Under the pieces are notes generated by a model that searched no databases, had not been told where the DNA came from, and was given only the letters and a program-made list of their open reading frames with translations. Below, piece after piece: positions 1 through 64,000 of a stretch of 64,000 bases of DNA. The DNA comes from Tubiluchus corallicola (Eukaryota > Priapulida > Priapulimorpha > Priapulimorphida > Tubiluchidae). The translations under genes were made by a program, and so were the position numbers. The DNA lies in NCBI GenBank assembly GCA_030141605.1, contig JAQGDQ010000046.1, positions 248,001 to 312,000 of the forward strand, read 5' to 3'. Position 1 is the stretch's first letter, and each line of letters begins with the position of its first letter.

Positions 1-80
1 ACTAAAAATCTTACAACATGCAGTACAGAATAGGACTAAACAATGACTAATCATCATTTAGTGAACAACTGACTGATTAC
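1..80. other. Intron 59 of BLTP1 (partial)
   Basis: Intronic. Holds one copy of a sequence (about 27-99) repeated at about 400-470: AATGACTAATCATCATTTAGTG followed by CAAGCATTCGACA. Confidence 0.8.
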
Positions 81-470
81 CTCAACAAGCATTCGACACG
101 GGAAACTGGAAGGCAGCTAAATCGAAATACACTAGGCTGAACCCTCAGGTAGACGACGACATCAACAGGAAATGATGCGTAGACATAGTTGCCATCAGAT
201 ACTAATGATGCAGATGATGCTTCCATGTTGAAAACACTTCCTACAGCTTCGCTGGCTAATGAAGATAAAAGCTGGCTGCATTAATGTGAATAACTGTTAC
301 AAAAAGCTTAACTATAATAACAATTTATGTGAAGGTTATGTAATATCATTTGCAGAGACAACTTTGTGCAAAATATTCTAAATGCAAAGGTTTGTATACA
401 ATAACGGACTAAGACTAAATAATGACTAATCATCATTTAGTGAAAAACTACTTAAACAAGCATTCGACAA
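27..470. repeat. Imperfect direct repeat flanking exon 59
   Basis: Positions about 27-99 and 400-470 share a run of about 70 bases with a few changes. The first copy overlaps the last bases of exon 59 (VECLL) and its donor. The second is therefore a duplicated exon-end plus intron fragment on the other side of the exon. Confidence 0.75.
81..240 (-). CDS. BLTP1: BLTP1 coding exon 59 (last in window)
   Basis: Residues 3898-3951, phase 1 to 2. SFPVDVVVYLRVQPSVFRFS and CLPVSRVECLLR match human SFPVDVVVYVRVQPSQIKFSCLPVSRVECML. A GTAATC donor follows at 80, so the gene continues past the window start. Confidence 0.96.
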
Positions 471-3400
471 GTTTGGAATAAAAAATGTAAGTATCACCAA
501 GTTTATATAAATGCTGTATATTATATACATACACATAATATTCTTATACAACAAGAAACAAAAGTCTTGTTAGACAAAGTGAAGTTCAGCACAATACTCA
601 TGCCACATAAATGACAATTTCTACTCTTTTTACAAAAAGCAAAAAAACATTTCCGGTGCCTTTGCGATTTATGTACTTACTTTGTGGAATGGCAGGCTTT
701 TGCACTGTGCCACCTTGTTGTAAAGGAAACACGTCCAGTGCTTCTTCCAAGAAATCTAGCAATGTCGGGCTAATAAATGTTTCCTGTAAGACCACAGTTA
801 TAAAATACTTCATACGTACCAAAGACATAGTTTTTTTGAACCTGAGGGCAGGCCATTATTATCTTAGAACCTACATAGGTCAGCAAAACTAAGACGTCAA
901 CTAGTTACTTTTGGAGTGACCTATCTTTTAAAACAAAAATGATATCTATAGCAACTTATTAGGATGTTCTTGTTAAGAAGCATATAAAGCTAGCATGAGA
1001 ACAAGGCAATTCAACTTACAAAGTGTTCCGCATACGATAGTATATGATCAGGCTTTATAATACGTAACAAATCGGGAACAACAAAAATTGTAAACTCGGT
1101 TGTTGGAAAAAACAATTTCATAATGCTTTGCACAGAGAATTAGAAGCAAAAACATGACTGAGGCTCGTTCATCATATTTGCACCCATTTGGGGAACAGAC
1201 ACACCTCCTTCGAATATACCCACATCCCTCTTGACATACCTCTACAGTTTGTAGACTCAACCAAGCATACAAATTTGCCCTTTTCATGCCGCTCTTCCGA
1301 CTGAGTCCTGACAGTGCTGCTGAACTGCAAGTTCTTTGTAAAGACAGGTTTTCTGTAGGTACTGATGAAATAAGATGGCCTGCATTAGTTGGTAAGGGCT
1401 GTGCAGGTAAACCCAACATTGCTGTAGGTTCTGTCGAAGCCGTTTTAGAATTGTAGTGCACCTGAAAATAACAATTTTCATGTAAGGCCAAATTTCACTA
1501 AAGTGAGAACAATAAAACAAGCCATCGAAGAGAAAAATTACTAATCCTGTATGCATACGTTACAACAATTCTCATTAAGCCATTAATTCAAAAAAATGTT
1601 CAGCCTTCAATTGTTTTTAATATGATGAATAATAACAAATCACGATAAAGTATTTTTAATGAACAAAGCACGTACAATAATATTAGCACCTGTATTCGTC
1701 TACATAGTTGTATTCAAAAGCCAAGATAGATGCTATATCACATTTTCAATACCGAAGTATGATAAATAAGCATTTCTAAAAGTACAGCTCACTACACTAA
1801 TATTTAAGCGCTCTAATTTCCTTTTAACGTTGATTTTTTCCAGTGACGCAGTCAGTCAGTCATTTGACTCGTTCCAATTTTTAGGTAAACTAGTCTTCTT
1901 CTTAAGCTAACACATCCAAATTTTTTAATATCATGATGGTAAATGCAAAATGATGCATATGCAAAATTGGTAAATGCAAAATGCTAAGTAACAAAAACTT
2001 ACTTACACTTGAATTAGCCAAGCAACACCTACCTTGACTGTCAGCCCTGGAATATAAAAAACTGCAGCTTCGTCTCCCAAAACTGGCTGGGTGGGTTTTA
2101 ACTTACTCGATGTTGTTGCAGTCGAAGATTGCTTTGATAATGTTTTAAATTTCATCCAATCAGTGCGACCAGACATGGACTGAAAATCAGTCACGCTTGC
2201 TGCTGTACCATGTTGCCTAGTTACAAAAAGCTAATCATGATGGAAAGTTAGGGAACACTACAAATTTCAAAAAAGCACTACTTTTTTAAAAACTCAGGAC
2301 CATGGAGTACGGATGTCACTTACACAGTCTAAAGCAAACAGAGGAAGCAAACTTTGAATGAAAACAGTATACGTGTATAAAAAATACATGACCATAAAAT
2401 TTTGAAGTATAGTTTCACACCAGCAAAATTTTAGTATGTGCTTTTTCTTCCTATACATTAGTTTTAATTGCTGTATTATCGGCATCTATAAAAATATGCA
2501 CAATTGCCTGTTTTTCCATGATAATTGTTTGCCAGAAAATGAAAAAAATATGCTAAGTGAACAAAAATACTTTGTTGAGCAATGCTCGCCTTTGTATGTT
2601 GTCACTGAGAAAATGTACATCTTTCTCATAATAGGACTATATGCTATGCAGTGTATCCACATATTCACATCACATAACAGATAAATAAATTGCATAGAAT
2701 TACTCATGCACACATTTTAAACCTAGGTAAATCTTCGTAAAAGCACATAATAGATATAACTATGTGTGCTTCGGTGTGATGTTAAGTGATGCCTGAACAT
2801 GTTCACATGGTATTAAATTAAATGGATGGTTGACCACTGGGGATTTGCTTCCAAGCAGTTTCATACACCGTACTGTTACAGCTGTTTCTCTCATTGAAAA
2901 AGGATGGCAAACACATTTGAATGTAGCTAAAATACCACTGTAAGTTTAGTGTAGCTGCTGTAGCACTTGATATAAAACTGTCTTGATAATGAACTAATGG
3001 AAGTTCTGGCTTCAAAACAAATATATATATTTGTATATATATATATATATATATAAACAAAAAAGCTATTCTAAAACCTAAAACTAATTTTTGAAGTCTT
3101 ACACTTTATCATCACTTTTTGACTGTGTATGAAGAACACATTTTCCGCTATCTATCACAACTTTTAGAGACATTTCAAAATCCACACTTGGTTCAGTTGG
3201 TCCGGTTTTGGATGAAATAGAAGCGCCTGTTGTCTGGGCCTGTAGTACTTTTTTTGTAGTTGGACTGATTCGTCTGGAACAACAAATGGTTACTAGTTAC
3301 AAAACCTTTTAACCTCTGAATGCGTTCTCAACGTGCATTTAGAGATTTCAATCTATTTTGAAGTAAAATCAAACTTTATTTTCCTAACTTTTTGTGATTC

Positions 3401-6400
3401 AAATGTTAACAAACTTTGGGACTTAAGTGAAACAATAAATATATTGTGCAACATATATGAATATACTGAAATAAGTGCAAAGCATAAAAACAAACATAAG
3501 TTTTCATTCATGTAACATTTTTTATATCTGAAGAGCTTTACTGTTTTAAAACTATGAATTTTCCACTGTGTTTCTACAGTATTTAAAGCTAACAGTTAAA
3601 CACTAATCATGCTCACAGATTATAATGATGCTGATTATTATTATTTTGTTCACTTATAGCAGAAATTTAGGTTGCTGAATTATTAAAAGTTTTGAATTTC
3701 AATGTACTACAAGTGTGCATTCCTAAATTTTAACGGCGTGAATCATACTAAACTTACGAGTAACTAAATACAGATTTTTTAGCACAGCCTTGAAAAATAA
3801 AATATATTTTTTGACTGTAAGCTTATTTTTCACATGACACATATTGCAAGACACTACAACACCGACATAAAGGCATCACTAATCTGATGATTAACCTTAA
3901 AGGACGTTTTTGAGCTGAATCTTCGACATCCTCATCTTCATCTTCAGATGGAAGATAGCCATCATCATGTATGTGGGTTAACGGCTGTGGGAAAACAGGT
4001 GGAGCATCAGCTGGCTCACATTTCCCATCCGCTGTAAAAACTTCTTCAGCTATAGATGATACACGTTCTTCACGTACACTTGGATCTGGCAATGCAGTTG
4101 AACTGAAAGAGAAATAGAAAAAGAAAAAAGTTGTTCACATCGACAAAATGGAAAAGATTCACCAAATGTGGCAAAGATATGGTATTTTGGCAAAACTATA
4201 ACACAGCAAACTGTCAGAGTGATTCTTTGTGACTCTTGCTATAAACCAAAAAAACGGAAATCCAATAGATTTAAGGATTAATTACACAAAAATATATACA
4301 TAATTCCATTATTACCATTTACAAGCTAATCAACATTTACGCTTGCTGCTAATCATAAAATGATTAAATCTGCTCACCAAAAACTGCTAAAACTTACTTA
4401 GGCATAGAGAATGTAGTAGCATTGAAATCCGGCATGGATAATTGTTGTGCTTCATTAATATGTGTGACTGAGCCCTCATCTGCAACCGGAGACAAGTCTG
4501 GTGCAGCCGACCTAAAATAAAGAAAAAAACTTCCATTAAGATTATAACAGCTAAACTGCCAAACAAACTCGATCAGAAAACCTTAGCACTTGTTTGTTTG
4601 TTTGTTCTCAATTTTTCAATTTTTAGTGGTATACACATCCTCAAGATTCCATGACATATTCAAAAATTTTGCACAAAATCAATGTTTCATATTAAATTTT
4701 ATTTATATTTCGAAGGCATGCAAGCTTAACTGCAAAGTCTTAGTTCAGGATAAGACTGGAAGGGGCAGAGCTCTGCTGAATACCTTGAGACTATAGAAGA
4801 AATTATTTGACACAAACAGTACGAATGAATGCCCTATCAACGGCGTCATCCTTTGACGACCTCAAGGAATACAATCACGGAGTACGTAGGTGATAAATGT
4901 GATTGAAAGGATATGTTTGGCAACATTATGCTAGTGCGAAATAGTTATAATTAACAGCATTAGAATAAATGTTCACCTTGTAAACTACAGAGTTAAAGCA
5001 CGTAACAGACTAATTTTATCTACTTTACCATTTAAATAGATTTATAACTTTGTACAAAAGCAATAAAAATTAATTTGGTGAGTTCAATAAATCAAATGTA
5101 TTATCAAAAGATGTTCCTCGTCTTATATATCTCTAACACATACACAAAACCTTTGATTAAACGGAATTCTACTCCGTCTACCAGTTTCCACTTTTTCACA
5201 CGAAAGGAAGACAGTCTCATATGTGAAAGTGTTATTGTACAATGTTCTAACAAGCAAAGAAATTTGTAGTATACCTTGTTCAATGGAATATAAAAAATCG
5301 TGTTCAATGGAATATCATTTGCCTTATAAGTGAATACTGTATAAAATTTTGATAGAAAACATCCAATTCTGATTGTTGCCAATAAAAACAGGATATCTGT
5401 GTTTACATAAACTAATGTATAAAATACCAATAAAAGTTTTTCTTTAAACCAATACATGCAAGCACATGTACAATATTCAGCATCAGTAAATTTTTTTTCA
5501 CTTTTTTCACAAAAAAATGCTAAATCGTCTGTTAAGGAAAATTAGATGAAGCAAACTAAAAACAATTTACAAAAAATTTAAACCAAGCAACGAAAATGAA
5601 TGACAAGTTGACTTCTGCTAGACAACAGATGCTACAAGACAGAAATGACTAATGCAATAGTGGCTACACTAGAGCTGCTTATGATTATCACAAAAATCTG
5701 AAATAGAACACTTGACTAGAGACCAGGAAAATGGTTTCCAAGCAATCAAATGTATACTTTTTAAACGAATCTGTTACATGTAACAAAGTGTATTAATTAA
5801 AGACAGTATTAATCACTTAAAGACAGTATTGTTGCAATCACACATATTACAAAATATAACTCAGTCCAACTTCAGGCGCTTATAACATCATTTTGACCAT
5901 TTGTCTATATTTGTTGTATAGTTCTGAAGTTGTTTATTCCTGGTAACAATAGGTAGGTCAGTGTTAAATCTGATGGCAGTCTTGCTAGTTAACACTACAA
6001 TAAAAGCAAAAGAAACACAGCTGTCAACAGTGGAGGAAATAACTAACTGATCATGGTATGCCCTTTGCAAATGCGTGTAAGGAATGTCAGGTCTGGGATA
6101 AACTACTGCCTGAAAATGCTTTTGGCAGTTTTATTTGTCACATATTTACTCATTAAATGGGGATGTATAGACATCCTAAAGCCATTTCAAAGTTTCATCT
6201 TAGAGGATTATCCTGCATAAGAGCTAGGTGCAGGTCACACCACTGTTATCTATATCAACCCGATTAAGTACTGAATTCCAAATGCTAAACTTTACATGTA
6301 TAAAACTTTACAGATCAATAAAATGAATGAAAATTAAATTTCAGCATGGCGACACAGAACTCACATAATTACTGACCTTCTTTGAACAGAGTGGACAGAG

Positions 6401-9400
6401 CGAACAGCACTTGAAGTTCGATGTGGGAACATCATTGTTGATGAGCGTCCGCCAAGCTTATCTTTAAAAGACAACGCCTGCAACAAAAGTGAGTTTAATC
6501 ATGATACTCAGTACTGATAATTCCTTAATTAAACATCTAAATGGCCAAAAAATACATTTTTAGAGATAATAAAGTTATTCAATTTGTAAAATTTCTGTCC
6601 GATTTTGGCCATGCCGTAACAGAAGGTAAGTGAAGTCAAGCCTAGTTGTCAGAAAAACTGCTTTTGGATGGTTTAGTCTGCCTCGGCCATCTTTCTTATT
6701 GAAGAAGGATATATAAACAATGCACATTCAAACACGATTAAGGCACATCTGCAGTTCTGCATGACATTGAACTAGGTTCTGCAACAACCATTAATCATTA
6801 AGTGACTAAGTGTTGGATATTGGCTTGCAGTGTGTCAAACTGATTAAAAGTATTAGGTTATTTACACATTTTACAGAAATACATAGAAGTTGCGCATTTG
6901 CAACACTTTGGAATTCATGGAATTCAAGAATTGGTATAATATGTTTATAGGCAAGTTTTTTTAACCTGGAAGTAATTTAGTATATAGTTGTTTGCGTAAT
7001 AAACATTTAATTTGCACACAGATTTAATTAACAGCAAAATAAATGACATCAGTGTAATGATTTTAGTAATCAATTAAAAACAAGTATTTTAGGTGCAAAA
7101 CTCTTGTTTTTTGACCAAAAATAAAATCAGGAAAAAAGAGTACTGAAATAACAACATGATAAATCCAATCTTTACTTTTTTCAAACTGCCATGAAATTAA
7201 TAACAAATAAGCATAGAAGGTTAAACTAAACAGCACAAACTAATCAGTACTGAGATTAGACTGCTTTGACATAAATAGCTGGCCTAGTTGACACATTACA
7301 ACAGCTATGCAGTAAATGTGATGTAGAACATACACCGCTCTGACGACGGAAACGATTGAAAACATCTCTTCGAAAACCTTGGAATACAGCAGCTTCCAAC
7401 TCTTGCAGTTTTCTCATTTCTTCCTCAATTGTTGTCTCACTGGCACCCAGCTGCCTGAAAATTATTAATAGTTACAATCACTATGTGTAAAAAACTTTTT
7501 AAATAGTTATAAGTACGCTTGCAAATAACAACCGAGCAAAAAAAGTAGGAAACATACTTAAGATCATTGATGAGCTTTGACTGTTCGTTGATCTCTTGCT
7601 CAATGAGTCGTGAATGTCGCTTGGCATCCACATTTGCATCAAACACGAATGGTGGCAGAGTTTCTGCAATACTAGACTTTGTCCGCGTTGGCACTGGCTC
7701 CTGGAAAATTTGACACTACAATTATGCATCCTTGTTTGTTGCCAGAAAAGATGCTGAAGCTGATATTAAAGTTTTATTTGCCAAAAAGTAATAATTAATT
7801 TTATTTATTTATCTATTTATGAGCAACGCAAAACAGGCGGACTTGTATAAAGCATTAATGCAGATAACTGTAGTTTACAAAAGTGGCTGATTTTCATAAT
7901 TCAAAATGAAAACATACTGAGTTTAAAAGGTGAGAACTTAGTCATTTGTTAATGTCCAACAAACTGATCTAGAAGCACTCCAGTTTTGTAATTGGTTGAA
8001 TAGGCTACAAGCTCAATTCTTGAAAATATCAATTTTGGGCTGATGTGCAGAGTAGATGGCATTGGGCACGAAACATTTAATGTTGTACCTTGTTGTGCTC
8101 TTCTGTTTAGTGAATTTTTAATGATTCACTATTTTCCTAACTTTCACAATGTTTTATAAAGACTGCTTTACTAAATTTAATACATGCAGACTGATGCAGT
8201 AGTATATTAAAAAAAGTGAAATGATTCTGCACTTTCTTGGTTTTCATTTTTTGCATTAATGTGCTGTTTATAAAACAGAAACAGAAGAAGACACTGCATG
8301 TTTATATCAGCATTTATGCATCGTTTATACTAGCTACCAATGCGAAAACAACCACAGCTATTAATGAGTGAAATGCTTAGGTTATTATTAGCAATATCGA
8401 ATTTAATTAAATTTAGTTTAAATCAAGATGAACAATATTGTAAGATTTTTTCAGTATCCCTTGCGAAATGGATTCCTACAATTTTAGCCTACTAGGCAGC
8501 GTGATTTGTTGCACAAAACAGCGATAATAAAAATATGTTTGTGCAATTGATTCACGTTACACATGCAGTGCAGTGTGTATCGAAATCGAAATGCCTCAAG
8601 CTCAAGTGAGCCAGCACATGAATCAGTGCCCAAATGGACTGTCTCAGGTTTGCATATCTCACACGCTTCACCAACACTACTTAAACATAAAGTATTAAGA
8701 AAGGTAGAGCTTTCTAAGCTTGTACAAGAACCAATAAACACTGTTAGTTAGACAATAAAGACTCTAACACATTCCATTCCCCCTGAGGTGTGTGTAGTTG
8801 AGATTTATCTAGATTGGTTTCTAAGAGCACTCCTTGTATCAAGCATTTTATAATGAATGCATGATAAATGGCCACAACTTCCCTTCAATTGACAAGGCGC
8901 ACAATAAATTAGAATCTTTGACTACAATGAACAAGGAAAAGAGATGGTTGAGAAAAACAATTCTGGTGATTTGAAAGTCTAGAGTTAAATACCTTATGTC
9001 ATGTATAAATATCAAAGAAGTAAATGATATTAAATTACAAATTACAGACATTATGCACCTAAAATTAAATTCAAACATTTAATACATACATGAGTAGATG
9101 CGGTCTCCGAATCTGTGGAGTCCAATGAAAGACTGTCGATCTCATCAACGCCCTCAAACTCTTCCTCTTCGCCAGCAGCCATCATTGTCAATGTTTTGGT
9201 GAGAGCAGAAAAGTATCTGCCGATGTTTGTGTCAAACTGCAAGTTCAAACCCTGCATTTGCCAGAAAACACTAAGAATCCACTTTGCATTGCTTGACGAA
9301 TCTGCAAAGTACAACAAACAAACGTTGTTTTCCTTGCAATAAACTCTTATCTCTTGCAAATTTAAATGTTTAATTAAACTACAAATAGAAGTTTGAAAAT

Positions 9401-12400
9401 TAGTGGTGAGAACAACAGCGCTGCAGCAATTTTATGAAAATATATTTTAAAAAATTAAAAAAGATAAAAAGCAGCAGATATTAAACAAAGGTACTACCAT
9501 GCTTTATTGTTCTTGAGCAAACTTCGTATGTGCCTTCCGGCACTACACAGTAATTCATGTGAGATCTTTTTGCATCTGGTTTCCAGTCATCCCAGGTAAT
9601 TTCAAATTCATCTGCAAATCTGAGACAAAAACCTAAAAGCAAAGTCGTTTAATTTTATCAGCCTACAAATGATATCACATAAAAATCAGTTCCGATGAAA
9701 AATACTATAAGTAAAACAAATATATGAACTAGTATTCATTTAATACGAGAAAGTGATCAAAAGTGACATAGGCCTAATTTTTTTTATTAATCTTTCTATG
9801 CTACATTCCAACTTACGAACTTACTTGACGGCAATGATAAACAACAAGTTAAAAAAGATGTTCATTCTTTTCAACTACAAAAAAATATTAATAAGATTGT
9901 GCCTGTTCTGAGAAAATAGGCTTTCAGTTTCAAAACAGAACACTCTTTTAACTGCTATCATATGACACCTGGGCCCAATTTCACAAAGCCATCAATAACT
10001 TAACAATGTAGTTATTTTAGTTAAGTGAATGTAATAACAATTTCACAAACTTAGAGATGGCTTTGTGAAACCAGCTTCATGGTGTACAAGCCGAGCTCAG
10101 AATTTAGACAACAGGTCCAGAAATACAGTAAACCCTCATAGGTGAGCAACACAGACATTTTTGAAGGTCTTTAAGCTAATGAAAAAAGCATCAGGCTTTT
10201 TTTTTGTCGTATCCAGCATACTTTATTGACAGAAGCAATCATACCTTTAAATTTTCCTTTGCTAACAAGTGAATTACGGCTGCATGCCGAGATGCGTGAA
10301 CTTTCCAATGTAAGCACAAGAGCTGTACCAGGTTCCCAATCCATACCCGTACGTCTCGTGCTAAAACCCTAAAATAATTTTACAAATATGCTAACGCTTA
10401 AAGGAAAACCTCAAGATCAAACAAAGATGCATTGTCCATATATATAGGAAATCTCAGTTACAGAGTTTTCCTAAAATCCTGTACCAAAATGCTGCTTAAA
10501 TGAAAAAGATTTATAGAAGTAATAACATAGCATAACATTACATAATGCTCTGCCATAATCATGATTTATATAATATGTGCAAAGACATTAGATATCATTG
10601 ATGATACAACAGTTTTTATAAAGATACTGTTAGTGATTTTGTTAAAGTTCAAACAGCTGCCTATCAGGCATTAAAGTTGGTTTAATAAATTATAATAACT
10701 TAAATTTTAACGGGCTTAAATTTGAATAATGAGTATCACCATCAGAATATGTTAATCCTTCAATTACCTGGGTACTTGTCACAGGCAAACATATTCCCAT
10801 GTCAGTCATTGTAAGCTGAATGAAGAGTGTACCCAATTGTGGTCCAGTTGTGCTTTGAATGGGTGGCAACATGTCAATAAGTTGCTGAGTTGCTGTTTGA
10901 ACTTCTTTATTCAAGTTCATTCTCTGCTCGTTCCAATACTCATATGCGTTTTTGTAATTCAGCCACACCAAAATGGCTACAAAGAAATTCGCTTTGAAGA
11001 CAATAGCAACAATGAATTTACCATAATAAACTTGTTTCATTATAAATAAAGCTGCTACCATAATATTGCACATATGAAACATATGCAATGTTAATTCCAG
11101 CACACTGTTTGGATAGTGCTCGGCAAACAAGTGACCATTTTGAAAACTATTTGCTACTACTGTATGGGCTTTTTTAGCACTCGTTACATAAAATTCACTG
11201 CGAATTTTGTGTGGTGATAAAAAAATTATTAGTGACTTTGTAATTAGTAAATCAGGTATAACCACTCTAATCTCTATCAAACATTTAAATTCATTAACAA
11301 TGCATTACAAATCATGCTTTTGTTTACAAAGATAATAGCAATCAACTATTCATTAATTAGGAGTCGTTTATTAATTAATTTTTCAAAAAAAGCACTTTAC
11401 TCTCTACCAGCAGTTTACTCTCTAGAAGACGCACTATAAAACTAGTATGATTTCTTTTGAAAAAAAATTAAGCGAGGTTTTTAAAATAGCCCAAAAGGAG
11501 GTAAAATATTAAGTAGAATGTTTGACATATAAGATGAAATAAAAATTTCTGCTCTAGGTTAGAAAAAAATTGAATGCAAGACGGATTAAATACATGTCAT
11601 ACATAAATGTATCAATAACATGTAAAAGATAAATTTGCAATCAATATAACAACAGCGTAAATTGTATTGCATACATATAAATACATGCAAAGTACATTGG
11701 TTTTGATTTAACTGCCTTCTTCTTGATAGGTTATTCTTGTGCCAAAATAAAAAAAACTACACAAAAATTATTGGTAGACATCTTTTAAAGGTTCATATTT
11801 ACTTAATGTGTAATAAAGCTATTTCTTATTGTGTGAATGGACAAAATGAAATGAAACTGTAAGACAGATGATGATGAAGTTATTACCCTTATCAAGTGCA
11901 ACTGGCTGAATGGAAATAATAGGCCTAGTGAGAATGATCAAGACTGCTTCTTTATCTTCTTTCTCCTTTTGACTAGAAATCATTTCATCTTGTAAAGCAT
12001 TGCGTAGACCAATTCGAGTTTTAAAAAATGCGTAAGGTAAAAACTCCGGCTCAGCTTCTTCAAATATTGTATGCTACAAAAAAATACAACAAAAAAATGT
12101 GAGTTTTAGCAATAAAATGTGGAGGGTGAAAAACAAGATAAGTGTTTTAATAAGCATTCTAATGAAAGTAAATTACCTTTAATAGCTGTCCTAAAGCAAC
12201 ATTAAGATCAACTTGCAGTTTGCCAAACAGCTTAACAACTGGATTAGCTTCTGTAACAAACACAAAACCACACATGCACCATTAAGTATATTAAAATTTA
12301 AACAGAATCTGTTTACGCAATTAATGGCTTAAAGCATGTGATAGTACATGGGACGGAAATATCTTATACTAAGCTATGCTTTATTTCTTCACAAAATTGT

Positions 12401-15400
12401 CATGCCAATGAAGTGCAGTTTTTCATAATGAGTATGAACACAAAAACACTGCACCAGTAATTGCAAAATGTTATACTAATAAATTGCTTAACTAAAATTT
12501 GTTGTTAACCACTAAAATTGACTAAATAGATTATGCTCGACCGTGATTAACTGAGATAAGAAGAAATGCTTTTAAAAAAAGCTTTGTAACCATTCTAACT
12601 CTTTTAAACGGAACAGAAACAAGGTTTGTAAATTAATCTAGGTTATAACTACAGCAAATTAAATTAAAATGTTTACAGATATATCATAATACAACATAAT
12701 GTGTTTTATTATTAGTGATGAAAATTATTAAACAACTACTTTGCTGTTGTTTAGCTGATGGGCTTTGCACCCTATTCGACAATTCAACTTCCACCATTCC
12801 TGTCTCAAGTCTCACAGCTGTTGACGTGGGAGTCGTAGCAGTGATCTGGATACCCTAGAAAGATTTGCAATCAGTGCTACAGTTGCAAGAAAATGTTAAA
12901 CCTGCCCTAATAATAGCATGCAATAAGTAAAATGATCCAAACTGAAATAAAAAATAAATTAAAATTACAAATTTGCCACACCAGTAAAATCAAGGGTTCC
13001 CAGTCACCAGCGGTTTTTGAGTTTATTTCTTCTACACAATTCGGCAGACTGCAAACTGGAATCCAGCATTCAAATGCAGGGCCTACTCATACCATTGCTT
13101 ATATCGTGAGTGGAGGCTTACTCTATAGCAGACATCCTTCTAAGATGAGCCACTAAACTCACCAAAGTAGCTCAGCTATGGTCAGATCTATATGCATTTG
13201 TTATGTAGTGACGAACCCAGACAGCGACGAGCCATTGACGCAAAATATGAGTGCATTCATTTGACCTTGAATTAACATTCTTACATCATTATATGGTATA
13301 AGTGCAGTAGTAATGATTATTAGACTGGTTAATTTGCTCCTAGTAATAGCTGCATGTGTTACTACAAGAAGCCATTTAAGATTCCGGTCCATGAGGTCTC
13401 GAAACCAGTAAAGCTCAGTAACTTGATGACTGCTTATTCTTATGCACTGAGTTGCTCAGCACCAGCACAATTAGATAGCTACATGTTCTTCATTTGTGGT
13501 TCCTTTGGAAAAAGACTGTAGTAAATAAACTTTTTTAGTTAAATGAGAAAAAAGATAATTATATAAAATCTGTATATGTAATAGTTTACATCCAAAAGTA
13601 CTAAAGGAATTCTAATGCTTTGAATTATTGCCGATTAGTTGGTTTGTTGTACACGAGTTAGTGGGTTACTATGATCAATATATATTATAGTTTTCACAAG
13701 GTTAAGTTTATCTATCATTTATCACATGATTCAGAGTAAACAAATCTATCGACAAACATTTGAACTTTTCATCTTGTGAAATAGTTTATGCATTTATATA
13801 GTTAAACACATATTTTTAGTTTACGCTAAATAGTAAATAGTTCTAAGGCTGCATTTATTAGATCATTCTACTACCAATTTAAATACCAACCTTTAAATGG
13901 AATATTACTGAATAGAGCAAGCGAGTCGGTCGATTCTCCTCAGCTTGTAGTGATATGATGCTTAAATCACTGAATACGGATACTGGCTGGTCGGCACCAG
14001 AAACTTTTTGCACAACCTCGTTGATCTCCTACAAAATAAAAGAAAAAATAGTCTAGAGCTCTAGATAAAGTAATTGCTAACAAGAATAAGGATTATCTTG
14101 CTATTAAATCTTAGTCTTACCAATGAACTTAGAATCCTTGTGTGCAAGAATAAAAATAATTTTCTTCCATTGCCTTATTCAAAACTATAAACTTATAAGC
14201 AATGTAAATTTGTTTGGAAGCAGTGCATAAGTGTTTACTTAAATTATCTGGTCCTCTTACATACAAAAGTGACTTTGAAGCCTTTAACTTTTCACTAGTG
14301 AAATGCAGCAAAACATTTTGCACAATACAGTAAGTCTTCACTTAATGATGCTAATGCAATGTGTTGTTAAGCGAAACATCGCTAAATGAAACATTGTTTT
14401 ACATAACAAACAATGCAAAAGCATTCAGTTGTGTTCCAGGAGCGGGGAGAATACCACTGAACGTGGCTACGTTAAAAGGTTCAGTTATCTTGCAGAAGAA
14501 AAATCAATAACGTTTGGCTCAAAAATAAAACACTATACATGGGTTATTGCTTACAGTTCTACAGCATTTGTTTAATTAAAATGTTACAGTGAACTGTATA
14601 AACAACTGTGTATAGGCAAAATTCAAATCTGAAACATGGCCTCCTCTTCTTCAGTCATTTTTTCCTCTTCCTGCTTTTCTTTCTTTTGTTTTTTATAAAA
14701 ATAATCCATTGTGGGTTGTTTCGATTTTTTTTGTTTTTCTGCTAACACTGCTTGAAGGCATTGCATTGCATCCGCTACATCCCGCTTCACTTTTGAGTTC
14801 CGTTCTAGGTCACTGTCATTTTCACATAAAACATGAAGCCCAGTATCAATGTATTTAAAAACTTCATTAAGAAGCGCTGTGGTTAATTTGTTCTGAAGTT
14901 TAGGAGACGAGTCGTTACCTACTTGCAAAATAACTTGTTGTTTGTGTAATTCGTGTAACTCTTCATTAGTCTGTTCTTCAGCATGAGATTCCAGCACTTC
15001 TATGTCATGCTCTTCCAAGTCATTGAAACCTGTGGCTTTTGCAATTTGCAGCGTCTCTTCACTGACAGAAAGAACCAACTCTGCTTGTTCTGTTTTTGTC
15101 ACAATTACGCCACACTTATGCATTCAGCAGTAATAAAGGATGCTATAGTATTTGGTGTCAGAAAAATTACTTTTGCAAAATTACTTTTACATTGTCACAA
15201 ACATCATCGAGATTTGTTGGATGTGGAGGCTTTCTGTCAACAAGCAAGAGTTTTGAAATCTATGTTTTGCTGAGAGAATTCTTTCCATGCAGGGATAGCA
15301 TGCTCGGTCAGCCATTCGATGAAACTTTTACCTGTTATCTATGCTCTCTTGTTACGTTTAAAAATGACAGGCAGGCAGTCTTTTGTATAACCCTTCAGTG

Positions 15401-18400
15401 CTCATGGATTGACAGAGTGACAAACCAGTAATGGCTTCATTTTCATATCACCTGCTGCGTTACCGCCCAATAGCAATGTGAATCTGTTTTGTTTTTCTCT
15501 GCTTTGAAACCTGGTGCTGACCTTTCTTCCTGCAATATATAATTGCATGCTGGCATTCTTTTCCAAAAGAGTCCTGTTTGATCGACGTTAAAAATTTGTT
15601 TGCTTGAATAACCACCGTCTGTGATTATAGTCTTGAGTGTTTCTGCAAATTTCTCTGCCGCTTCATCATCTGCGCAGGCTGCTTCCCCGGTAATTTCAAT
15701 GTTTTGATAATGGTAACTTTTTTTAAACCTCTGAAACCATCCTGGACTTGCAGTAAATGTTTCTTCCTGTGAACCTTCACACTCCTTAGTTTTTATGTCA
15801 TTATATAAAGTTAAAGCCTTAGCTTGAATCATGCGCAAGCTTAGAGGCATACTACACTGACTCTGATCGACAATCCACATAGACAAAAGCTGCTCTGCTT
15901 TTTCGATTGTGGCAGGTAAAATTCAAATGAGGTGATCACAGCAATTAACCATGCAACATGAAAGAGTTTTATCAGCTGAAACACTTGCATTTTATCAAGA
16001 AGAATTTTATCTAACCGTGGGAAAGCAATGAATTATCGTGGTCTGCCTATAGCTGTAGCTGGTGTCTGCTGTCAGTTTGGTTGTGTCACGGTGATCTGGG
16101 TTAAGTGGCAGGCTTCTTGACAGAATACAAGCACAGTAAATAAGATTTTAGTGATTAAAGTAAGGCAAAAAAATGGTCGTTAAAACGAAACATGCAATGT
16201 TAAGTGAAAAAAGGTGTCAAATGATTAGCGTCATTAAAACGAAACGTCTCTCTGAGGTAGCAAGGACTTACTGTAATGTCAAACCCACGTGTGATCTAAT
16301 AGCCTTACGTTTTCCAGGGAAGTTAATGCAGACATACTAACATTAAACGTAGGCTATATGTCAATGTACATTGTACAAGAACTTGTATTTTAAAATTTAT
16401 TGAATTTATATACAATTTATGTAGAATTTTCCGATTTGCACGACAACACAATTACGTTTGAAGCAATATTTTAGCACTGACTACTTGAAAAAAATATTAG
16501 GGTGTACAAAGAATAAACTAGACATTCACTCTTCTGTGTATGCCATTATTTCATCCATCCATGAATAAATAAAAGCCATACACTAACAAACTTGTAGTAG
16601 CTAATAAATGCTTATTACTTACTTTCATAAAAACCTTTTGAACAAAAACCAGATGGTTTAGTAAATCAGTTGTCAGACTGTGTTCAAATGACCCAATCTC
16701 TGCCACAACATGTAAATAATTTCCCTCTCTAAGAACCATGCCATCCACTAAGGTTGACTGCTCGATCGTAATGCTTTCTGGTATGCGATAATCTCCACTA
16801 AAGAACATCGGTGGGAGATCGATTATGGCTGAAGTCGGCATTGAAGAATCAATGGCTGACACTGGTACCTAAAAACACAAGTAAATAAAACTACAAAACC
16901 ATATTGAAACAAGCTAGGTCTGCCTTGGTTTGTGTGTGCATGCATGTAGAGAGAGATGCAGAAAATTATAAACTCAACTCCCACTGGTGAGTGTATTCAG
17001 ATATAAAAATGTATGACTAGTAGCAAATGCACATTGTAAGTGGCTCTCAACGACTATGTACTGCTAGGTTGAGATCTCAGACTAGCTCTGCTATGCTGAA
17101 GGCAATGCTCAAATGGTATGTGCATGTGCCCAGAAAGTACAAGATCTGGATTCAGATTGTAATTGACTTCAGCTACTTGGCTATTTGGCTTATTGTTGTA
17201 AAAACGATGTCTTTCTTAATGTGCATGCTTGCGTAGTAAGTGTGAACCTAATCTACAAAATAGGCTTTTGTCTATGTGTCTGCCTATCTGGTAATTATCA
17301 CTGATGTAGGGGACTGAAACGCAATAATTTAAACTGATACCAAAAATTAAGATTAGAACATCCTTACCAAGATTTGGTATGTCTGACTGTCTGTTCAAGA
17401 TATAGTTCTGCGTGACATACAGAGCACGGAATACTATGTATAATGTCTGAGACGCGTCTTCCGTGCATGACAGACATAAATTTTTACATTAATCAAGATT
17501 GCAGAAATTACTAATGTACTAGTTACTCTTTGAAAGAGTAACCTTTAATTTATTTTAAGAGATGATAATCAACACCTCACGTACTTAACACACATTAATG
17601 TATATCAAAAGCGACAAAAGCACTATATCATTAATGCGGAAATGAACAATTTCATGTAACCTACCTTAGAATTAAACGATAACTTGTGGTTTGGTAAATT
17701 CACAACAAATTTGGCTTTGCTTCCCGTAACACCTGAACTGGTAATTTTTTCCATCTGAAATTAGAAAACTGTGATAGCAAGAAAATCCTTTAAATGAATA
17801 TGAGCAAATTAGTTGAAATAGGAAGCACAAATATTCTCTATATTATTATACCTTGTACTGTGATTTAAGCGATGGCAGTAGTGCGGCGCTAATTGCTAAA
17901 CCTTCTAATGTAATGCAGAAGCGTATCACCAATGATTTTTGAGCTTTGGCTCGCTGAGCAGACCTTGACGAAGACATTTTCTTCGTCCTGTATTTTGGAA
18001 AGTGAGTACTAGAAGACAGCACTTCCTCAGCGTGGTCCGTAGCACTGGAAACAGTGGTTACACTGGTTCTTAAAAAAATTATAATAAAAATAGTATAGAA
18101 TAATAGAAAGAATATGACAAAATGACAAAAAGCATGAAAAACATATAATAAATTGACTGTGGCACAGCTGAGCCTGAAAAATCAAAAGAAACAAATGTTT
18201 TTAATTAAAAGCAACAATAAAAATTAGAACTGAGTAGTAATTCTCAAACGACAAATGAAGCATTAATGTGCAAATCAGCAAGAAACTACTGACTTTTTAA
18301 TACGTATATAAGCATTTAAATGGTGCATAAATAAGTCATTTCATACTACATGTATATTTATTATTATCTGCAGTTATATTGTTATCTAAGACCAGAACGC

Positions 18401-21400
18401 AGGTTACCTTGTTTATGATCAAGGATAGTCCTCTAAAAAGAACAATTAAATTGGCAAATGTATCTTAAGCAAAAGGTCTCAGATGATTTATTTACAAATC
18501 AGATCCAGTATCACTTAACTTTGCATGCAAGCTAGCATACACCTACTTTTCCAGGTTCATCAAAAAAGGTGTGCCAAATAATATTTCTTTAAACTTTCAG
18601 GCAAATTTATGTTACACTCAGGAAAGAACCTGAAGCTATAGTATTAAAAAATAAAATAGTTTACATGTGTGATGAGTAAGCAGCAAGCCTGGCAGTACAA
18701 AAATGGTACGTAGTATTTTTCTCTAATTTCTCAAAACTGTTATGAGTTTAAAAACAAGGAAATGTGTCCAGTGTTGTAGCTTTTAGTAGATTTTTTGGCT
18801 TTTCTTACTTTTTGCAAATCAAATTGACACATTACAATATTGTCGTTACAAATATAACAGCTGTATTGTTACAACTAAGAATTATGTGCAAGGTTTCCTA
18901 ATAAATTTTGTAATTTTTATGCTAAGCATACCTAGATTTGGTTGATGGCCTGCGGAATTCCTGCAGAGTTGAAGACAACCGCTTACTCCCACGAGTCATC
19001 ATCCCGTGCAAAACTACCGGATGCTGCGGAATGTCGAAGTTCAGCATGCCAAATGAAACTGTAGCAAAGTTCCTCGTTTTAGTTCTACGAGTGATGGACG
19101 AAAAAATTCCGTCAGATTTCTTTAAACCCACGCTCACTACTGTCCTGTTAAAAAACAGTTATACACAAATAAGACATTAGCTTTGCAACAACATTGACTA
19201 CAACTCGTTAACTACCACCTGTTTCGATAGTGCCACACTGTAAAGTTCTGTACTGTAGTTTCTTGTGTGCCCTGCAACATTGCCATTTAACTATGCTGAA
19301 CTCTACATGAAACCATATATCACAGGAAGTTGATCTTTTTTACGAAAATGTGCAGAATTTTTGTAGATAATGGTATAAATTACTTTGCTCAGTTAGAGGA
19401 CTTCCCTGGCAAATAGGGGAGTCCGGGTGGGGCAGCCCACTTTTTACAAAGTACAAAACAGACTGATAGCCCTCCTGCAATGATTGATGTCAGCACTCAA
19501 AGGTTAAAAATGGTCACCTGATCAAAAAGCTGCATGGTGCACTCAGAAGAACTAGTAGTGTACGGTAAAATCATTAGTGTACAGTTATTTTACAAAATCG
19601 ATGGAAATATTGTGTCAGAACAAGTGCCTTGAACTTTTGAGAAAAACGATAGTGAAATCAGGCTTTGAGATAAGGATAGCACAAATGAATATGATAAAAT
19701 GTATTGTATAACTATAACGAACTAAAAGCATTCTTACTGTAAGTTAGGCACTGTGCCCTCAAAAAGTACAACAACAATATTTCCAATGTGACCACTGACA
19801 GAGGATTCAGTTATTTTTCTTCTAGGGAAACCTAAAAAAATAACCAGTTCTTATACGAATACATAATGCAATCTTCAAACAAATAATGCAGATGTGTTTT
19901 ATGCAAGTTTTCCTCACAGACTTACAGTTGTCTATAACATTTAAAAAACTTAGCAAATCTTTCCAAGTAACACCATGATGATTTTATACGTCATACCTAG
20001 AATGCTTTAAATTACATTTAATTCAACAATTTCTCATGTGCACTGATAGTATAACACTAAAACAAATACAGAAAGATAGAGCGTTCATGATTTTTATCAT
20101 TCATTCTTGGTTAAAATATAAAGGAAAATTTTTCTTAGTAAATTCCATAACTTGTGTAATTAAAAAGTTCATTACTAAATTTTTTATTCTACCAAGTAAG
20201 ATCATTTAAAAAACTCAGAACAGAAAAATGCTAGCCAAAAATGTACATCTTTAAATTTAGAAATGATTCTTCTAGGTAACTTTAATACTTGTGTGTTTAA
20301 TGACAATTACTAATCTTGATTTTACATTCAATGCCCTATTCAAAAAACCTTTTTTCAAGAAATGTTAGATTTTTGTACTGAAAATTTAATAAAATTTATT
20401 ATATAGAGGTTGTTTATGAAATGGATATTGTTCTTGTTATAAAGAAGTTAAAAACTTTACCACCTTTTTTCAAGTTTTCATGGCTCGCAGTATAATATAT
20501 GTTATAACCCATAGTTAAATTCAAGTTTATTTTGCTATGTAAATTTATCTAGTGTCAAAATTTTGCAACAATATAGTAGTTTTACAATTTGAACTGTGCA
20601 AGTTCATTGCAGAGTCAATTTCTTTGAAATGCTGTTTTGACAAAGTAAATAGTAATAGTGACGTCAGATTATTATAGTACCTACCTCTAGTTCGCTCCTT
20701 ATGTGTATAAAAAGCATGAATGTTTGCAATTTCAGATTCCAGTTTGAGTCCACTAAGAGTAGCGAGCAATTTTGTTCGTTTGACCCTGGCAACACCCACT
20801 AGAACAAATGGTATATTCTCGTGGGCTGCAAAAATAACACAAATTCCATTTGAAAAATTACACTATAAAATTTGTTTAATAAGCATATTAAGAGCACCTG
20901 CACATGCATACATGCACACAAGCAAACAGAGAGTTAAAAAAACTGTACATAAATGCTGTGAAAAAAATAGGAATGCGAATATGTGCAAGATATGATTCAT
21001 ATTACATTTACCGTATTTATTCGAGTATAACGCGCACACGTGTATAACACGCACCCCCAATTTTCGATTAAAAATCGGCATAAAATTTTGTTTCACTTTT
21101 TCTTGGCTCGGACCAAGTATTGTAAGTGACAAACATTGTTGAACAACTCCAGTCTCTAACATTCGCGCGTTATACTCGAAAAAATACGGTACAAATATTT
21201 ATCTATTCATAAATGACATTATTTTGTGGTTTGGAACTCGGTTTATAATGAAAAGTGAAAGTTATGACTTTTGTAGCTTTTTACTATACTATAATTACAT
21301 CAAAACTGCTAATAGGGAGTGATTTTTGCTCAGTGTAATGTTACCATGGTCTAAGTTTAAGTGACAGAAATAATAATAATCAACTAATGGTAATTTTACA

Positions 21401-24400
21401 CTACACAGATTAGTAGTTTATAACGATACCAAGTAAATTTATAATGAAATCGATTCGTTATGTTCAGTGCAATAATTTATTTTTATAATACGTAAATAGA
21501 TAAATAAAAAGAAAAAGCTACATAAAAAAGTAACAAAACATCTATCAAAAATACGAACCTCGAAGAACAGCCTTTTCCCCAGGTGTATCAGTTACATCAA
21601 ATTTTGTTGTGTCAGTTACCGCACTCATGTCAATACGTGTCTCCCCAACAGCTAAAACACAAGCAAAATATAATCTGTTTAACATGAAGCAGTAAAATCA
21701 ATTCATGAAATATTTTCACATTTTGTTTTACTACATTCCAACAACAAAAATATGGGTGAATTGCTAAATTTAACAAGAAAAAAACATTACAAAAAATCAT
21801 TACAGTTCATGCCACAAAAGAACCACTGTATCAAACTAGTTCAAAGCACAAACAAATTTTTTCATCTTTATTAATATCACAAAAACTCGTACAGTTCCCA
21901 CAATTTCTACAAGGTTATTCATAGAAAGTGCTAATTAGTGCTATGAAGTGTATTTGTGTCATGTGATTGTGCTAATTCATGCCAAAAACAAAACAACAGT
22001 TCATGCATACCATTTTGTTGCAAGCAAATGCCATAACAATTATTAATAAAAATATATTTTCTAGCAATATAAATAATAGCAAATGGGCAAGGGAAATTAT
22101 TTCTGTCCATAAAGCAGGGCCAATATCATGACCAACAATTCTACAGTGAATATTTTAACTTAACAGTGTGACTATTTTATTTGTAAAATGCAGGGGCATT
22201 AAATATGCTGTTTTATTAGCTATGGCAACTATTCTTTCTTGTGATTTAAAAATTATGAGCGTTCAACTAAAAGCAATACTAATGGGTGGGCAGCAAAAAG
22301 TGTAATTTAGAATAAGTGCACTGTCACCAAAGCATTTGTTTTGCACTGTCACCATGGCAATGGACAGAAACTTCCTACCTGTGCTATCGTATACAAAATC
22401 CTTTTCACACGTACTGTCATTGAGCCAATATCTGGTTCTAGTTTCGTCCGAAAATTTAAGTTCAGAACCTGCAATAGTTATTAGTAGAGCAACAACAACA
22501 ATGACAACCGTAACAGTGATGGCGGTGCCAGTGACTACTAGACGACAGTGCACAGATAGTAGAATGAAGAGCTAAAGAAACAACAATGTATAACAATGAC
22601 AAAAATAACAGTGGGGTTATAATGACAATGATCGCAGCTACAACAACAACGAACAATGATCCCATAATGATAGCCAACAATAGAAAAAACAACAGCTATA
22701 GTCGGTTAATTCTAGATTGTATTCAAAATATAATAATAGTTCAATAATAAGATTGTAATTCACTGTTGCATTAGACATTCACATAAAATTAGTGTGATGA
22801 TAACAAAGAACTGACAAGTGCTGATAAAATTCCATGCTCGTGCAGATTTGAAAATGAAAAAGATAGTTAACGAAGAAAGAATGAAGGCATGACTGGAATG
22901 CCATAAATATTCAAGCACAAAAATGCAAAAGTTATAATAGCAATGGACTAGCTGAACATAAGTGAAAAAGTTCCGTTGGCGCAGGCATTTAAAATTTAGA
23001 AAGCTCATAGAAAAAAAATTGATGAAAAACTTGTTTAGAAACAACAAAAGTGCAAACTAATTCAATTTCAAAGAACAATTCCTCACAATTTGTAATTTAT
23101 GCATCAATTAAATACACTTCAACACAATTCATTTGTTGTTACAGGACTTTGAATTTTAAAAGCATACTATTTATCTACTTGTAAAAACCTTGCTTGTAAA
23201 AAACACAGTATAAATTACATTACGATCTGCCCATCTCCACAACACCAGACTTACTTTCTTCTTTCTCCGCCTCAGAGTCATCATCATCTACAAGCAACTC
23301 ATATTTTCCAGCAGAAACGCTACCCCGTGGCTGCTTGGAGATCAACTTTGTGGGAGACTCTGAAGCATCACCTTTCAGACTGCTTCTGGTCCTAGTTCTT
23401 GGAGACCTGGAGCAAAACAACATAATTTGAATGCTGCATGAGCTTCAGGCTCTATTTTACAAAGCACTACATCACACCGTTTTATAAAAAGGGCCACAAG
23501 TTGGTCCAAGTAATGTGAAAAAACACAAGTGTTGGGAGCTAGTAGATTTTTATGGTGGGGGTGCAACTCTTTACCTCCCAAGTCATCCACAAATCTGACT
23601 ACCCTGTCGCATCATCTTTTATTCACAATAAAAGGGTTGTGCAACATATGTGGGCGGTTGTTGTCCTACAATTTTCCAGAGGGCAACAAGGCATATGAAC
23701 CAAAAATTTCAACGACACAAGTATAATTACTATGTCTTTAGAGAGGTTGCAATGTCGAAGGGCTCACTTGAAAAACCAGCGGGTCTAAGGCTTGATGTTA
23801 CGTTTTACGGGGGTTTACTTAGGCATTATGGTTTTCCATGTTGACCATGACATACATAGATTCCAAACATTCCAACAACAAAATCTCATATGAAATGGAG
23901 GAAAAGATTATGATTATGTTTACTATTTTTATTCACTTTTTACTCTGTTTAGATAAATTAGAACAGGTTGTATTTTCAATAATAGTTTCGCGTAAAGGCA
24001 GTTAATAATAATAACAACAATGACAAAGTGAAAAGAAAACAAAATGTCTACTTATCAGTTAACCCTTCCCCTGAGAGGACAAGGACATAGGATAGGAGTC
24101 CGCGGACATAGCTCACTCCAGTCAGTCACAGCAACACGTCAACGACTTCAAGTCTATGGCCATAACAATCAACGGTGATGACTCCGGCTGCAGCACCAAT
24201 CAAACATGAACTAAGGAATGGCTCACAAGTCTTTGTGGTTGACTCAGGATACGTCCACAATCCACAACATCTGGACACTGGTGGCTAGTCACGCCTCTCT
24301 ATGTAGTTTAGAATAGGGCACATCGTAGAGAGTTCCAACATCTCATCAGTGCGAATAAAGCTCCATCCACAACATCAAAACTGAAGTAGTTTGGTATCAT

Positions 24401-27400
24401 CACTGATAGTCTCTTTATGTTAGATCAGTCAAATAGCAGACGTGCACAAGTTTAGTGCTTCAGAGACTCTTATAACCAAGATTAGGATTTTAACCATTTT
24501 TGTAAAGTAAAGTTAAAGTTGAAAGTTAAAGCATTTTGGCTGCTTTCAGATTCAGCAGTTACACTGTACTCTCCTGGATATCTGTCATGCACTTTCCAAG
24601 ATCATGTTATGCATGGATAGGTTATAGTATATTACGAAAGGAGGGGTGATAGGTAGGAAGCCCTTCCCACAGACTATACTACAGCAATATCTAGTTTAGC
24701 TATGTGTAAGAACCTTACAACAAGAAAAGGGAACGAGCAAGATTTGTAAATAAATGAATACACACATGCAGATAGTTATGTACTTACTTTTCCTCAATCA
24801 TTTTCATTTCTGACTTCATGGAATACAAATTTAGTAGATGGTACAAGTTCCTCCAGCATTTTGGCATGTCCGGCAGTAAGGCCTTAGTGAGAGTATCAGC
24901 TTCTGGCTTTGTTGCAATATCTATATGGTCCAATGATGCTACAGGAACTGATTCACTGAGAGACTGTGGCACACTAGAAACTCTAGCTTCCACAGACTGT
25001 GATTTTCTACGAACATGAGAAAACTGTCGAATAAACTCTCTTGCTCTGATACTGCTAAAGGATTTCTTTGTTGTGGGAGGTATCACTTCACTAACAGATA
25101 TGTCTCCACCCACTAACTCAGTCGGTGTTTCAGGAGGTTTATTGGAATCCGTCTGTGACTGCGTGTCGGTTCCAGATGTGGACGAAATACGCGGGTTAAT
25201 TGGTCCAATCACTCTGTTTTCTTTCAACTCCGTACGAGTTTCTCCTATGTTTTCTATGACATTTAATACTTGATGAAGCAAGCGTAACATTGGCATGTTT
25301 ATATACTGCATGATATGGTTGCAGTTCACATCAAAGTTCACCAACGTGGAGGTCGGCTTGCGACCAATCTCACCAGCAGACAATAAAAATCTTTTTGTCA
25401 ATTTTTCTGTTCCTTTGAGCCCAATGTCATTAAGTTCGCGTAATACAACTTGAGATACTATTCTGTCACATTCTAGAGCAGGTCGCTCTTTTTCAGTTTC
25501 CGAACGAAAACTTTTCGGAAATGTTTTCTTCGGTCGCTGACGGCGAAGCAAATCCGATTGTATAATGTGAACTCTTATTGACTCAAAAACACTAAAAATT
25601 GACACATTTGGTCCTAATTTGGCAAGCAATTTTGTTGTGACTTGCACGTCAGTAATAACTAAGCCTAAACTTTGTAAAACTGACTGGAAAATCACTTCTG
25701 GATCAGCCTGGTGAAGTTCGGCCACGTGGTCCAAATGTAAGAGATCAGCAATTTCTTCCCTGGTGCCACTGAAGTCTTGCCGTACCGTGGATGTAGGCGA
25801 AGCTTGCCCAGCTAGAAGGGGTGTTGCGTCTCGCCTTTCCTGCAAATTTTTTTCATCTTCTTGTTGTCTTACCATCCACTGATACAAATCATCTTCATCT
25901 ACTAAAGTGTCTGGTTCTGATCCTATAGCAGATGGTTTGCGACTCGCAACAAACTTCACCACGCCGGCGGCTTGATCAACGCTTACTTCACTCATTGTAC
26001 AGAAGCTGGCTTCACTTTCAACTCGTTTTAGAGTGTCGGTCGGCGGAATGGCACCAAGCTTGTCTGAAGCATCAACGTCAGTTATATGAATTGGAATGTC
26101 TGCTTTCTTTGCGCTGTCGACTGTGTCTAAATTACCGCTGCTCAGAGATTTGAACGTATTAGTGGCAAAGCTTTTCGTTGGACTTTCAAGCAACAAGTCT
26201 GGAATACAATCTGAATCACGGAGAAGCAAAGCTTTCTCTTCTTCAATATCAGAAAGAGAGCCTTGGGTCTCTTCATTACGACTGTCGCTATCGGTTCCAT
26301 ATCTCAAAATCTGCAATTAAAATTTTGCTAAGTTTGTTAAATGTTAAATGGGACCAAAATTCAGAAAACACAGAGTTTGTCTCTTAGATTACAATACTAA
26401 ATTTTGCTTTTACATTCCAAATCCTAGGAACTTGAAATCTGACAAAAAGATCAAACTCAGCAAGGTCTACCAATTTTATTACTGTGGTTGGGTGTTGCAC
26501 CAGGATAGAAATAGTAACTATTATATAGGGCTAAAAATTTTCATTAATAAAATTATTTTTTGCAGTCAAAATATTTTGTAACTAAACAATTGGCTTAGAC
26601 TACTTTATAATGTCACTTCCACTTCCTCCAAATTTGCAATAACAAAAATTTTCCTAATATAAAAATTCGAACATTTATGCGTAGTAAACAAAAAATGAAG
26701 AAAGAAAGCTGAAAATTTATGTCATCAAAATATAATATAAGTTATTGTTTGCAAAGTTCAGTTTACAAATAACCAGAGTAAAACTTGAAAATATAAACAC
26801 AAACACTAGTATCTGACAGTTAGTTACAATAAAAAATTAAAGTGAATCTACTCATTTCATTTACATTAAATGACAGATAGGCAAAAAATAGATTGTGAAC
26901 CATTAAGTAAACATAAATTATACCATTTTGCAAGTAAGCTTAATAATGATTTTTTTTAGCAACTGATCCATTAAAGGATTGTGAGAGGCACAGAGTACTT
27001 AAATTATAAACCAAATAAAGGCCTTTTAAACAAGCAACCTTGCTGATAACTGGCATGGGCAAATATAGGGAAAATGGCACAGGAAAAACTGCACAGGAAA
27101 AAATGGCAATGTAAAATGGCATGGTAAAAATGGCACAGTTAGTAAAATATATGCTTAGAGTTAGGGCTGCAGTAGAGGATAATTATTTTAATTATTTTTA
27201 CCTCTGCCGAGGAAGTTACGCTTCAACAGAGTTTGTTTGTTTGTTTGGTTGTTTTTGGCTGTTATAGGAGTAAGCCGCAAAAGCTACCTAACAGATTTCT
27301 AAGAAAGTTTGTGAACAAAGGCGGGAATAGGGTGCCAAAATGAAACTCTAATCACCTGTTCTTTTTCGCAAAATTTGAACAAACACTACGTATGGAAAAA

Positions 27401-30400
27401 AACCTTTATGATGAACTTCATGGAGGTCTCAGAGGTAGGATTTAATTAATACTTCTATTTTATTATCTCCAACTGAACAAACAACTACGAGTTACAGTAG
27501 GTGCCGCTCAATAGACTCACTTTGGGACCCAAATGTTTTGACCCAATTAACCGACTGAACCTATTAACCGATGAGTGTAGTATTACTGGTATAGAAGTAT
27601 AAGTCATCAGCTTAGTATGCATTGCAAAGGTTTTTAATGAATTTTAGAAACGAAGTAATGCCTAAATTCTTTTGTGCAGTTAAAAAATTTTAAAAAATAT
27701 TTTAAAATATTAATTTATATAAGTGAATTAGCAATAAATTAAAAAGTATACTTTTTTAAATCACACAAGTCTGTTTATTTGCAAAAAATACAAGAAAAAT
27801 CCTTCAAAGTCAGCTGCTTCATTTTTCCGCGAAGAAGTTGGCTCACAAAGTTCTCATAATTATAAAAAGGTTGAAAATCTGTTGCTGTGTGATGCACGTA
27901 TTCTCCTAAAACATTTAGCACTTGTCGTGCTTGAGCATTTTTTTGCCAAATCTTCTGCTTTCTGTCGCATTAAAGGAGCATTCACTCGAGCATCTTTGTC
28001 TCTTGTGTTTGTAAACCACACTTTTAACGCTGACTCCACTTCACAGTCTTTTCCTGTGCATCTCCTCTTAGATGCTAGATTCTCATTTTGGCTTGCTAAC
28101 TGCTCAATTTCAGATCGTTTTTTCAAAATTCTGCTGAGAGTACTTTGGGAAATTTTCAACTGCGCTACTGTACACCTGTGCCTTATCTTTGGAAGTTTAG
28201 TGTACTGCTCTAAAATTTTCAGTTTTCTTTTAGCTGTTAGATCTTTACGTTTATGCTCCATCTTTCAAACTTGTTAACTCTATACTCTTATTTGCTGTAT
28301 GATGTTTACTCTTGTCACAAGGAATGCCGACTGATTCCCGCATCTTTGTACCTGCATCTTTGACTGTTAACTGATTAAGCGCGAAAGTGTGAAATGAGAG
28401 CTTCAAAAGGAAACCGCTAAGTGATTAAATGTTTAGCTTCCAGAAATTCTTGGGTAATGTTCAAAGAAAAACCACTATGCTAGCGTATTAGCGCATGATA
28501 AATGTACCTGCTTACAAACAAAATGGTACTTAAGATGATTGTTTCTACCAATATTATAGTGTACAAAAGTGAAGTAAAGATGACATAAGTAGGAAAGGCT
28601 CTTTGGGTATGTACAAATTACTTATTATAAATATGTTAAGGAAAGATATTAAGTCAATTATGCGTAGAAATTCGAGTCAATTACCGACAGTTTTTATGTA
28701 CATTTGCATAGAAGCGTACCAGGCGTTTTTGAGTCAATTAAGCGTTTGAGTCTATTAACCGTGAGTCTACTAAGCGGTGCCTACTGTAGTTCCAGTTCCA
28801 TTTCGAGAAATTCGCACTTGTAATTAAGGTGCATAGCTTTATAAGGTGATTTGGTATGTAAATACATATACATTATATGTAATATAAATCTATTACCATT
28901 GCCAAAATTAGTGGCTAAAAAGGTAGATAAACACTATGTGGAACATTTGTGTATTATTAATTATAAATCTATTTATTGAACAAATTTTTTTGTGAGTCTT
29001 TTACTACTTTATATAATACTAATACAGTTACATTTTTGTACGTTTGCTTGCTTATCTTTGTGTTAAATATTTTTAACCAAACGAATCAGATGAATAAATT
29101 TAGGATTGTTCAGCTTTGACAGAGATCTGTTTCCTACTGAGGGCATTATAGTTTTATTACAGAAATCAGTTGCATCAAAATAACATATGTGCCATTTTTT
29201 CCTGTGCCATTTTTACCTACTTTTTCATTTGTGCCATTTTTCCCGCACCAACTTTACCTGTTCCATTTTCTCCTGTGCCATTTTACCATGCAATTTTTTC
29301 CTGTGTCATTTTCATCTACTTTTCCACGTGTGTCATTTTTACACTGCACCGGAGTGAGTTTATTCTACAGTGTCTAACGACTCTTTAGCAAATCTCATAC
29401 AATGTGAATAACTGTTCCACTTAGTTTCAAGTCTAATTTTTGCCTTAGAAATACAATCAAAATATCCAGAAGAAGTGCAGCAAAATCCTTGCTTAATGAC
29501 TCCATTTAGCAATATTTTCTTTTAAAGACTCTGAACTGTGACAGCTTTTTCTACTTTAACAATCCATGTCATTTTAACGACAATTTTTGACCAAACATTA
29601 AGCATATAAATTTTGTTTGCACTCAACAAAAAAGCCAACTGCTAACTGCTATATCACTACAATAATTTTCCCTAGTACTGATTCTGTTAGCAGGCAGTCA
29701 AACACAGACTCCGGCCTGGCATACTGTAATGATGCATTGCTGTCACTTTCCTAGAGAGATAATAATTCTCCTGCTAAAATGTTCTCATATTATTCGTACA
29801 TACAGAATTGTAGGGTTAATTGACTGCATTTACCTCATTTGTATTCACATTTTTGCTGAAGCAATAAATTGCTGGAAAAAAGCAAACTATTTGGAATACC
29901 AAATGCTGCAATTAGTAAAAGATAATGTATGCATTTAAAAAAATGACCTTCAAACAGTGTTTGAATCGTTGATTTTTGTCCTTGGAGTGCAATAGAAAGC
30001 TTTTACATTATTTTCTATAGAAGCCTTGTTTCATATTGTTTCATTTAACAATGCATTTTGCTGTAATATTAACTTCGTTAAACATGGACTTATTGAAGCT
30101 GCACCACGTAAACTAGGTAAGAAATTGTATAACTACACACCCTGGCTGCACCATACTGTGGATGTATTCCTTTTTGCTGCAAAGGCAAATTCATTTGGAG
30201 CAAAACCGGCATGTACACAAGTCGCTTCCATTGTCTTGTAAGAGCCATCAAACCTGCAATTAAACAATGTGTATAGTCACAGTCTTGCACTACACGAAAC
30301 AGAATAAATATCAAAGGTGATTTACTTTTATTTGTTACACCCACGATTGGACTTAGAAATCATGAGGCCCTACTGAAAACAACTATCGTTTCACAGCTAA

Positions 30401-33400
30401 AGCCTGTAGAATCATAAAAATATACTATTGTAGGCTTTATATTTCTATGACAGTATCAAAAATAGTCAAAATATGATGCATGTGATTTAATGGATCAAAC
30501 AACGCATTTTACACAAAATTGCATGTATAAAATAAAATGTTAATTTGTAATGATACTCCTGTAATATTTGGTCAATAAACATACTACTAGTACTACTACT
30601 ACTATGTACTCCCGACAACCAGTAAATAAAATGTCTAGTTCATCACTGAAAAGTACAAAGTCACAGCATGACTTACTGTCTGTTAAATGATTTACTGAAA
30701 ATATCAATTTATGTTTTGTTGTGAAGAAAATGAAGATATAAGTGAAAAGCATCTGGAATCTGGAAACAAAATACCTTTTTTTGATTTCTAATAACTACCG
30801 AAAATTCACATGAATTATTAATTAAAATGAACAACAGTAACTACAGCATCAAGAAAAAAATTACACGTTATTATTTCATTTTATTATAAGAAATTTATTT
30901 TTTATACTTCTATCTCTGGCAAAGTTTTTGAAAATTCTGCGAAAGTCTAAACTTCAGCTAATTTCAGATTCTATGGACATGATGATCTGTTACAGTGCCT
31001 ATGTAGTAGCTATAAAAGCTAAAAACTGATGGCAAAAATACTAGCAATAACAGATTGCAAAAAATGGCAACAATCACTCTTTGTAATGCATTGTTGTGCG
31101 TACACGAAGAGCCAAAAATAAACTCCTCTGCTCTCTAGCTTTGGCCGCCTGGGAGAAACTGGTTCAAATACTTAAGGCCGGCCAGATTACACCTCAAAAA
31201 ATTATGCGAAAAGCAATAGGAAGCATTATTTACATTAGCTATTAAAAAAACTCAAATGCTTATTTTTAACTTCTATTAACAAAATGAGAAACAAAAGCCA
31301 TGGCAAAAATTGATGTAGCCTCTATACCTTTACGATGTCACTTTTTAAGATATCCTTAAAAATTTAATTTGTTGTACAATAAATAACACCATCAAACTGA
31401 AGAGTATAAAGGCCAAATATATTTTATCCCAAAACAGTTAAGCATCATCCTTTTTCATATTAGACATATAAGACAAATCTTATGCTTACCTGTCTGTAAA
31501 GTTTTCAAATCAGGTGCAACATCAGGTTTCACTGCTTGTTCAATATCATGCAAGTCAACTTTCTGTATGTAGCGGTGCAAAACATTGATAAGCTGAGAAG
31601 ACGGATCATCTTGATGAACGCGTGCTACAGAAGATAGCTTACCATATTTCTCCTATACAGAAAAAATGTTTGATACTCCACCACAAGAAAGCAACTTTTT
31701 TTCCAATAAACTTAAAACATACAAAGCCTAATTATAAGCACATATTATTTAATATACCTCGTAAGAATAATGCGACTTTAATATAATATATCTCACAAGG
31801 TACAGATATCTCACGTATGTGTTTTATCAAAGAAATAATTTCACTTATCAGAGCATAAAGCTGTGGTAAGTTTGTTAACCACTTTACTGCCATGCAATTT
31901 GTATTGTAACTGGTGTAGAGGAATATCTTAAGAACAAGAATACAGATAGTATGTACTTTAGTTATCAGATTACAGCAACTTCTACTACATCACCATTACT
32001 TTTACTATCACAGCTATCATTGTCATCAACCATCGCTGTTGCAAGTAGCATTGCTGCTGGGGTAATTTGGATATTAAGCACGACAGCACAGTCTTGTCAT
32101 GTAGGCCAGTCAGAATAGCACTCTCAGGAGAGGCAGTGAAGTGGTTAAGATAAATTGCAAAGCAAATGCTTTTTTTAAAATGTGTATGGTGACATACCTT
32201 ACGAGGCACATGTATAGTCTGCATTTCCAAAGCTTCAGTCATCATATAAGCAAGCAAACTGTTACTTCTCTGACGAGAATCTTGTGTAAATCTTTTCATG
32301 GCTTGCACAAGTTTATCACCTGGGCTTAGCCAAGCATCAATTGCTGGAGTCGCCGTGCTTAGTAAGTGCCAATCCAGTCTAGCAAAATAGTCACAGTTTG
32401 TATTAAAAAATTACAAATGCAAGTTCGTGAAAGTCGATTTTAGTCACTTTAATGTCACATGTTTTTTTAAATCCCTTCTTAAAACGTGAGTTATGAAACC
32501 ATATATCAACGGCTCAGAATATGGTATGAACACATACCTCTGAGGAAAAAACAAATCAACTACAAACCATGCTTAAGACATTACTCATAACACGGGCAAG
32601 CCAAAATCATTACCTTGCAGAAGATTAGTACATTTGTGTCAAATTATAATGATCTTAGTTGCAGATTAAGGCAATTGGAATAACAAACAAAAATCATATG
32701 TTTACAGTTAGTCAATTTTTGTGGTATCAAATTTTGAGTTATTGTAACATACCGTGTAAACTCCATTTTACGGCCGCCTGCCGTTGGAGGTGGGGCAGCA
32801 AAATTCAACCAAATTTGGCCAAAATTTATTTTGCAGGAGGCAGCATCCCCTACTAATGGCTGTTGATTTTTTTTCGCGTCAGTTTCATCAGTGCTACCCT
32901 AAAGCAAAAAAATAAGAAAAACAAGAAATACAATGAGAATTTTTGAAACCTACTAATATGGGAATCATAAGTTAACATGCATGTGACATTTTATGCAAAT
33001 AAACAGTCAGCAATTGTGTGTAGGATAGTTTAAATAAAACTGTATATTTGACAATTTTAGTCTAGGCCCAAATCCTGAAAAGTGCTTCTATAAAGTTCTA
33101 GGGGCATTTTTTCTAAAAGTGGGCAATGTAGCCAGTCTTATCAAGGGGGCCAATCCGACAAAAGCTCATGCCGCTGGCTTGAGAGATTAATGGAAATGGT
33201 CGAAAATGCAAAAAAACAAAAACAAAATGGCTACAAAGTTTTTGCGCACACAATGTAAGTCAAAAAATTAATATTATGAAGCGATGATGACATAGATTTC
33301 AGCGCATTTGCAATCAATCTATTTCTGTTGCTTTTGGTACAAAAATGGTGCTGGTTTTCAAAACGGCCGCCACACAAAAAGAAATTATGCCGATCAATTA

Positions 33401-36400
33401 TATTACCTGTTTCATCTAAAGATTTATTATAAAAACAGTAAGCAAGTCATTTTTATTAGTTCGACCTTGTTGAATCTAAATACAACTAGACTAATAACTA
33501 ATAATAAGTATTAAGCAAAAAAATGGCCGCCGGGTCGCAGACGTATAGTCTAGCAGAATCATGAAAAATTGCTCACTTTGTCTAAAAGTTTTGAAATTTA
33601 GCACAATGCTAGAACCCCTCAAGGTGAGTCCATAATCCAATATGGGCACCATTTTCGACTACCAATAAGGTGGCTCGCTAGCGCATAAAGGTTATATCTT
33701 AACTATTAGAACAGATAAGATATTGATTTTGGTGTCCAAATATAGGTTTCAATGGTCAAGAAACCTATAACTAATGCTCAAACACACTTATGTGCCCTAG
33801 CAACTAAGACACAGCTTTAAAAAACTAGCAACAGCCTTCAATCTTTAGGCAATTTTGAAACGGCAGCAATACTGAATGATTTTCCTTTGGCTTCATATCC
33901 AAAATTAAACACTTTGATAGGTTTTAGCTTTGTGCGAAGTACTGTACTGTAACTTTCAGATGAAGTGAGCATGTTTTTTTCGCCGTTCTACAGGAGACTA
34001 TTACTTTTGGATGCAGGTCAATTTTAAGGTAACTGCCAAAATGGCCGCTGCAGCTAGTGTAATACATTAGCTATATTGCATGTTCTAAGGCAGAGAGAAT
34101 GATAATTTTATCTAGATATAGGATTTAAAAGTAAAAGCTATAGATTAGTGTCTAGTGAGGTCGCCACTTTCAAGATGACCGATATCCAAAATTAATCACC
34201 TTGATTAGTTTTAACATTGTGCAAAGTTGTGTAACTTAAGCGAAAAGACCAAGTTTTTCACCATTTTGCTAGACAATTATGTCGGATCTTTACAGCCATT
34301 TTGTTTTTTAGTTATTGGGCTGTTTGAATTGCATTGTATTATTTTGGGGCACCTAGCAGCTTTCTGGATTCAAGATGTCCAGTTGATTGTTTTTTTTTGT
34401 ATAATGAATCTTATGACGAAACAGTTATAGTAACGGCATGATCGGCATTATTTCGTTATCTAGTAGCAGCCATTTTTGAAATGAAAATGACAGAAATGGG
34501 TTTTTCGGGTCCAAAACCCTGGAATAACTGTTATATTGGCTTCTTGTGTTAATTTTCTGAAAACTTCTTTTAATTTATGTTGTTTGTGCAAAAAAATTGG
34601 TGGCCATTTCGTTTTTTGCATTTTAACCACTTTCTGCTAATTTCCCCTTGAGGTCGCAACAGTGCGTTTCGCATTCCACATAGTTAAATTGATAAGACTG
34701 GCTATCTTGCAAACTTTTAGAAAAAATGCCTCTAGGGTTCCACTTTTCTGAAAACGGGACTAGACCATTTATTAATTTTGCATTCTAAAATGTGCAAGTT
34801 TGAAAATAAAAAAACATTTTTGGTCATTCAAAAGTGGAAAAATAGAACTTGAAAACAACTGGCATAGTAATAAATGCAATTTATGTACACTAAATTATAT
34901 GACAAATTCAATAAAAAAATTTCAAACTCTAAAGTTGCTTTTAAATTGTTTAAACATGCATTATGGTATAAACCATAAATACATAAATTATGGGACTGCA
35001 TTTTTGGTTATTTATGGTAGTTTACCTGTAGTTTATGGTAGTTACCTGTCACATTTCTAGTACTGCCAACAAAGACTTACAAATTAAGATTTATTAACGT
35101 AATAAACAAGCAAATTGAACTAAGATTCAATCACAGACACTGGATCAAAATAATCCTTACCTTTACAGTACCACTGTAGGCAGAGCTTCCAAATTCGGAC
35201 ACATCTGATGGGACGATGTTGCTTGGTTTCGGTGGCGAATCAGCAGCCCGCTTTTCCCCACCAACCAATGTTTCTTCAGACCCAGACATAGACTCTCCAA
35301 ATCCAAATCTTCTAACCGCCTTCAAAGAGATGTTCTCAATACCTGCCTCAGACATTATGAAACCTGCTATGTCTTGTTCATCAACTTCAAAATTATCTGT
35401 TGGTGTTTCATCTAAATTCTTAGATAAGCCTGGGACTTTCTCGAAGGTAAATAATACACGAGACCTATAAGTTGGAATGACTGTTAGCACTGCCTGCTTT
35501 ATTACATCAGGCGTATTCTGCATCCGTCTTAGCTGCATATGTATAGACCGGATATGCAATGTTCCAGCAGTTTCTTTGGTTTTTGCCTCATTTGTCACCT
35601 CTCCATGAATACTCGCCTCAATGCTACCTTGATCACCCCTAATTTTCTTATCAGTTCTAGTTAGTGTGGCTTGAGGCGTTTCCAGTTTACGGTGCTCTAC
35701 ACTTCGGCGAGTATGTTTCTTGTTGTAATATTGAAACGACAAAGTGTTGAAGCAAACAGCAAAAAGAGAGACACAAGTCAAGTCTTTCACATTATCAAGT
35801 GCTGAAAATGTTATAATTTCCTCCACAATAGAAACTTGCAGCACACAAATATTAACCTAAAGCAAAAAAGCATGGCATGAACATTGTTAGCTACAGGAAT
35901 CACGTGTTTTTACTGAATTGTAATCAATTTAATAAAGTGGACAGTAATAAAGTAATACCATTTTATTTCCACTAGTACATTCTAGCAAATTGTGGGGTTA
36001 CGTGTTAAATGTAGTTGAGTACTTTAATTATTTATTTTCTGTCTGAAATTCAAAATATGAATCTTACTCTGGAAACAGTAAAAAATGCCTGCAATGCAGA
36101 ATTTTTTTCTTCTACTTTGGATTTCTTCTCACTGTCCTGTGATGATTGCTTTTTCATCTCTTTCTTGCTTCCGCTACTCGTCTTCAAGGCACCAGCCTCA
36201 GATTTTTGAACATTGTCTGTTTTAACATTGGAACCGCATTTGATGTGAATTCGATCCAAGACAGATGAGGGATGTTCAGTAGCATAGGAAGATGTCAGGG
36301 TTTCGACAAACCTGTAAGTGTTGCAGGCAAGAATGTACATTAAAGTATGACTTCACAGACATCTTGACTGAATGCACTGCAGATGATTTGAGCAAAAAGA

Positions 36401-39400
36401 CAATAGCAGCGATAAAATGATAAATTTGAAATAAACTGTCATATAACAAGGCACAGTTACAACAATAAAAATTAGTATCAAAAGCTGTTAGAAATCCTAT
36501 AGCACTTTGTTGACTGCTGTTAACAGTTGGCCGAATAAAAATACATGGTGCTGAAGACGAAACATTGTAGTATAAATATACTGATATACTTAGGTTTGTG
36601 AGAGCACAAAAACCAAGTTTAGGTAAGAAAAGTAGAGTTATGTATATAATATTATTTTTACATCACTACAATGTCATGCAAAAGTCCAGGTTCATTTTCG
36701 ACAAAACAATTCAACAATAATAAGACTTTTTAATCACAGCATCCACCCTCATGAACTTGCATGTTTTTTCATAACATGCAGATTCGTTGCCGTTTATGTC
36801 TGTAACCTGCAAACAGCCTATATTTATGTATAATCTCTTATTAAATGACTTACTGCTCAACCGGATCATTGTGATTTGAAAAGCATACTTCAGCAGGTCA
36901 CGATATTTGTACTGCACTGTTTCTTCTGGAACATTCTGTATAAACGCTGCTAATGCAGAACCACAAGCATTTTCACTTACAGTAACATCTCTTTTACACT
37001 CACATATCATACACTTAAAGAGATCATCATAAAGCATACTAAGTAACTTGCCTTTGTACAATTTCAAGTACCAATGGTGAAATAACAGCATCCACTGATC
37101 CCTTCAGCCTCACGATGGCAGTAGTTTTAGTTGCACCTTCCTCATCCTCCATTGATTGGAAAAGGGCACCTGAAATGTAAGAAAATTGACTAGAATTTTG
37201 TTTCTGCAGTCCATCTAGTAAGCAATTCTAAGATTAGGAACCACTGACACAAATTAAGTCTAAGGCACAGACAACACATTTTTTTAAGAAGTAAATGACT
37301 TGCAAAAATGTGATAGTAAATAAAAGTAAATTAAATTAGTATAGCTCTTACTTCACTAGTTTTAACCTTTAGACATCACTAGAAAAGCTTAAAAAGCAAA
37401 GGCAGGCCACTAAGTACCTTCATTATCATCAGTAAGGTCACTAGCCTCTTCCTCAAGCATTGCCGGAAATTCAAATCCATATGCTCCAAATCTCTCAACA
37501 GGTGTGTCAGGTATTTTATTTTCTTCCTTCTTTACCATATGGCAAGCACTAATGCCCTCTAACACAGATGAGAATTGAGGAATAAAGCATGGACTTGGGG
37601 GTTGATCCACAGCACCACATATGTAAGCGCTGAATGAATGCGATTGGGTATAGCTCTGTTTTGTCAAATATGGTAGGGGAGGCGGAGCGTTCCAGAAAGA
37701 GACATGGGATTGGGGAAGATTTGCTAAGTAGCACGACATGAGGATGTGTGATTGGGTGATTGGTTTATTTAACTGTCCACGTAAATCCACCAGCCCAGCA
37801 CTGTCTTGCGATGACACAGCCGACGTATATGAGGCTTCAGATAATGAATCTACACTACGACGACGTCGGGATTCCTTTGCCCCCATGACAATGGCTGTAT
37901 CTAAATAAGAATGTTGAACATGCAGGATTAATTTTTTATAACAATTTTGTGAGATTTTATATATAAATCAGTTGATTCTTTACATTAAGAATTCAACAGC
38001 AATGTTGTGAGGAAAACATCTATAAAAAACTATACTATTCAATCCTTTATGTGGTATTTAAAGCGCTAATTTCAAGGTACTTTTCATTAATTAAAACCAC
38101 ATTCACGATTTATCATCATCTATTAACCTGAAAACACAGATGCTGATCAATGGTTCTGCGTGCTGATAAACACAAAAACTGTTTGCCAAGCATTAAAAAT
38201 TTTCTCCTAAATTAATTAAAATATTAATTTGAATCAATATCAATTTATTCATAATTTGCTTTGTATTCTGTTTGGAATGACAGGGATGTTAACTTGATTA
38301 TGCCAGTTGTTATAGTAATAACACAGTATGATTTCTACAAAGTTACGCTGCAAAATATGCAAATGGTTTTAAAGTGAATAATTTGGAATTTACTGAGGAA
38401 AGGACAATAAACCAGTTGAGTACCGAATCTCTTTGTAAGTGATTTCTTTCACCATTAGCACTGCTTTTAGCTTAACTGTTAAGCCAAAACTATTTTTAAA
38501 AGTAAGGAGACAGTGAAAAAGTAAAAAGAAAATAAACAAGATTTTTGCACCAAAATCTAGGAAAAGTTTTAAAAATGCCCAAACAAACAAACAAGTAGAA
38601 CATAACAACAAAACCAGAAAATTTCAAGCAAATCTCAAACAAAGATAATAGCTTTCATTTACCTGACTGACGAGTAGTCACTGGGTGAACCTCATCTACT
38701 GCGGCAATCTGCATATAAGATGTGATGCTAGATGATGGAAATGACTGTGATTCACTGCTCGGTTTATACACTGTTTTAATTTCATACTCTGAATATCCTA
38801 TGAACCATTGCACAATTAATTAATTCTGCAGTACTACCAACAAAAATGTGTTCAACTTCTAATTTTATTATAACACATGTAATGTGCTAGACTACTAGCA
38901 TTGCACATTCTGATTTATTTCTCCAACAAATTTAGTTATGTGCACAAAATGCAATCTGCAATCATAGTAAAAAGTAGCTCAGATATGCAATAAACTGACT
39001 GACACATTCAACTACAATTATGCACCAGCACTTTTCTAAAACTTCGCATCTTAAGAGCCTGTATTGTTAGCAAGCAATATTTACGCTTTAATTATTTCAG
39101 GTTACACAGACGACACACTAAAAGTTTGCAACGTGAACAGAATGTAAAAAATTGAAAACTTAAAAAGATCTTTACTGCGTTTTAGCAGCCTACAGCACTG
39201 TGCTCACCAAGACTACAGTGCTTACCAGAAATTGTGCTGTGCTGACTGCTAGACTGCCTGCTGTGTCCACTGCTACTGCTTGTATGTTGACTGACCACTG
39301 CTGCTTCATCAACATTTTCATCTGCAGACACAAAATCATCGGAAATCACAGAACTGGCTGAACCAGCAGAGTACAATCGTTCTATTCTTGATCCACGACT

Positions 39401-42400
39401 CTGCCTACTTCCTTGTTGTTTCGGAGAAGGTACTGTGACTGCACTGCCACCTTGTGGAGATTGTGCACGACTACCTCGTCTCTGAAACATCTCCAGAGCT
39501 TTCACAGGGGTAGCCAGGACAGGAGTGTCAGATGAACTGGAAGAGGCTCTGGCCATAAAGGTGTTTGCTAAGTCAATAGACACAGCACGTTGATGTCTTG
39601 TAGTGGCAAATGCACCGTGTGAACTGTCGCTGTCCTGATATTTTGCAGATACATTAGAATGAGTCGACCGATCAGAACCGCTTCTGCCAATTGTTGCTCG
39701 TTTCTGAGTAGGAGGAAGTTCTAATATGGTAGAACTGGTTGACGATTTGTAACTGGTGTCATGCAGTTTAGAGCGAGATGGTGGTTTTGGAAAATTCTAG
39801 AAAATATAACATGGCACAGAGCATAAAACTTTCAGTTATACAAGCCAGCTTCAGTTATCGTCTGCATCTTCGTAATTAGCATTAAAATACAACATATACA
39901 TTAATATTGTTACTTAACTTAGTATACTAACACATCAGACCAAAATTATTTAACAGAACAACATATTAATTAACAATTTTAACGGGTAAATTGCATATGG
40001 CCAACTGCCATAACAATCTTTTCCACAAAGCTAAGAATGTTGTTCTTTGGAACAAGAAAGAATTTGCAATGATTCTTATACTCACCTAGTTTGACACAAG
40101 CTGCAACATCACACTACATTTTAAAATTACAGAACACGTAAGAATTACACATACAAAACATTTAATAATAAAAATGCAGCGCAAATACACTGATACTTTC
40201 TTACATTTAATGGATCATGAAGAAAGGTTACCTGCACATTAAATATAAGCTGATGGGGTTGCAGAATGCTCTGACCAAATCCGGGTCCTCTATCATCAGT
40301 GAAAACACGAAACAATGCCGTATTTACACCATCTACAATGTCATGACGCCTAGGTTGGAAGAAGCTACTGCCATTGCGATTCTTGCCGAAGAATCGACAG
40401 CCTCCTAAAAACAGGAAAATATAAAATTTTTATTACTAACGCTGAAGAAATAATTCAATAAAATATTTTGCAAGTAATTTTGCATTGCCATATAAAGTTA
40501 AGTTGATAAACATGTAATGAATAATGTAACCAACACTTTGCTGTTAAGGTTTTTTTGTTACTACAACATCCAAAGCATAACACCAACACCAAAGTTTTTT
40601 GCACATGTAACACATACAAGGACAGTGGTTTCAGAAGTACACTATCAGAAAACTCATAGTCACACTATACCTGCCATCATACATGTTCTACCTTTTTATG
40701 CTTTTTAATTAGTTTTACTTGTAGCTACTGTTGAGTTTTGTAAGATAAAATGGTCTCAATGTCTTATGTTTTATTAATGAAACAGATATTCTAATATACG
40801 AAACAAAAACTAAAAAGAAGTAGGTATAAAATGACTTCAAATATATAAAAAGAAGGCTCACTCACAAAGAAAAGCAAAGACAAGTGTGAAAGAGAAAGCA
40901 AGTGCACGACTGAAAGATAGGGAGAAAGAGAGAGTTAGAGGGGGGCAGAGAAAGCACAATGGAGGGACAGACAGAAAGACAATGAGCAAAAGACAATAAA
41001 TGTTGCCTGGATGTACAAACTACTATGTCATCCACAATCGAAACTCAAAAGAAAAATCCACCTCACCTAAGCATCCACATTTATTAGCTCCACTGCTAGA
41101 ACGTCGTGGCCACAGAAACCATAATCGTTTTGTTCTCTGATCATGAAGCCTTAAAAAGTTCTTTTGCTGCTGAAAATACTCTGCAAACGGTAAAGCCATA
41201 GCTGCGTCCAAGGTGATAGGTCCAAGAGTAATGCCACCTGCTTCAACCCACACTTCTCCAGATGTTTGCACTTTCTGCATGCTCTGTTTGGCTGACACCT
41301 GCAAGAAGGTAAGGCACAAGATCAAAATAATATTAACCGAGAATGAATACCAATATCTCATTAAAAGATACCAAAGTTTCCGTTAATACTTCGCATTTGA
41401 TTCTAACGTTCATTTAAGACTTCTAAGTTCATTTCTAATGTAAAGAATCGGCACAAAAAACTGGCTTGTCAGTACCGCTTCCAAGAAAACTGAATGTTTA
41501 ACCATAAAATTGTTTTTGGTGTCAATTATGTTGCTAAATATTGTAGCAAAAAGAAGAAATAAATTGCAGTTTTTCCAAAAATAAAAAACAGCAACTATGC
41601 TAATAAACATGTGCAGGAGCTATACACAGATATGACAAATTAGTTCTTGCCTTATTTGTTTTTGTTCATAATCTTAAGAAAATGATGTGCAATACCTCAC
41701 TCATGATAAATTGTTTAAGATGAATGTAGTTGATTAACGCAGTGACTCCGGCACTTGTCATACTGCTATGGAGATTACATGTTGATATTCGAACTGGCCA
41801 CAACTAAATGCAAACAAATGGCAATTAAAACACAGTCTATCTATGTGTTACAAACGTATGCTTTTAAACTGAATACATTGTTGCACTTGTGCAATTTTCC
41901 TATAATATTACCAAGTTTTAGCAATCCTTAAAAGAGTTACAGTATTATAGGTGGTTAACAACTTTTCTGGAAACAGCAATTGTAGAAAAACCTATGATGT
42001 ACGCAAGCAAAGAAATACTAGCTATCTTCAAAAAATGTCAAAACTTCAAACCATTAGACCTAAAATATGTGTGGTTAATTACTGTCCATAGTCCATACGT
42101 ACTGTAAACATAACCTGTTAAATGTTACACAAGTTATTGCACATCCATCTTTGCAACATCATGATTTAAAATGCCATGTTATTAATAACCACTTCACATT
42201 AATCTTTACACATTAATGTTTTACTCTAAGTATTAAATATTAACTTATTTCATCATAATAATTTTCAATTGGAAACTGTATCATTTAACATTGTTTCTTG
42301 CTGTTCTTGTGAACACGAAACATAAAAACCCTGCATATAAATGCTAATATCATTTCAAGAATAATAAATCCATGTGTAATCCATTAAGCATAAAATCAAA

Positions 42401-45400
42401 AACATGGAAGAAATTACCCGTAAATTCAATGCAGATGAGCTTTCAACAAAGTACAGCTCCACGGAATCAATGGCAATCCGAGACATTCTGTATTTGATAT
42501 CTTCAGCAGTTGGACAGGGAATGTTAGGACTAATTGTTGTCTTCTTGCATAAGGACTGCTGTTCCATGTGCTGACACAATCTGCCTTGACCGGGATGGAC
42601 TAGACAATTCTCCTTATCCATTACGAGAAACACAAATGTCTCCAACGCTGTTACAATACTAGAAAGCTAGAACAGAAATTGTGTTTCAACTCTTGTCAGC
42701 CATGAGAATGCGTTATAATCTTACAAATATGATATGTTGCAAACATATCATACAATTATAAAGACGTCAAAACAAATAAAAAAGACAGTTAACATGTTAT
42801 GACAATAGCAAAAAATAATCTTCTTGCCTGGCTAGGAAAATCACACTTTAGATTTACTTATAGATAAAACATAAAAAGAATTTTGAAACATTTTTTGTCC
42901 TCGTTTTTAGGATGTAGTTAGTTTTTTAGATTTTGCGATAAATTTATGACCAAATTTGAAATTTCTGACCTCTAGTGTTTGAGACTAAACAAGCTGTGTG
43001 AAATAAAATGTCCCAAGTTTTTTTGTGAAAAAAGTTTGACGTTTTGACAGATTAGTTAGTGTAGCAGACACTCTTAAACACTGCATTAAAACACACATAA
43101 CAGTGATGTTTTGGTAAATTTAGTGAAACAAAAAGTTCATTTTTGTGATTATTTCTTGTTAACCAACATTCGTTGCACATAACTGCACATCGCTGAACAC
43201 AATAAACTAAAACAGATATTAACCTAATGTTTTAGCAATACTATACAATGTTTAACAACACTAACTAGCTTGCTAAGTTTAAAAACCAAAAAATGTGTCT
43301 AACCTGAGGCGCTGTAATTCTACCAATGATATCTCCAAGCTGAGCTTCAACAAGCCAAGCATATTCTAATGTCTCACTATCCAAACTTAAACCTTCAGCT
43401 GAGAACATGGCATGGCCTCGGATTTGTAAACCAGATAGCTGTAGATGTCCCTGAGACAAATGTTCTTGGGATTTCTTTCTCTGAAAATTGTTATTCATGT
43501 GCAAAAGTCACTGCTTTTATTTCTGTACTGAAAATAATGGTGTTTATATTCTAACATCAGAAAGATATGCAAAACAGAAGTTAACTCATTTGAAAAAGCT
43601 CATTGAAATGTAGCGATAGACCTTGAATCAACGCTTACTCTTAGGAAAAAACAGCCATTAGAACAACTTATGGTGAAAAACAAGATCGTCAAAAAAAACT
43701 TCAAACTACATGCATGTTTAACATTAAATAAAATGCAAAAACTTAATAATATAAATAACAGCACTCTCTTACACAATTTAGCCAAGTGCATCATCTCACA
43801 ATCTAGATTATTATCTATTAAAGGAAAACTGGATGACTGTGTAAACAGGAGTTCAGAATAAAGAATGCTTTAAAACATTGAAAACTACAATAGCTTATTT
43901 CAAATCAAAGCTTAGATTAAATAATAATTACCTCGGATACTCAAATTTTGTTAAACTTTCAAAGCTACGCGTGGCTCAGTGAATCTACTAAGATTGGCAG
44001 CGGCGCCTTTTTGTCACGTGCGTGGCGCCGATAAATAGAAGCCGGTACCGTGATAACCATGATCATGAACTGCTGTGTTAGTTTCATGACATCATATGAC
44101 GTAGACCCCATTTTTCATGACATCGTGCATTTAAACAGTACTGTAACACCTATGCAAATGTGATTGACGTGCAAGGGAAGATGCTTGCCATTGCACAAAC
44201 TGTGATTAGTTTCTGACGTAAGCAATAGCCGTGTTCGGTTGCCATTAATTAACTTTCTAAGCTAATTATTCAAATATAAGGAACAATTCTTAACTTTTAT
44301 ATTCAAGAAAATGTATATTTTGGACACTGAATTAAAATGAGATCGAGTCTAAACAATCGTCCGGTCTTCCTTTAATATACCTACTCTCTTAACGTACGTA
44401 AAGTAGGTTCTAAATTGAGCATATCAAACGGTGGTCATTATACACCAGATTTATCTAGCTCAATTCGACTATAAGTAATTATGTAACCGGAATGCGTAAC
44501 TTTTGGATTATACTGAAAGGATGATGCTCCACAGATATAAACTATTGATATTTATCTGACACTGCTGCTACAGCTTTTTTCATTATAAAATTTATGATTG
44601 CCAAGCATTCAATTTAACTGAATAAGCCTTGATTACAAGTATGAAGATTCGAAGACATAACCTTATAAAAATGTATGCTTTAAGTAGGCATAAACTGGAT
44701 AGAACTGCATAGGTTTGCAGTCTGTTAAAAATCAATAAACAAAAAAATAATGCTCACTTCTATATTGTCAGATACAGAAAGAGTTATTGGTGATATCAAA
44801 ACTTGCAACTGAGTTTCACGATAGCCCTTCACCAGCTCAAAACCAATCCTCTCAATAAACACATTGGGGCAGGGTGGATCACCTTCATTACAGTGCTGAA
44901 ATATAGAAGTTAAATGTATCTAAACCATGTATTTTTACTGCAAAAACTAACAACATAAAAGGCAATTGTTATGACCAGAGATCGCAATGAAAAATCAATG
45001 CACATTATTACTTATAAATGTTATCTCTTGTTTTTTTGTCTATACAATAAAACAAAAGAACGTGCAAAGTTGACCTTCTTCAGTTCTTAGACAAATAATG
45101 CAGTCAAGATATTTTGGCTTTGAATGTACTATTCGACACAACAAATGTCAAGGGCCCACATTCTTTCAAAATCTGCACATACGTACACATTTCATTTGGT
45201 ATAGAAATTCACAGTTTGCATAATTTCAAACATGAAAATGCAATTACAGGTAAATAAAATACAGACTTTTACCAAAAGCAAGACAGTTCAGCCATAATAA
45301 ATGAATATATTATTCTAATATCAAATTCGTCAAAATATACCTTACAACAAAAGAGGTAATAAGGTATATTAGAAGGTATTTTAGAAACGTATGCAGACTG

Positions 45401-48400
45401 TTAACCACTGAGGCTATACATATATAAAAATAATTATTGTAAAATAAATATTAATTATAAAAACAAATAATAATATACAGATAAATAAAGACAGACCTTT
45501 TGCCAAAAACAAGACAGTTCAGTCATAACAAATGAACATATTATTCTAATATCAAATTTGTCAAAATATACCTTACAACAAAAGAGGTATTAACGTATAT
45601 TAGAATGTACTTTAGAAACTTATGCAAACTGTTAACTATCGAGGCTATACATATACAAAAATATTTATTATACATGGTGGCTATAAGTGATGAAATTTCA
45701 AATGCCCTATCATAGTAATGTGCACCAGATTCCTAATGCACATTTACTGTGAAACGATTGAAATTTATAATAATTAACTCGAAGAAATCTCAAATTAAAC
45801 TTTCAAAATTTGATATAAACATTAGTTACAAGAAAAACATACCTAACTTTTACAAGGCTGTAATAAAGACTAAAAACTATGAAAAGTTTAAAATTTCTAG
45901 AATCAATAAAAACTAACTATAGACTAGTATACCTTCATTAGATGCGCGTGTATTTCATGTGCTGTTAGCGAAACTTTTACAGCTAGGGGACGATACATTC
46001 TGGGATCAAACACGTTTTCTTCACCTTTTTCAATTTCATCATGTAGATCTTCAGTACCAAGACTGCTTGACATGTCAAATATCATTTGATCTTCTCCTAA
46101 GTAGTTTTCCTATTGAGCAAAATTCAGAGTAAGATGAAAAAATATCAGTTTATAGTAGAAAATAATTATGTTACATACGAATAATATGGCATTCGTGATG
46201 CTATTATTAGCAGTGTCGTAATTCATCAAAAATCCAGAGATACTTTTGCCAAATTAACTCTTAAAGACAATCTCGAATGTGTTGTATCAGACAGATCTTT
46301 ATTAAGTAAAACAATAGGCTTTGTGTTACCTTCAAATGTAGTACTAGTCTGATTACTGAACCAAACAGTTTCAGTACAGCTGGGCCAAGTTCGCATTCTA
46401 CATTGATAGTATCGGGTTGCAGTGTCGTCGGGTCAAATTCACTTGCATTGGGAAATTTTTGCTCCTTTCGTTTCCTTTCTGGAGTACCTTCAGGACGAAT
46501 TGATGATAGTAAGGCTTCCTCTTGCTCGGGTGTGGCTAGATTTACTTCCCTATATAACATAAATTAACAAATATATAATTAAACTGCACTGTTCAGATGT
46601 TTGAAGATTAGCTTCCCGTTGTTAAACCACAGGAAGGACAAACATGTTTTCTGTGTTGTAGTTAGTTAATTACCATTGATACTAGTTTTATAGCCAAAAA
46701 CATTTTCCAAAATGTTACATTTTGCATATACAGTAGGCACCACTTAATAGACTCACTTTGGGACCGATGTGTTTTGACCCAATTAACCGAGTGAACCCAT
46801 TAACCGATGGGTGTAGTATTACAGCTATAGAAGTATGAGTTACCAATTTACTATGCACTGCAAAGGCTTTTAACGAATTTTAGAAACGAAGTAATGCCTA
46901 AATTCCTTTGTGCAGTTAAAAATTAGAAAACATATTTTAAAATATTAATTTATATGAGTGAAGCAGCAATAAATTAAAAGTATACTTTTCTAAATCACAG
47001 ATTTTTCTAAGTCTGTTTATTTGCAAAAATTATAAAAATTCTTTCAAAGTCGGCTACTTCATTTTCTTGCGAAGAAGTTATTAGCCGTGTGATGTTCACT
47101 CTTGTAAGTCACAAGGAATACCGGCTGTTTACTGTACTTTCATCTTCGACTGTTAACTCATTAAGCCTAAAAGTATGATTTGCAACGAGAGCATCAAAAG
47201 GAAACTGCTAGACAAGTGATTAAATGTTCAGCTTCCAGAATTCTTAGGGTAACAGTGGACGAACGGGTAACAGATTCAAAGCAAAACCGCTATGCTAGCG
47301 TATTAGTGCATGATAAATGTACCTGCTTATAAACAAAACGATATGTAACATATTGTTTCTGCATACATAGTGCACAAAAGTGAAGTAAAGATGACATAAA
47401 AGCAGGAAAGGCTCTTTTGGCACATACAAATATCTTATTTTAAGTATGTGAAGGAAAAATATTGAGTCAATTATGCAGAGTTATTTGAGTCAATTACCGA
47501 TAGTTTTTATGTATATTTGAATAGAAGCGGCCCATTGCAGGCATTTTTGAGTCAATTAGGCGATTGAGTCTATTAAGCGGCGCTTACTGTAATATAGTTT
47601 GCATTGTATCTTTTTCATATTATTACAAGTACTTACTGAGTCTTTAGTGTGTTTGGTGGTATAGGCCAATATGTATACGTAATACTGAGTGCTAAGATAG
47701 GAGCATAAACAATGTCTACCCAACCATCTGCTGGTAAGACATGATTACGCCATAGCTTTTCTTTTGCTGTAGTATCCATAATAGATCCATCACGATTAGT
47801 TAATTTGGCATGCCGATCCAGTGCCAGTACAATGTCTCGACTGGTATAACACTCTGGCAAGTACAAGCAAGCTGTCAAGTTTTCGCCCTAAGAAGATGAA
47901 AAAAATCAGAACTTGAGATTTACACAGTTTTAATAGCTTACATGTTGTCATATAATATTTTCATTACAATGGCACTAATACACTACAAAATAACTACAGA
48001 GGGTGTTAGGTGATAGACATTTTTCCCTTGCTGACAGGTTAATTACCAAGTTCACAAATTTCCACACTGCAAGGTTAAATTTTATCTTACAAGTTACAGA
48101 AATTTCTACCTGTCACCAGGCTTGCACAGTGTTTTATGGAATGTATACAAAAACTGCAGAATTAAAACTAAAACTAGAACGGCAGCACTAAGATGTTTGG
48201 ATCAGGCATGTCCCACTTGCTCATTTTTTGTAAAGTTAATTGTTTCCATCAGAAAATGTTGGGAAGCATCAATCACTGTCATGAATCTATTTTTCATAAA
48301 GTTTAGAATACCCATTATTTGCACAGATCCATTTGTACATTAGAATGATAAAAAACACAACAATATAACGATGTATAGGGCTGATTAATTTAACACGCAT

Positions 48401-51400
48401 AGCTGTGGGCCATATTGGAAAAATTAAAAATCGGGATCTTCTATGGTCTACATAATGCTCCTTAGAATCTTCATTCAAAATTTCAGTGTGCTGTGATGAA
48501 AACCGTGACTTGTCATAGTTTTCTAAGACAAATGTGACAACAGCAACAAGACCAAGCTTGCTTTAGGAATCACTTTGTCCCAGATCCAAAAATATGACTC
48601 AGAACCACTAGGTAACCACTTAGAAAGACTTAGAAAGGTAGCTATTCCCTGACAATATTATACGAACCAACAACTATGTTATTAGTAGCTGGACTGATGA
48701 AAAGCTACCAGTACGAACAGAATGCAAATGTCAATTTTTAAAAATGTGCAGTTGACAAACTGTAACCTGTTCCTTAAATATTCTGTTCTAATATGTGAAA
48801 TATGCTAGCAGCCACTTTAGAAGATAAATTTTACAGCTAATTTTTTGGTATGTTTGAAACAGATACCCAAGATTGCCGCTGTTCAACAAAGCATATACTA
48901 TTATAAAAAAATGAGTATTTAAAAACAAAATATCTAATCATTTATTCATGTTTTCAATAAAGTTTGTGAATGAAAAGCTGGGATGCACTACTCAATGGCA
49001 GACCCTACTCTGCATATTAACTGTAGTGTAACCAAAACTTGGGCATTATTGAGAATAATCCTCTAAGATGAAATAGTGGGCTGGCAGAGGTGTCTCAAGA
49101 CTTGGGCACATTTGGCTGTGCCTACAACCTCCCTAAATGAATCTACAAATTCCCCCAAAAAATGTTGAAACTGCCTCACAGCTATCAACAAATTTACCAG
49201 GCTTGGTTATGCTTATTTAACTTTGGTCATAAAGCAGGTAGGATAAAAACTGACAGGTAGAATAAACTACCTAAAATGGTAGAGTTCATGCAAAGTTAAA
49301 TAAAGAAAGTTACAGCTTTGCCACAAATATAAAATCACATTGCTTGGCTTGGTTTGACCTTATAGAAAATTCAATTTTGTCAAGTATTAGGGGTCACAAA
49401 CTAGTCACATACCTGCAACCACATGTGAACAGGTAGAGACGGAGGGAGGTAGTCAACAAATGCAAGTTCAAATGAAAAATCAAATAAATCTCCAGTAGCT
49501 GCCAAGTAAGCTAAAATGAAAACAAATGCTCTTCAATGCACATTTATCTAGACTAAGATACTTTCGAATATGAAAACAACAAAAACATTTTTTACGTGAG
49601 TAAACAATAGGCAAACGTAATTCTGAAATACCATCAGGTACCATTTTGCTTTTTCGACAAAATAATAATGAAAAACTCAATAAACTGGTCAAACTTCTGT
49701 TTATAAATGTCATTTGCCACGTAAGAACCGCTGCAGACATAGAACTTTTAGAATTTATTACAGTTTTGAAAATACAAACTTGTTTTGAATAAATAAAATT
49801 CGAAAAAGCTGCTAACTGATTTGAGATTTGATATAAGTTGACTGTTTGAATAGATTTGAATGGAATAAAGATGTACAACTGTATGACCATAAAACATGTA
49901 TAAATCCATAAAATCACATCTTATCTATTTTTCAATAAAAAAGTGATTATGTTAAGTGCCATATGGCTTAGGAAAAATTAATAAATTTTGTGAAATTACT
50001 TAATCTAGTGGCAAGATATACGATTTGAATATCTGAAATTCTAAACTGTTAAATTTCGCATTCCACCACTATTTTGCTTTCACTTCAATAAAAAATTGCA
50101 GTTATCAGGGAGCCATAAAGAGCAGAATAAATAGAGGCAAAAATGATTTTAAGAGTTAGCATATCAAACCACTTTGTGAAATTAATTCTACTAGAGTCTA
50201 TACTTCTGATTTGAATACCTAAACTTAAATTTCGGATTTTATCACTATTTTCTCTTGGACTTCAGTAAGAATAAAGCCTTACAGTTTTCTGGAAGTTGTG
50301 AGGAGCAATCGATCCAATTCCATTCATTCACAAAGCTGATGATTTCAAACTCCTTTAGCAGAATATTCACATGCCATGTATATGGGATAAAGTGAAAAAT
50401 ATCAGGACGCATTTTCGATGACCAATCATCCATTAAATCTAAAACAACAATAGAAGTGACTTAAATTTAACAAGTTGCACAAAATTTAATGTATAAAGAA
50501 AATTCGCAAAGAGAATAAATGGTGGAACTAAAATCAAGGCCGGCGCTAGGAAGTGCGGGGGGGGGTCCAATTAGGAAATTGTTAGTGGGCCCACTCCCCT
50601 ACAAAAGCTGAAGACAGACGTTTTATTCTTTGTGCAGTATGCCAATCCCAGCCAAAATGCATCAAGGGCAAGAGGCTCAACAATTAATCACAATGACATA
50701 CTAAAAATTGAAAGCCCATATGAAAATTACAAGCCATGCTGTTTGCACATAGGCTTTCTAAAAACAGACTTTTCTGTTTTTTTATCCTAGAAATCTTTCA
50801 AAACTATTTAAAAGTCAATAGTTACAGTAATATCATTTTCTATAGATAGCATCGCCAAATTATTTAATCTCTCTTGTGAAATTGCCGATCGTAGGTATGT
50901 TTTAATCAGTTTTATCTCACGGATGGTGCAGAACATTATAAACACTCTGAACATATTTAACAGACAACTTTATATTCCAAGCTTTATGCTATATAATCTC
51001 ACTAACAATACTCTTTCCGTGTTGAGGGTTTGAATATCATCCACAAACTAGCAAAATTAAAATCCAATGATGATCTAACTAATGCATATATAGCTCGCAA
51101 ATTACCTTTTTTAGAAAGGTATGTGGCGACGATAAACTGACATTATGAAATAAATAAGAAAACTATTAGCAAAAAAACATTGAAACATAGATATACGAGG
51201 ACAGACTAAGTAGTTTCACTGGCTTCACAATCAAGAAACTTCGTGCGCTCTGGATACTTACTAGTTCATCATAACGTCCCCTGCATGAGCATTTGTGCAG
51301 GGCCAAATTTGAAAAAATCTGTCTAATTCGCTTAATACCAGCAGTGACTAAAATCACCATTATACACCAGTACAAAAAAGTTATAAAGCTATAATAATAA

Positions 51401-54400
51401 TAAAGGCAAATTAATTTAGATCTACAGTATTATGTAAACACAAGATACGATACGACAATTTAATTAAGAGTATAAAGAAAGCATTGCAGACTAGGTGGAT
51501 CAAAAAAAAACTTTTCCTTGTGGTTTAGTATCTAATAGTGACCAAAAGTTGTGTTTTGGAACAAATAAATTGATGGTAATTTTTTTTTTATTTTGACATA
51601 CATCTTGACTCTCCCCAAGGCCTTTTACGTTTTGGAAAATACAATTTATGATAAAAAATGTTAAATTTTTTAAGATCAAACATCAAATAGTGACAGAAAG
51701 CTTCCTGATCAAGCTATTTAATGTTGTATTAAAATACTTTTTGTACTAACACTTTACTCGAAGCTCCCCAAAGATGTTAACGGCTCGCTAAATATGGCAA
51801 AATGCAAAAATTCCTGCATGCAAAACATTATTCTTTGGAATTACAAAAATACATATTACACAGACCATTCACAAAAATACATTACAAAGACCTTATAAGG
51901 GGAATAGCTTATTGCACAATCCATTTTAAAATTTAAACTGTCCTGTGGTGAGGGGATCAGAAAGCTCTCAATTATTGTAGAAAATTAATTGCAAAAATTA
52001 ATAAATAATACTCACATGGATAGCAAATTTCTTGCATATAATTACAGTGTTTCTACCATAAATAACAATTCTTTCCTTCCATTGCACTTTACAGAAGAAA
52101 ATGTCATCTGACGTCAACAAAATTATCATTGCCAATTGTATTCTTTATGATCTTATGGAATAAATGCAAGAGTAGTGAGTACCCATGCTTGCACCATTAC
52201 ACATAAAAAGACAATAACCATTTGCTTAACTGTAATGCTGTTCATTTACTAACTGATATACATATGCTTATAAATCTTTTTAGTCTTAGCTGCAATCATT
52301 TGGTTATTAATTTTTTTAAAGGTTTTTTGTAGCCATTTTTCTCTACTAATATCAGGGTTGCCTTTAATTTGATGCCTATGTGGCGTATATAGGAATAGTA
52401 GTTGATTGCTTAGTTAGGACTCGTCTGTATATTTTAGTGTGATTATGGAGCTTCAACATGTAGCCAGGCACAGTTCTTGGCATGCATAGGACTATGAATT
52501 TCTGTGTCTTTCCAACTTTCCAATAACCATGCAAAGTATGAAAGAGACAAGGCTCTGGAAATAATGTTGCACACAAATACGCACAGCATATTTATCTTAT
52601 ACAAGTTCTGGACTACTGGCCACCTGTACGAAACATGCATGTCAGTTCACATATAAAAACCACAAAGCCTCGAAGAAAATCAAAGCTTACCTGTAATAAA
52701 CTTTTTGTGAGCAAAAAGAAGCCATCCGGTTGCTTTACTGCCCTTCAAATCACAGTACCAGTGTTGATGCATGTTCCAGTATCTAGGGTACACCATCCTA
52801 ATATCGTACTGCAAAAGCAAGCGCTCATTAATCATAAAAGTTATGCTGGTTTCACATAAAGGTGCTAAAAATGATCCAATGTAACAGCTATATGAATATA
52901 TGTATATTAATATATATAAATGGCAAAATCAGTTGTTATGAAAAATGAAGAAATCTAATGTCTTTAAATGATGAACCTCTAAAGTTTCAGTTTCTATAAG
53001 ATGCCGCAGAGGTAGGCTAGAGCTCAAGTCTAAATGAAGTAGCTGCCCATTAATTCTTGATGTGTAGCCGTCCTCTCCCACAACCCATGGTATAGTTATC
53101 TCACAACAGGAGCCAGCTCCCATATTTAGATACAAGGCGTTGGTTTCCTGTAAGCATAAATATGTTAAAAATAGCAATGATACACTAATAATATCATAGT
53201 TAAGCTTCTTATAAAATAAAAGCCAATTCGTATAAGCCAAATACAGTATAGCATATAGCATTGTAAAATAAATTGTTTAGTTCATGGTACAAATAAGTGC
53301 CTTTAGATGCATCGAGTTGTTTATATTGTAGTAACATTACAGAAAAAATGGCTACGAGCATTGCACACCTATGTCAAGGCAGAGGACAATTAACTAGAAA
53401 GACAAAACTGCCTATATAAAAAGTTTAATAATGCCCCTTACTTACATAGGTGTACCTTATATTTCATAGCACTAAACATGAAGACTTTCTAAAGTTAAAT
53501 GTACATATCAATTATGCATTATGTTTAATCTCTGGCAATTTCCACAAAACTTCTAAAAGTCAAACACATTCAGCAACAAATTTAAGATCATTGATGAAAA
53601 TACGGATACTAGAAGTGTGCAGAGAATACCAAACACTATGATTCCTGTATAAACATATTAAAGATATTAATAACCCCTTTACTAACAATAAGCTTTTGCT
53701 ATCACCTGATCCGCAGTTAAACACTAGAACCTATAATTACTTAAAACAAATCCCTACAACTAACAAACATAGCAGCAACTCAGTCTATAAACAGTTTGTC
53801 AAAAAATATACAAGAAAGTGATACACTAAAAGCACTCCGAAACAAACTTAAAATATTTTACTAACCAGATTTACTCAGCCATCATATGCCACTTAAATGG
53901 AGTTGCAAATACATGCATACAAGTTGCCATTATTTGCATGTACCTTGTTTTTTGAAAATAAAATGTCTGCTGTGGCATCATACAACGTGCTAATCTGTAT
54001 ATCAAATGATGCGGGTTCTCTCACATCTCCAGGTCGTGGCTTTCTGGTCACTGCAACTGGTTGATAATCACTTGGATAAAACATGTTGTACAAGTGCTCC
54101 CTAGCAAATAAACCAGATCAAAACAACATCAATAACAAACCAGCTTGCAATCGCTGATTATGTATGTAATCGGTGTTGTGAGATTTTCAGTATTTCGCTT
54201 TGCAATTCAACTTGCACGACCATAATACTGGTCAAAACAATTAATACCTTATTTGACTATTCAACTGTGGAACAATGTATTTGCTAATAATTTATTCACA
54301 ATATAGCAAAATAGATCAGATGTCTTGAGATAATTAGATACCGTAGTAATAAAATGCTGGCATCCAGGTATCTCACAACACCAAACAATTTAAAAAGCAA

Positions 54401-57400
54401 AAACTTTGCTTAGAGCTAAATAACAAAAATCAGAATGGTTATTTTAATAAGAGTTTGTCAAAGTCTTAAACTGGAAATTTAGTGAGTATTTGAAAGTCAA
54501 GACTAAGTTTATTTCTATAAGAAATTCCGCAGTAAAAAGACTTAAATAGTTCGAGTCTTATGAAGTTCCAAGTTGCCTTTTGGATACTTACTATAAACAA
54601 TACATTGCTCTCAAATCAAAATAACTTCAGTGCTGTCACAAATTAAATGCAGCCAAATGGATTAATTAAACTGTTACATTCCAGAAAATGGCTGAATAGC
54701 TGATCATGTTCAAACTTGTTGCCAATCTTAGAGAAAACCAGTAGAAGCTACACTCAAAACAGAAACAATCATGTGAAACTCTCAACTAGGTCTTTTTCAC
54801 AGTTCATTAACCGATATACCGATAGCCTGGCTAGCCTGGCACAAACAAACATAAAAATACCAAAAGAGTGTCTGATACCCTAATGAAAAATAAATCGCTA
54901 TTAGTACTATTTAAGCCTTATAGATCATGCCTCAGCTCAGATTTCTTACTTACATATTGATTCATCATTTTTTGATAGAAAATTCTAGGAAAGACACATA
55001 TAAACAAAACTTAAAACATGAGTACCGTTGTCTGTCTGCCCATGGTCCGTAGCTAAAATTGGTTCCCTTTCCTGTTTTTATTTCTAAGCTCCAACAAGGA
55101 GGAGGTGGCTCAACTCGGTCTCCAGTTACAAGTTCCAAAAGCTCCTCTTCTTCTGGTACTAATCCTAAAATAAACAACCTCAAATTAAGCGATGCGAATA
55201 ATGAGCAAAATCACATTAAACACATTACGATCGGCAAATTTCAAGTGTGAGTTTAAAATGAAAATACATAATGTATCAAACCTTTTTTACTAACTGGCAG
55301 TTTTTTATATAATTCTGCACACAGTAAGCTAGAATCTACCATTCAAGGGCAGGCCTGCTCAGTGTTGAGTTGGATTGAAGCATGGTGTATTTTCAAAGCT
55401 GACCTCCGAAGAGGAATCACTGAGTATCTCTGCTATGTTCAGACATACGTATAATGTATATACTGTCTTAACAAGATTGGCAATTAGAATCAGTACAGCA
55501 ATTAAAAATACCCAAAGGGAGTAGTGAAGTCTGGTGGTCGTGTTTCGTTCACTGCACCAATTCAGCATGGCTTAAAACCTTAGTTTAGAAGCAATGCATG
55601 TAACCAATCAACTATTCACCCATTCTATTAAACTGTGCACAGACTGACTCTTACACATGAAAAATTTCCAATCTATTTATCTAGTACTGAGTATCTTAAC
55701 AATGTTTGAAGAACAAAGTGGTAGCACAATTAATAATTAAAATAAAATGAGTTTACCTGGCTCATCAACTGTATAATAAGCTTGGATTTGATTGGACATT
55801 GCAACAACAAAACCTTCTCCCATGTAGCGTGGTGGCCTGCAACAGATAACACTCTATTACCAGTCATGTATAATTGCTAACCTTATTAATATTTCAAACA
55901 TCTGACTGCATAACCAAGGTGAAATTATACGTGAATACTCTATGATTAAGCAACTGATGATAAATGATTACTCGTCAGAACTGCCAATAAATTTCGGACT
56001 TGGCGCGAGCATGACACGAAAATTGTCCAGCTTAGCATCTACAAAATGTCGAAATCTATCTAGTGGACTCGTTGCTGATTTAGTTGTATAAAGAACATGA
56101 GCTTCATCAAAGTTAACCGAGAGAGATGTAGGAATGAGATGGTTTCCAGCCACAAATCGACCCTAAAAAGAAAAACTTGGTGATTTATACAAATTCTATA
56201 CATGTCTAAAAACACATTTTTAACCAGATTTAAGCATTATACTGTTTCTAAAATGTTTTCGATTTTTGTATAAATGCTGACAAATCGCCAAATCCACAGG
56301 TGTCCTTTAGTTCTATCATAAACATTGTACAAGGGTTTTAAAGGGTTTCACATATTTGAGAATGCTTGTTCACAAAAAGGATTATATTATAATAAGAAAT
56401 TCAAAAGATAAATACTTAAATTAATGCAGAGGTTTATCATTACTTACTGCCACGAAAAACAGTACACATTAAAACCAAAAAGGCATTTATTTTAGCAAAG
56501 TAAAAATTGGTATTTTACATGCTTTACTGACTATCTTACTTTAATAAAGCATTATAATTATAAAGTGTTAAATTATAAAAAGATTTAACCACCAGAACTA
56601 CAGTAATCACTAGACAAAGAACAGTACTTAGATTACTTTACTAAGCAGTTTTGCCAAAAACTCGAACAGCTTTATCTGCATTAAGTAAGCAATACTCAAC
56701 ACATGTTGACATAAACACTATATTAGAATTTACACTAACATATATATCATGTAGACCAAAATACGTTCTTTGCATATGAACTTGTGAAATGGCAAACATG
56801 AACCAAAAAATGCATAAGCAATTTTTAAACCTAAAGTATTGATATGTTTTAATTTTCTGATGGCTTACAATGCAAACAATAGCCTACATTTTTATAGCAC
56901 AAGTAATAAATAAAACCAAACAGTTTGTCGAGTTATTTTAACATTTAGCAATCCTAAAATTGTTGATTGATAAATATATCTAGCATTTTTATCTAGTTTT
57001 ATCTAGTTTTTTTATAAAACCTGCAAAGGTTAACTCAGATGCATCGTGATAAGTATCGCATCATGGGTTTAATATTGTGATATGTATCGTATCATGACCA
57101 AGATGAATTGTTACAGCCCTATATAGCTCCTCTACGTCAATGTAGGCTCCGGCTCTGTACTGTACATTCGTTGTATACTTCATCTGGGAATACAAGATAC
57201 TGCAATTCACAGCATTAGGATTAAATTCATTTTTCTCTTGATAACAAATCGTTATCATTACTTTATTTTCATTTTAAAGACCACGAGGTAAGTTGGTTGG
57301 TTTCTTTATTCGTTACATACGTCATTGTGACCATTTTTAACTGATGGTTAGCTGACCTTGTTCTGGCATCTAAATTTTTAGCATGCAAGTTTTTTAGCCA

Positions 57401-60400
57401 TGACTAAAAACTGCTAAAAAATAAACTTGTTACTTTTACAACCAAAAGCCAATGTACTGTAGTATCATACTGAGAAAATACAACTTTGTAGAGCACTTGC
57501 TTATAATGTTATCACACTTAAAACTTCAGTACATGTTTTCTGTGCCACCTATTATAATTTGTGTGGTATACATACAGACTGTATTTCAAACTTGATAACC
57601 GGAACGAGGTCTCTCCATTGTATACCATGACCCTGTATTTGTTTCTGAGCATGCTTTCGTTTTGCTTCCTCGGCCTTCATTTGCTGGAATATTAGTAATG
57701 CATACACTCAATGAGAAACATTGTATTTAATTATCCAAATGAATAAATGAATAACAAACAATAAAAAGTATGAGGGCGGTACTGCAGAGCTGTACTTATC
57801 TTGGAGATTTACAGGAGCTTGTTATAGTGATGGTAAACAGAAAATGCCATATTGAGTCTTATAAATTCAAAGTAGGTTATAAAATGGTTTTATCTGTCAA
57901 TGACTGATTATTACACCAAAAACACTTTTAGCAGTTTTGCTAACTTGGAATGCAAGTAATGATTTTCTTGCATTTTTAGATATCATAAGTTAACTGAACA
58001 ATAATGAAAAAAAGTACAACAGTGCAAAAAATTTTACCTGTAGTTTTTCAGGTGGAATAACTTTTGGGGTTAAGCCAAACGTAGTCTCCAACTTGGCATA
58101 TACAGAACTTCTATTATAAACATGCCATTCAAAACCATTGAGAAATAAAAATAGGCGTGTATCAGAATGTGATAAATCTGTCAAAGAAGTTAGGAAAGAT
58201 TACGTCATTTCAGCTTCTTTAACTGTGCAACTTAACATGAAAAATAATTTACAATGTATACATAATTTAAAGTGATGATAATGGAGGCACTGGTTTCGAC
58301 AATTAAATTTTCACATTTTATTTTATTTATTATAACCTCGGATAATTTAAGATTAAAATGCCTATAGTGCAGCACTTACAAATCGCTAACAAATGCTTGG
58401 ACTAATATTCGAACATTGCTGTGGAGTAACAAATTAAAATTATGATATATGACAACATATTAAACAAATTACGGCTATATGTACCAATTAATTATGTCTG
58501 GATTGCTGCTAAGTTAATGACGATACAGTCATTAACGAAATTATAAGACCACTAATTTATACATGATTTATACATGAATAAATAATCTAATTTATTTGTA
58601 ACAAAATGTGCTTTTCATAGTAAAATGGGACTGAGAGCTATGGGATTGTTGATGTCATAGAAAAAGACGATAACGTTATCGAAAGTGATGTAGATAGAAA
58701 TCATAATGTACAGTCATGTCCCAACTGTACCTACTGACTTTCAGTTGGGCATAAGCTATTCAAGCACAATTAAAGATGTATATTAGTCCCTACCAACAAT
58801 CCTGGGTATTAGTGACCTTAAACTTCTGTCAATGGCTGTACAGTAAGGTGTAGGAAATTGATAATACACATGTTTCTTTCACTTTAAAATCAATATAAAC
58901 ATTTATTTATGCATGCAATTAGGTTTACGTGTAGTTGGCTAGCGAAAAAATTAAAGAAAACAAATTACCAGTTTATGTGAACAATGAACTGGGGAAACGT
59001 GTGTAAAATTCCTAACTCAGTTTAAATAATGGTAAACAGAGTTATGCAAATAGTAGACTGTGCAAGTTTAACTATCTTCACGGCCTAAAAGTAATTCACA
59101 TATTGTCATAAACTTAACAAACTTGGTAATTTAAGTATTTAAATTAAACCAATTGTCCTATAATATTTAATAACATAAAAATACACTAGTAAATGAAGAT
59201 CTTGTAATACTGATCTGATACTTTTACCTTCAGTGATTTCCCTTTTAAAATAGGGTCGCCACCAACCAAAGATGGCAAACCCATCTTGTACGCGCACGGT
59301 GAAATCTTCATTGATATAGTACACGTCTCGAAACATGATCTTACCAGACAGCACAGAAAATGAAAAGGAACCTATAACAGAATAAACACATACTTATAAG
59401 ACAAAGTTAATTATTAAATAACTAGTTATAGATAAAATATCAAGTTAGATGCGATAAATGTCTTCCACATTGAAAATGAAATGCGCCCAAAGCTATCCAT
59501 CTATAGCTACTTACTGTCGACATATGCCACAAAGTAAATGTAAGCATAAAAATTAGCACAAAATTAGCAAAACTTCGTAGCAGATGAACCCATTCAGCAT
59601 TTTTCATTATGAGCATTTAATGTAATTTATGCTCTTTTTTAGTTTAATTAATTCAATTGTTATTTTGAGTTGTTTCTTTCATTTAATAGGATTTTGTTTT
59701 GTTTCAGTGAATATGGCACCAATTTTGAAGCTTCATGCAAGAACTGATTTCCATAATTATCATCCATAAATGCACACACTGCTTTATTTACTTTAAATTA
59801 CTTTTATATTATTTCAATTAATTATGCTTTTGTGTTTGTTAATCTTAAATTTTGCTTATGTTAATTGTTCAATTTTCCCATTGTGATACTATCATTATTT
59901 ATCACAATCTATTTTTAGCATTTTAGTGAATTTTAAAAAATGAATTTTGTAAAATCAATAGCTACTCAAGTTATGAAAAGTACAAACTCGCTTAAATAAG
60001 GGGGGGCTGACTTAATTGGCTGTATGATCCATTTGCCACCCCTTTTCCTTTCTTTCCACATATACTCTATAGAAAACAGCTTTCTCTTTATTAAATTACA
60101 GTAAGTCTGCTCTTAACGAACTCCACTTTTAGCTACATTTCGTTTATCCAGGTAGACAGTGAAATTAAGAAGTGGGACAAAATTTTGCCAATGGCTTTAT
60201 AGTATTGAAAAGAAGCTTGAAAAAGAAATTGAAGAAGAAATTGAAAGCATCTGTATATTCAACAAATGCTAGATTTTTTTGCAAAGGACAAGCAAAGAAG
60301 AAAGAGGAAGAAATGACACAATCATTTCTCTTGGATTAATCAGAGGAGACATATCTATGTAAGAAAGAGTCTATGTTTCAAATTTGAATTTTCATGCAAA

Positions 60401-61110
60401 CTTTAATTCTCTTTACTTTTTAGTTAAAAATTGTCAGTGATAAATATCATAAAATGTTTGATTTATGAACAAGCATTATTAGTTTTTGTCTGGCAAGGCA
60501 ACTGAAAGTTTAACATAGCCAGGCATTATTGATTTTTGTCCTTTAGTGAACATTCTTACATAAGCCAGACATTATTGATCTTCGGGTGGTGAACACAACT
60601 GAATGCTTTTACATTGTTTTCCCATAACAGATGTTTCCCTTAACCACAGGATTACTAACTTACCATTATATTTCTATATAATGTTAAACTCGTAGGAGAT
60701 AAATCTAACTTGTGTTTTCTTATCTAGCCACCTATCCTACTTGTATATATCGAGGCTTTGCAACAAAGGTTGTAACCAACTAACCATCTATTATTAACCA
60801 TCCAGGAGGCTTGGGACCATTCTTCCTCTTTAGTACTGTCAACTATAAATTTATGTGTAAACTCAAAAACGTATGGAAAAATGGAAACATAGTCTAAATT
60901 ACAAGCACACGTACCAACATGTAGATAGCCATCTTTATAAATTTTGTTGAGAAACTTGGTGAGAACAAAGCCGAGAACACGAGAGTTATAGTAAATAAGG
61001 TAAACCACCCAGACAGTTGTAATGAAGAGAGAGAAGAGTAGCCATGGAAAGCTAACAGTGAGGTCGATCTCAAACCTCTGACGAATACCATCACTCAGTC
61101 CTGCAGCCAT
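81..61110 (-). CDS. BLTP1: BLTP1/KIAA1109/Tweek ortholog, bridge-like lipid transfer protein; 59 exons, C-terminus outside window
   Basis: One gene spans the window on the minus strand. Fifty-nine exons (listed separately) total 11,852 coding bases, about 3,950 residues; human BLTP1 has about 5,000, so roughly 1,000 C-terminal residues are missing past position 1. Every exon has an AG acceptor and GT donor (one GC donor, intron 25), and phases match at all junctions. Identity rests on recognised family blocks: an N-terminal transmembrane helix followed by YYNSR, GPWADRQR, PYTW, NKCGCLG, GSFEHSLTTDLLNHLVFVQK, WLNYKNAYEYWNEQRM and FSCLPVSRVEC. From family knowledge, these proteins form a long repeating beta-groove with a hydrophobic channel, are anchored in the ER by the N-terminal helix, and move glycerophospholipids to the plasma membrane or endosomes; fly tweek affects synaptic vesicle recycling. 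Function here is inferred from homology. No in-frame stop was met in any exon. Confidence 0.96.
681..783 (-). CDS. BLTP1: BLTP1 coding exon 58
   Basis: Residues 3864-3897, phase 0 to 1. ETFISPTLLDFLEEALDVFP matches human EMVISPCLLDFLEKALETIP. Confidence 0.95.
1240..1461 (-). CDS. BLTP1: BLTP1 coding exon 57
   Basis: Residues 3790-3863, phase 0 to 0. Opens VHYNSKTASTEP and ends KRANLYAWLSLQTVE (human KLHYNSKTLKTESP...TAKLYAWVALQSLPEE), with a variable Ser/Leu-rich middle. Confidence 0.94.
2033..2216 (-). CDS. BLTP1: BLTP1 coding exon 56
   Basis: Residues 3728-3789, phase 2 to 0. Polar linker, then AAVFYIPGLTVK, the counterpart of human TTVFYIPGVDVKLHYNSK, a motif continued in exon 57. Confidence 0.93.
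3020..3054. repeat. (TA)n microsatellite
   Basis: Alternating AT/TA run interrupted by TTTG, about 35 bases, inside intron 55. Confidence 0.9.
3103..3273 (-). CDS. BLTP1: BLTP1 coding exon 55
   Basis: Residues 3671-3728, phase 2 to 2. VDFEMSLKVVIDSGKCVLHT matches human IDFELDIRVEIDSGKCVLHP. The donor is GTAAGA at 3102; the overlapping GTGTAA two bases earlier would put exon 56 out of frame. Confidence 0.92.
3896..4102 (-). CDS. BLTP1: BLTP1 coding exon 54
   Basis: Residues 3602-3671, phase 2 to 2. Acidic linker with VREERVSSIAEEVF, HIHDDGYLPSEDEDEDVED and QKRPL. The human counterpart is also acidic (TSEDSEKDEKDED). Donor GTTAAT is weak but in phase. Confidence 0.83.
4398..4511 (-). CDS. BLTP1: BLTP1 coding exon 53
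   Basis: Residues 3564-3602, phase 2 to 2. SAAPDLSPVADEGSVTHINE and LSMPDFNATTFSMP. A variable linker; support is the phase match and clean splice sites. Confidence 0.82.
6377..6477 (-). CDS. BLTP1: BLTP1 coding exon 52
   Basis: Residues 3531-3564, phase 0 to 2. ALSFKDKLGGRSSTMMFPHR and a basic Ser-rich run, aligning with human AASLKDKWGLSYKPSYSRS. Confidence 0.9.
7334..7454 (-). CDS. BLTP1: BLTP1 coding exon 51
   Basis: Residues 3490-3530, phase 2 to 0. LGASETTIEEEMRKLQELEA then VFQGFRRDVFNRFRR; human LGASEGTINQEIQRYQQLES...DIRRDVRKKLRR. Two overlapping donors are present (GTGTAT and, 2 bases on, GTATGT); only GTATGT keeps exon 52 open. Confidence 0.92.
7558..7700 (-). CDS. BLTP1: BLTP1 coding exon 50
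   Basis: Residues 3443-3490, phase 0 to 2. A probable helix or coiled-coil start: HSRLIEQEINEQSKLINDLK (human KRIVDIRELNEQAKVIDDLK). Confidence 0.94.
7701..9089. other. Intron 49 of BLTP1
   Basis: 1,389 bases, AT-rich. Has a TTTATTTATTTATCTATTTATG stretch near 7800. No coding signal or recognisable element. Confidence 0.55.
9090..9301 (-). CDS. BLTP1: BLTP1 coding exon 49
   Basis: Residues 3372-3442, phase 1 to 0. WILSVFWQMQGLNLQFDTNI and GRYFSALTKTLTMMAAGEEE, then an acidic Ser/Asp-rich tail with no groove character. Confidence 0.94.
9498..9632 (-). CDS. BLTP1: BLTP1 coding exon 48
   Basis: Residues 3327-3371, phase 1 to 1. GFCLRFADEFEITWDDWKPD and CVVPEGTYEVCSRT are equivalent to human NFCIRFADGFETSWDDWKPE...CVVPDGTYEVCSRT. 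Confidence 0.96.
9969..10074. mobile_element. Short MITE with TTTCACAAAG inverted termini
   Basis: The left end CTGGGCCCAATTTCACAAAG and the reverse complement of the right end (CTGGTTTCACAAAGCCATC) form an imperfect terminal inverted repeat around a core of about 60 bases. Short non-autonomous DNA transposon, superfamily not determined; no clear target duplication. Lies in intron 47. Confidence 0.65.
10245..10368 (-). CDS. BLTP1: BLTP1 coding exon 47
   Basis: Residues 3286-3326, phase 0 to 1. TALVLTLESSRISACSRNSL and VSKGKFK match human SALVLTIESTLITACSSESLVSKGHFK. Confidence 0.95.
10768..10976 (-). CDS. BLTP1: BLTP1 coding exon 46
   Basis: Residues 3216-3285, phase 1 to 0. LVWLNYKNAYEYWNEQRMNL, IDMLPPIQ, LGTLFIQLTMTDMGICLPVT: a near-verbatim family block. 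The open frame continues 5' into the intron, but the acceptor TTTGTAG|CC at 10977-10978 gives the correct phase. Confidence 0.96.
10977..11886. other. Intron 45 of BLTP1
   Basis: 910 bases. An open frame of exon 46 runs back into this intron as far as about 11280 by chance; its sequence does not resemble the family. Nothing else seen. Confidence 0.55.
11887..12073 (-). CDS. BLTP1: BLTP1 coding exon 45
   Basis: Residues 3154-3215, phase 0 to 1. YAFFKTRIGLRNALQDE, then EAVLIILTRPIISIQPVALD, as in human YFKTRIGLRNALREE...EAVLITLNRPIVYAQPVAFD. Confidence 0.96.
12177..12250 (-). CDS. BLTP1: BLTP1 coding exon 44
   Basis: Residues 3129-3153, phase 1 to 0. Short exon: ANPVVKLFGKLQVDLNVALG then QLLK; human YLKLFGKCQVDLNLALGQIVK. 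Confidence 0.94.
12251..13890. other. Introns 42 and 43 of BLTP1
   Basis: Apart from exon 43, AT-rich non-coding sequence. 13000-13430 is less AT-rich than its surroundings and may be an old repeat, but I found no matching termini or second copy in the window. Confidence 0.5.
12740..12854 (-). CDS. BLTP1: BLTP1 coding exon 43
   Basis: Residues 3091-3128, phase 0 to 1. GIQITATTPTSTAVRLETGM and VEVELSNRVQ match human GIQVTATTPSMRAVRFETGLIELELSNRLQ. Donor GTAGTT after an AAACAACAGCAA run joins exon 44 in frame. Confidence 0.94.
13891..14028 (-). CDS. BLTP1: BLTP1 coding exon 42
   Basis: Residues 3045-3090, phase 0 to 0. EINEVVQKVSGADQPV and TRLLYSVIFHLK match human EVNEVIQKVSGGEQPI...ILLYSLNLQFK. 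Separated from exon 41 by an intron that swallowed a Tigger element. Confidence 0.95.
14328..16273 (-). mobile_element. Tigger/pogo-type DNA transposon, degenerate
   Basis: 1,946-base element in intron 41. The left end is CAGTAAGTCTTCACTTAATG, and the reverse-complemented right end starts CAGTAAGTCCTTGCTACCTC. Flanking TA dinucleotides at 14326-14327 and 16274-16275 are the expected target duplication of the Tc1/mariner/pogo superfamily. Only the outer 10-15 bases of the termini match well. Inside is a minus-strand Tigger-like transposase broken into pieces, so it is not autonomous now. Subterminal GTTAAGCGAAACATCGCTAAATGAAAC and its inverted relatives near 16170-16250 could be transposase binding sites. 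Confidence 0.9.
14623..15990 (-). pseudogene. Tigger/jerky-like (CENP-B family) transposase, broken
   Basis: The 5' part (15886-15443) shows a CENP-B-type DNA-binding module (GWFQRFKKSY) and the first catalytic block QIFNVDQTGLFWKRMP with its DDE aspartate. The middle (15442-15124) has PVIFKRNKRA and GKSFIEWLTEHAIP but is interrupted by stops and a frame change; the second catalytic aspartate lies in ALVD. The 3' part (15123-14623) is open and ends in a Lys/Glu-rich tail with QPTMDYFYKKQ, typical of Tigger C-termini. Because of the in-frame stops the protein cannot be made intact. Confidence 0.88.
16623..16868 (-). CDS. BLTP1: BLTP1 coding exon 41
   Basis: Residues 2963-3044, phase 0 to 0. 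LPPMFFSGDY, LREGNYLHVVAEIGSFEHSL and TTDLLNHLVFVQKVFMK are nearly identical to human. This is among the most conserved exons in the gene. Confidence 0.97.
16869..17664. other. Intron 40 of BLTP1
   Basis: 796 bases; 17000-17500 is relatively GC-rich. A short inverted repeat pairs AGAGCACGGAA (about 17421) with TTCCGTGCATG (about 17459). No coding content recognised. Confidence 0.5.
17665..17754 (-). CDS. BLTP1: BLTP1 coding exon 40
   Basis: Residues 2933-2962, phase 0 to 0, 30 codons. ITSSGVTGSKAKFVVNLPNH and KLSFNSK match human GMTGAQTRFTFELPNHRLRFTSK. Confidence 0.94.
17852..18068 (-). CDS. BLTP1: BLTP1 coding exon 39
   Basis: Residues 2860-2932, phase 2 to 0. Polar, basic first half, then SLVIRFCITLEGLAISAALL and PSLKSQYK, equal to human PIVLKFSAMLDGIAIGAALLPSLKAEYK. 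Confidence 0.95.
18932..19144 (-). CDS. BLTP1: BLTP1 coding exon 38
   Basis: Residues 2789-2860, phase 2 to 2. NFATVSFGMLNFDIPQHPVV, LHGMMTRGSKRLSSTLQEF and RRPSTKS match human INIPQHPATLHSMMVRSSHQLSKQISDLIRQPST. Confidence 0.95.
19738..19831 (-). CDS. BLTP1: BLTP1 coding exon 37
   Basis: Residues 2758-2789, phase 1 to 2. KITESSVSGHIGNIVVVLFE then GTVPNLQ; human has KMTETCATAHIGGVNIVLLEGITPNIQ. Confidence 0.94.
20685..20825 (-). CDS. BLTP1: BLTP1 coding exon 36
   Basis: Residues 2711-2757, phase 1 to 1. AHENIPFVLVGVARVKRTKL and LSGLKLESEIANIHAFYTHK match human EPQHVTLIVFGIGMVNRTHL...IGGLTMESELKRIHGSFTLKE. Confidence 0.95.
21011..21189. mobile_element. MITE with CCGTATTTATTCGAGTATAACG termini
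   Basis: The left end and the reverse-complemented right end are identical over about 25 bases with one mismatch (CCGTATTTATTCGAG versus CCGTATTTTTTCGAG, then TATAACGCGC). TA flanks both sides. The 179-base element has no coding capacity. Termini of this kind are widespread in animals, but I do not assign a superfamily. Lies in intron 35. Confidence 0.88.
21559..21651 (-). CDS. BLTP1: BLTP1 coding exon 35
   Basis: Residues 2680-2710, phase 1 to 1, 31 codons. VGETRIDMSAVTDTTKFDVT leads into EKAVLR, joining exon 36. Weakly conserved and, like exon 34, a phase-preserving cassette. Confidence 0.82.
21652..22378. other. Intron 34 of BLTP1
   Basis: 727 bases of AT-rich sequence with no recognised element. 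Confidence 0.5.
22379..22468 (-). CDS. BLTP1: BLTP1 coding exon 34
   Basis: Residues 2650-2679, phase 1 to 1, exactly 30 codons. Reads SSELKFSDETRTRYWLNDST and on to FVYDST. No clear human counterpart; being a multiple of three it could be skipped without a frameshift. Confidence 0.75.
22490..22690. repeat. Degenerate ACA/ATGACA-rich low-complexity tract
   Basis: Trinucleotide-like ACA, CAACAACA and ATGACA units recur across about 200 bases beside exon 34, giving pyrimidine-rich sequence on the transcript strand upstream of its acceptor. Open frames here on both strands are by-products of the repeat. Confidence 0.7.
23255..23406 (-). CDS. BLTP1: BLTP1 coding exon 33
   Basis: Residues 2599-2649, phase 2 to 1. 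Basic SPRTRTRSSLKGDASESPTK, then GKYELLVDDDDSEAEKEE. I use the GTAAGT donor at 23254-23249: it gives phase 1, the only phase that keeps exons 34 and 35 open. A second donor (GTAATG) 31 bases further on would break the frame. Confidence 0.85.
23407..24787. other. Intron 32 of BLTP1, with GC-rich island
   Basis: 1,381 bases. The stretch 24060-24480 is clearly richer in G+C than neighbouring introns, with TCCACAATCCACAACATC-type words repeated (about 24254 and 24364). It may be an old transposable element, but no termini or protein homology were recognised. Confidence 0.5.
24788..26310 (-). CDS. BLTP1: BLTP1 coding exon 32 (largest exon)
   Basis: Residues 2092-2599, phase 0 to 2, 1,523 bases. 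Starts ILRYGTDSDSRNEE and runs through a long acidic, Ser/Thr-rich region. A conserved groove part includes VIFQSVLQSLGLVITDVQVT, VSIFSVFESIRVHI, FDVNCNHIMQYINMPMLRLL and LLHQVLNVIENI. It ends MPKCWRNLYHLLNLYSM (human AECWQNMYKLLNFYSL). Merging of several human exons into one is likely. Confidence 0.95.
27050..27140 (-). repeat. ATGGCACAGGAAAAA array, left arm
   Basis: Four to six imperfect units based on AAATGGCACAGGAAAAA. Inverted relative to the array at 29187. Confidence 0.85.
27495..28786 (-). mobile_element. Pogo-like element A with transposase DNA-binding domain
   Basis: Termini CAGTAGGTGCCGCTCAATAG and, reverse-complemented, CAGTAGGCACCGCTTAGTAG match over about 26 bases with four changes; TA flanks both ends. 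It contains an open minus-strand N-terminal transposase piece. The catalytic part is absent, so this is an internally deleted 1.29 kb copy. Element B at 46731 is a shorter member of the same family. Confidence 0.9.
27860..28261 (-). pseudogene. N-terminal fragment of a pogo/Tigger-type transposase
   Basis: About 130 residues: KRKLKILEQYTKLPK, then ISQSTLSRILKKRSEIEQLA, a CENP-B/psq-like helix-turn-helix, followed by EVESALKVWFTNTRDKDARV, the start of the second DNA-binding module. No DDE domain follows. Expressed, it could only bind DNA. Confidence 0.82.
29187..29345 (+). repeat. GTGCCATTTTTTCCT array, right arm
   Basis: About eight imperfect units of TTTTTCCTGTGCCATTT, reverse complement of the array at 27050. 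The pair looks like the arms of a foldback-type element. Confidence 0.85.
30141..30253 (-). CDS. BLTP1: BLTP1 coding exon 31
   Basis: Residues 2054-2091, phase 1 to 0. GLMALTRQWKRLVYMPVL matches human GLVALARQWMKFIVVTPAF, and KGIHPQYGAA resembles KGIHPYHSLS. The donor after GCCAGG (GTGTGT) is chosen because it gives phase 0, needed by exon 32. The acceptor is secure; the donor less so. Confidence 0.82.
30254..31489. other. Intron 30 of BLTP1
   Basis: 1,236 bases. Has a (CTA)n run at 30583-30603. A string resembling a tRNA B box (CTGGTTCAAATAC) at about 31159 is not accompanied by a cloverleaf. No gene. Confidence 0.5.
31490..31652 (-). CDS. BLTP1: BLTP1 coding exon 30
   Basis: Residues 2000-2053, phase 0 to 1. 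EKYGKLSSVARVHQDDPSSQ and LINVLHRYIQKVDLHDIE correspond to human KYNRLTKVARFLQENPS...NILHHYLHQANYSII. Confidence 0.93.
31653..32752. other. Introns 28 and 29 of BLTP1
   Basis: Non-coding apart from exon 29; no repeat recognised. Confidence 0.5.
32198..32378 (-). CDS. BLTP1: BLTP1 coding exon 29
   Basis: Residues 1939-1999, phase 2 to 0. LDWHLLSTATPAIDAWLSP and LAYMMTEALEMQTIHVPRK align with human LNLLSTATPAVGAWLVP...GCIMTEALENKSVHFPLR. Confidence 0.95.
32753..32898 (-). CDS. BLTP1: BLTP1 coding exon 28
   Basis: Residues 1891-1939, phase 0 to 2. SCKINFGQIWLNFAAPPPTA matches human SMKLTIKEIWFSFAAPTNVR; preceded by a short Gln/Lys linker. Confidence 0.93.
33060..34760. mobile_element. 1.7 kb element with long imperfect terminal inverted repeats, non-coding
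   Basis: The left arm (33060-33145) and the reverse complement of the right arm (34675-34760) align over about 85 bases, sharing GGCATTTTTTCTAAAAGT and ATAGCCAGTCTTATCAA with small differences. The interior holds no open frame of note, but variants of AAAATGGCCGCC recur roughly every few hundred bases (about 33222, 33363, 33523, 34038, 34600). Superfamily unknown; long TIRs and lack of coding fit a foldback or non-autonomous DNA transposon. It fills most of intron 27. Confidence 0.78.
35161..35856 (-). CDS. BLTP1: BLTP1 coding exon 27
   Basis: Residues 1659-1890, phase 0 to 0, 232 codons. Starts VNICVLQVSIVEE (human VNLCLLQASVEES) and includes LHIRSIHMQLRRMQN, SRVLFTFEKV, AGFIMSEAGIENISLKAVRR and VPSDVSE. 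The central part is a conserved groove segment. Confidence 0.95.
36068..36311 (-). CDS. BLTP1: BLTP1 coding exon 26
   Basis: Residues 1577-1658, phase 2 to 0. FVETLTSSYATEHPSSVLD is the counterpart of human YIEAMVHCASTRHPAAIVDD, followed by a Lys/Ser-rich linker (KKEMKKQSSQDSEKKSKVEE). Confidence 0.92.
36312..37051 (-). other. Intron 25 of BLTP1, GC-AG type
   Basis: Begins GCAAGT and ends with CACTTACAG on the transcript strand. 740 bases; retention would meet a stop within a few codons in the BLTP1 frame. Contains a long open frame in another phase with no recognisable homology. Confidence 0.88.
37052..37169 (-). CDS. BLTP1: BLTP1 coding exon 25 (GC splice donor)
   Basis: Residues 1538-1577, phase 1 to 2. 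TTAIVRLKGSVDAVISPLVL and EIVQ match human TTAIVEVKGTVDIVLTPLVAEALDR. The donor reads AAAG|GCAAGT, a textbook GC-AG site. The nearby GTTACT would end in the wrong phase; the GC donor joins exon 26 in frame. Confidence 0.93.
37418..37900 (-). CDS. BLTP1: BLTP1 coding exon 24 (long variable exon)
   Basis: Residues 1377-1537, phase 1 to 1. Begins with an Arg-rich patch and SVDSLSEASYTSAVSSQDS, then LRGQLNKPITQSHILMSCYL and a Pro-rich stretch. It ends with an acidic segment. The human equivalent region carries RPLDLDTPTSEESSS...FEQLSVPTFKVI; similarity is marginal. Confidence 0.86.
38663..38797 (-). CDS. BLTP1: BLTP1 coding exon 23
   Basis: Residues 1332-1376, phase 1 to 1. Polar linker exon with SEYEIKTVYKPSSESQSFPS and SYMQIAAVDEVHPVTTR. 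Weakly conserved; supported by phase and by clean splice sites on both sides. Confidence 0.8.
39226..39796 (-). CDS. BLTP1: BLTP1 coding exon 22 (long Ser-rich variable exon)
   Basis: Residues 1142-1331, phase 0 to 1. Low-complexity, Ser/Thr/Arg/Gln-rich and probably disordered, ending in a Ser/His/Gln-rich run. Only a weak counterpart to human is visible: YSAGSASSVISDDFVSADE resembles SSMSMADSEAYFSAAEE. Assignment rests on open frame, splice sites and phase. Confidence 0.87.
40232..40404 (-). CDS. BLTP1: BLTP1 coding exon 21
   Basis: Residues 1084-1141, phase 1 to 0. Opens with GCRFFGKN, completing the NKCGCLGGCRFFG motif split by the preceding intron, and continues GFGQSILQPHQLIFNVQ (human YYGQSLLQPGEWII). 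Confidence 0.94.
40855..41000. repeat. Purine-rich tract in intron 20
   Basis: About 145 bases of GAAAGA/GAGAAAG/GGGGGG-type sequence on the plus strand, hence a long pyrimidine tract on the transcript, starting about 70 bases after the exon 20 donor. Confidence 0.75.
41067..41298 (-). CDS. BLTP1: BLTP1 coding exon 20
   Basis: Residues 1007-1083, phase 0 to 1. WVEAGGITLGPITLDAAMAL, then FLRLHDQRTKRLWFLWP and NKCGCLG: a family hallmark with its Cys pair intact. Confidence 0.96.
41696..41803 (-). CDS. BLTP1: BLTP1 coding exon 19
   Basis: Residues 971-1006, phase 0 to 0. VRISTCNLHSSMTSAGVTAL and IHLKQFI match human IRVANCNLHNQSVGEGISAAI...VRQYI. Confidence 0.92.
42418..42666 (-). CDS. BLTP1: BLTP1 coding exon 18
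   Basis: Residues 888-970, phase 0 to 0. ALETFVFLVMDKEN, CPTAEDIKYRMSRIAIDSVE and LYFVES correspond to human CPTSDDLKYTMIRLAVDGADIYIVE. Confidence 0.94.
43304..43480 (-). CDS. BLTP1: BLTP1 coding exon 17
   Basis: Residues 829-887, phase 0 to 0. GHLQLSGLQIRGHAMFSAEG and LEYAWLVEAQLGDI are almost unchanged from human GHINLSGLQLRAHAMFSAEG...LEYAWLID. Confidence 0.96.
43965..44250. promoter_or_regulatory. GC-richer island with CRE-like and E-box motifs in intron 16
   Basis: Contains GGCGCC twice (about 44002 and 44024), an E-box CACGTG at 44015-44020, and three TGACGT half-sites (44097, 44165, 44214, the last TGACGTAA). TTTCATGACATC occurs twice. Such clustering is unusual in these AT-rich introns and suggests an enhancer, an internal promoter or an old repeat. 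Inference only. Confidence 0.4.
44758..44895 (-). CDS. BLTP1: BLTP1 coding exon 16
   Basis: Residues 783-828, phase 0 to 0. CPNVFIERIGFELVKGYRET and LQVLISPITLSVSDN match human CPTAFLERLCFEMKKGFRET...LILSPLNVFVSDN. Confidence 0.94.
45255..45668. repeat. Imperfect tandem duplication in intron 15
   Basis: Two copies, about 45262-45430 and 45494-45667, offset about 232 bases, share CAAGACAGTTCAG, CAAAATATACCTTACAACAA and GAGGCTATACATATA with scattered changes. Both are intronic and non-coding. Confidence 0.9.
45933..46109 (-). CDS. BLTP1: BLTP1 coding exon 15
   Basis: Residues 724-782, phase 0 to 0. ENYLGEDQMIFDM, an acidic linker, and RPLAVKVSLTAHEIHAHL; human has ENYFGEDDMYMDF followed by LRPWDITVLVNLYKVHG. 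Confidence 0.94.
46330..46549 (-). CDS. BLTP1: BLTP1 coding exon 14
   Basis: Residues 650-723, phase 2 to 0. Variable charged stretch, then FDPTTLQPDTINVECELGP and KLFGSVIRLVLHLK, aligning with human DPSELPPDKLHVEMELSP...LYGPLLNAFLCIK. Confidence 0.93.
46731..47589. mobile_element. Pogo-like element B (MITE-like deletion derivative)
   Basis: Left end CAGTAGGCACCACTTAATAG; right end reverse-complemented CAGTAAGCGCCGCTTAATAG; TA on both sides. Its outer parts are collinear with element A (shared GACTCACTTTGGGACC and GTTTTTATGTA), but the transposase segment is deleted, leaving 859 bases. Lies in intron 13. Confidence 0.9.
47637..47887 (-). CDS. BLTP1: BLTP1 coding exon 13
   Basis: Residues 567-650, phase 0 to 2. 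ENLTACLYLPECYTSRD, DGWVDIVYAP and ITYTYWPIPP correspond to human DLHLFLPDCHPSK...WVECWTVP...IDYTWHPIYP. Confidence 0.94.
47888..49412. other. Intron 12 of BLTP1
   Basis: 1,525 bases. The words ACCAGGCTTG (48116, 49197) and ACCTGTCA/TGACAGGT (48110, 49251) recur, hinting at an old element between about 48000 and 49280, but no clean termini were found. Confidence 0.45.
49413..49510 (-). CDS. BLTP1: BLTP1 coding exon 12
   Basis: Residues 534-566, phase 1 to 0. SYLAATGDLFDFSFEL and FVDYLPPSLP match human VYLAACGETLNIDFSLPFTDFVP. Confidence 0.92.
49985..50310. repeat. Partial duplication of the exon 11 donor region
   Basis: The segment 49985-50130 resembles 50170-50310, offset about 183-186 bases: TTTGTGAAATTA, GATTTGAATA, CACTATTTT and the sequence reaching into exon 11. 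The downstream copy keeps a decayed piece of the exon end and its donor. Confidence 0.75.
50283..50438 (-). CDS. BLTP1: BLTP1 coding exon 11
   Basis: Residues 482-533, phase 1 to 1. Contains DDWSSKMRPDIFHFIPYTW and NEWNWIDCSSQLPEN. A degenerate copy of its 3' end and donor region lies about 183 bp downstream in the intron. Confidence 0.95.
50536..51075 (-). mobile_element. hAT transposon remnant (ZMYM1-like), 3' end
   Basis: The plus-strand edge AAGGCCGGCGCTAGGAAG resembles hAT terminal sequence. The minus strand just inside encodes TYLRSAISQERLNNLAMLSI followed by a decayed tail with two stops, the C-terminal hAT dimerisation region seen in zinc-finger MYM-type 1-like transposases. Degenerate; the other terminus was not found. 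In intron 10. Confidence 0.75.
51076..52690. other. Rest of intron 10 of BLTP1
   Basis: May include more of the decayed hAT element near 51170-51370, but I recognise nothing certain. The remainder is AT-rich and featureless. Confidence 0.45.
52691..52808 (-). CDS. BLTP1: BLTP1 coding exon 10
   Basis: Residues 443-481, phase 0 to 1. Reads YPRYWNMHQHWYCDLKG then LLFAHKKFIT, equivalent to human YPRIWNMPQTWQCEL...FAQKNFFTD. Confidence 0.94.
52977..53147 (-). CDS. BLTP1: BLTP1 coding exon 9
   Basis: Residues 386-442, phase 0 to 0. NMGAGSCCEITIPWVVGEDG and INGQLLHLD are conserved. The donor used is the GTTCAT after ETETLE; it is weak, but the next exon joins in frame. Confidence 0.9.
53944..54100 (-). 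CDS. BLTP1: BLTP1 coding exon 8
   Basis: Residues 333-385, phase 2 to 0. Contains FYPSDYQP, KPRPGDVREPASFDIQI and ATADILFSKNK, matching human FFPPDYQ...IADATIDLLFTKN. Confidence 0.94.
55026..55164 (-). CDS. BLTP1: BLTP1 coding exon 7
   Basis: Residues 287-333, phase 1 to 2. Begins LVPEEEE, then an acidic stretch, PPPCWSLEIKTGKGTNFSYG and PWADRQR, one of the best family signatures. Confidence 0.95.
55757..55836 (-). CDS. BLTP1: BLTP1 coding exon 6
   Basis: Residues 260-286, phase 2 to 1. Short exon reading PPRYMGEGFVVAMSNQ and YYTVDEP, as in human PPRLMGEGFVVMQSN...YYMDEP. Confidence 0.93.
55972..56162 (-). CDS. BLTP1: BLTP1 coding exon 5
   Basis: Residues 197-260, phase 0 to 2. Carries GRFVAGNHLIPTSLSVNFD, VLYTTK and FRVMLAPSPKFIG, a strongly conserved groove segment. 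Confidence 0.95.
57030..57121. mobile_element. Fragment of a hAT-like repeat with TATCGTATCATG units
   Basis: Two direct units (ATCGTGATAAGTATCGCATC and ATTGTGATATGTATCGTATC, each followed by ATG) precede GAATTGTTACAGCCCTA, which resembles the GTTACACCCCTA terminus of short hAT-type elements found in many animals. Only one end is present. In intron 4. Confidence 0.55.
57576..57683 (-). CDS. BLTP1: BLTP1 coding exon 4
   Basis: Residues 161-196, phase 0 to 0. A basic linker (KAEEAKRKHAQKQ) followed by WRDLVPVIKFEI, the equivalent of the human WRSLIPVIKV segment. Confidence 0.92.
57684..59227. other. Introns 2 and 3 of BLTP1
   Basis: Non-coding apart from exon 3; no repeat recognised. Confidence 0.5.
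58038..58177 (-). CDS. BLTP1: BLTP1 coding exon 3
   Basis: Residues 114-160, phase 1 to 0. Contains NGFEWHVYNRSSVYAKLE and FGLTPKVIPPEK, near-identical in order to the human NDFEFHVYNRS...FGLEPTIIPPKK block. Confidence 0.95.
59228..59371 (-). CDS. BLTP1: BLTP1 coding exon 2
   Basis: Residues 66-113, phase 1 to phase 1. Reads SFSFSVLSGKIMFRDVYYI and then VRVQDGF and GWWRPYF, matching the start of the chorein-like N-terminal groove in the human protein. Confidence 0.95.
60099..60345 (+). mobile_element. Tigger-like remnant
   Basis: Starts after TA with CAGTAAGTCTGCTCTTAACG, a typical Tigger terminus, then CTCCACTTTTAGCTACATTT. It is followed by a decayed plus-strand coding tail with QQMLDFFAKDKQRRKRKK, matching the C-terminal motif of the element at 14328. 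Most of the interior and the right end are lost. In intron 1. Confidence 0.7.
60471..60614. repeat. Three-copy minisatellite, about 48 bp unit
   Basis: Three imperfect units beginning AGCATTATTAGTTTTTGTC, GGCATTATTGATTTTTGTC and GACATTATTGATCTTCGGG, the first two ending near AGCC. Confidence 0.75.
60915..61110 (-). CDS. BLTP1: BLTP1 coding exon 1 (start codon, membrane anchor)
   Basis: Residues 1-65. The ATG at 61110 is the first possible start: an in-frame TAA lies at 61116-61114. Context is good, with A at -3 and G at +4. A hydrophobic helix at about residues 19-41 is the ER anchor and is followed by the family signature YLIYYNSR. Ends in phase 1 at a GTAC donor. Exon sequence probably extends to 61132, where a TTTCAG acceptor marks a 5' UTR splice. 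Confidence 0.93.
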
Positions 61111-61132
61111 TCTTTATCTTAAGTGCTACCTC
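61111..61132 (-). other. BLTP1: 5' UTR part of BLTP1 exon 1 and splice acceptor
   Basis: Between the ATG and a TTTCAG acceptor (61133 onward on the plus strand reads CTGAAATA) lie 22 bases that include the in-frame TAA. The site may accept a cis-spliced leader exon or, in a lineage with spliced-leader trans-splicing, a leader; the sequence alone does not decide. Confidence 0.6.
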
Positions 61133-61229
61133 CTGAAATAAGAAAAAATATTATTTTTATTCTTATGTATCATAAAAAATATACAGTCACAAATGACACA
61201 GTAACAGTTTTTTATTCATTTGTTTTTCT

Positions 61230-61290
61230 AATAATAATTATAACTATTGAATAATAATAACTATTATTATTATCATCTTCGTTAACAACT
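61230..61290. repeat. AAT/ATT trinucleotide-rich tract
   Basis: AATAATAATTATAACTATTG and TATTATTATTATC runs form a low-complexity, weakly self-complementary stretch in the presumed 5' UTR intron. Confidence 0.7.
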
Positions 61291-61498
61291 TAATATTAAT
61301 ATTCGCTGTGCATATTACAGTGTTTTATTGTTCAGGAATACTTCAAAGAAATTAAAGTTTTCAGCAATATCCATACCGCTTAGGAGATTACGCAGACGCA
61401 TATAAATAGTAAAATGTGTACGGTCCCACATGCACATCAAGGCTCAAGCAGCATTCTAGTCTAGCGCTCAGGCCACCTGAAATACAAACAATACTTAC

Positions 61499-61560
61499 AG
61501 AACAAGAGCTCGGCGTCCACTGCTGGCTAAATATTATCCTAAATATGCAGCTGCTGTGAT
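61499..61560 (-). promoter_or_regulatory. BLTP1: Candidate non-coding first exon of BLTP1
   Basis: On the minus strand a strong donor (GTAAGTATT) at 61498-61490 follows a locally GC-richer stretch. Spliced to 61132 it would give a short 5' leader and a 366-base intron. The upstream end is a guess and no TATA box was recognised. Confidence 0.4.
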
Positions 61561-63160
61561 GATTTTTACTGCTGACCGTTTATCACCAACATTTGAATAT
61601 AGTGAAAGACAACACTACATTTAAGGGAATGGCTGAGTAGTCACGGCATGTGCTTAGTAAGTCAAGTGAAGTAAAACTAGGTCTGCTTACAAAAACAGAT
61701 GGATGATCACAAAAAAACTTCTTCTCGTTGGTTATCTTATCTGAAATGTAATGAAATGTGAAGTTGCAGATCAGTCAGCAACCTGCCACTGTGTTGTTGA
61801 CGTCACTATTGCAAAAGCATTATATAATAAGATAAAATTTATTCTGCCTTCGGGTAATCTTACATCACTAATGTTATCTGGCTCAACATAAAAATATATA
61901 CTACTATAAACTTACAAAGCAACTACAACATGTGCACTTGAACAAACATGCTGATAAAATGAATGAAGCAGTCACCTATCCCTTGTGCATAAGGTACATC
62001 ATTACATTACTACAGGGTAGACTTACATTTAAAAAAATTAAATGGGCAGCAAATCCAAGCCTAAAATTAAATGACACACTATAGAGACCAGGAAACTGAC
62101 TGTCACTTGAAATTAAGATTAAAGTGTCTTATTACACATGGGATAAAAGGACTCACAAAATCTATTAGTTTTACAAATAAGACTTTACACCTACCAGATT
62201 TCAGTTTCTCAAAGTTTGATGCAACAGAGTTGGAGAGGTCACTTATTTTCCAGTTTAAATACCTGAGTGCCACAGACCTTATAGGCAATACTAGTAATTA
62301 TTTTATTTAAAAGATACATGACAGGACAATTTGTACTCTAATGGACAGTTCACAATTTTTTTCTGCTGCTGTCCAGATGAATGCAATGATATAATGCTAA
62401 CAAAGTCAACTCTCAAATATTGCTACAGTATTGTATAGCCTCATCCTTGCCATGCATTTTCAAGTATTCATCTGGGGACAATTCATATAGGGACCATTAC
62501 TGGGATACTACATAACATGATGATTGAGAAAAAACAAAAAGTATTTGTCTTGCAATTTAATTCCCATAAATTGTTATTTTACCAGTATTCCTACTAGCCT
62601 ATTGTGCAAATTTAAGAATCAATCATGGTTTAATGAATGCATGCACAAAAACGATGCAATGCACCTGCCAAGTACTTAAGGTTTCACAAAGTTAGTTAGA
62701 CAATACCTTAGTCACAGAAAAGGGAAAGCCTTTATATAATAAATGAAACTTTAAACAAGTGCAAAAACTCCATTGACATTTTGCAACATGTCTAATTAAT
62801 TAATAATTATGATGATGTTGATATAAGTATATAATACATGTAAAACTCACTAATAAATAATTTGTTTCTTTTCACAAACCAAGCCATTAGCTATGTAGGT
62901 ACAAGCTTTTTAGTGCAAGGGAAAATAAAGTATTTCATAAATTCAAGTAAACTTATATTTTATACCTATTACCTAAGCTATAACCATCTGTACTTGCTAT
63001 CATTTGATTTTGCTGATACTGATTTATTGAAATGACGTGTTCGCTTTCACCAAACACGTATATTATAGAACAATTAAGCACTTTGAACAAGTATAAATAT
63101 TAATGAAAATTATAATCATTAACTAGATGATAGTAGTAGTAGTAGTAATAGCATATAGCC
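61561..63160. other. Upstream region of BLTP1
   Basis: About 1.6 kb with no supported gene. Should include the BLTP1 promoter near its left side. A (TAG)n run lies at 63126-63146. Small open frames near 62100-62310 on both strands have no recognisable content. Confidence 0.5.
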
Positions 63161-63170
63161 TCATGTTAGT

Positions 63171-63728
63171 TCTAGTTGGAGTCATGTTACAAATGGAGTC
63201 CACAAGGATCTATATTAAGACCTATTTTGTTTTTGCTATTCGTAAACGATCTACCAGATTCAATCACTTCAGATGTTAATTTCTTTGCTGATGATACTAA
63301 AGTGTACCGTAAAGTGCTTTCTAAAGTTGATTCACTCTGCCTTCAGTAAGATTTATTCCAGTTAGGGACTTGGTCTGATAAATAGCTGTTGCAGTTTAAT
63401 GCTGACAAATGTGTAGTGCCACATCTCAAAGCACATATTCCAACACAGTATCAACTGAATGATAAAAAGTTAATATATGTCTCAAAACATAATGGACTTG
63501 GTGTGATCATTCTGATGACCTTAAACCTTCTGCCCATATAACTATAAATATTGAGAAGGCAAACAGAATGATTGGTTTGATTAAACCCTATTTTGTTAAT
63601 TATGAGCCGAAACAAGTATTAACTCTATATAAGGTATATGTACCACCCTCAAGTATTCAAATGTAGTTTGGTCTCCCTCATTACAATCTGACATCAAGAG
63701 ACTGCAGAAAGTCCAAATCCAAGACAGA
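63171..63728 (+). pseudogene. Non-LTR retrotransposon reverse transcriptase fragment (CR1/jockey-like)
   Basis: Palm-domain motifs are readable in shifting frames: QGSILRPILFLLFVNDLPDS, then FFADDTKVYRK containing the catalytic FADD (63284-63295), then LLQFNADKC. Near 63645-63725, YSNVVWSPSLQSDIKRLQKV is the usual downstream signature. One base is missing at the GVPQG motif near 63202, and several stops interrupt. A dead LINE fragment on the strand opposite to BLTP1; the clade is inferred only from motif style. Confidence 0.85.
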
Positions 63729-64000
63729 GTGTAATAATGTCAGAATTGTGAAACTGAACTTTCCAGTCAATGTTTTCAAAAAAATTTAGTAACAAAGTTA
63801 ATTTAGAACGATTAAAGTCATGCCAGGGTCTAGTTACAAGTTGTTGGTAATTGTACTCAACATCAAAACAAATGCTAGTGTCATGATCACTGGCTGAAAT
63901 CCATGCCAAGGAAAGCAATTTGTAATGTGTTCAGGACAATTAGTTAAGACTAATTCTAGGCAACTGTTTCTGCGAGTAGGAAAATGAACTAACTGAGAAA

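Follow-up and report, generated by a model that had tools for sequence, protein, structure and literature searches.

A 2,290-bp element at 27061–29350 (+ strand) of a 64-kb stretch of Tubiluchus corallicola DNA (hereafter the window) is most probably an old member of a foldback family of cut-and-paste DNA transposons that are non-autonomous and present in high copy number. The family would be mobilized in trans by a Mutator-type (MULE) transposase, and a pogo/Tigger-like element later entered the window copy. The repeat anatomy, the termini, the 9-bp target-site duplications (TSDs), the dispersal and copy number, the non-coding nature of the copies, their variable arm lengths and the later pogo insertion can be read directly from the window and from the 343.5-Mb genome assembly that was searched.

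Structure of the element in the window

The ends of the element were placed by a terminus scan anchored on the family end consensus. Its left tip, AAATATAGG (27061–27069, + strand), is of the A type (family consensus GAATGTAGG) and is followed by a left arm of five tandem units (27071–27137, − strand) that reads AAAATGGCACAGGAA on the + strand. The right arm comprises seven tandem units, CCTGTGCCATTTTT (29188–29339, + strand), and leads into a right tip of the B type, TACACTGCACC (29340–29350, − strand; family consensus TACCGCGCACC). The left-array units read AAAATGGCACAGG(AA) in reverse orientation and the right array carries the reverse-complement unit in forward orientation, in agreement with the first-pass annotation, which had described inverted arrays of one short unit. 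Among 20 random sequences generated to match the first-order composition, the count peaked at 3 unit matches per 160-bp stretch. The exact tandem pattern GTGCCATTTTGTGCCATTTT found no match because the units are spaced by CCT/ACC. Between the arms lies a non-coding core, of which the left half (27138–27492, + strand; identified by the consensus of 41 cores) contains a ACCTCTGCCRAGGAAGTTA... motif and is separated by the insertion from the right half (28789–29187, + strand). The candidate TSDs directly outside the tips, GGCATGGGC (27052–27060) and GGAGTGAGT (29351–29359), agree at 5/9 positions, a weak match. The true termini lie 5–11 bp away from the earlier bounds of 27050 and 29345.

The insertion is a 1,292-bp element (27495–28786) with inverted termini CAGTAGGTGCCGCTCAATAGACTCAC / CAGTAGGCACCGCTTAGTAGACTCAC, flanked on the left (27493–27494) and right (28787–28788) by copies of a TA target-site duplication, so that the complete terminal-inverted-repeat element anticipated between the arrays is indeed present. 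It resembles pogo/Tigger transposons in its TA target duplication, in its CAGTAGG inverted ends, and in a 133-aa open reading frame (27860–28261, − strand) with a Tc5-type HTH DNA-binding domain (Pfam PF03221), and on its duplication and inverted ends it belongs with them. It differs from them in that only this DNA-binding fragment is left; no catalytic domain was found in the 133-aa frame, and the insertion is therefore itself non-autonomous. In the family consensus, the insertion site contains a single TA (...CTACGAGTTAGTTCCAG...), showing that the pogo-free state is seen in other copies. Removal of the insertion and one TA leaves 996 bp, which matches the predicted remainder of about 1 kb and is inside the size range of other copies.

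Several further features were observed in the window. A second frame with a Tc5-type HTH domain (15443–15886, − strand; PF03221, E 6e-11) is assigned to another pogo/Tigger-like element, which is longer than the first, and short TTGAGTCAATTA... repeats at 47462–47579 resemble those by the pogo end at 28728–28773, suggesting another pogo-family copy. A 510-aa open frame (24784–26316, − strand), ~750 bp away from the foldback element, matches the middle region of BLTP1 and is read as an exon encoding part of a BLTP1-like protein; this exon and the transposon content are in keeping with an animal genome. A tandem 231-bp unit is present in 1.8 repeats (89% match) at 45245–45669.

Copy number and target-site duplications

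Genome searches with the two outer parts of the element yielded 1,022 and 722 first-look candidates, and a search with the core consensus yielded 1,102; these are rough figures, the best 40 having been scored per search. The family probably numbers hundreds of copies. Loci L052-L057, as well as L068 and L085, lie on different contigs, and comparison of 400 bp of flank per side gave 100% identity. Redundant or haplotype contigs are probably present in the assembly and would inflate copy counts.

When different duplication lengths and offsets were scanned, the one register that was prominent with these tips was that of 9 bp (46% identity, k=9, offsets 0,0). The mean match over 25 copies was 4.64 of the 9 positions, as compared to 2.51 in shuffles, and 7/25 copies matched at 7 or more positions, as compared to a mean of 0.36 and a maximum of 4 in 5,000 shuffles. 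Three copies have perfect 9/9 duplications: L026 (ATTCTAATC), L071 (ATTGATACA), and L073 (GTTCATTGC). These statistics, together with the three perfect copies, identify a dispersed mobile family with TSDs, as expected for FB-like foldback elements. The earlier proposal to look just outside the ends was borne out for the family as a whole, which has 9-bp TSDs, and less so for the window copy, for which the duplication is weak and no empty site was found; its 5/9 match may be compatible with old age. Searches for empty sites of two copies, the window copy and L073, matched only the occupied site, and comparison of flanks against loci returned duplicated contigs and no empty site.

Termini and their possible polarity

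Copies end in one of two 7-bp sequences, GAATGTA (A) or GGTGCGC (B), which lie outside the repeat and are followed by a shared GGTAAAAATGGCAC. Allowing up to 1 mismatch, the A end sequence was found 226 times and the B end sequence 124 times, and the reversed controls 0 and 1 times. Where both tips could be called by an outermost-unit rule, A stood at the core start and B at the core end in 22 copies, with the B/A arrangement in 2 and A/A in 2.

In L074, L080, L084, L086, L087, and L091, the core points the other way with respect to the A tip, and most of these cluster in the core tree, for which support values are rough and the root is a midpoint root only. Of the 7 sequences labelled as reversed in this tree (A tip on the opposite core side), 5 group at its base together with the nearby L074. 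This placement suggests that the reversed-core copies may be a diverged sister group whose core is reversed between its tips, and not the products of repeated flipping.

The ends of the family could have a true polarity. Tentatively, and with more doubt than confidence, it can be proposed that the transposase acts only on an A tip together with a B tip, that the array behind each tip supplies decoy or enhancer sites, and that copies with two A tips are immobile recombination products. If so, the two ends of this cut-and-paste animal transposon would not be equivalent.

Which transposase

A MULE transposase is the best guess for the mobilizing enzyme based on the TSD length and the match to the anatomy of the Tm1 element described below. 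MULE TSDs are 8–11 bp long, typically 9 bp (PMC6446971), and the family, at 9 bp, agrees with this. The genome contains 43 matches to the MULE domain PF10551, and among those checked, none is linked to A/B ends. Only one of them, on contig C2289, was found near a suitably oriented end, and it adjoins an ordinary copy in which the core directly follows the tip. Long A/B or B/B end pairs were considered as autonomous candidates and rejected; on C1874 (8.3-kb pair, left end checked) and C2289 the core comes directly after the tip, as in ordinary copies. None of the candidates tested put a transposase gene inside a pair of A and B ends. A genome search for FLYWCH domains, run without a positive control, found none.

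Foldback structure arises independently in several superfamilies, and Galileo combines foldback arms with a P-type transposase (PMC3573991; PMC3688188), so a non-MULE enzyme, whether P-type as in Galileo, Merlin, hAT or another, has to be weighed. The genome does contain such domains, with 9 matches to a Merlin-type DDE domain and a single, decayed P-element-like match. The Merlin domain closest to an A end lies 1.3 kb inside the tip (C158, L065), but it belongs to a separate nested transposon with inverted ends of its own (CTCTATTAGAATTCAGG / CTCTATTAGAATCCAGG), after which the foldback core resumes. This Merlin-like (IS1595-type) transposon, with its CTCTATTAGAATTCAGG ends, was observed in L065 / L093 (C158:136516-140736). 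An IS1595-type transposase inside the same ends as the foldback family, which would place it in the Merlin superfamily, was thus not observed. With the 9-bp register being typical of MULEs, mobilization by a non-MULE transposase is unlikely.

Core and arms

Two samples of loci bear on whether the arms and the core form one unit. Of 60 loci retrieved by homology, most carry a reverse array on the left and a forward array on the right of a core that measures roughly 500–880 bp. A second sample, independent of core homology, was picked by the exact terminal sequence of the A tip, and in 25/30 of these loci the core lies inside the tip, and in 21/30 a forward array follows within the next 1.5 kb. 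The foldback architecture inferred from the window alone is therefore a property of the family, and the finding that was to count against it, arrays that are dispersed and never paired in inverted orientation, is the opposite of what the genome search returned. Built from 41 copies, the 805-bp core consensus is interrupted by stops in every one of the six frames and contains no recognizable coding content, consistent with the first-pass view of a core without a recognized protein. Mean identity of the copies to it is 90%, which puts the family at a divergence of about 10%.

The core could be a separate mobile repeat to which the arrays were added secondarily, yielding a composite element. Consistent with this notion, it has a short inverted motif of its own near its edges (ACCTCTGCC... 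/ ...GGCAGAGAT), and arrays-only copies exist, such as L073, which is 253 bp long with its perfect 9-bp duplication. Repeats of the form ACCTCYGCC...GTTTGTTTG in other animals may be similar to the core; this motif had no match in viral and prokaryote collections. A composite origin is nevertheless improbable, since the core accompanies array and tip in the 25/30 tip-selected loci, core-selected loci nearly all bear arrays, and no array-less core is prominent among the best 40 scored matches.

The arms are inverted terminal arrays of short tandem units of variable length, as in FB-like foldback elements. Across 872 unit spacings, distances are mostly 14–15 bp and 26–29 bp, and arms range from 2–3 units to 75 or more (L018). 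In L018, L016, L003, and L030, one arm has grown to 45–75 or more units and reaches as much as ~1.5 kb, which makes it look like the seed of a satellite; of these loci, L018 is close to the end of a contig. Although such satellite-like variation in length is what mini-satellites grown at separate sites would display, their inverted pairing then being coincidental or due to local inversion, this explanation can be dismissed as highly improbable given the inverted pair and the same core in most of ~90 loci, the conserved outer tips, and the 9-bp duplications.

Relation to known foldback elements

The closest described counterpart is Tm1 of root-knot nematodes (Meloidogyne; PMC3169594), a Mutator/Foldback element with a Phantom-type MULE transposase, 9-bp TSDs, arms of ~14-bp tandem units, and 7-bp tips that are asymmetric and adjoin a shared 3-bp motif. 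The Tubiluchus family likewise has two different 7-bp tips that lie outside the inverted repeat and adjoin a 3-bp shared motif, as well as tandem 13–15 bp units, variable arm length, 9-bp TSDs, mostly non-coding copies, and occasional same-tip copies without a TSD (here L057, A/A, 1/9). Unlike Tm1, it shows no similarity to the Tm1 tips (CGGTTAA, CCTACCC) or unit (CGATTCAGTATCCGC), its copy number is much higher, no transposase-coding copy was found among the candidates tested, and the histone hairpin is absent, an Rfam search of the window copy having returned only chance-level matches, none significant. With consensus tips and unit that differ from those of Tm1, the family falls outside Tm1 proper.

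Long inverted arms of short tandem units are likewise shared with FB of Drosophila (with NOF) and with TU of sea urchin, from which the family would differ in its unit sequence and core. FB elements have 9-bp TSDs, and their tips are not known to be asymmetric. Tetris of Drosophila virilis is also a non-autonomous foldback element with 8–10 bp TSDs and satellite-like expansion of its arm repeats, but its arms, which reach 1,735 bp and contain 220-bp repeats, are longer, and organism and sequence are different (PMC4079207). Galileo of Drosophila resembles the family in its foldback-like arms with tandem repeats and differs in that its transposase is of the P superfamily. The architecture is already described in Tm1, FB, TU, Tetris, and Galileo, and the copies found here represent a probably new family within a known type and not a new kind of element.

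Proposed mechanism and implications

Each copy has a 7-bp tip, usually A on one side and B on the other, followed by GGTAAAAATGGCAC, a variable number of 14–15 bp inverted units, and a core of ~0.75 kb. A Mutator-type transposase supplied in trans may bind the repeated units, which could be extra copies of the terminal GGTAAAAATGGCAC site. That tandem units in arms can be binding sites is known from Galileo, in which biochemical experiments showed a transposase domain binding the arm repeats (PMC3688188). The transposase would pair one A and one B end and insert the element with a 9-bp stagger, and arms may lengthen and shorten through unequal exchange or slippage. The family would then have aged to ~10% divergence from its consensus, and the pogo/Tigger-like element entered the core of the window copy.

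The layout of tips and arrays, shared with Tm1 without shared sequence, may represent a functional requirement of the transposase. Mutator/Foldback elements with asymmetric 7-bp tips are few, and the Tubiluchus family, which appears to be high in copy number, joins them. Its arm sizes, from 2 to 75 or more units, make it a convenient case of tandem repeats being seeded by the arms of a transposon.
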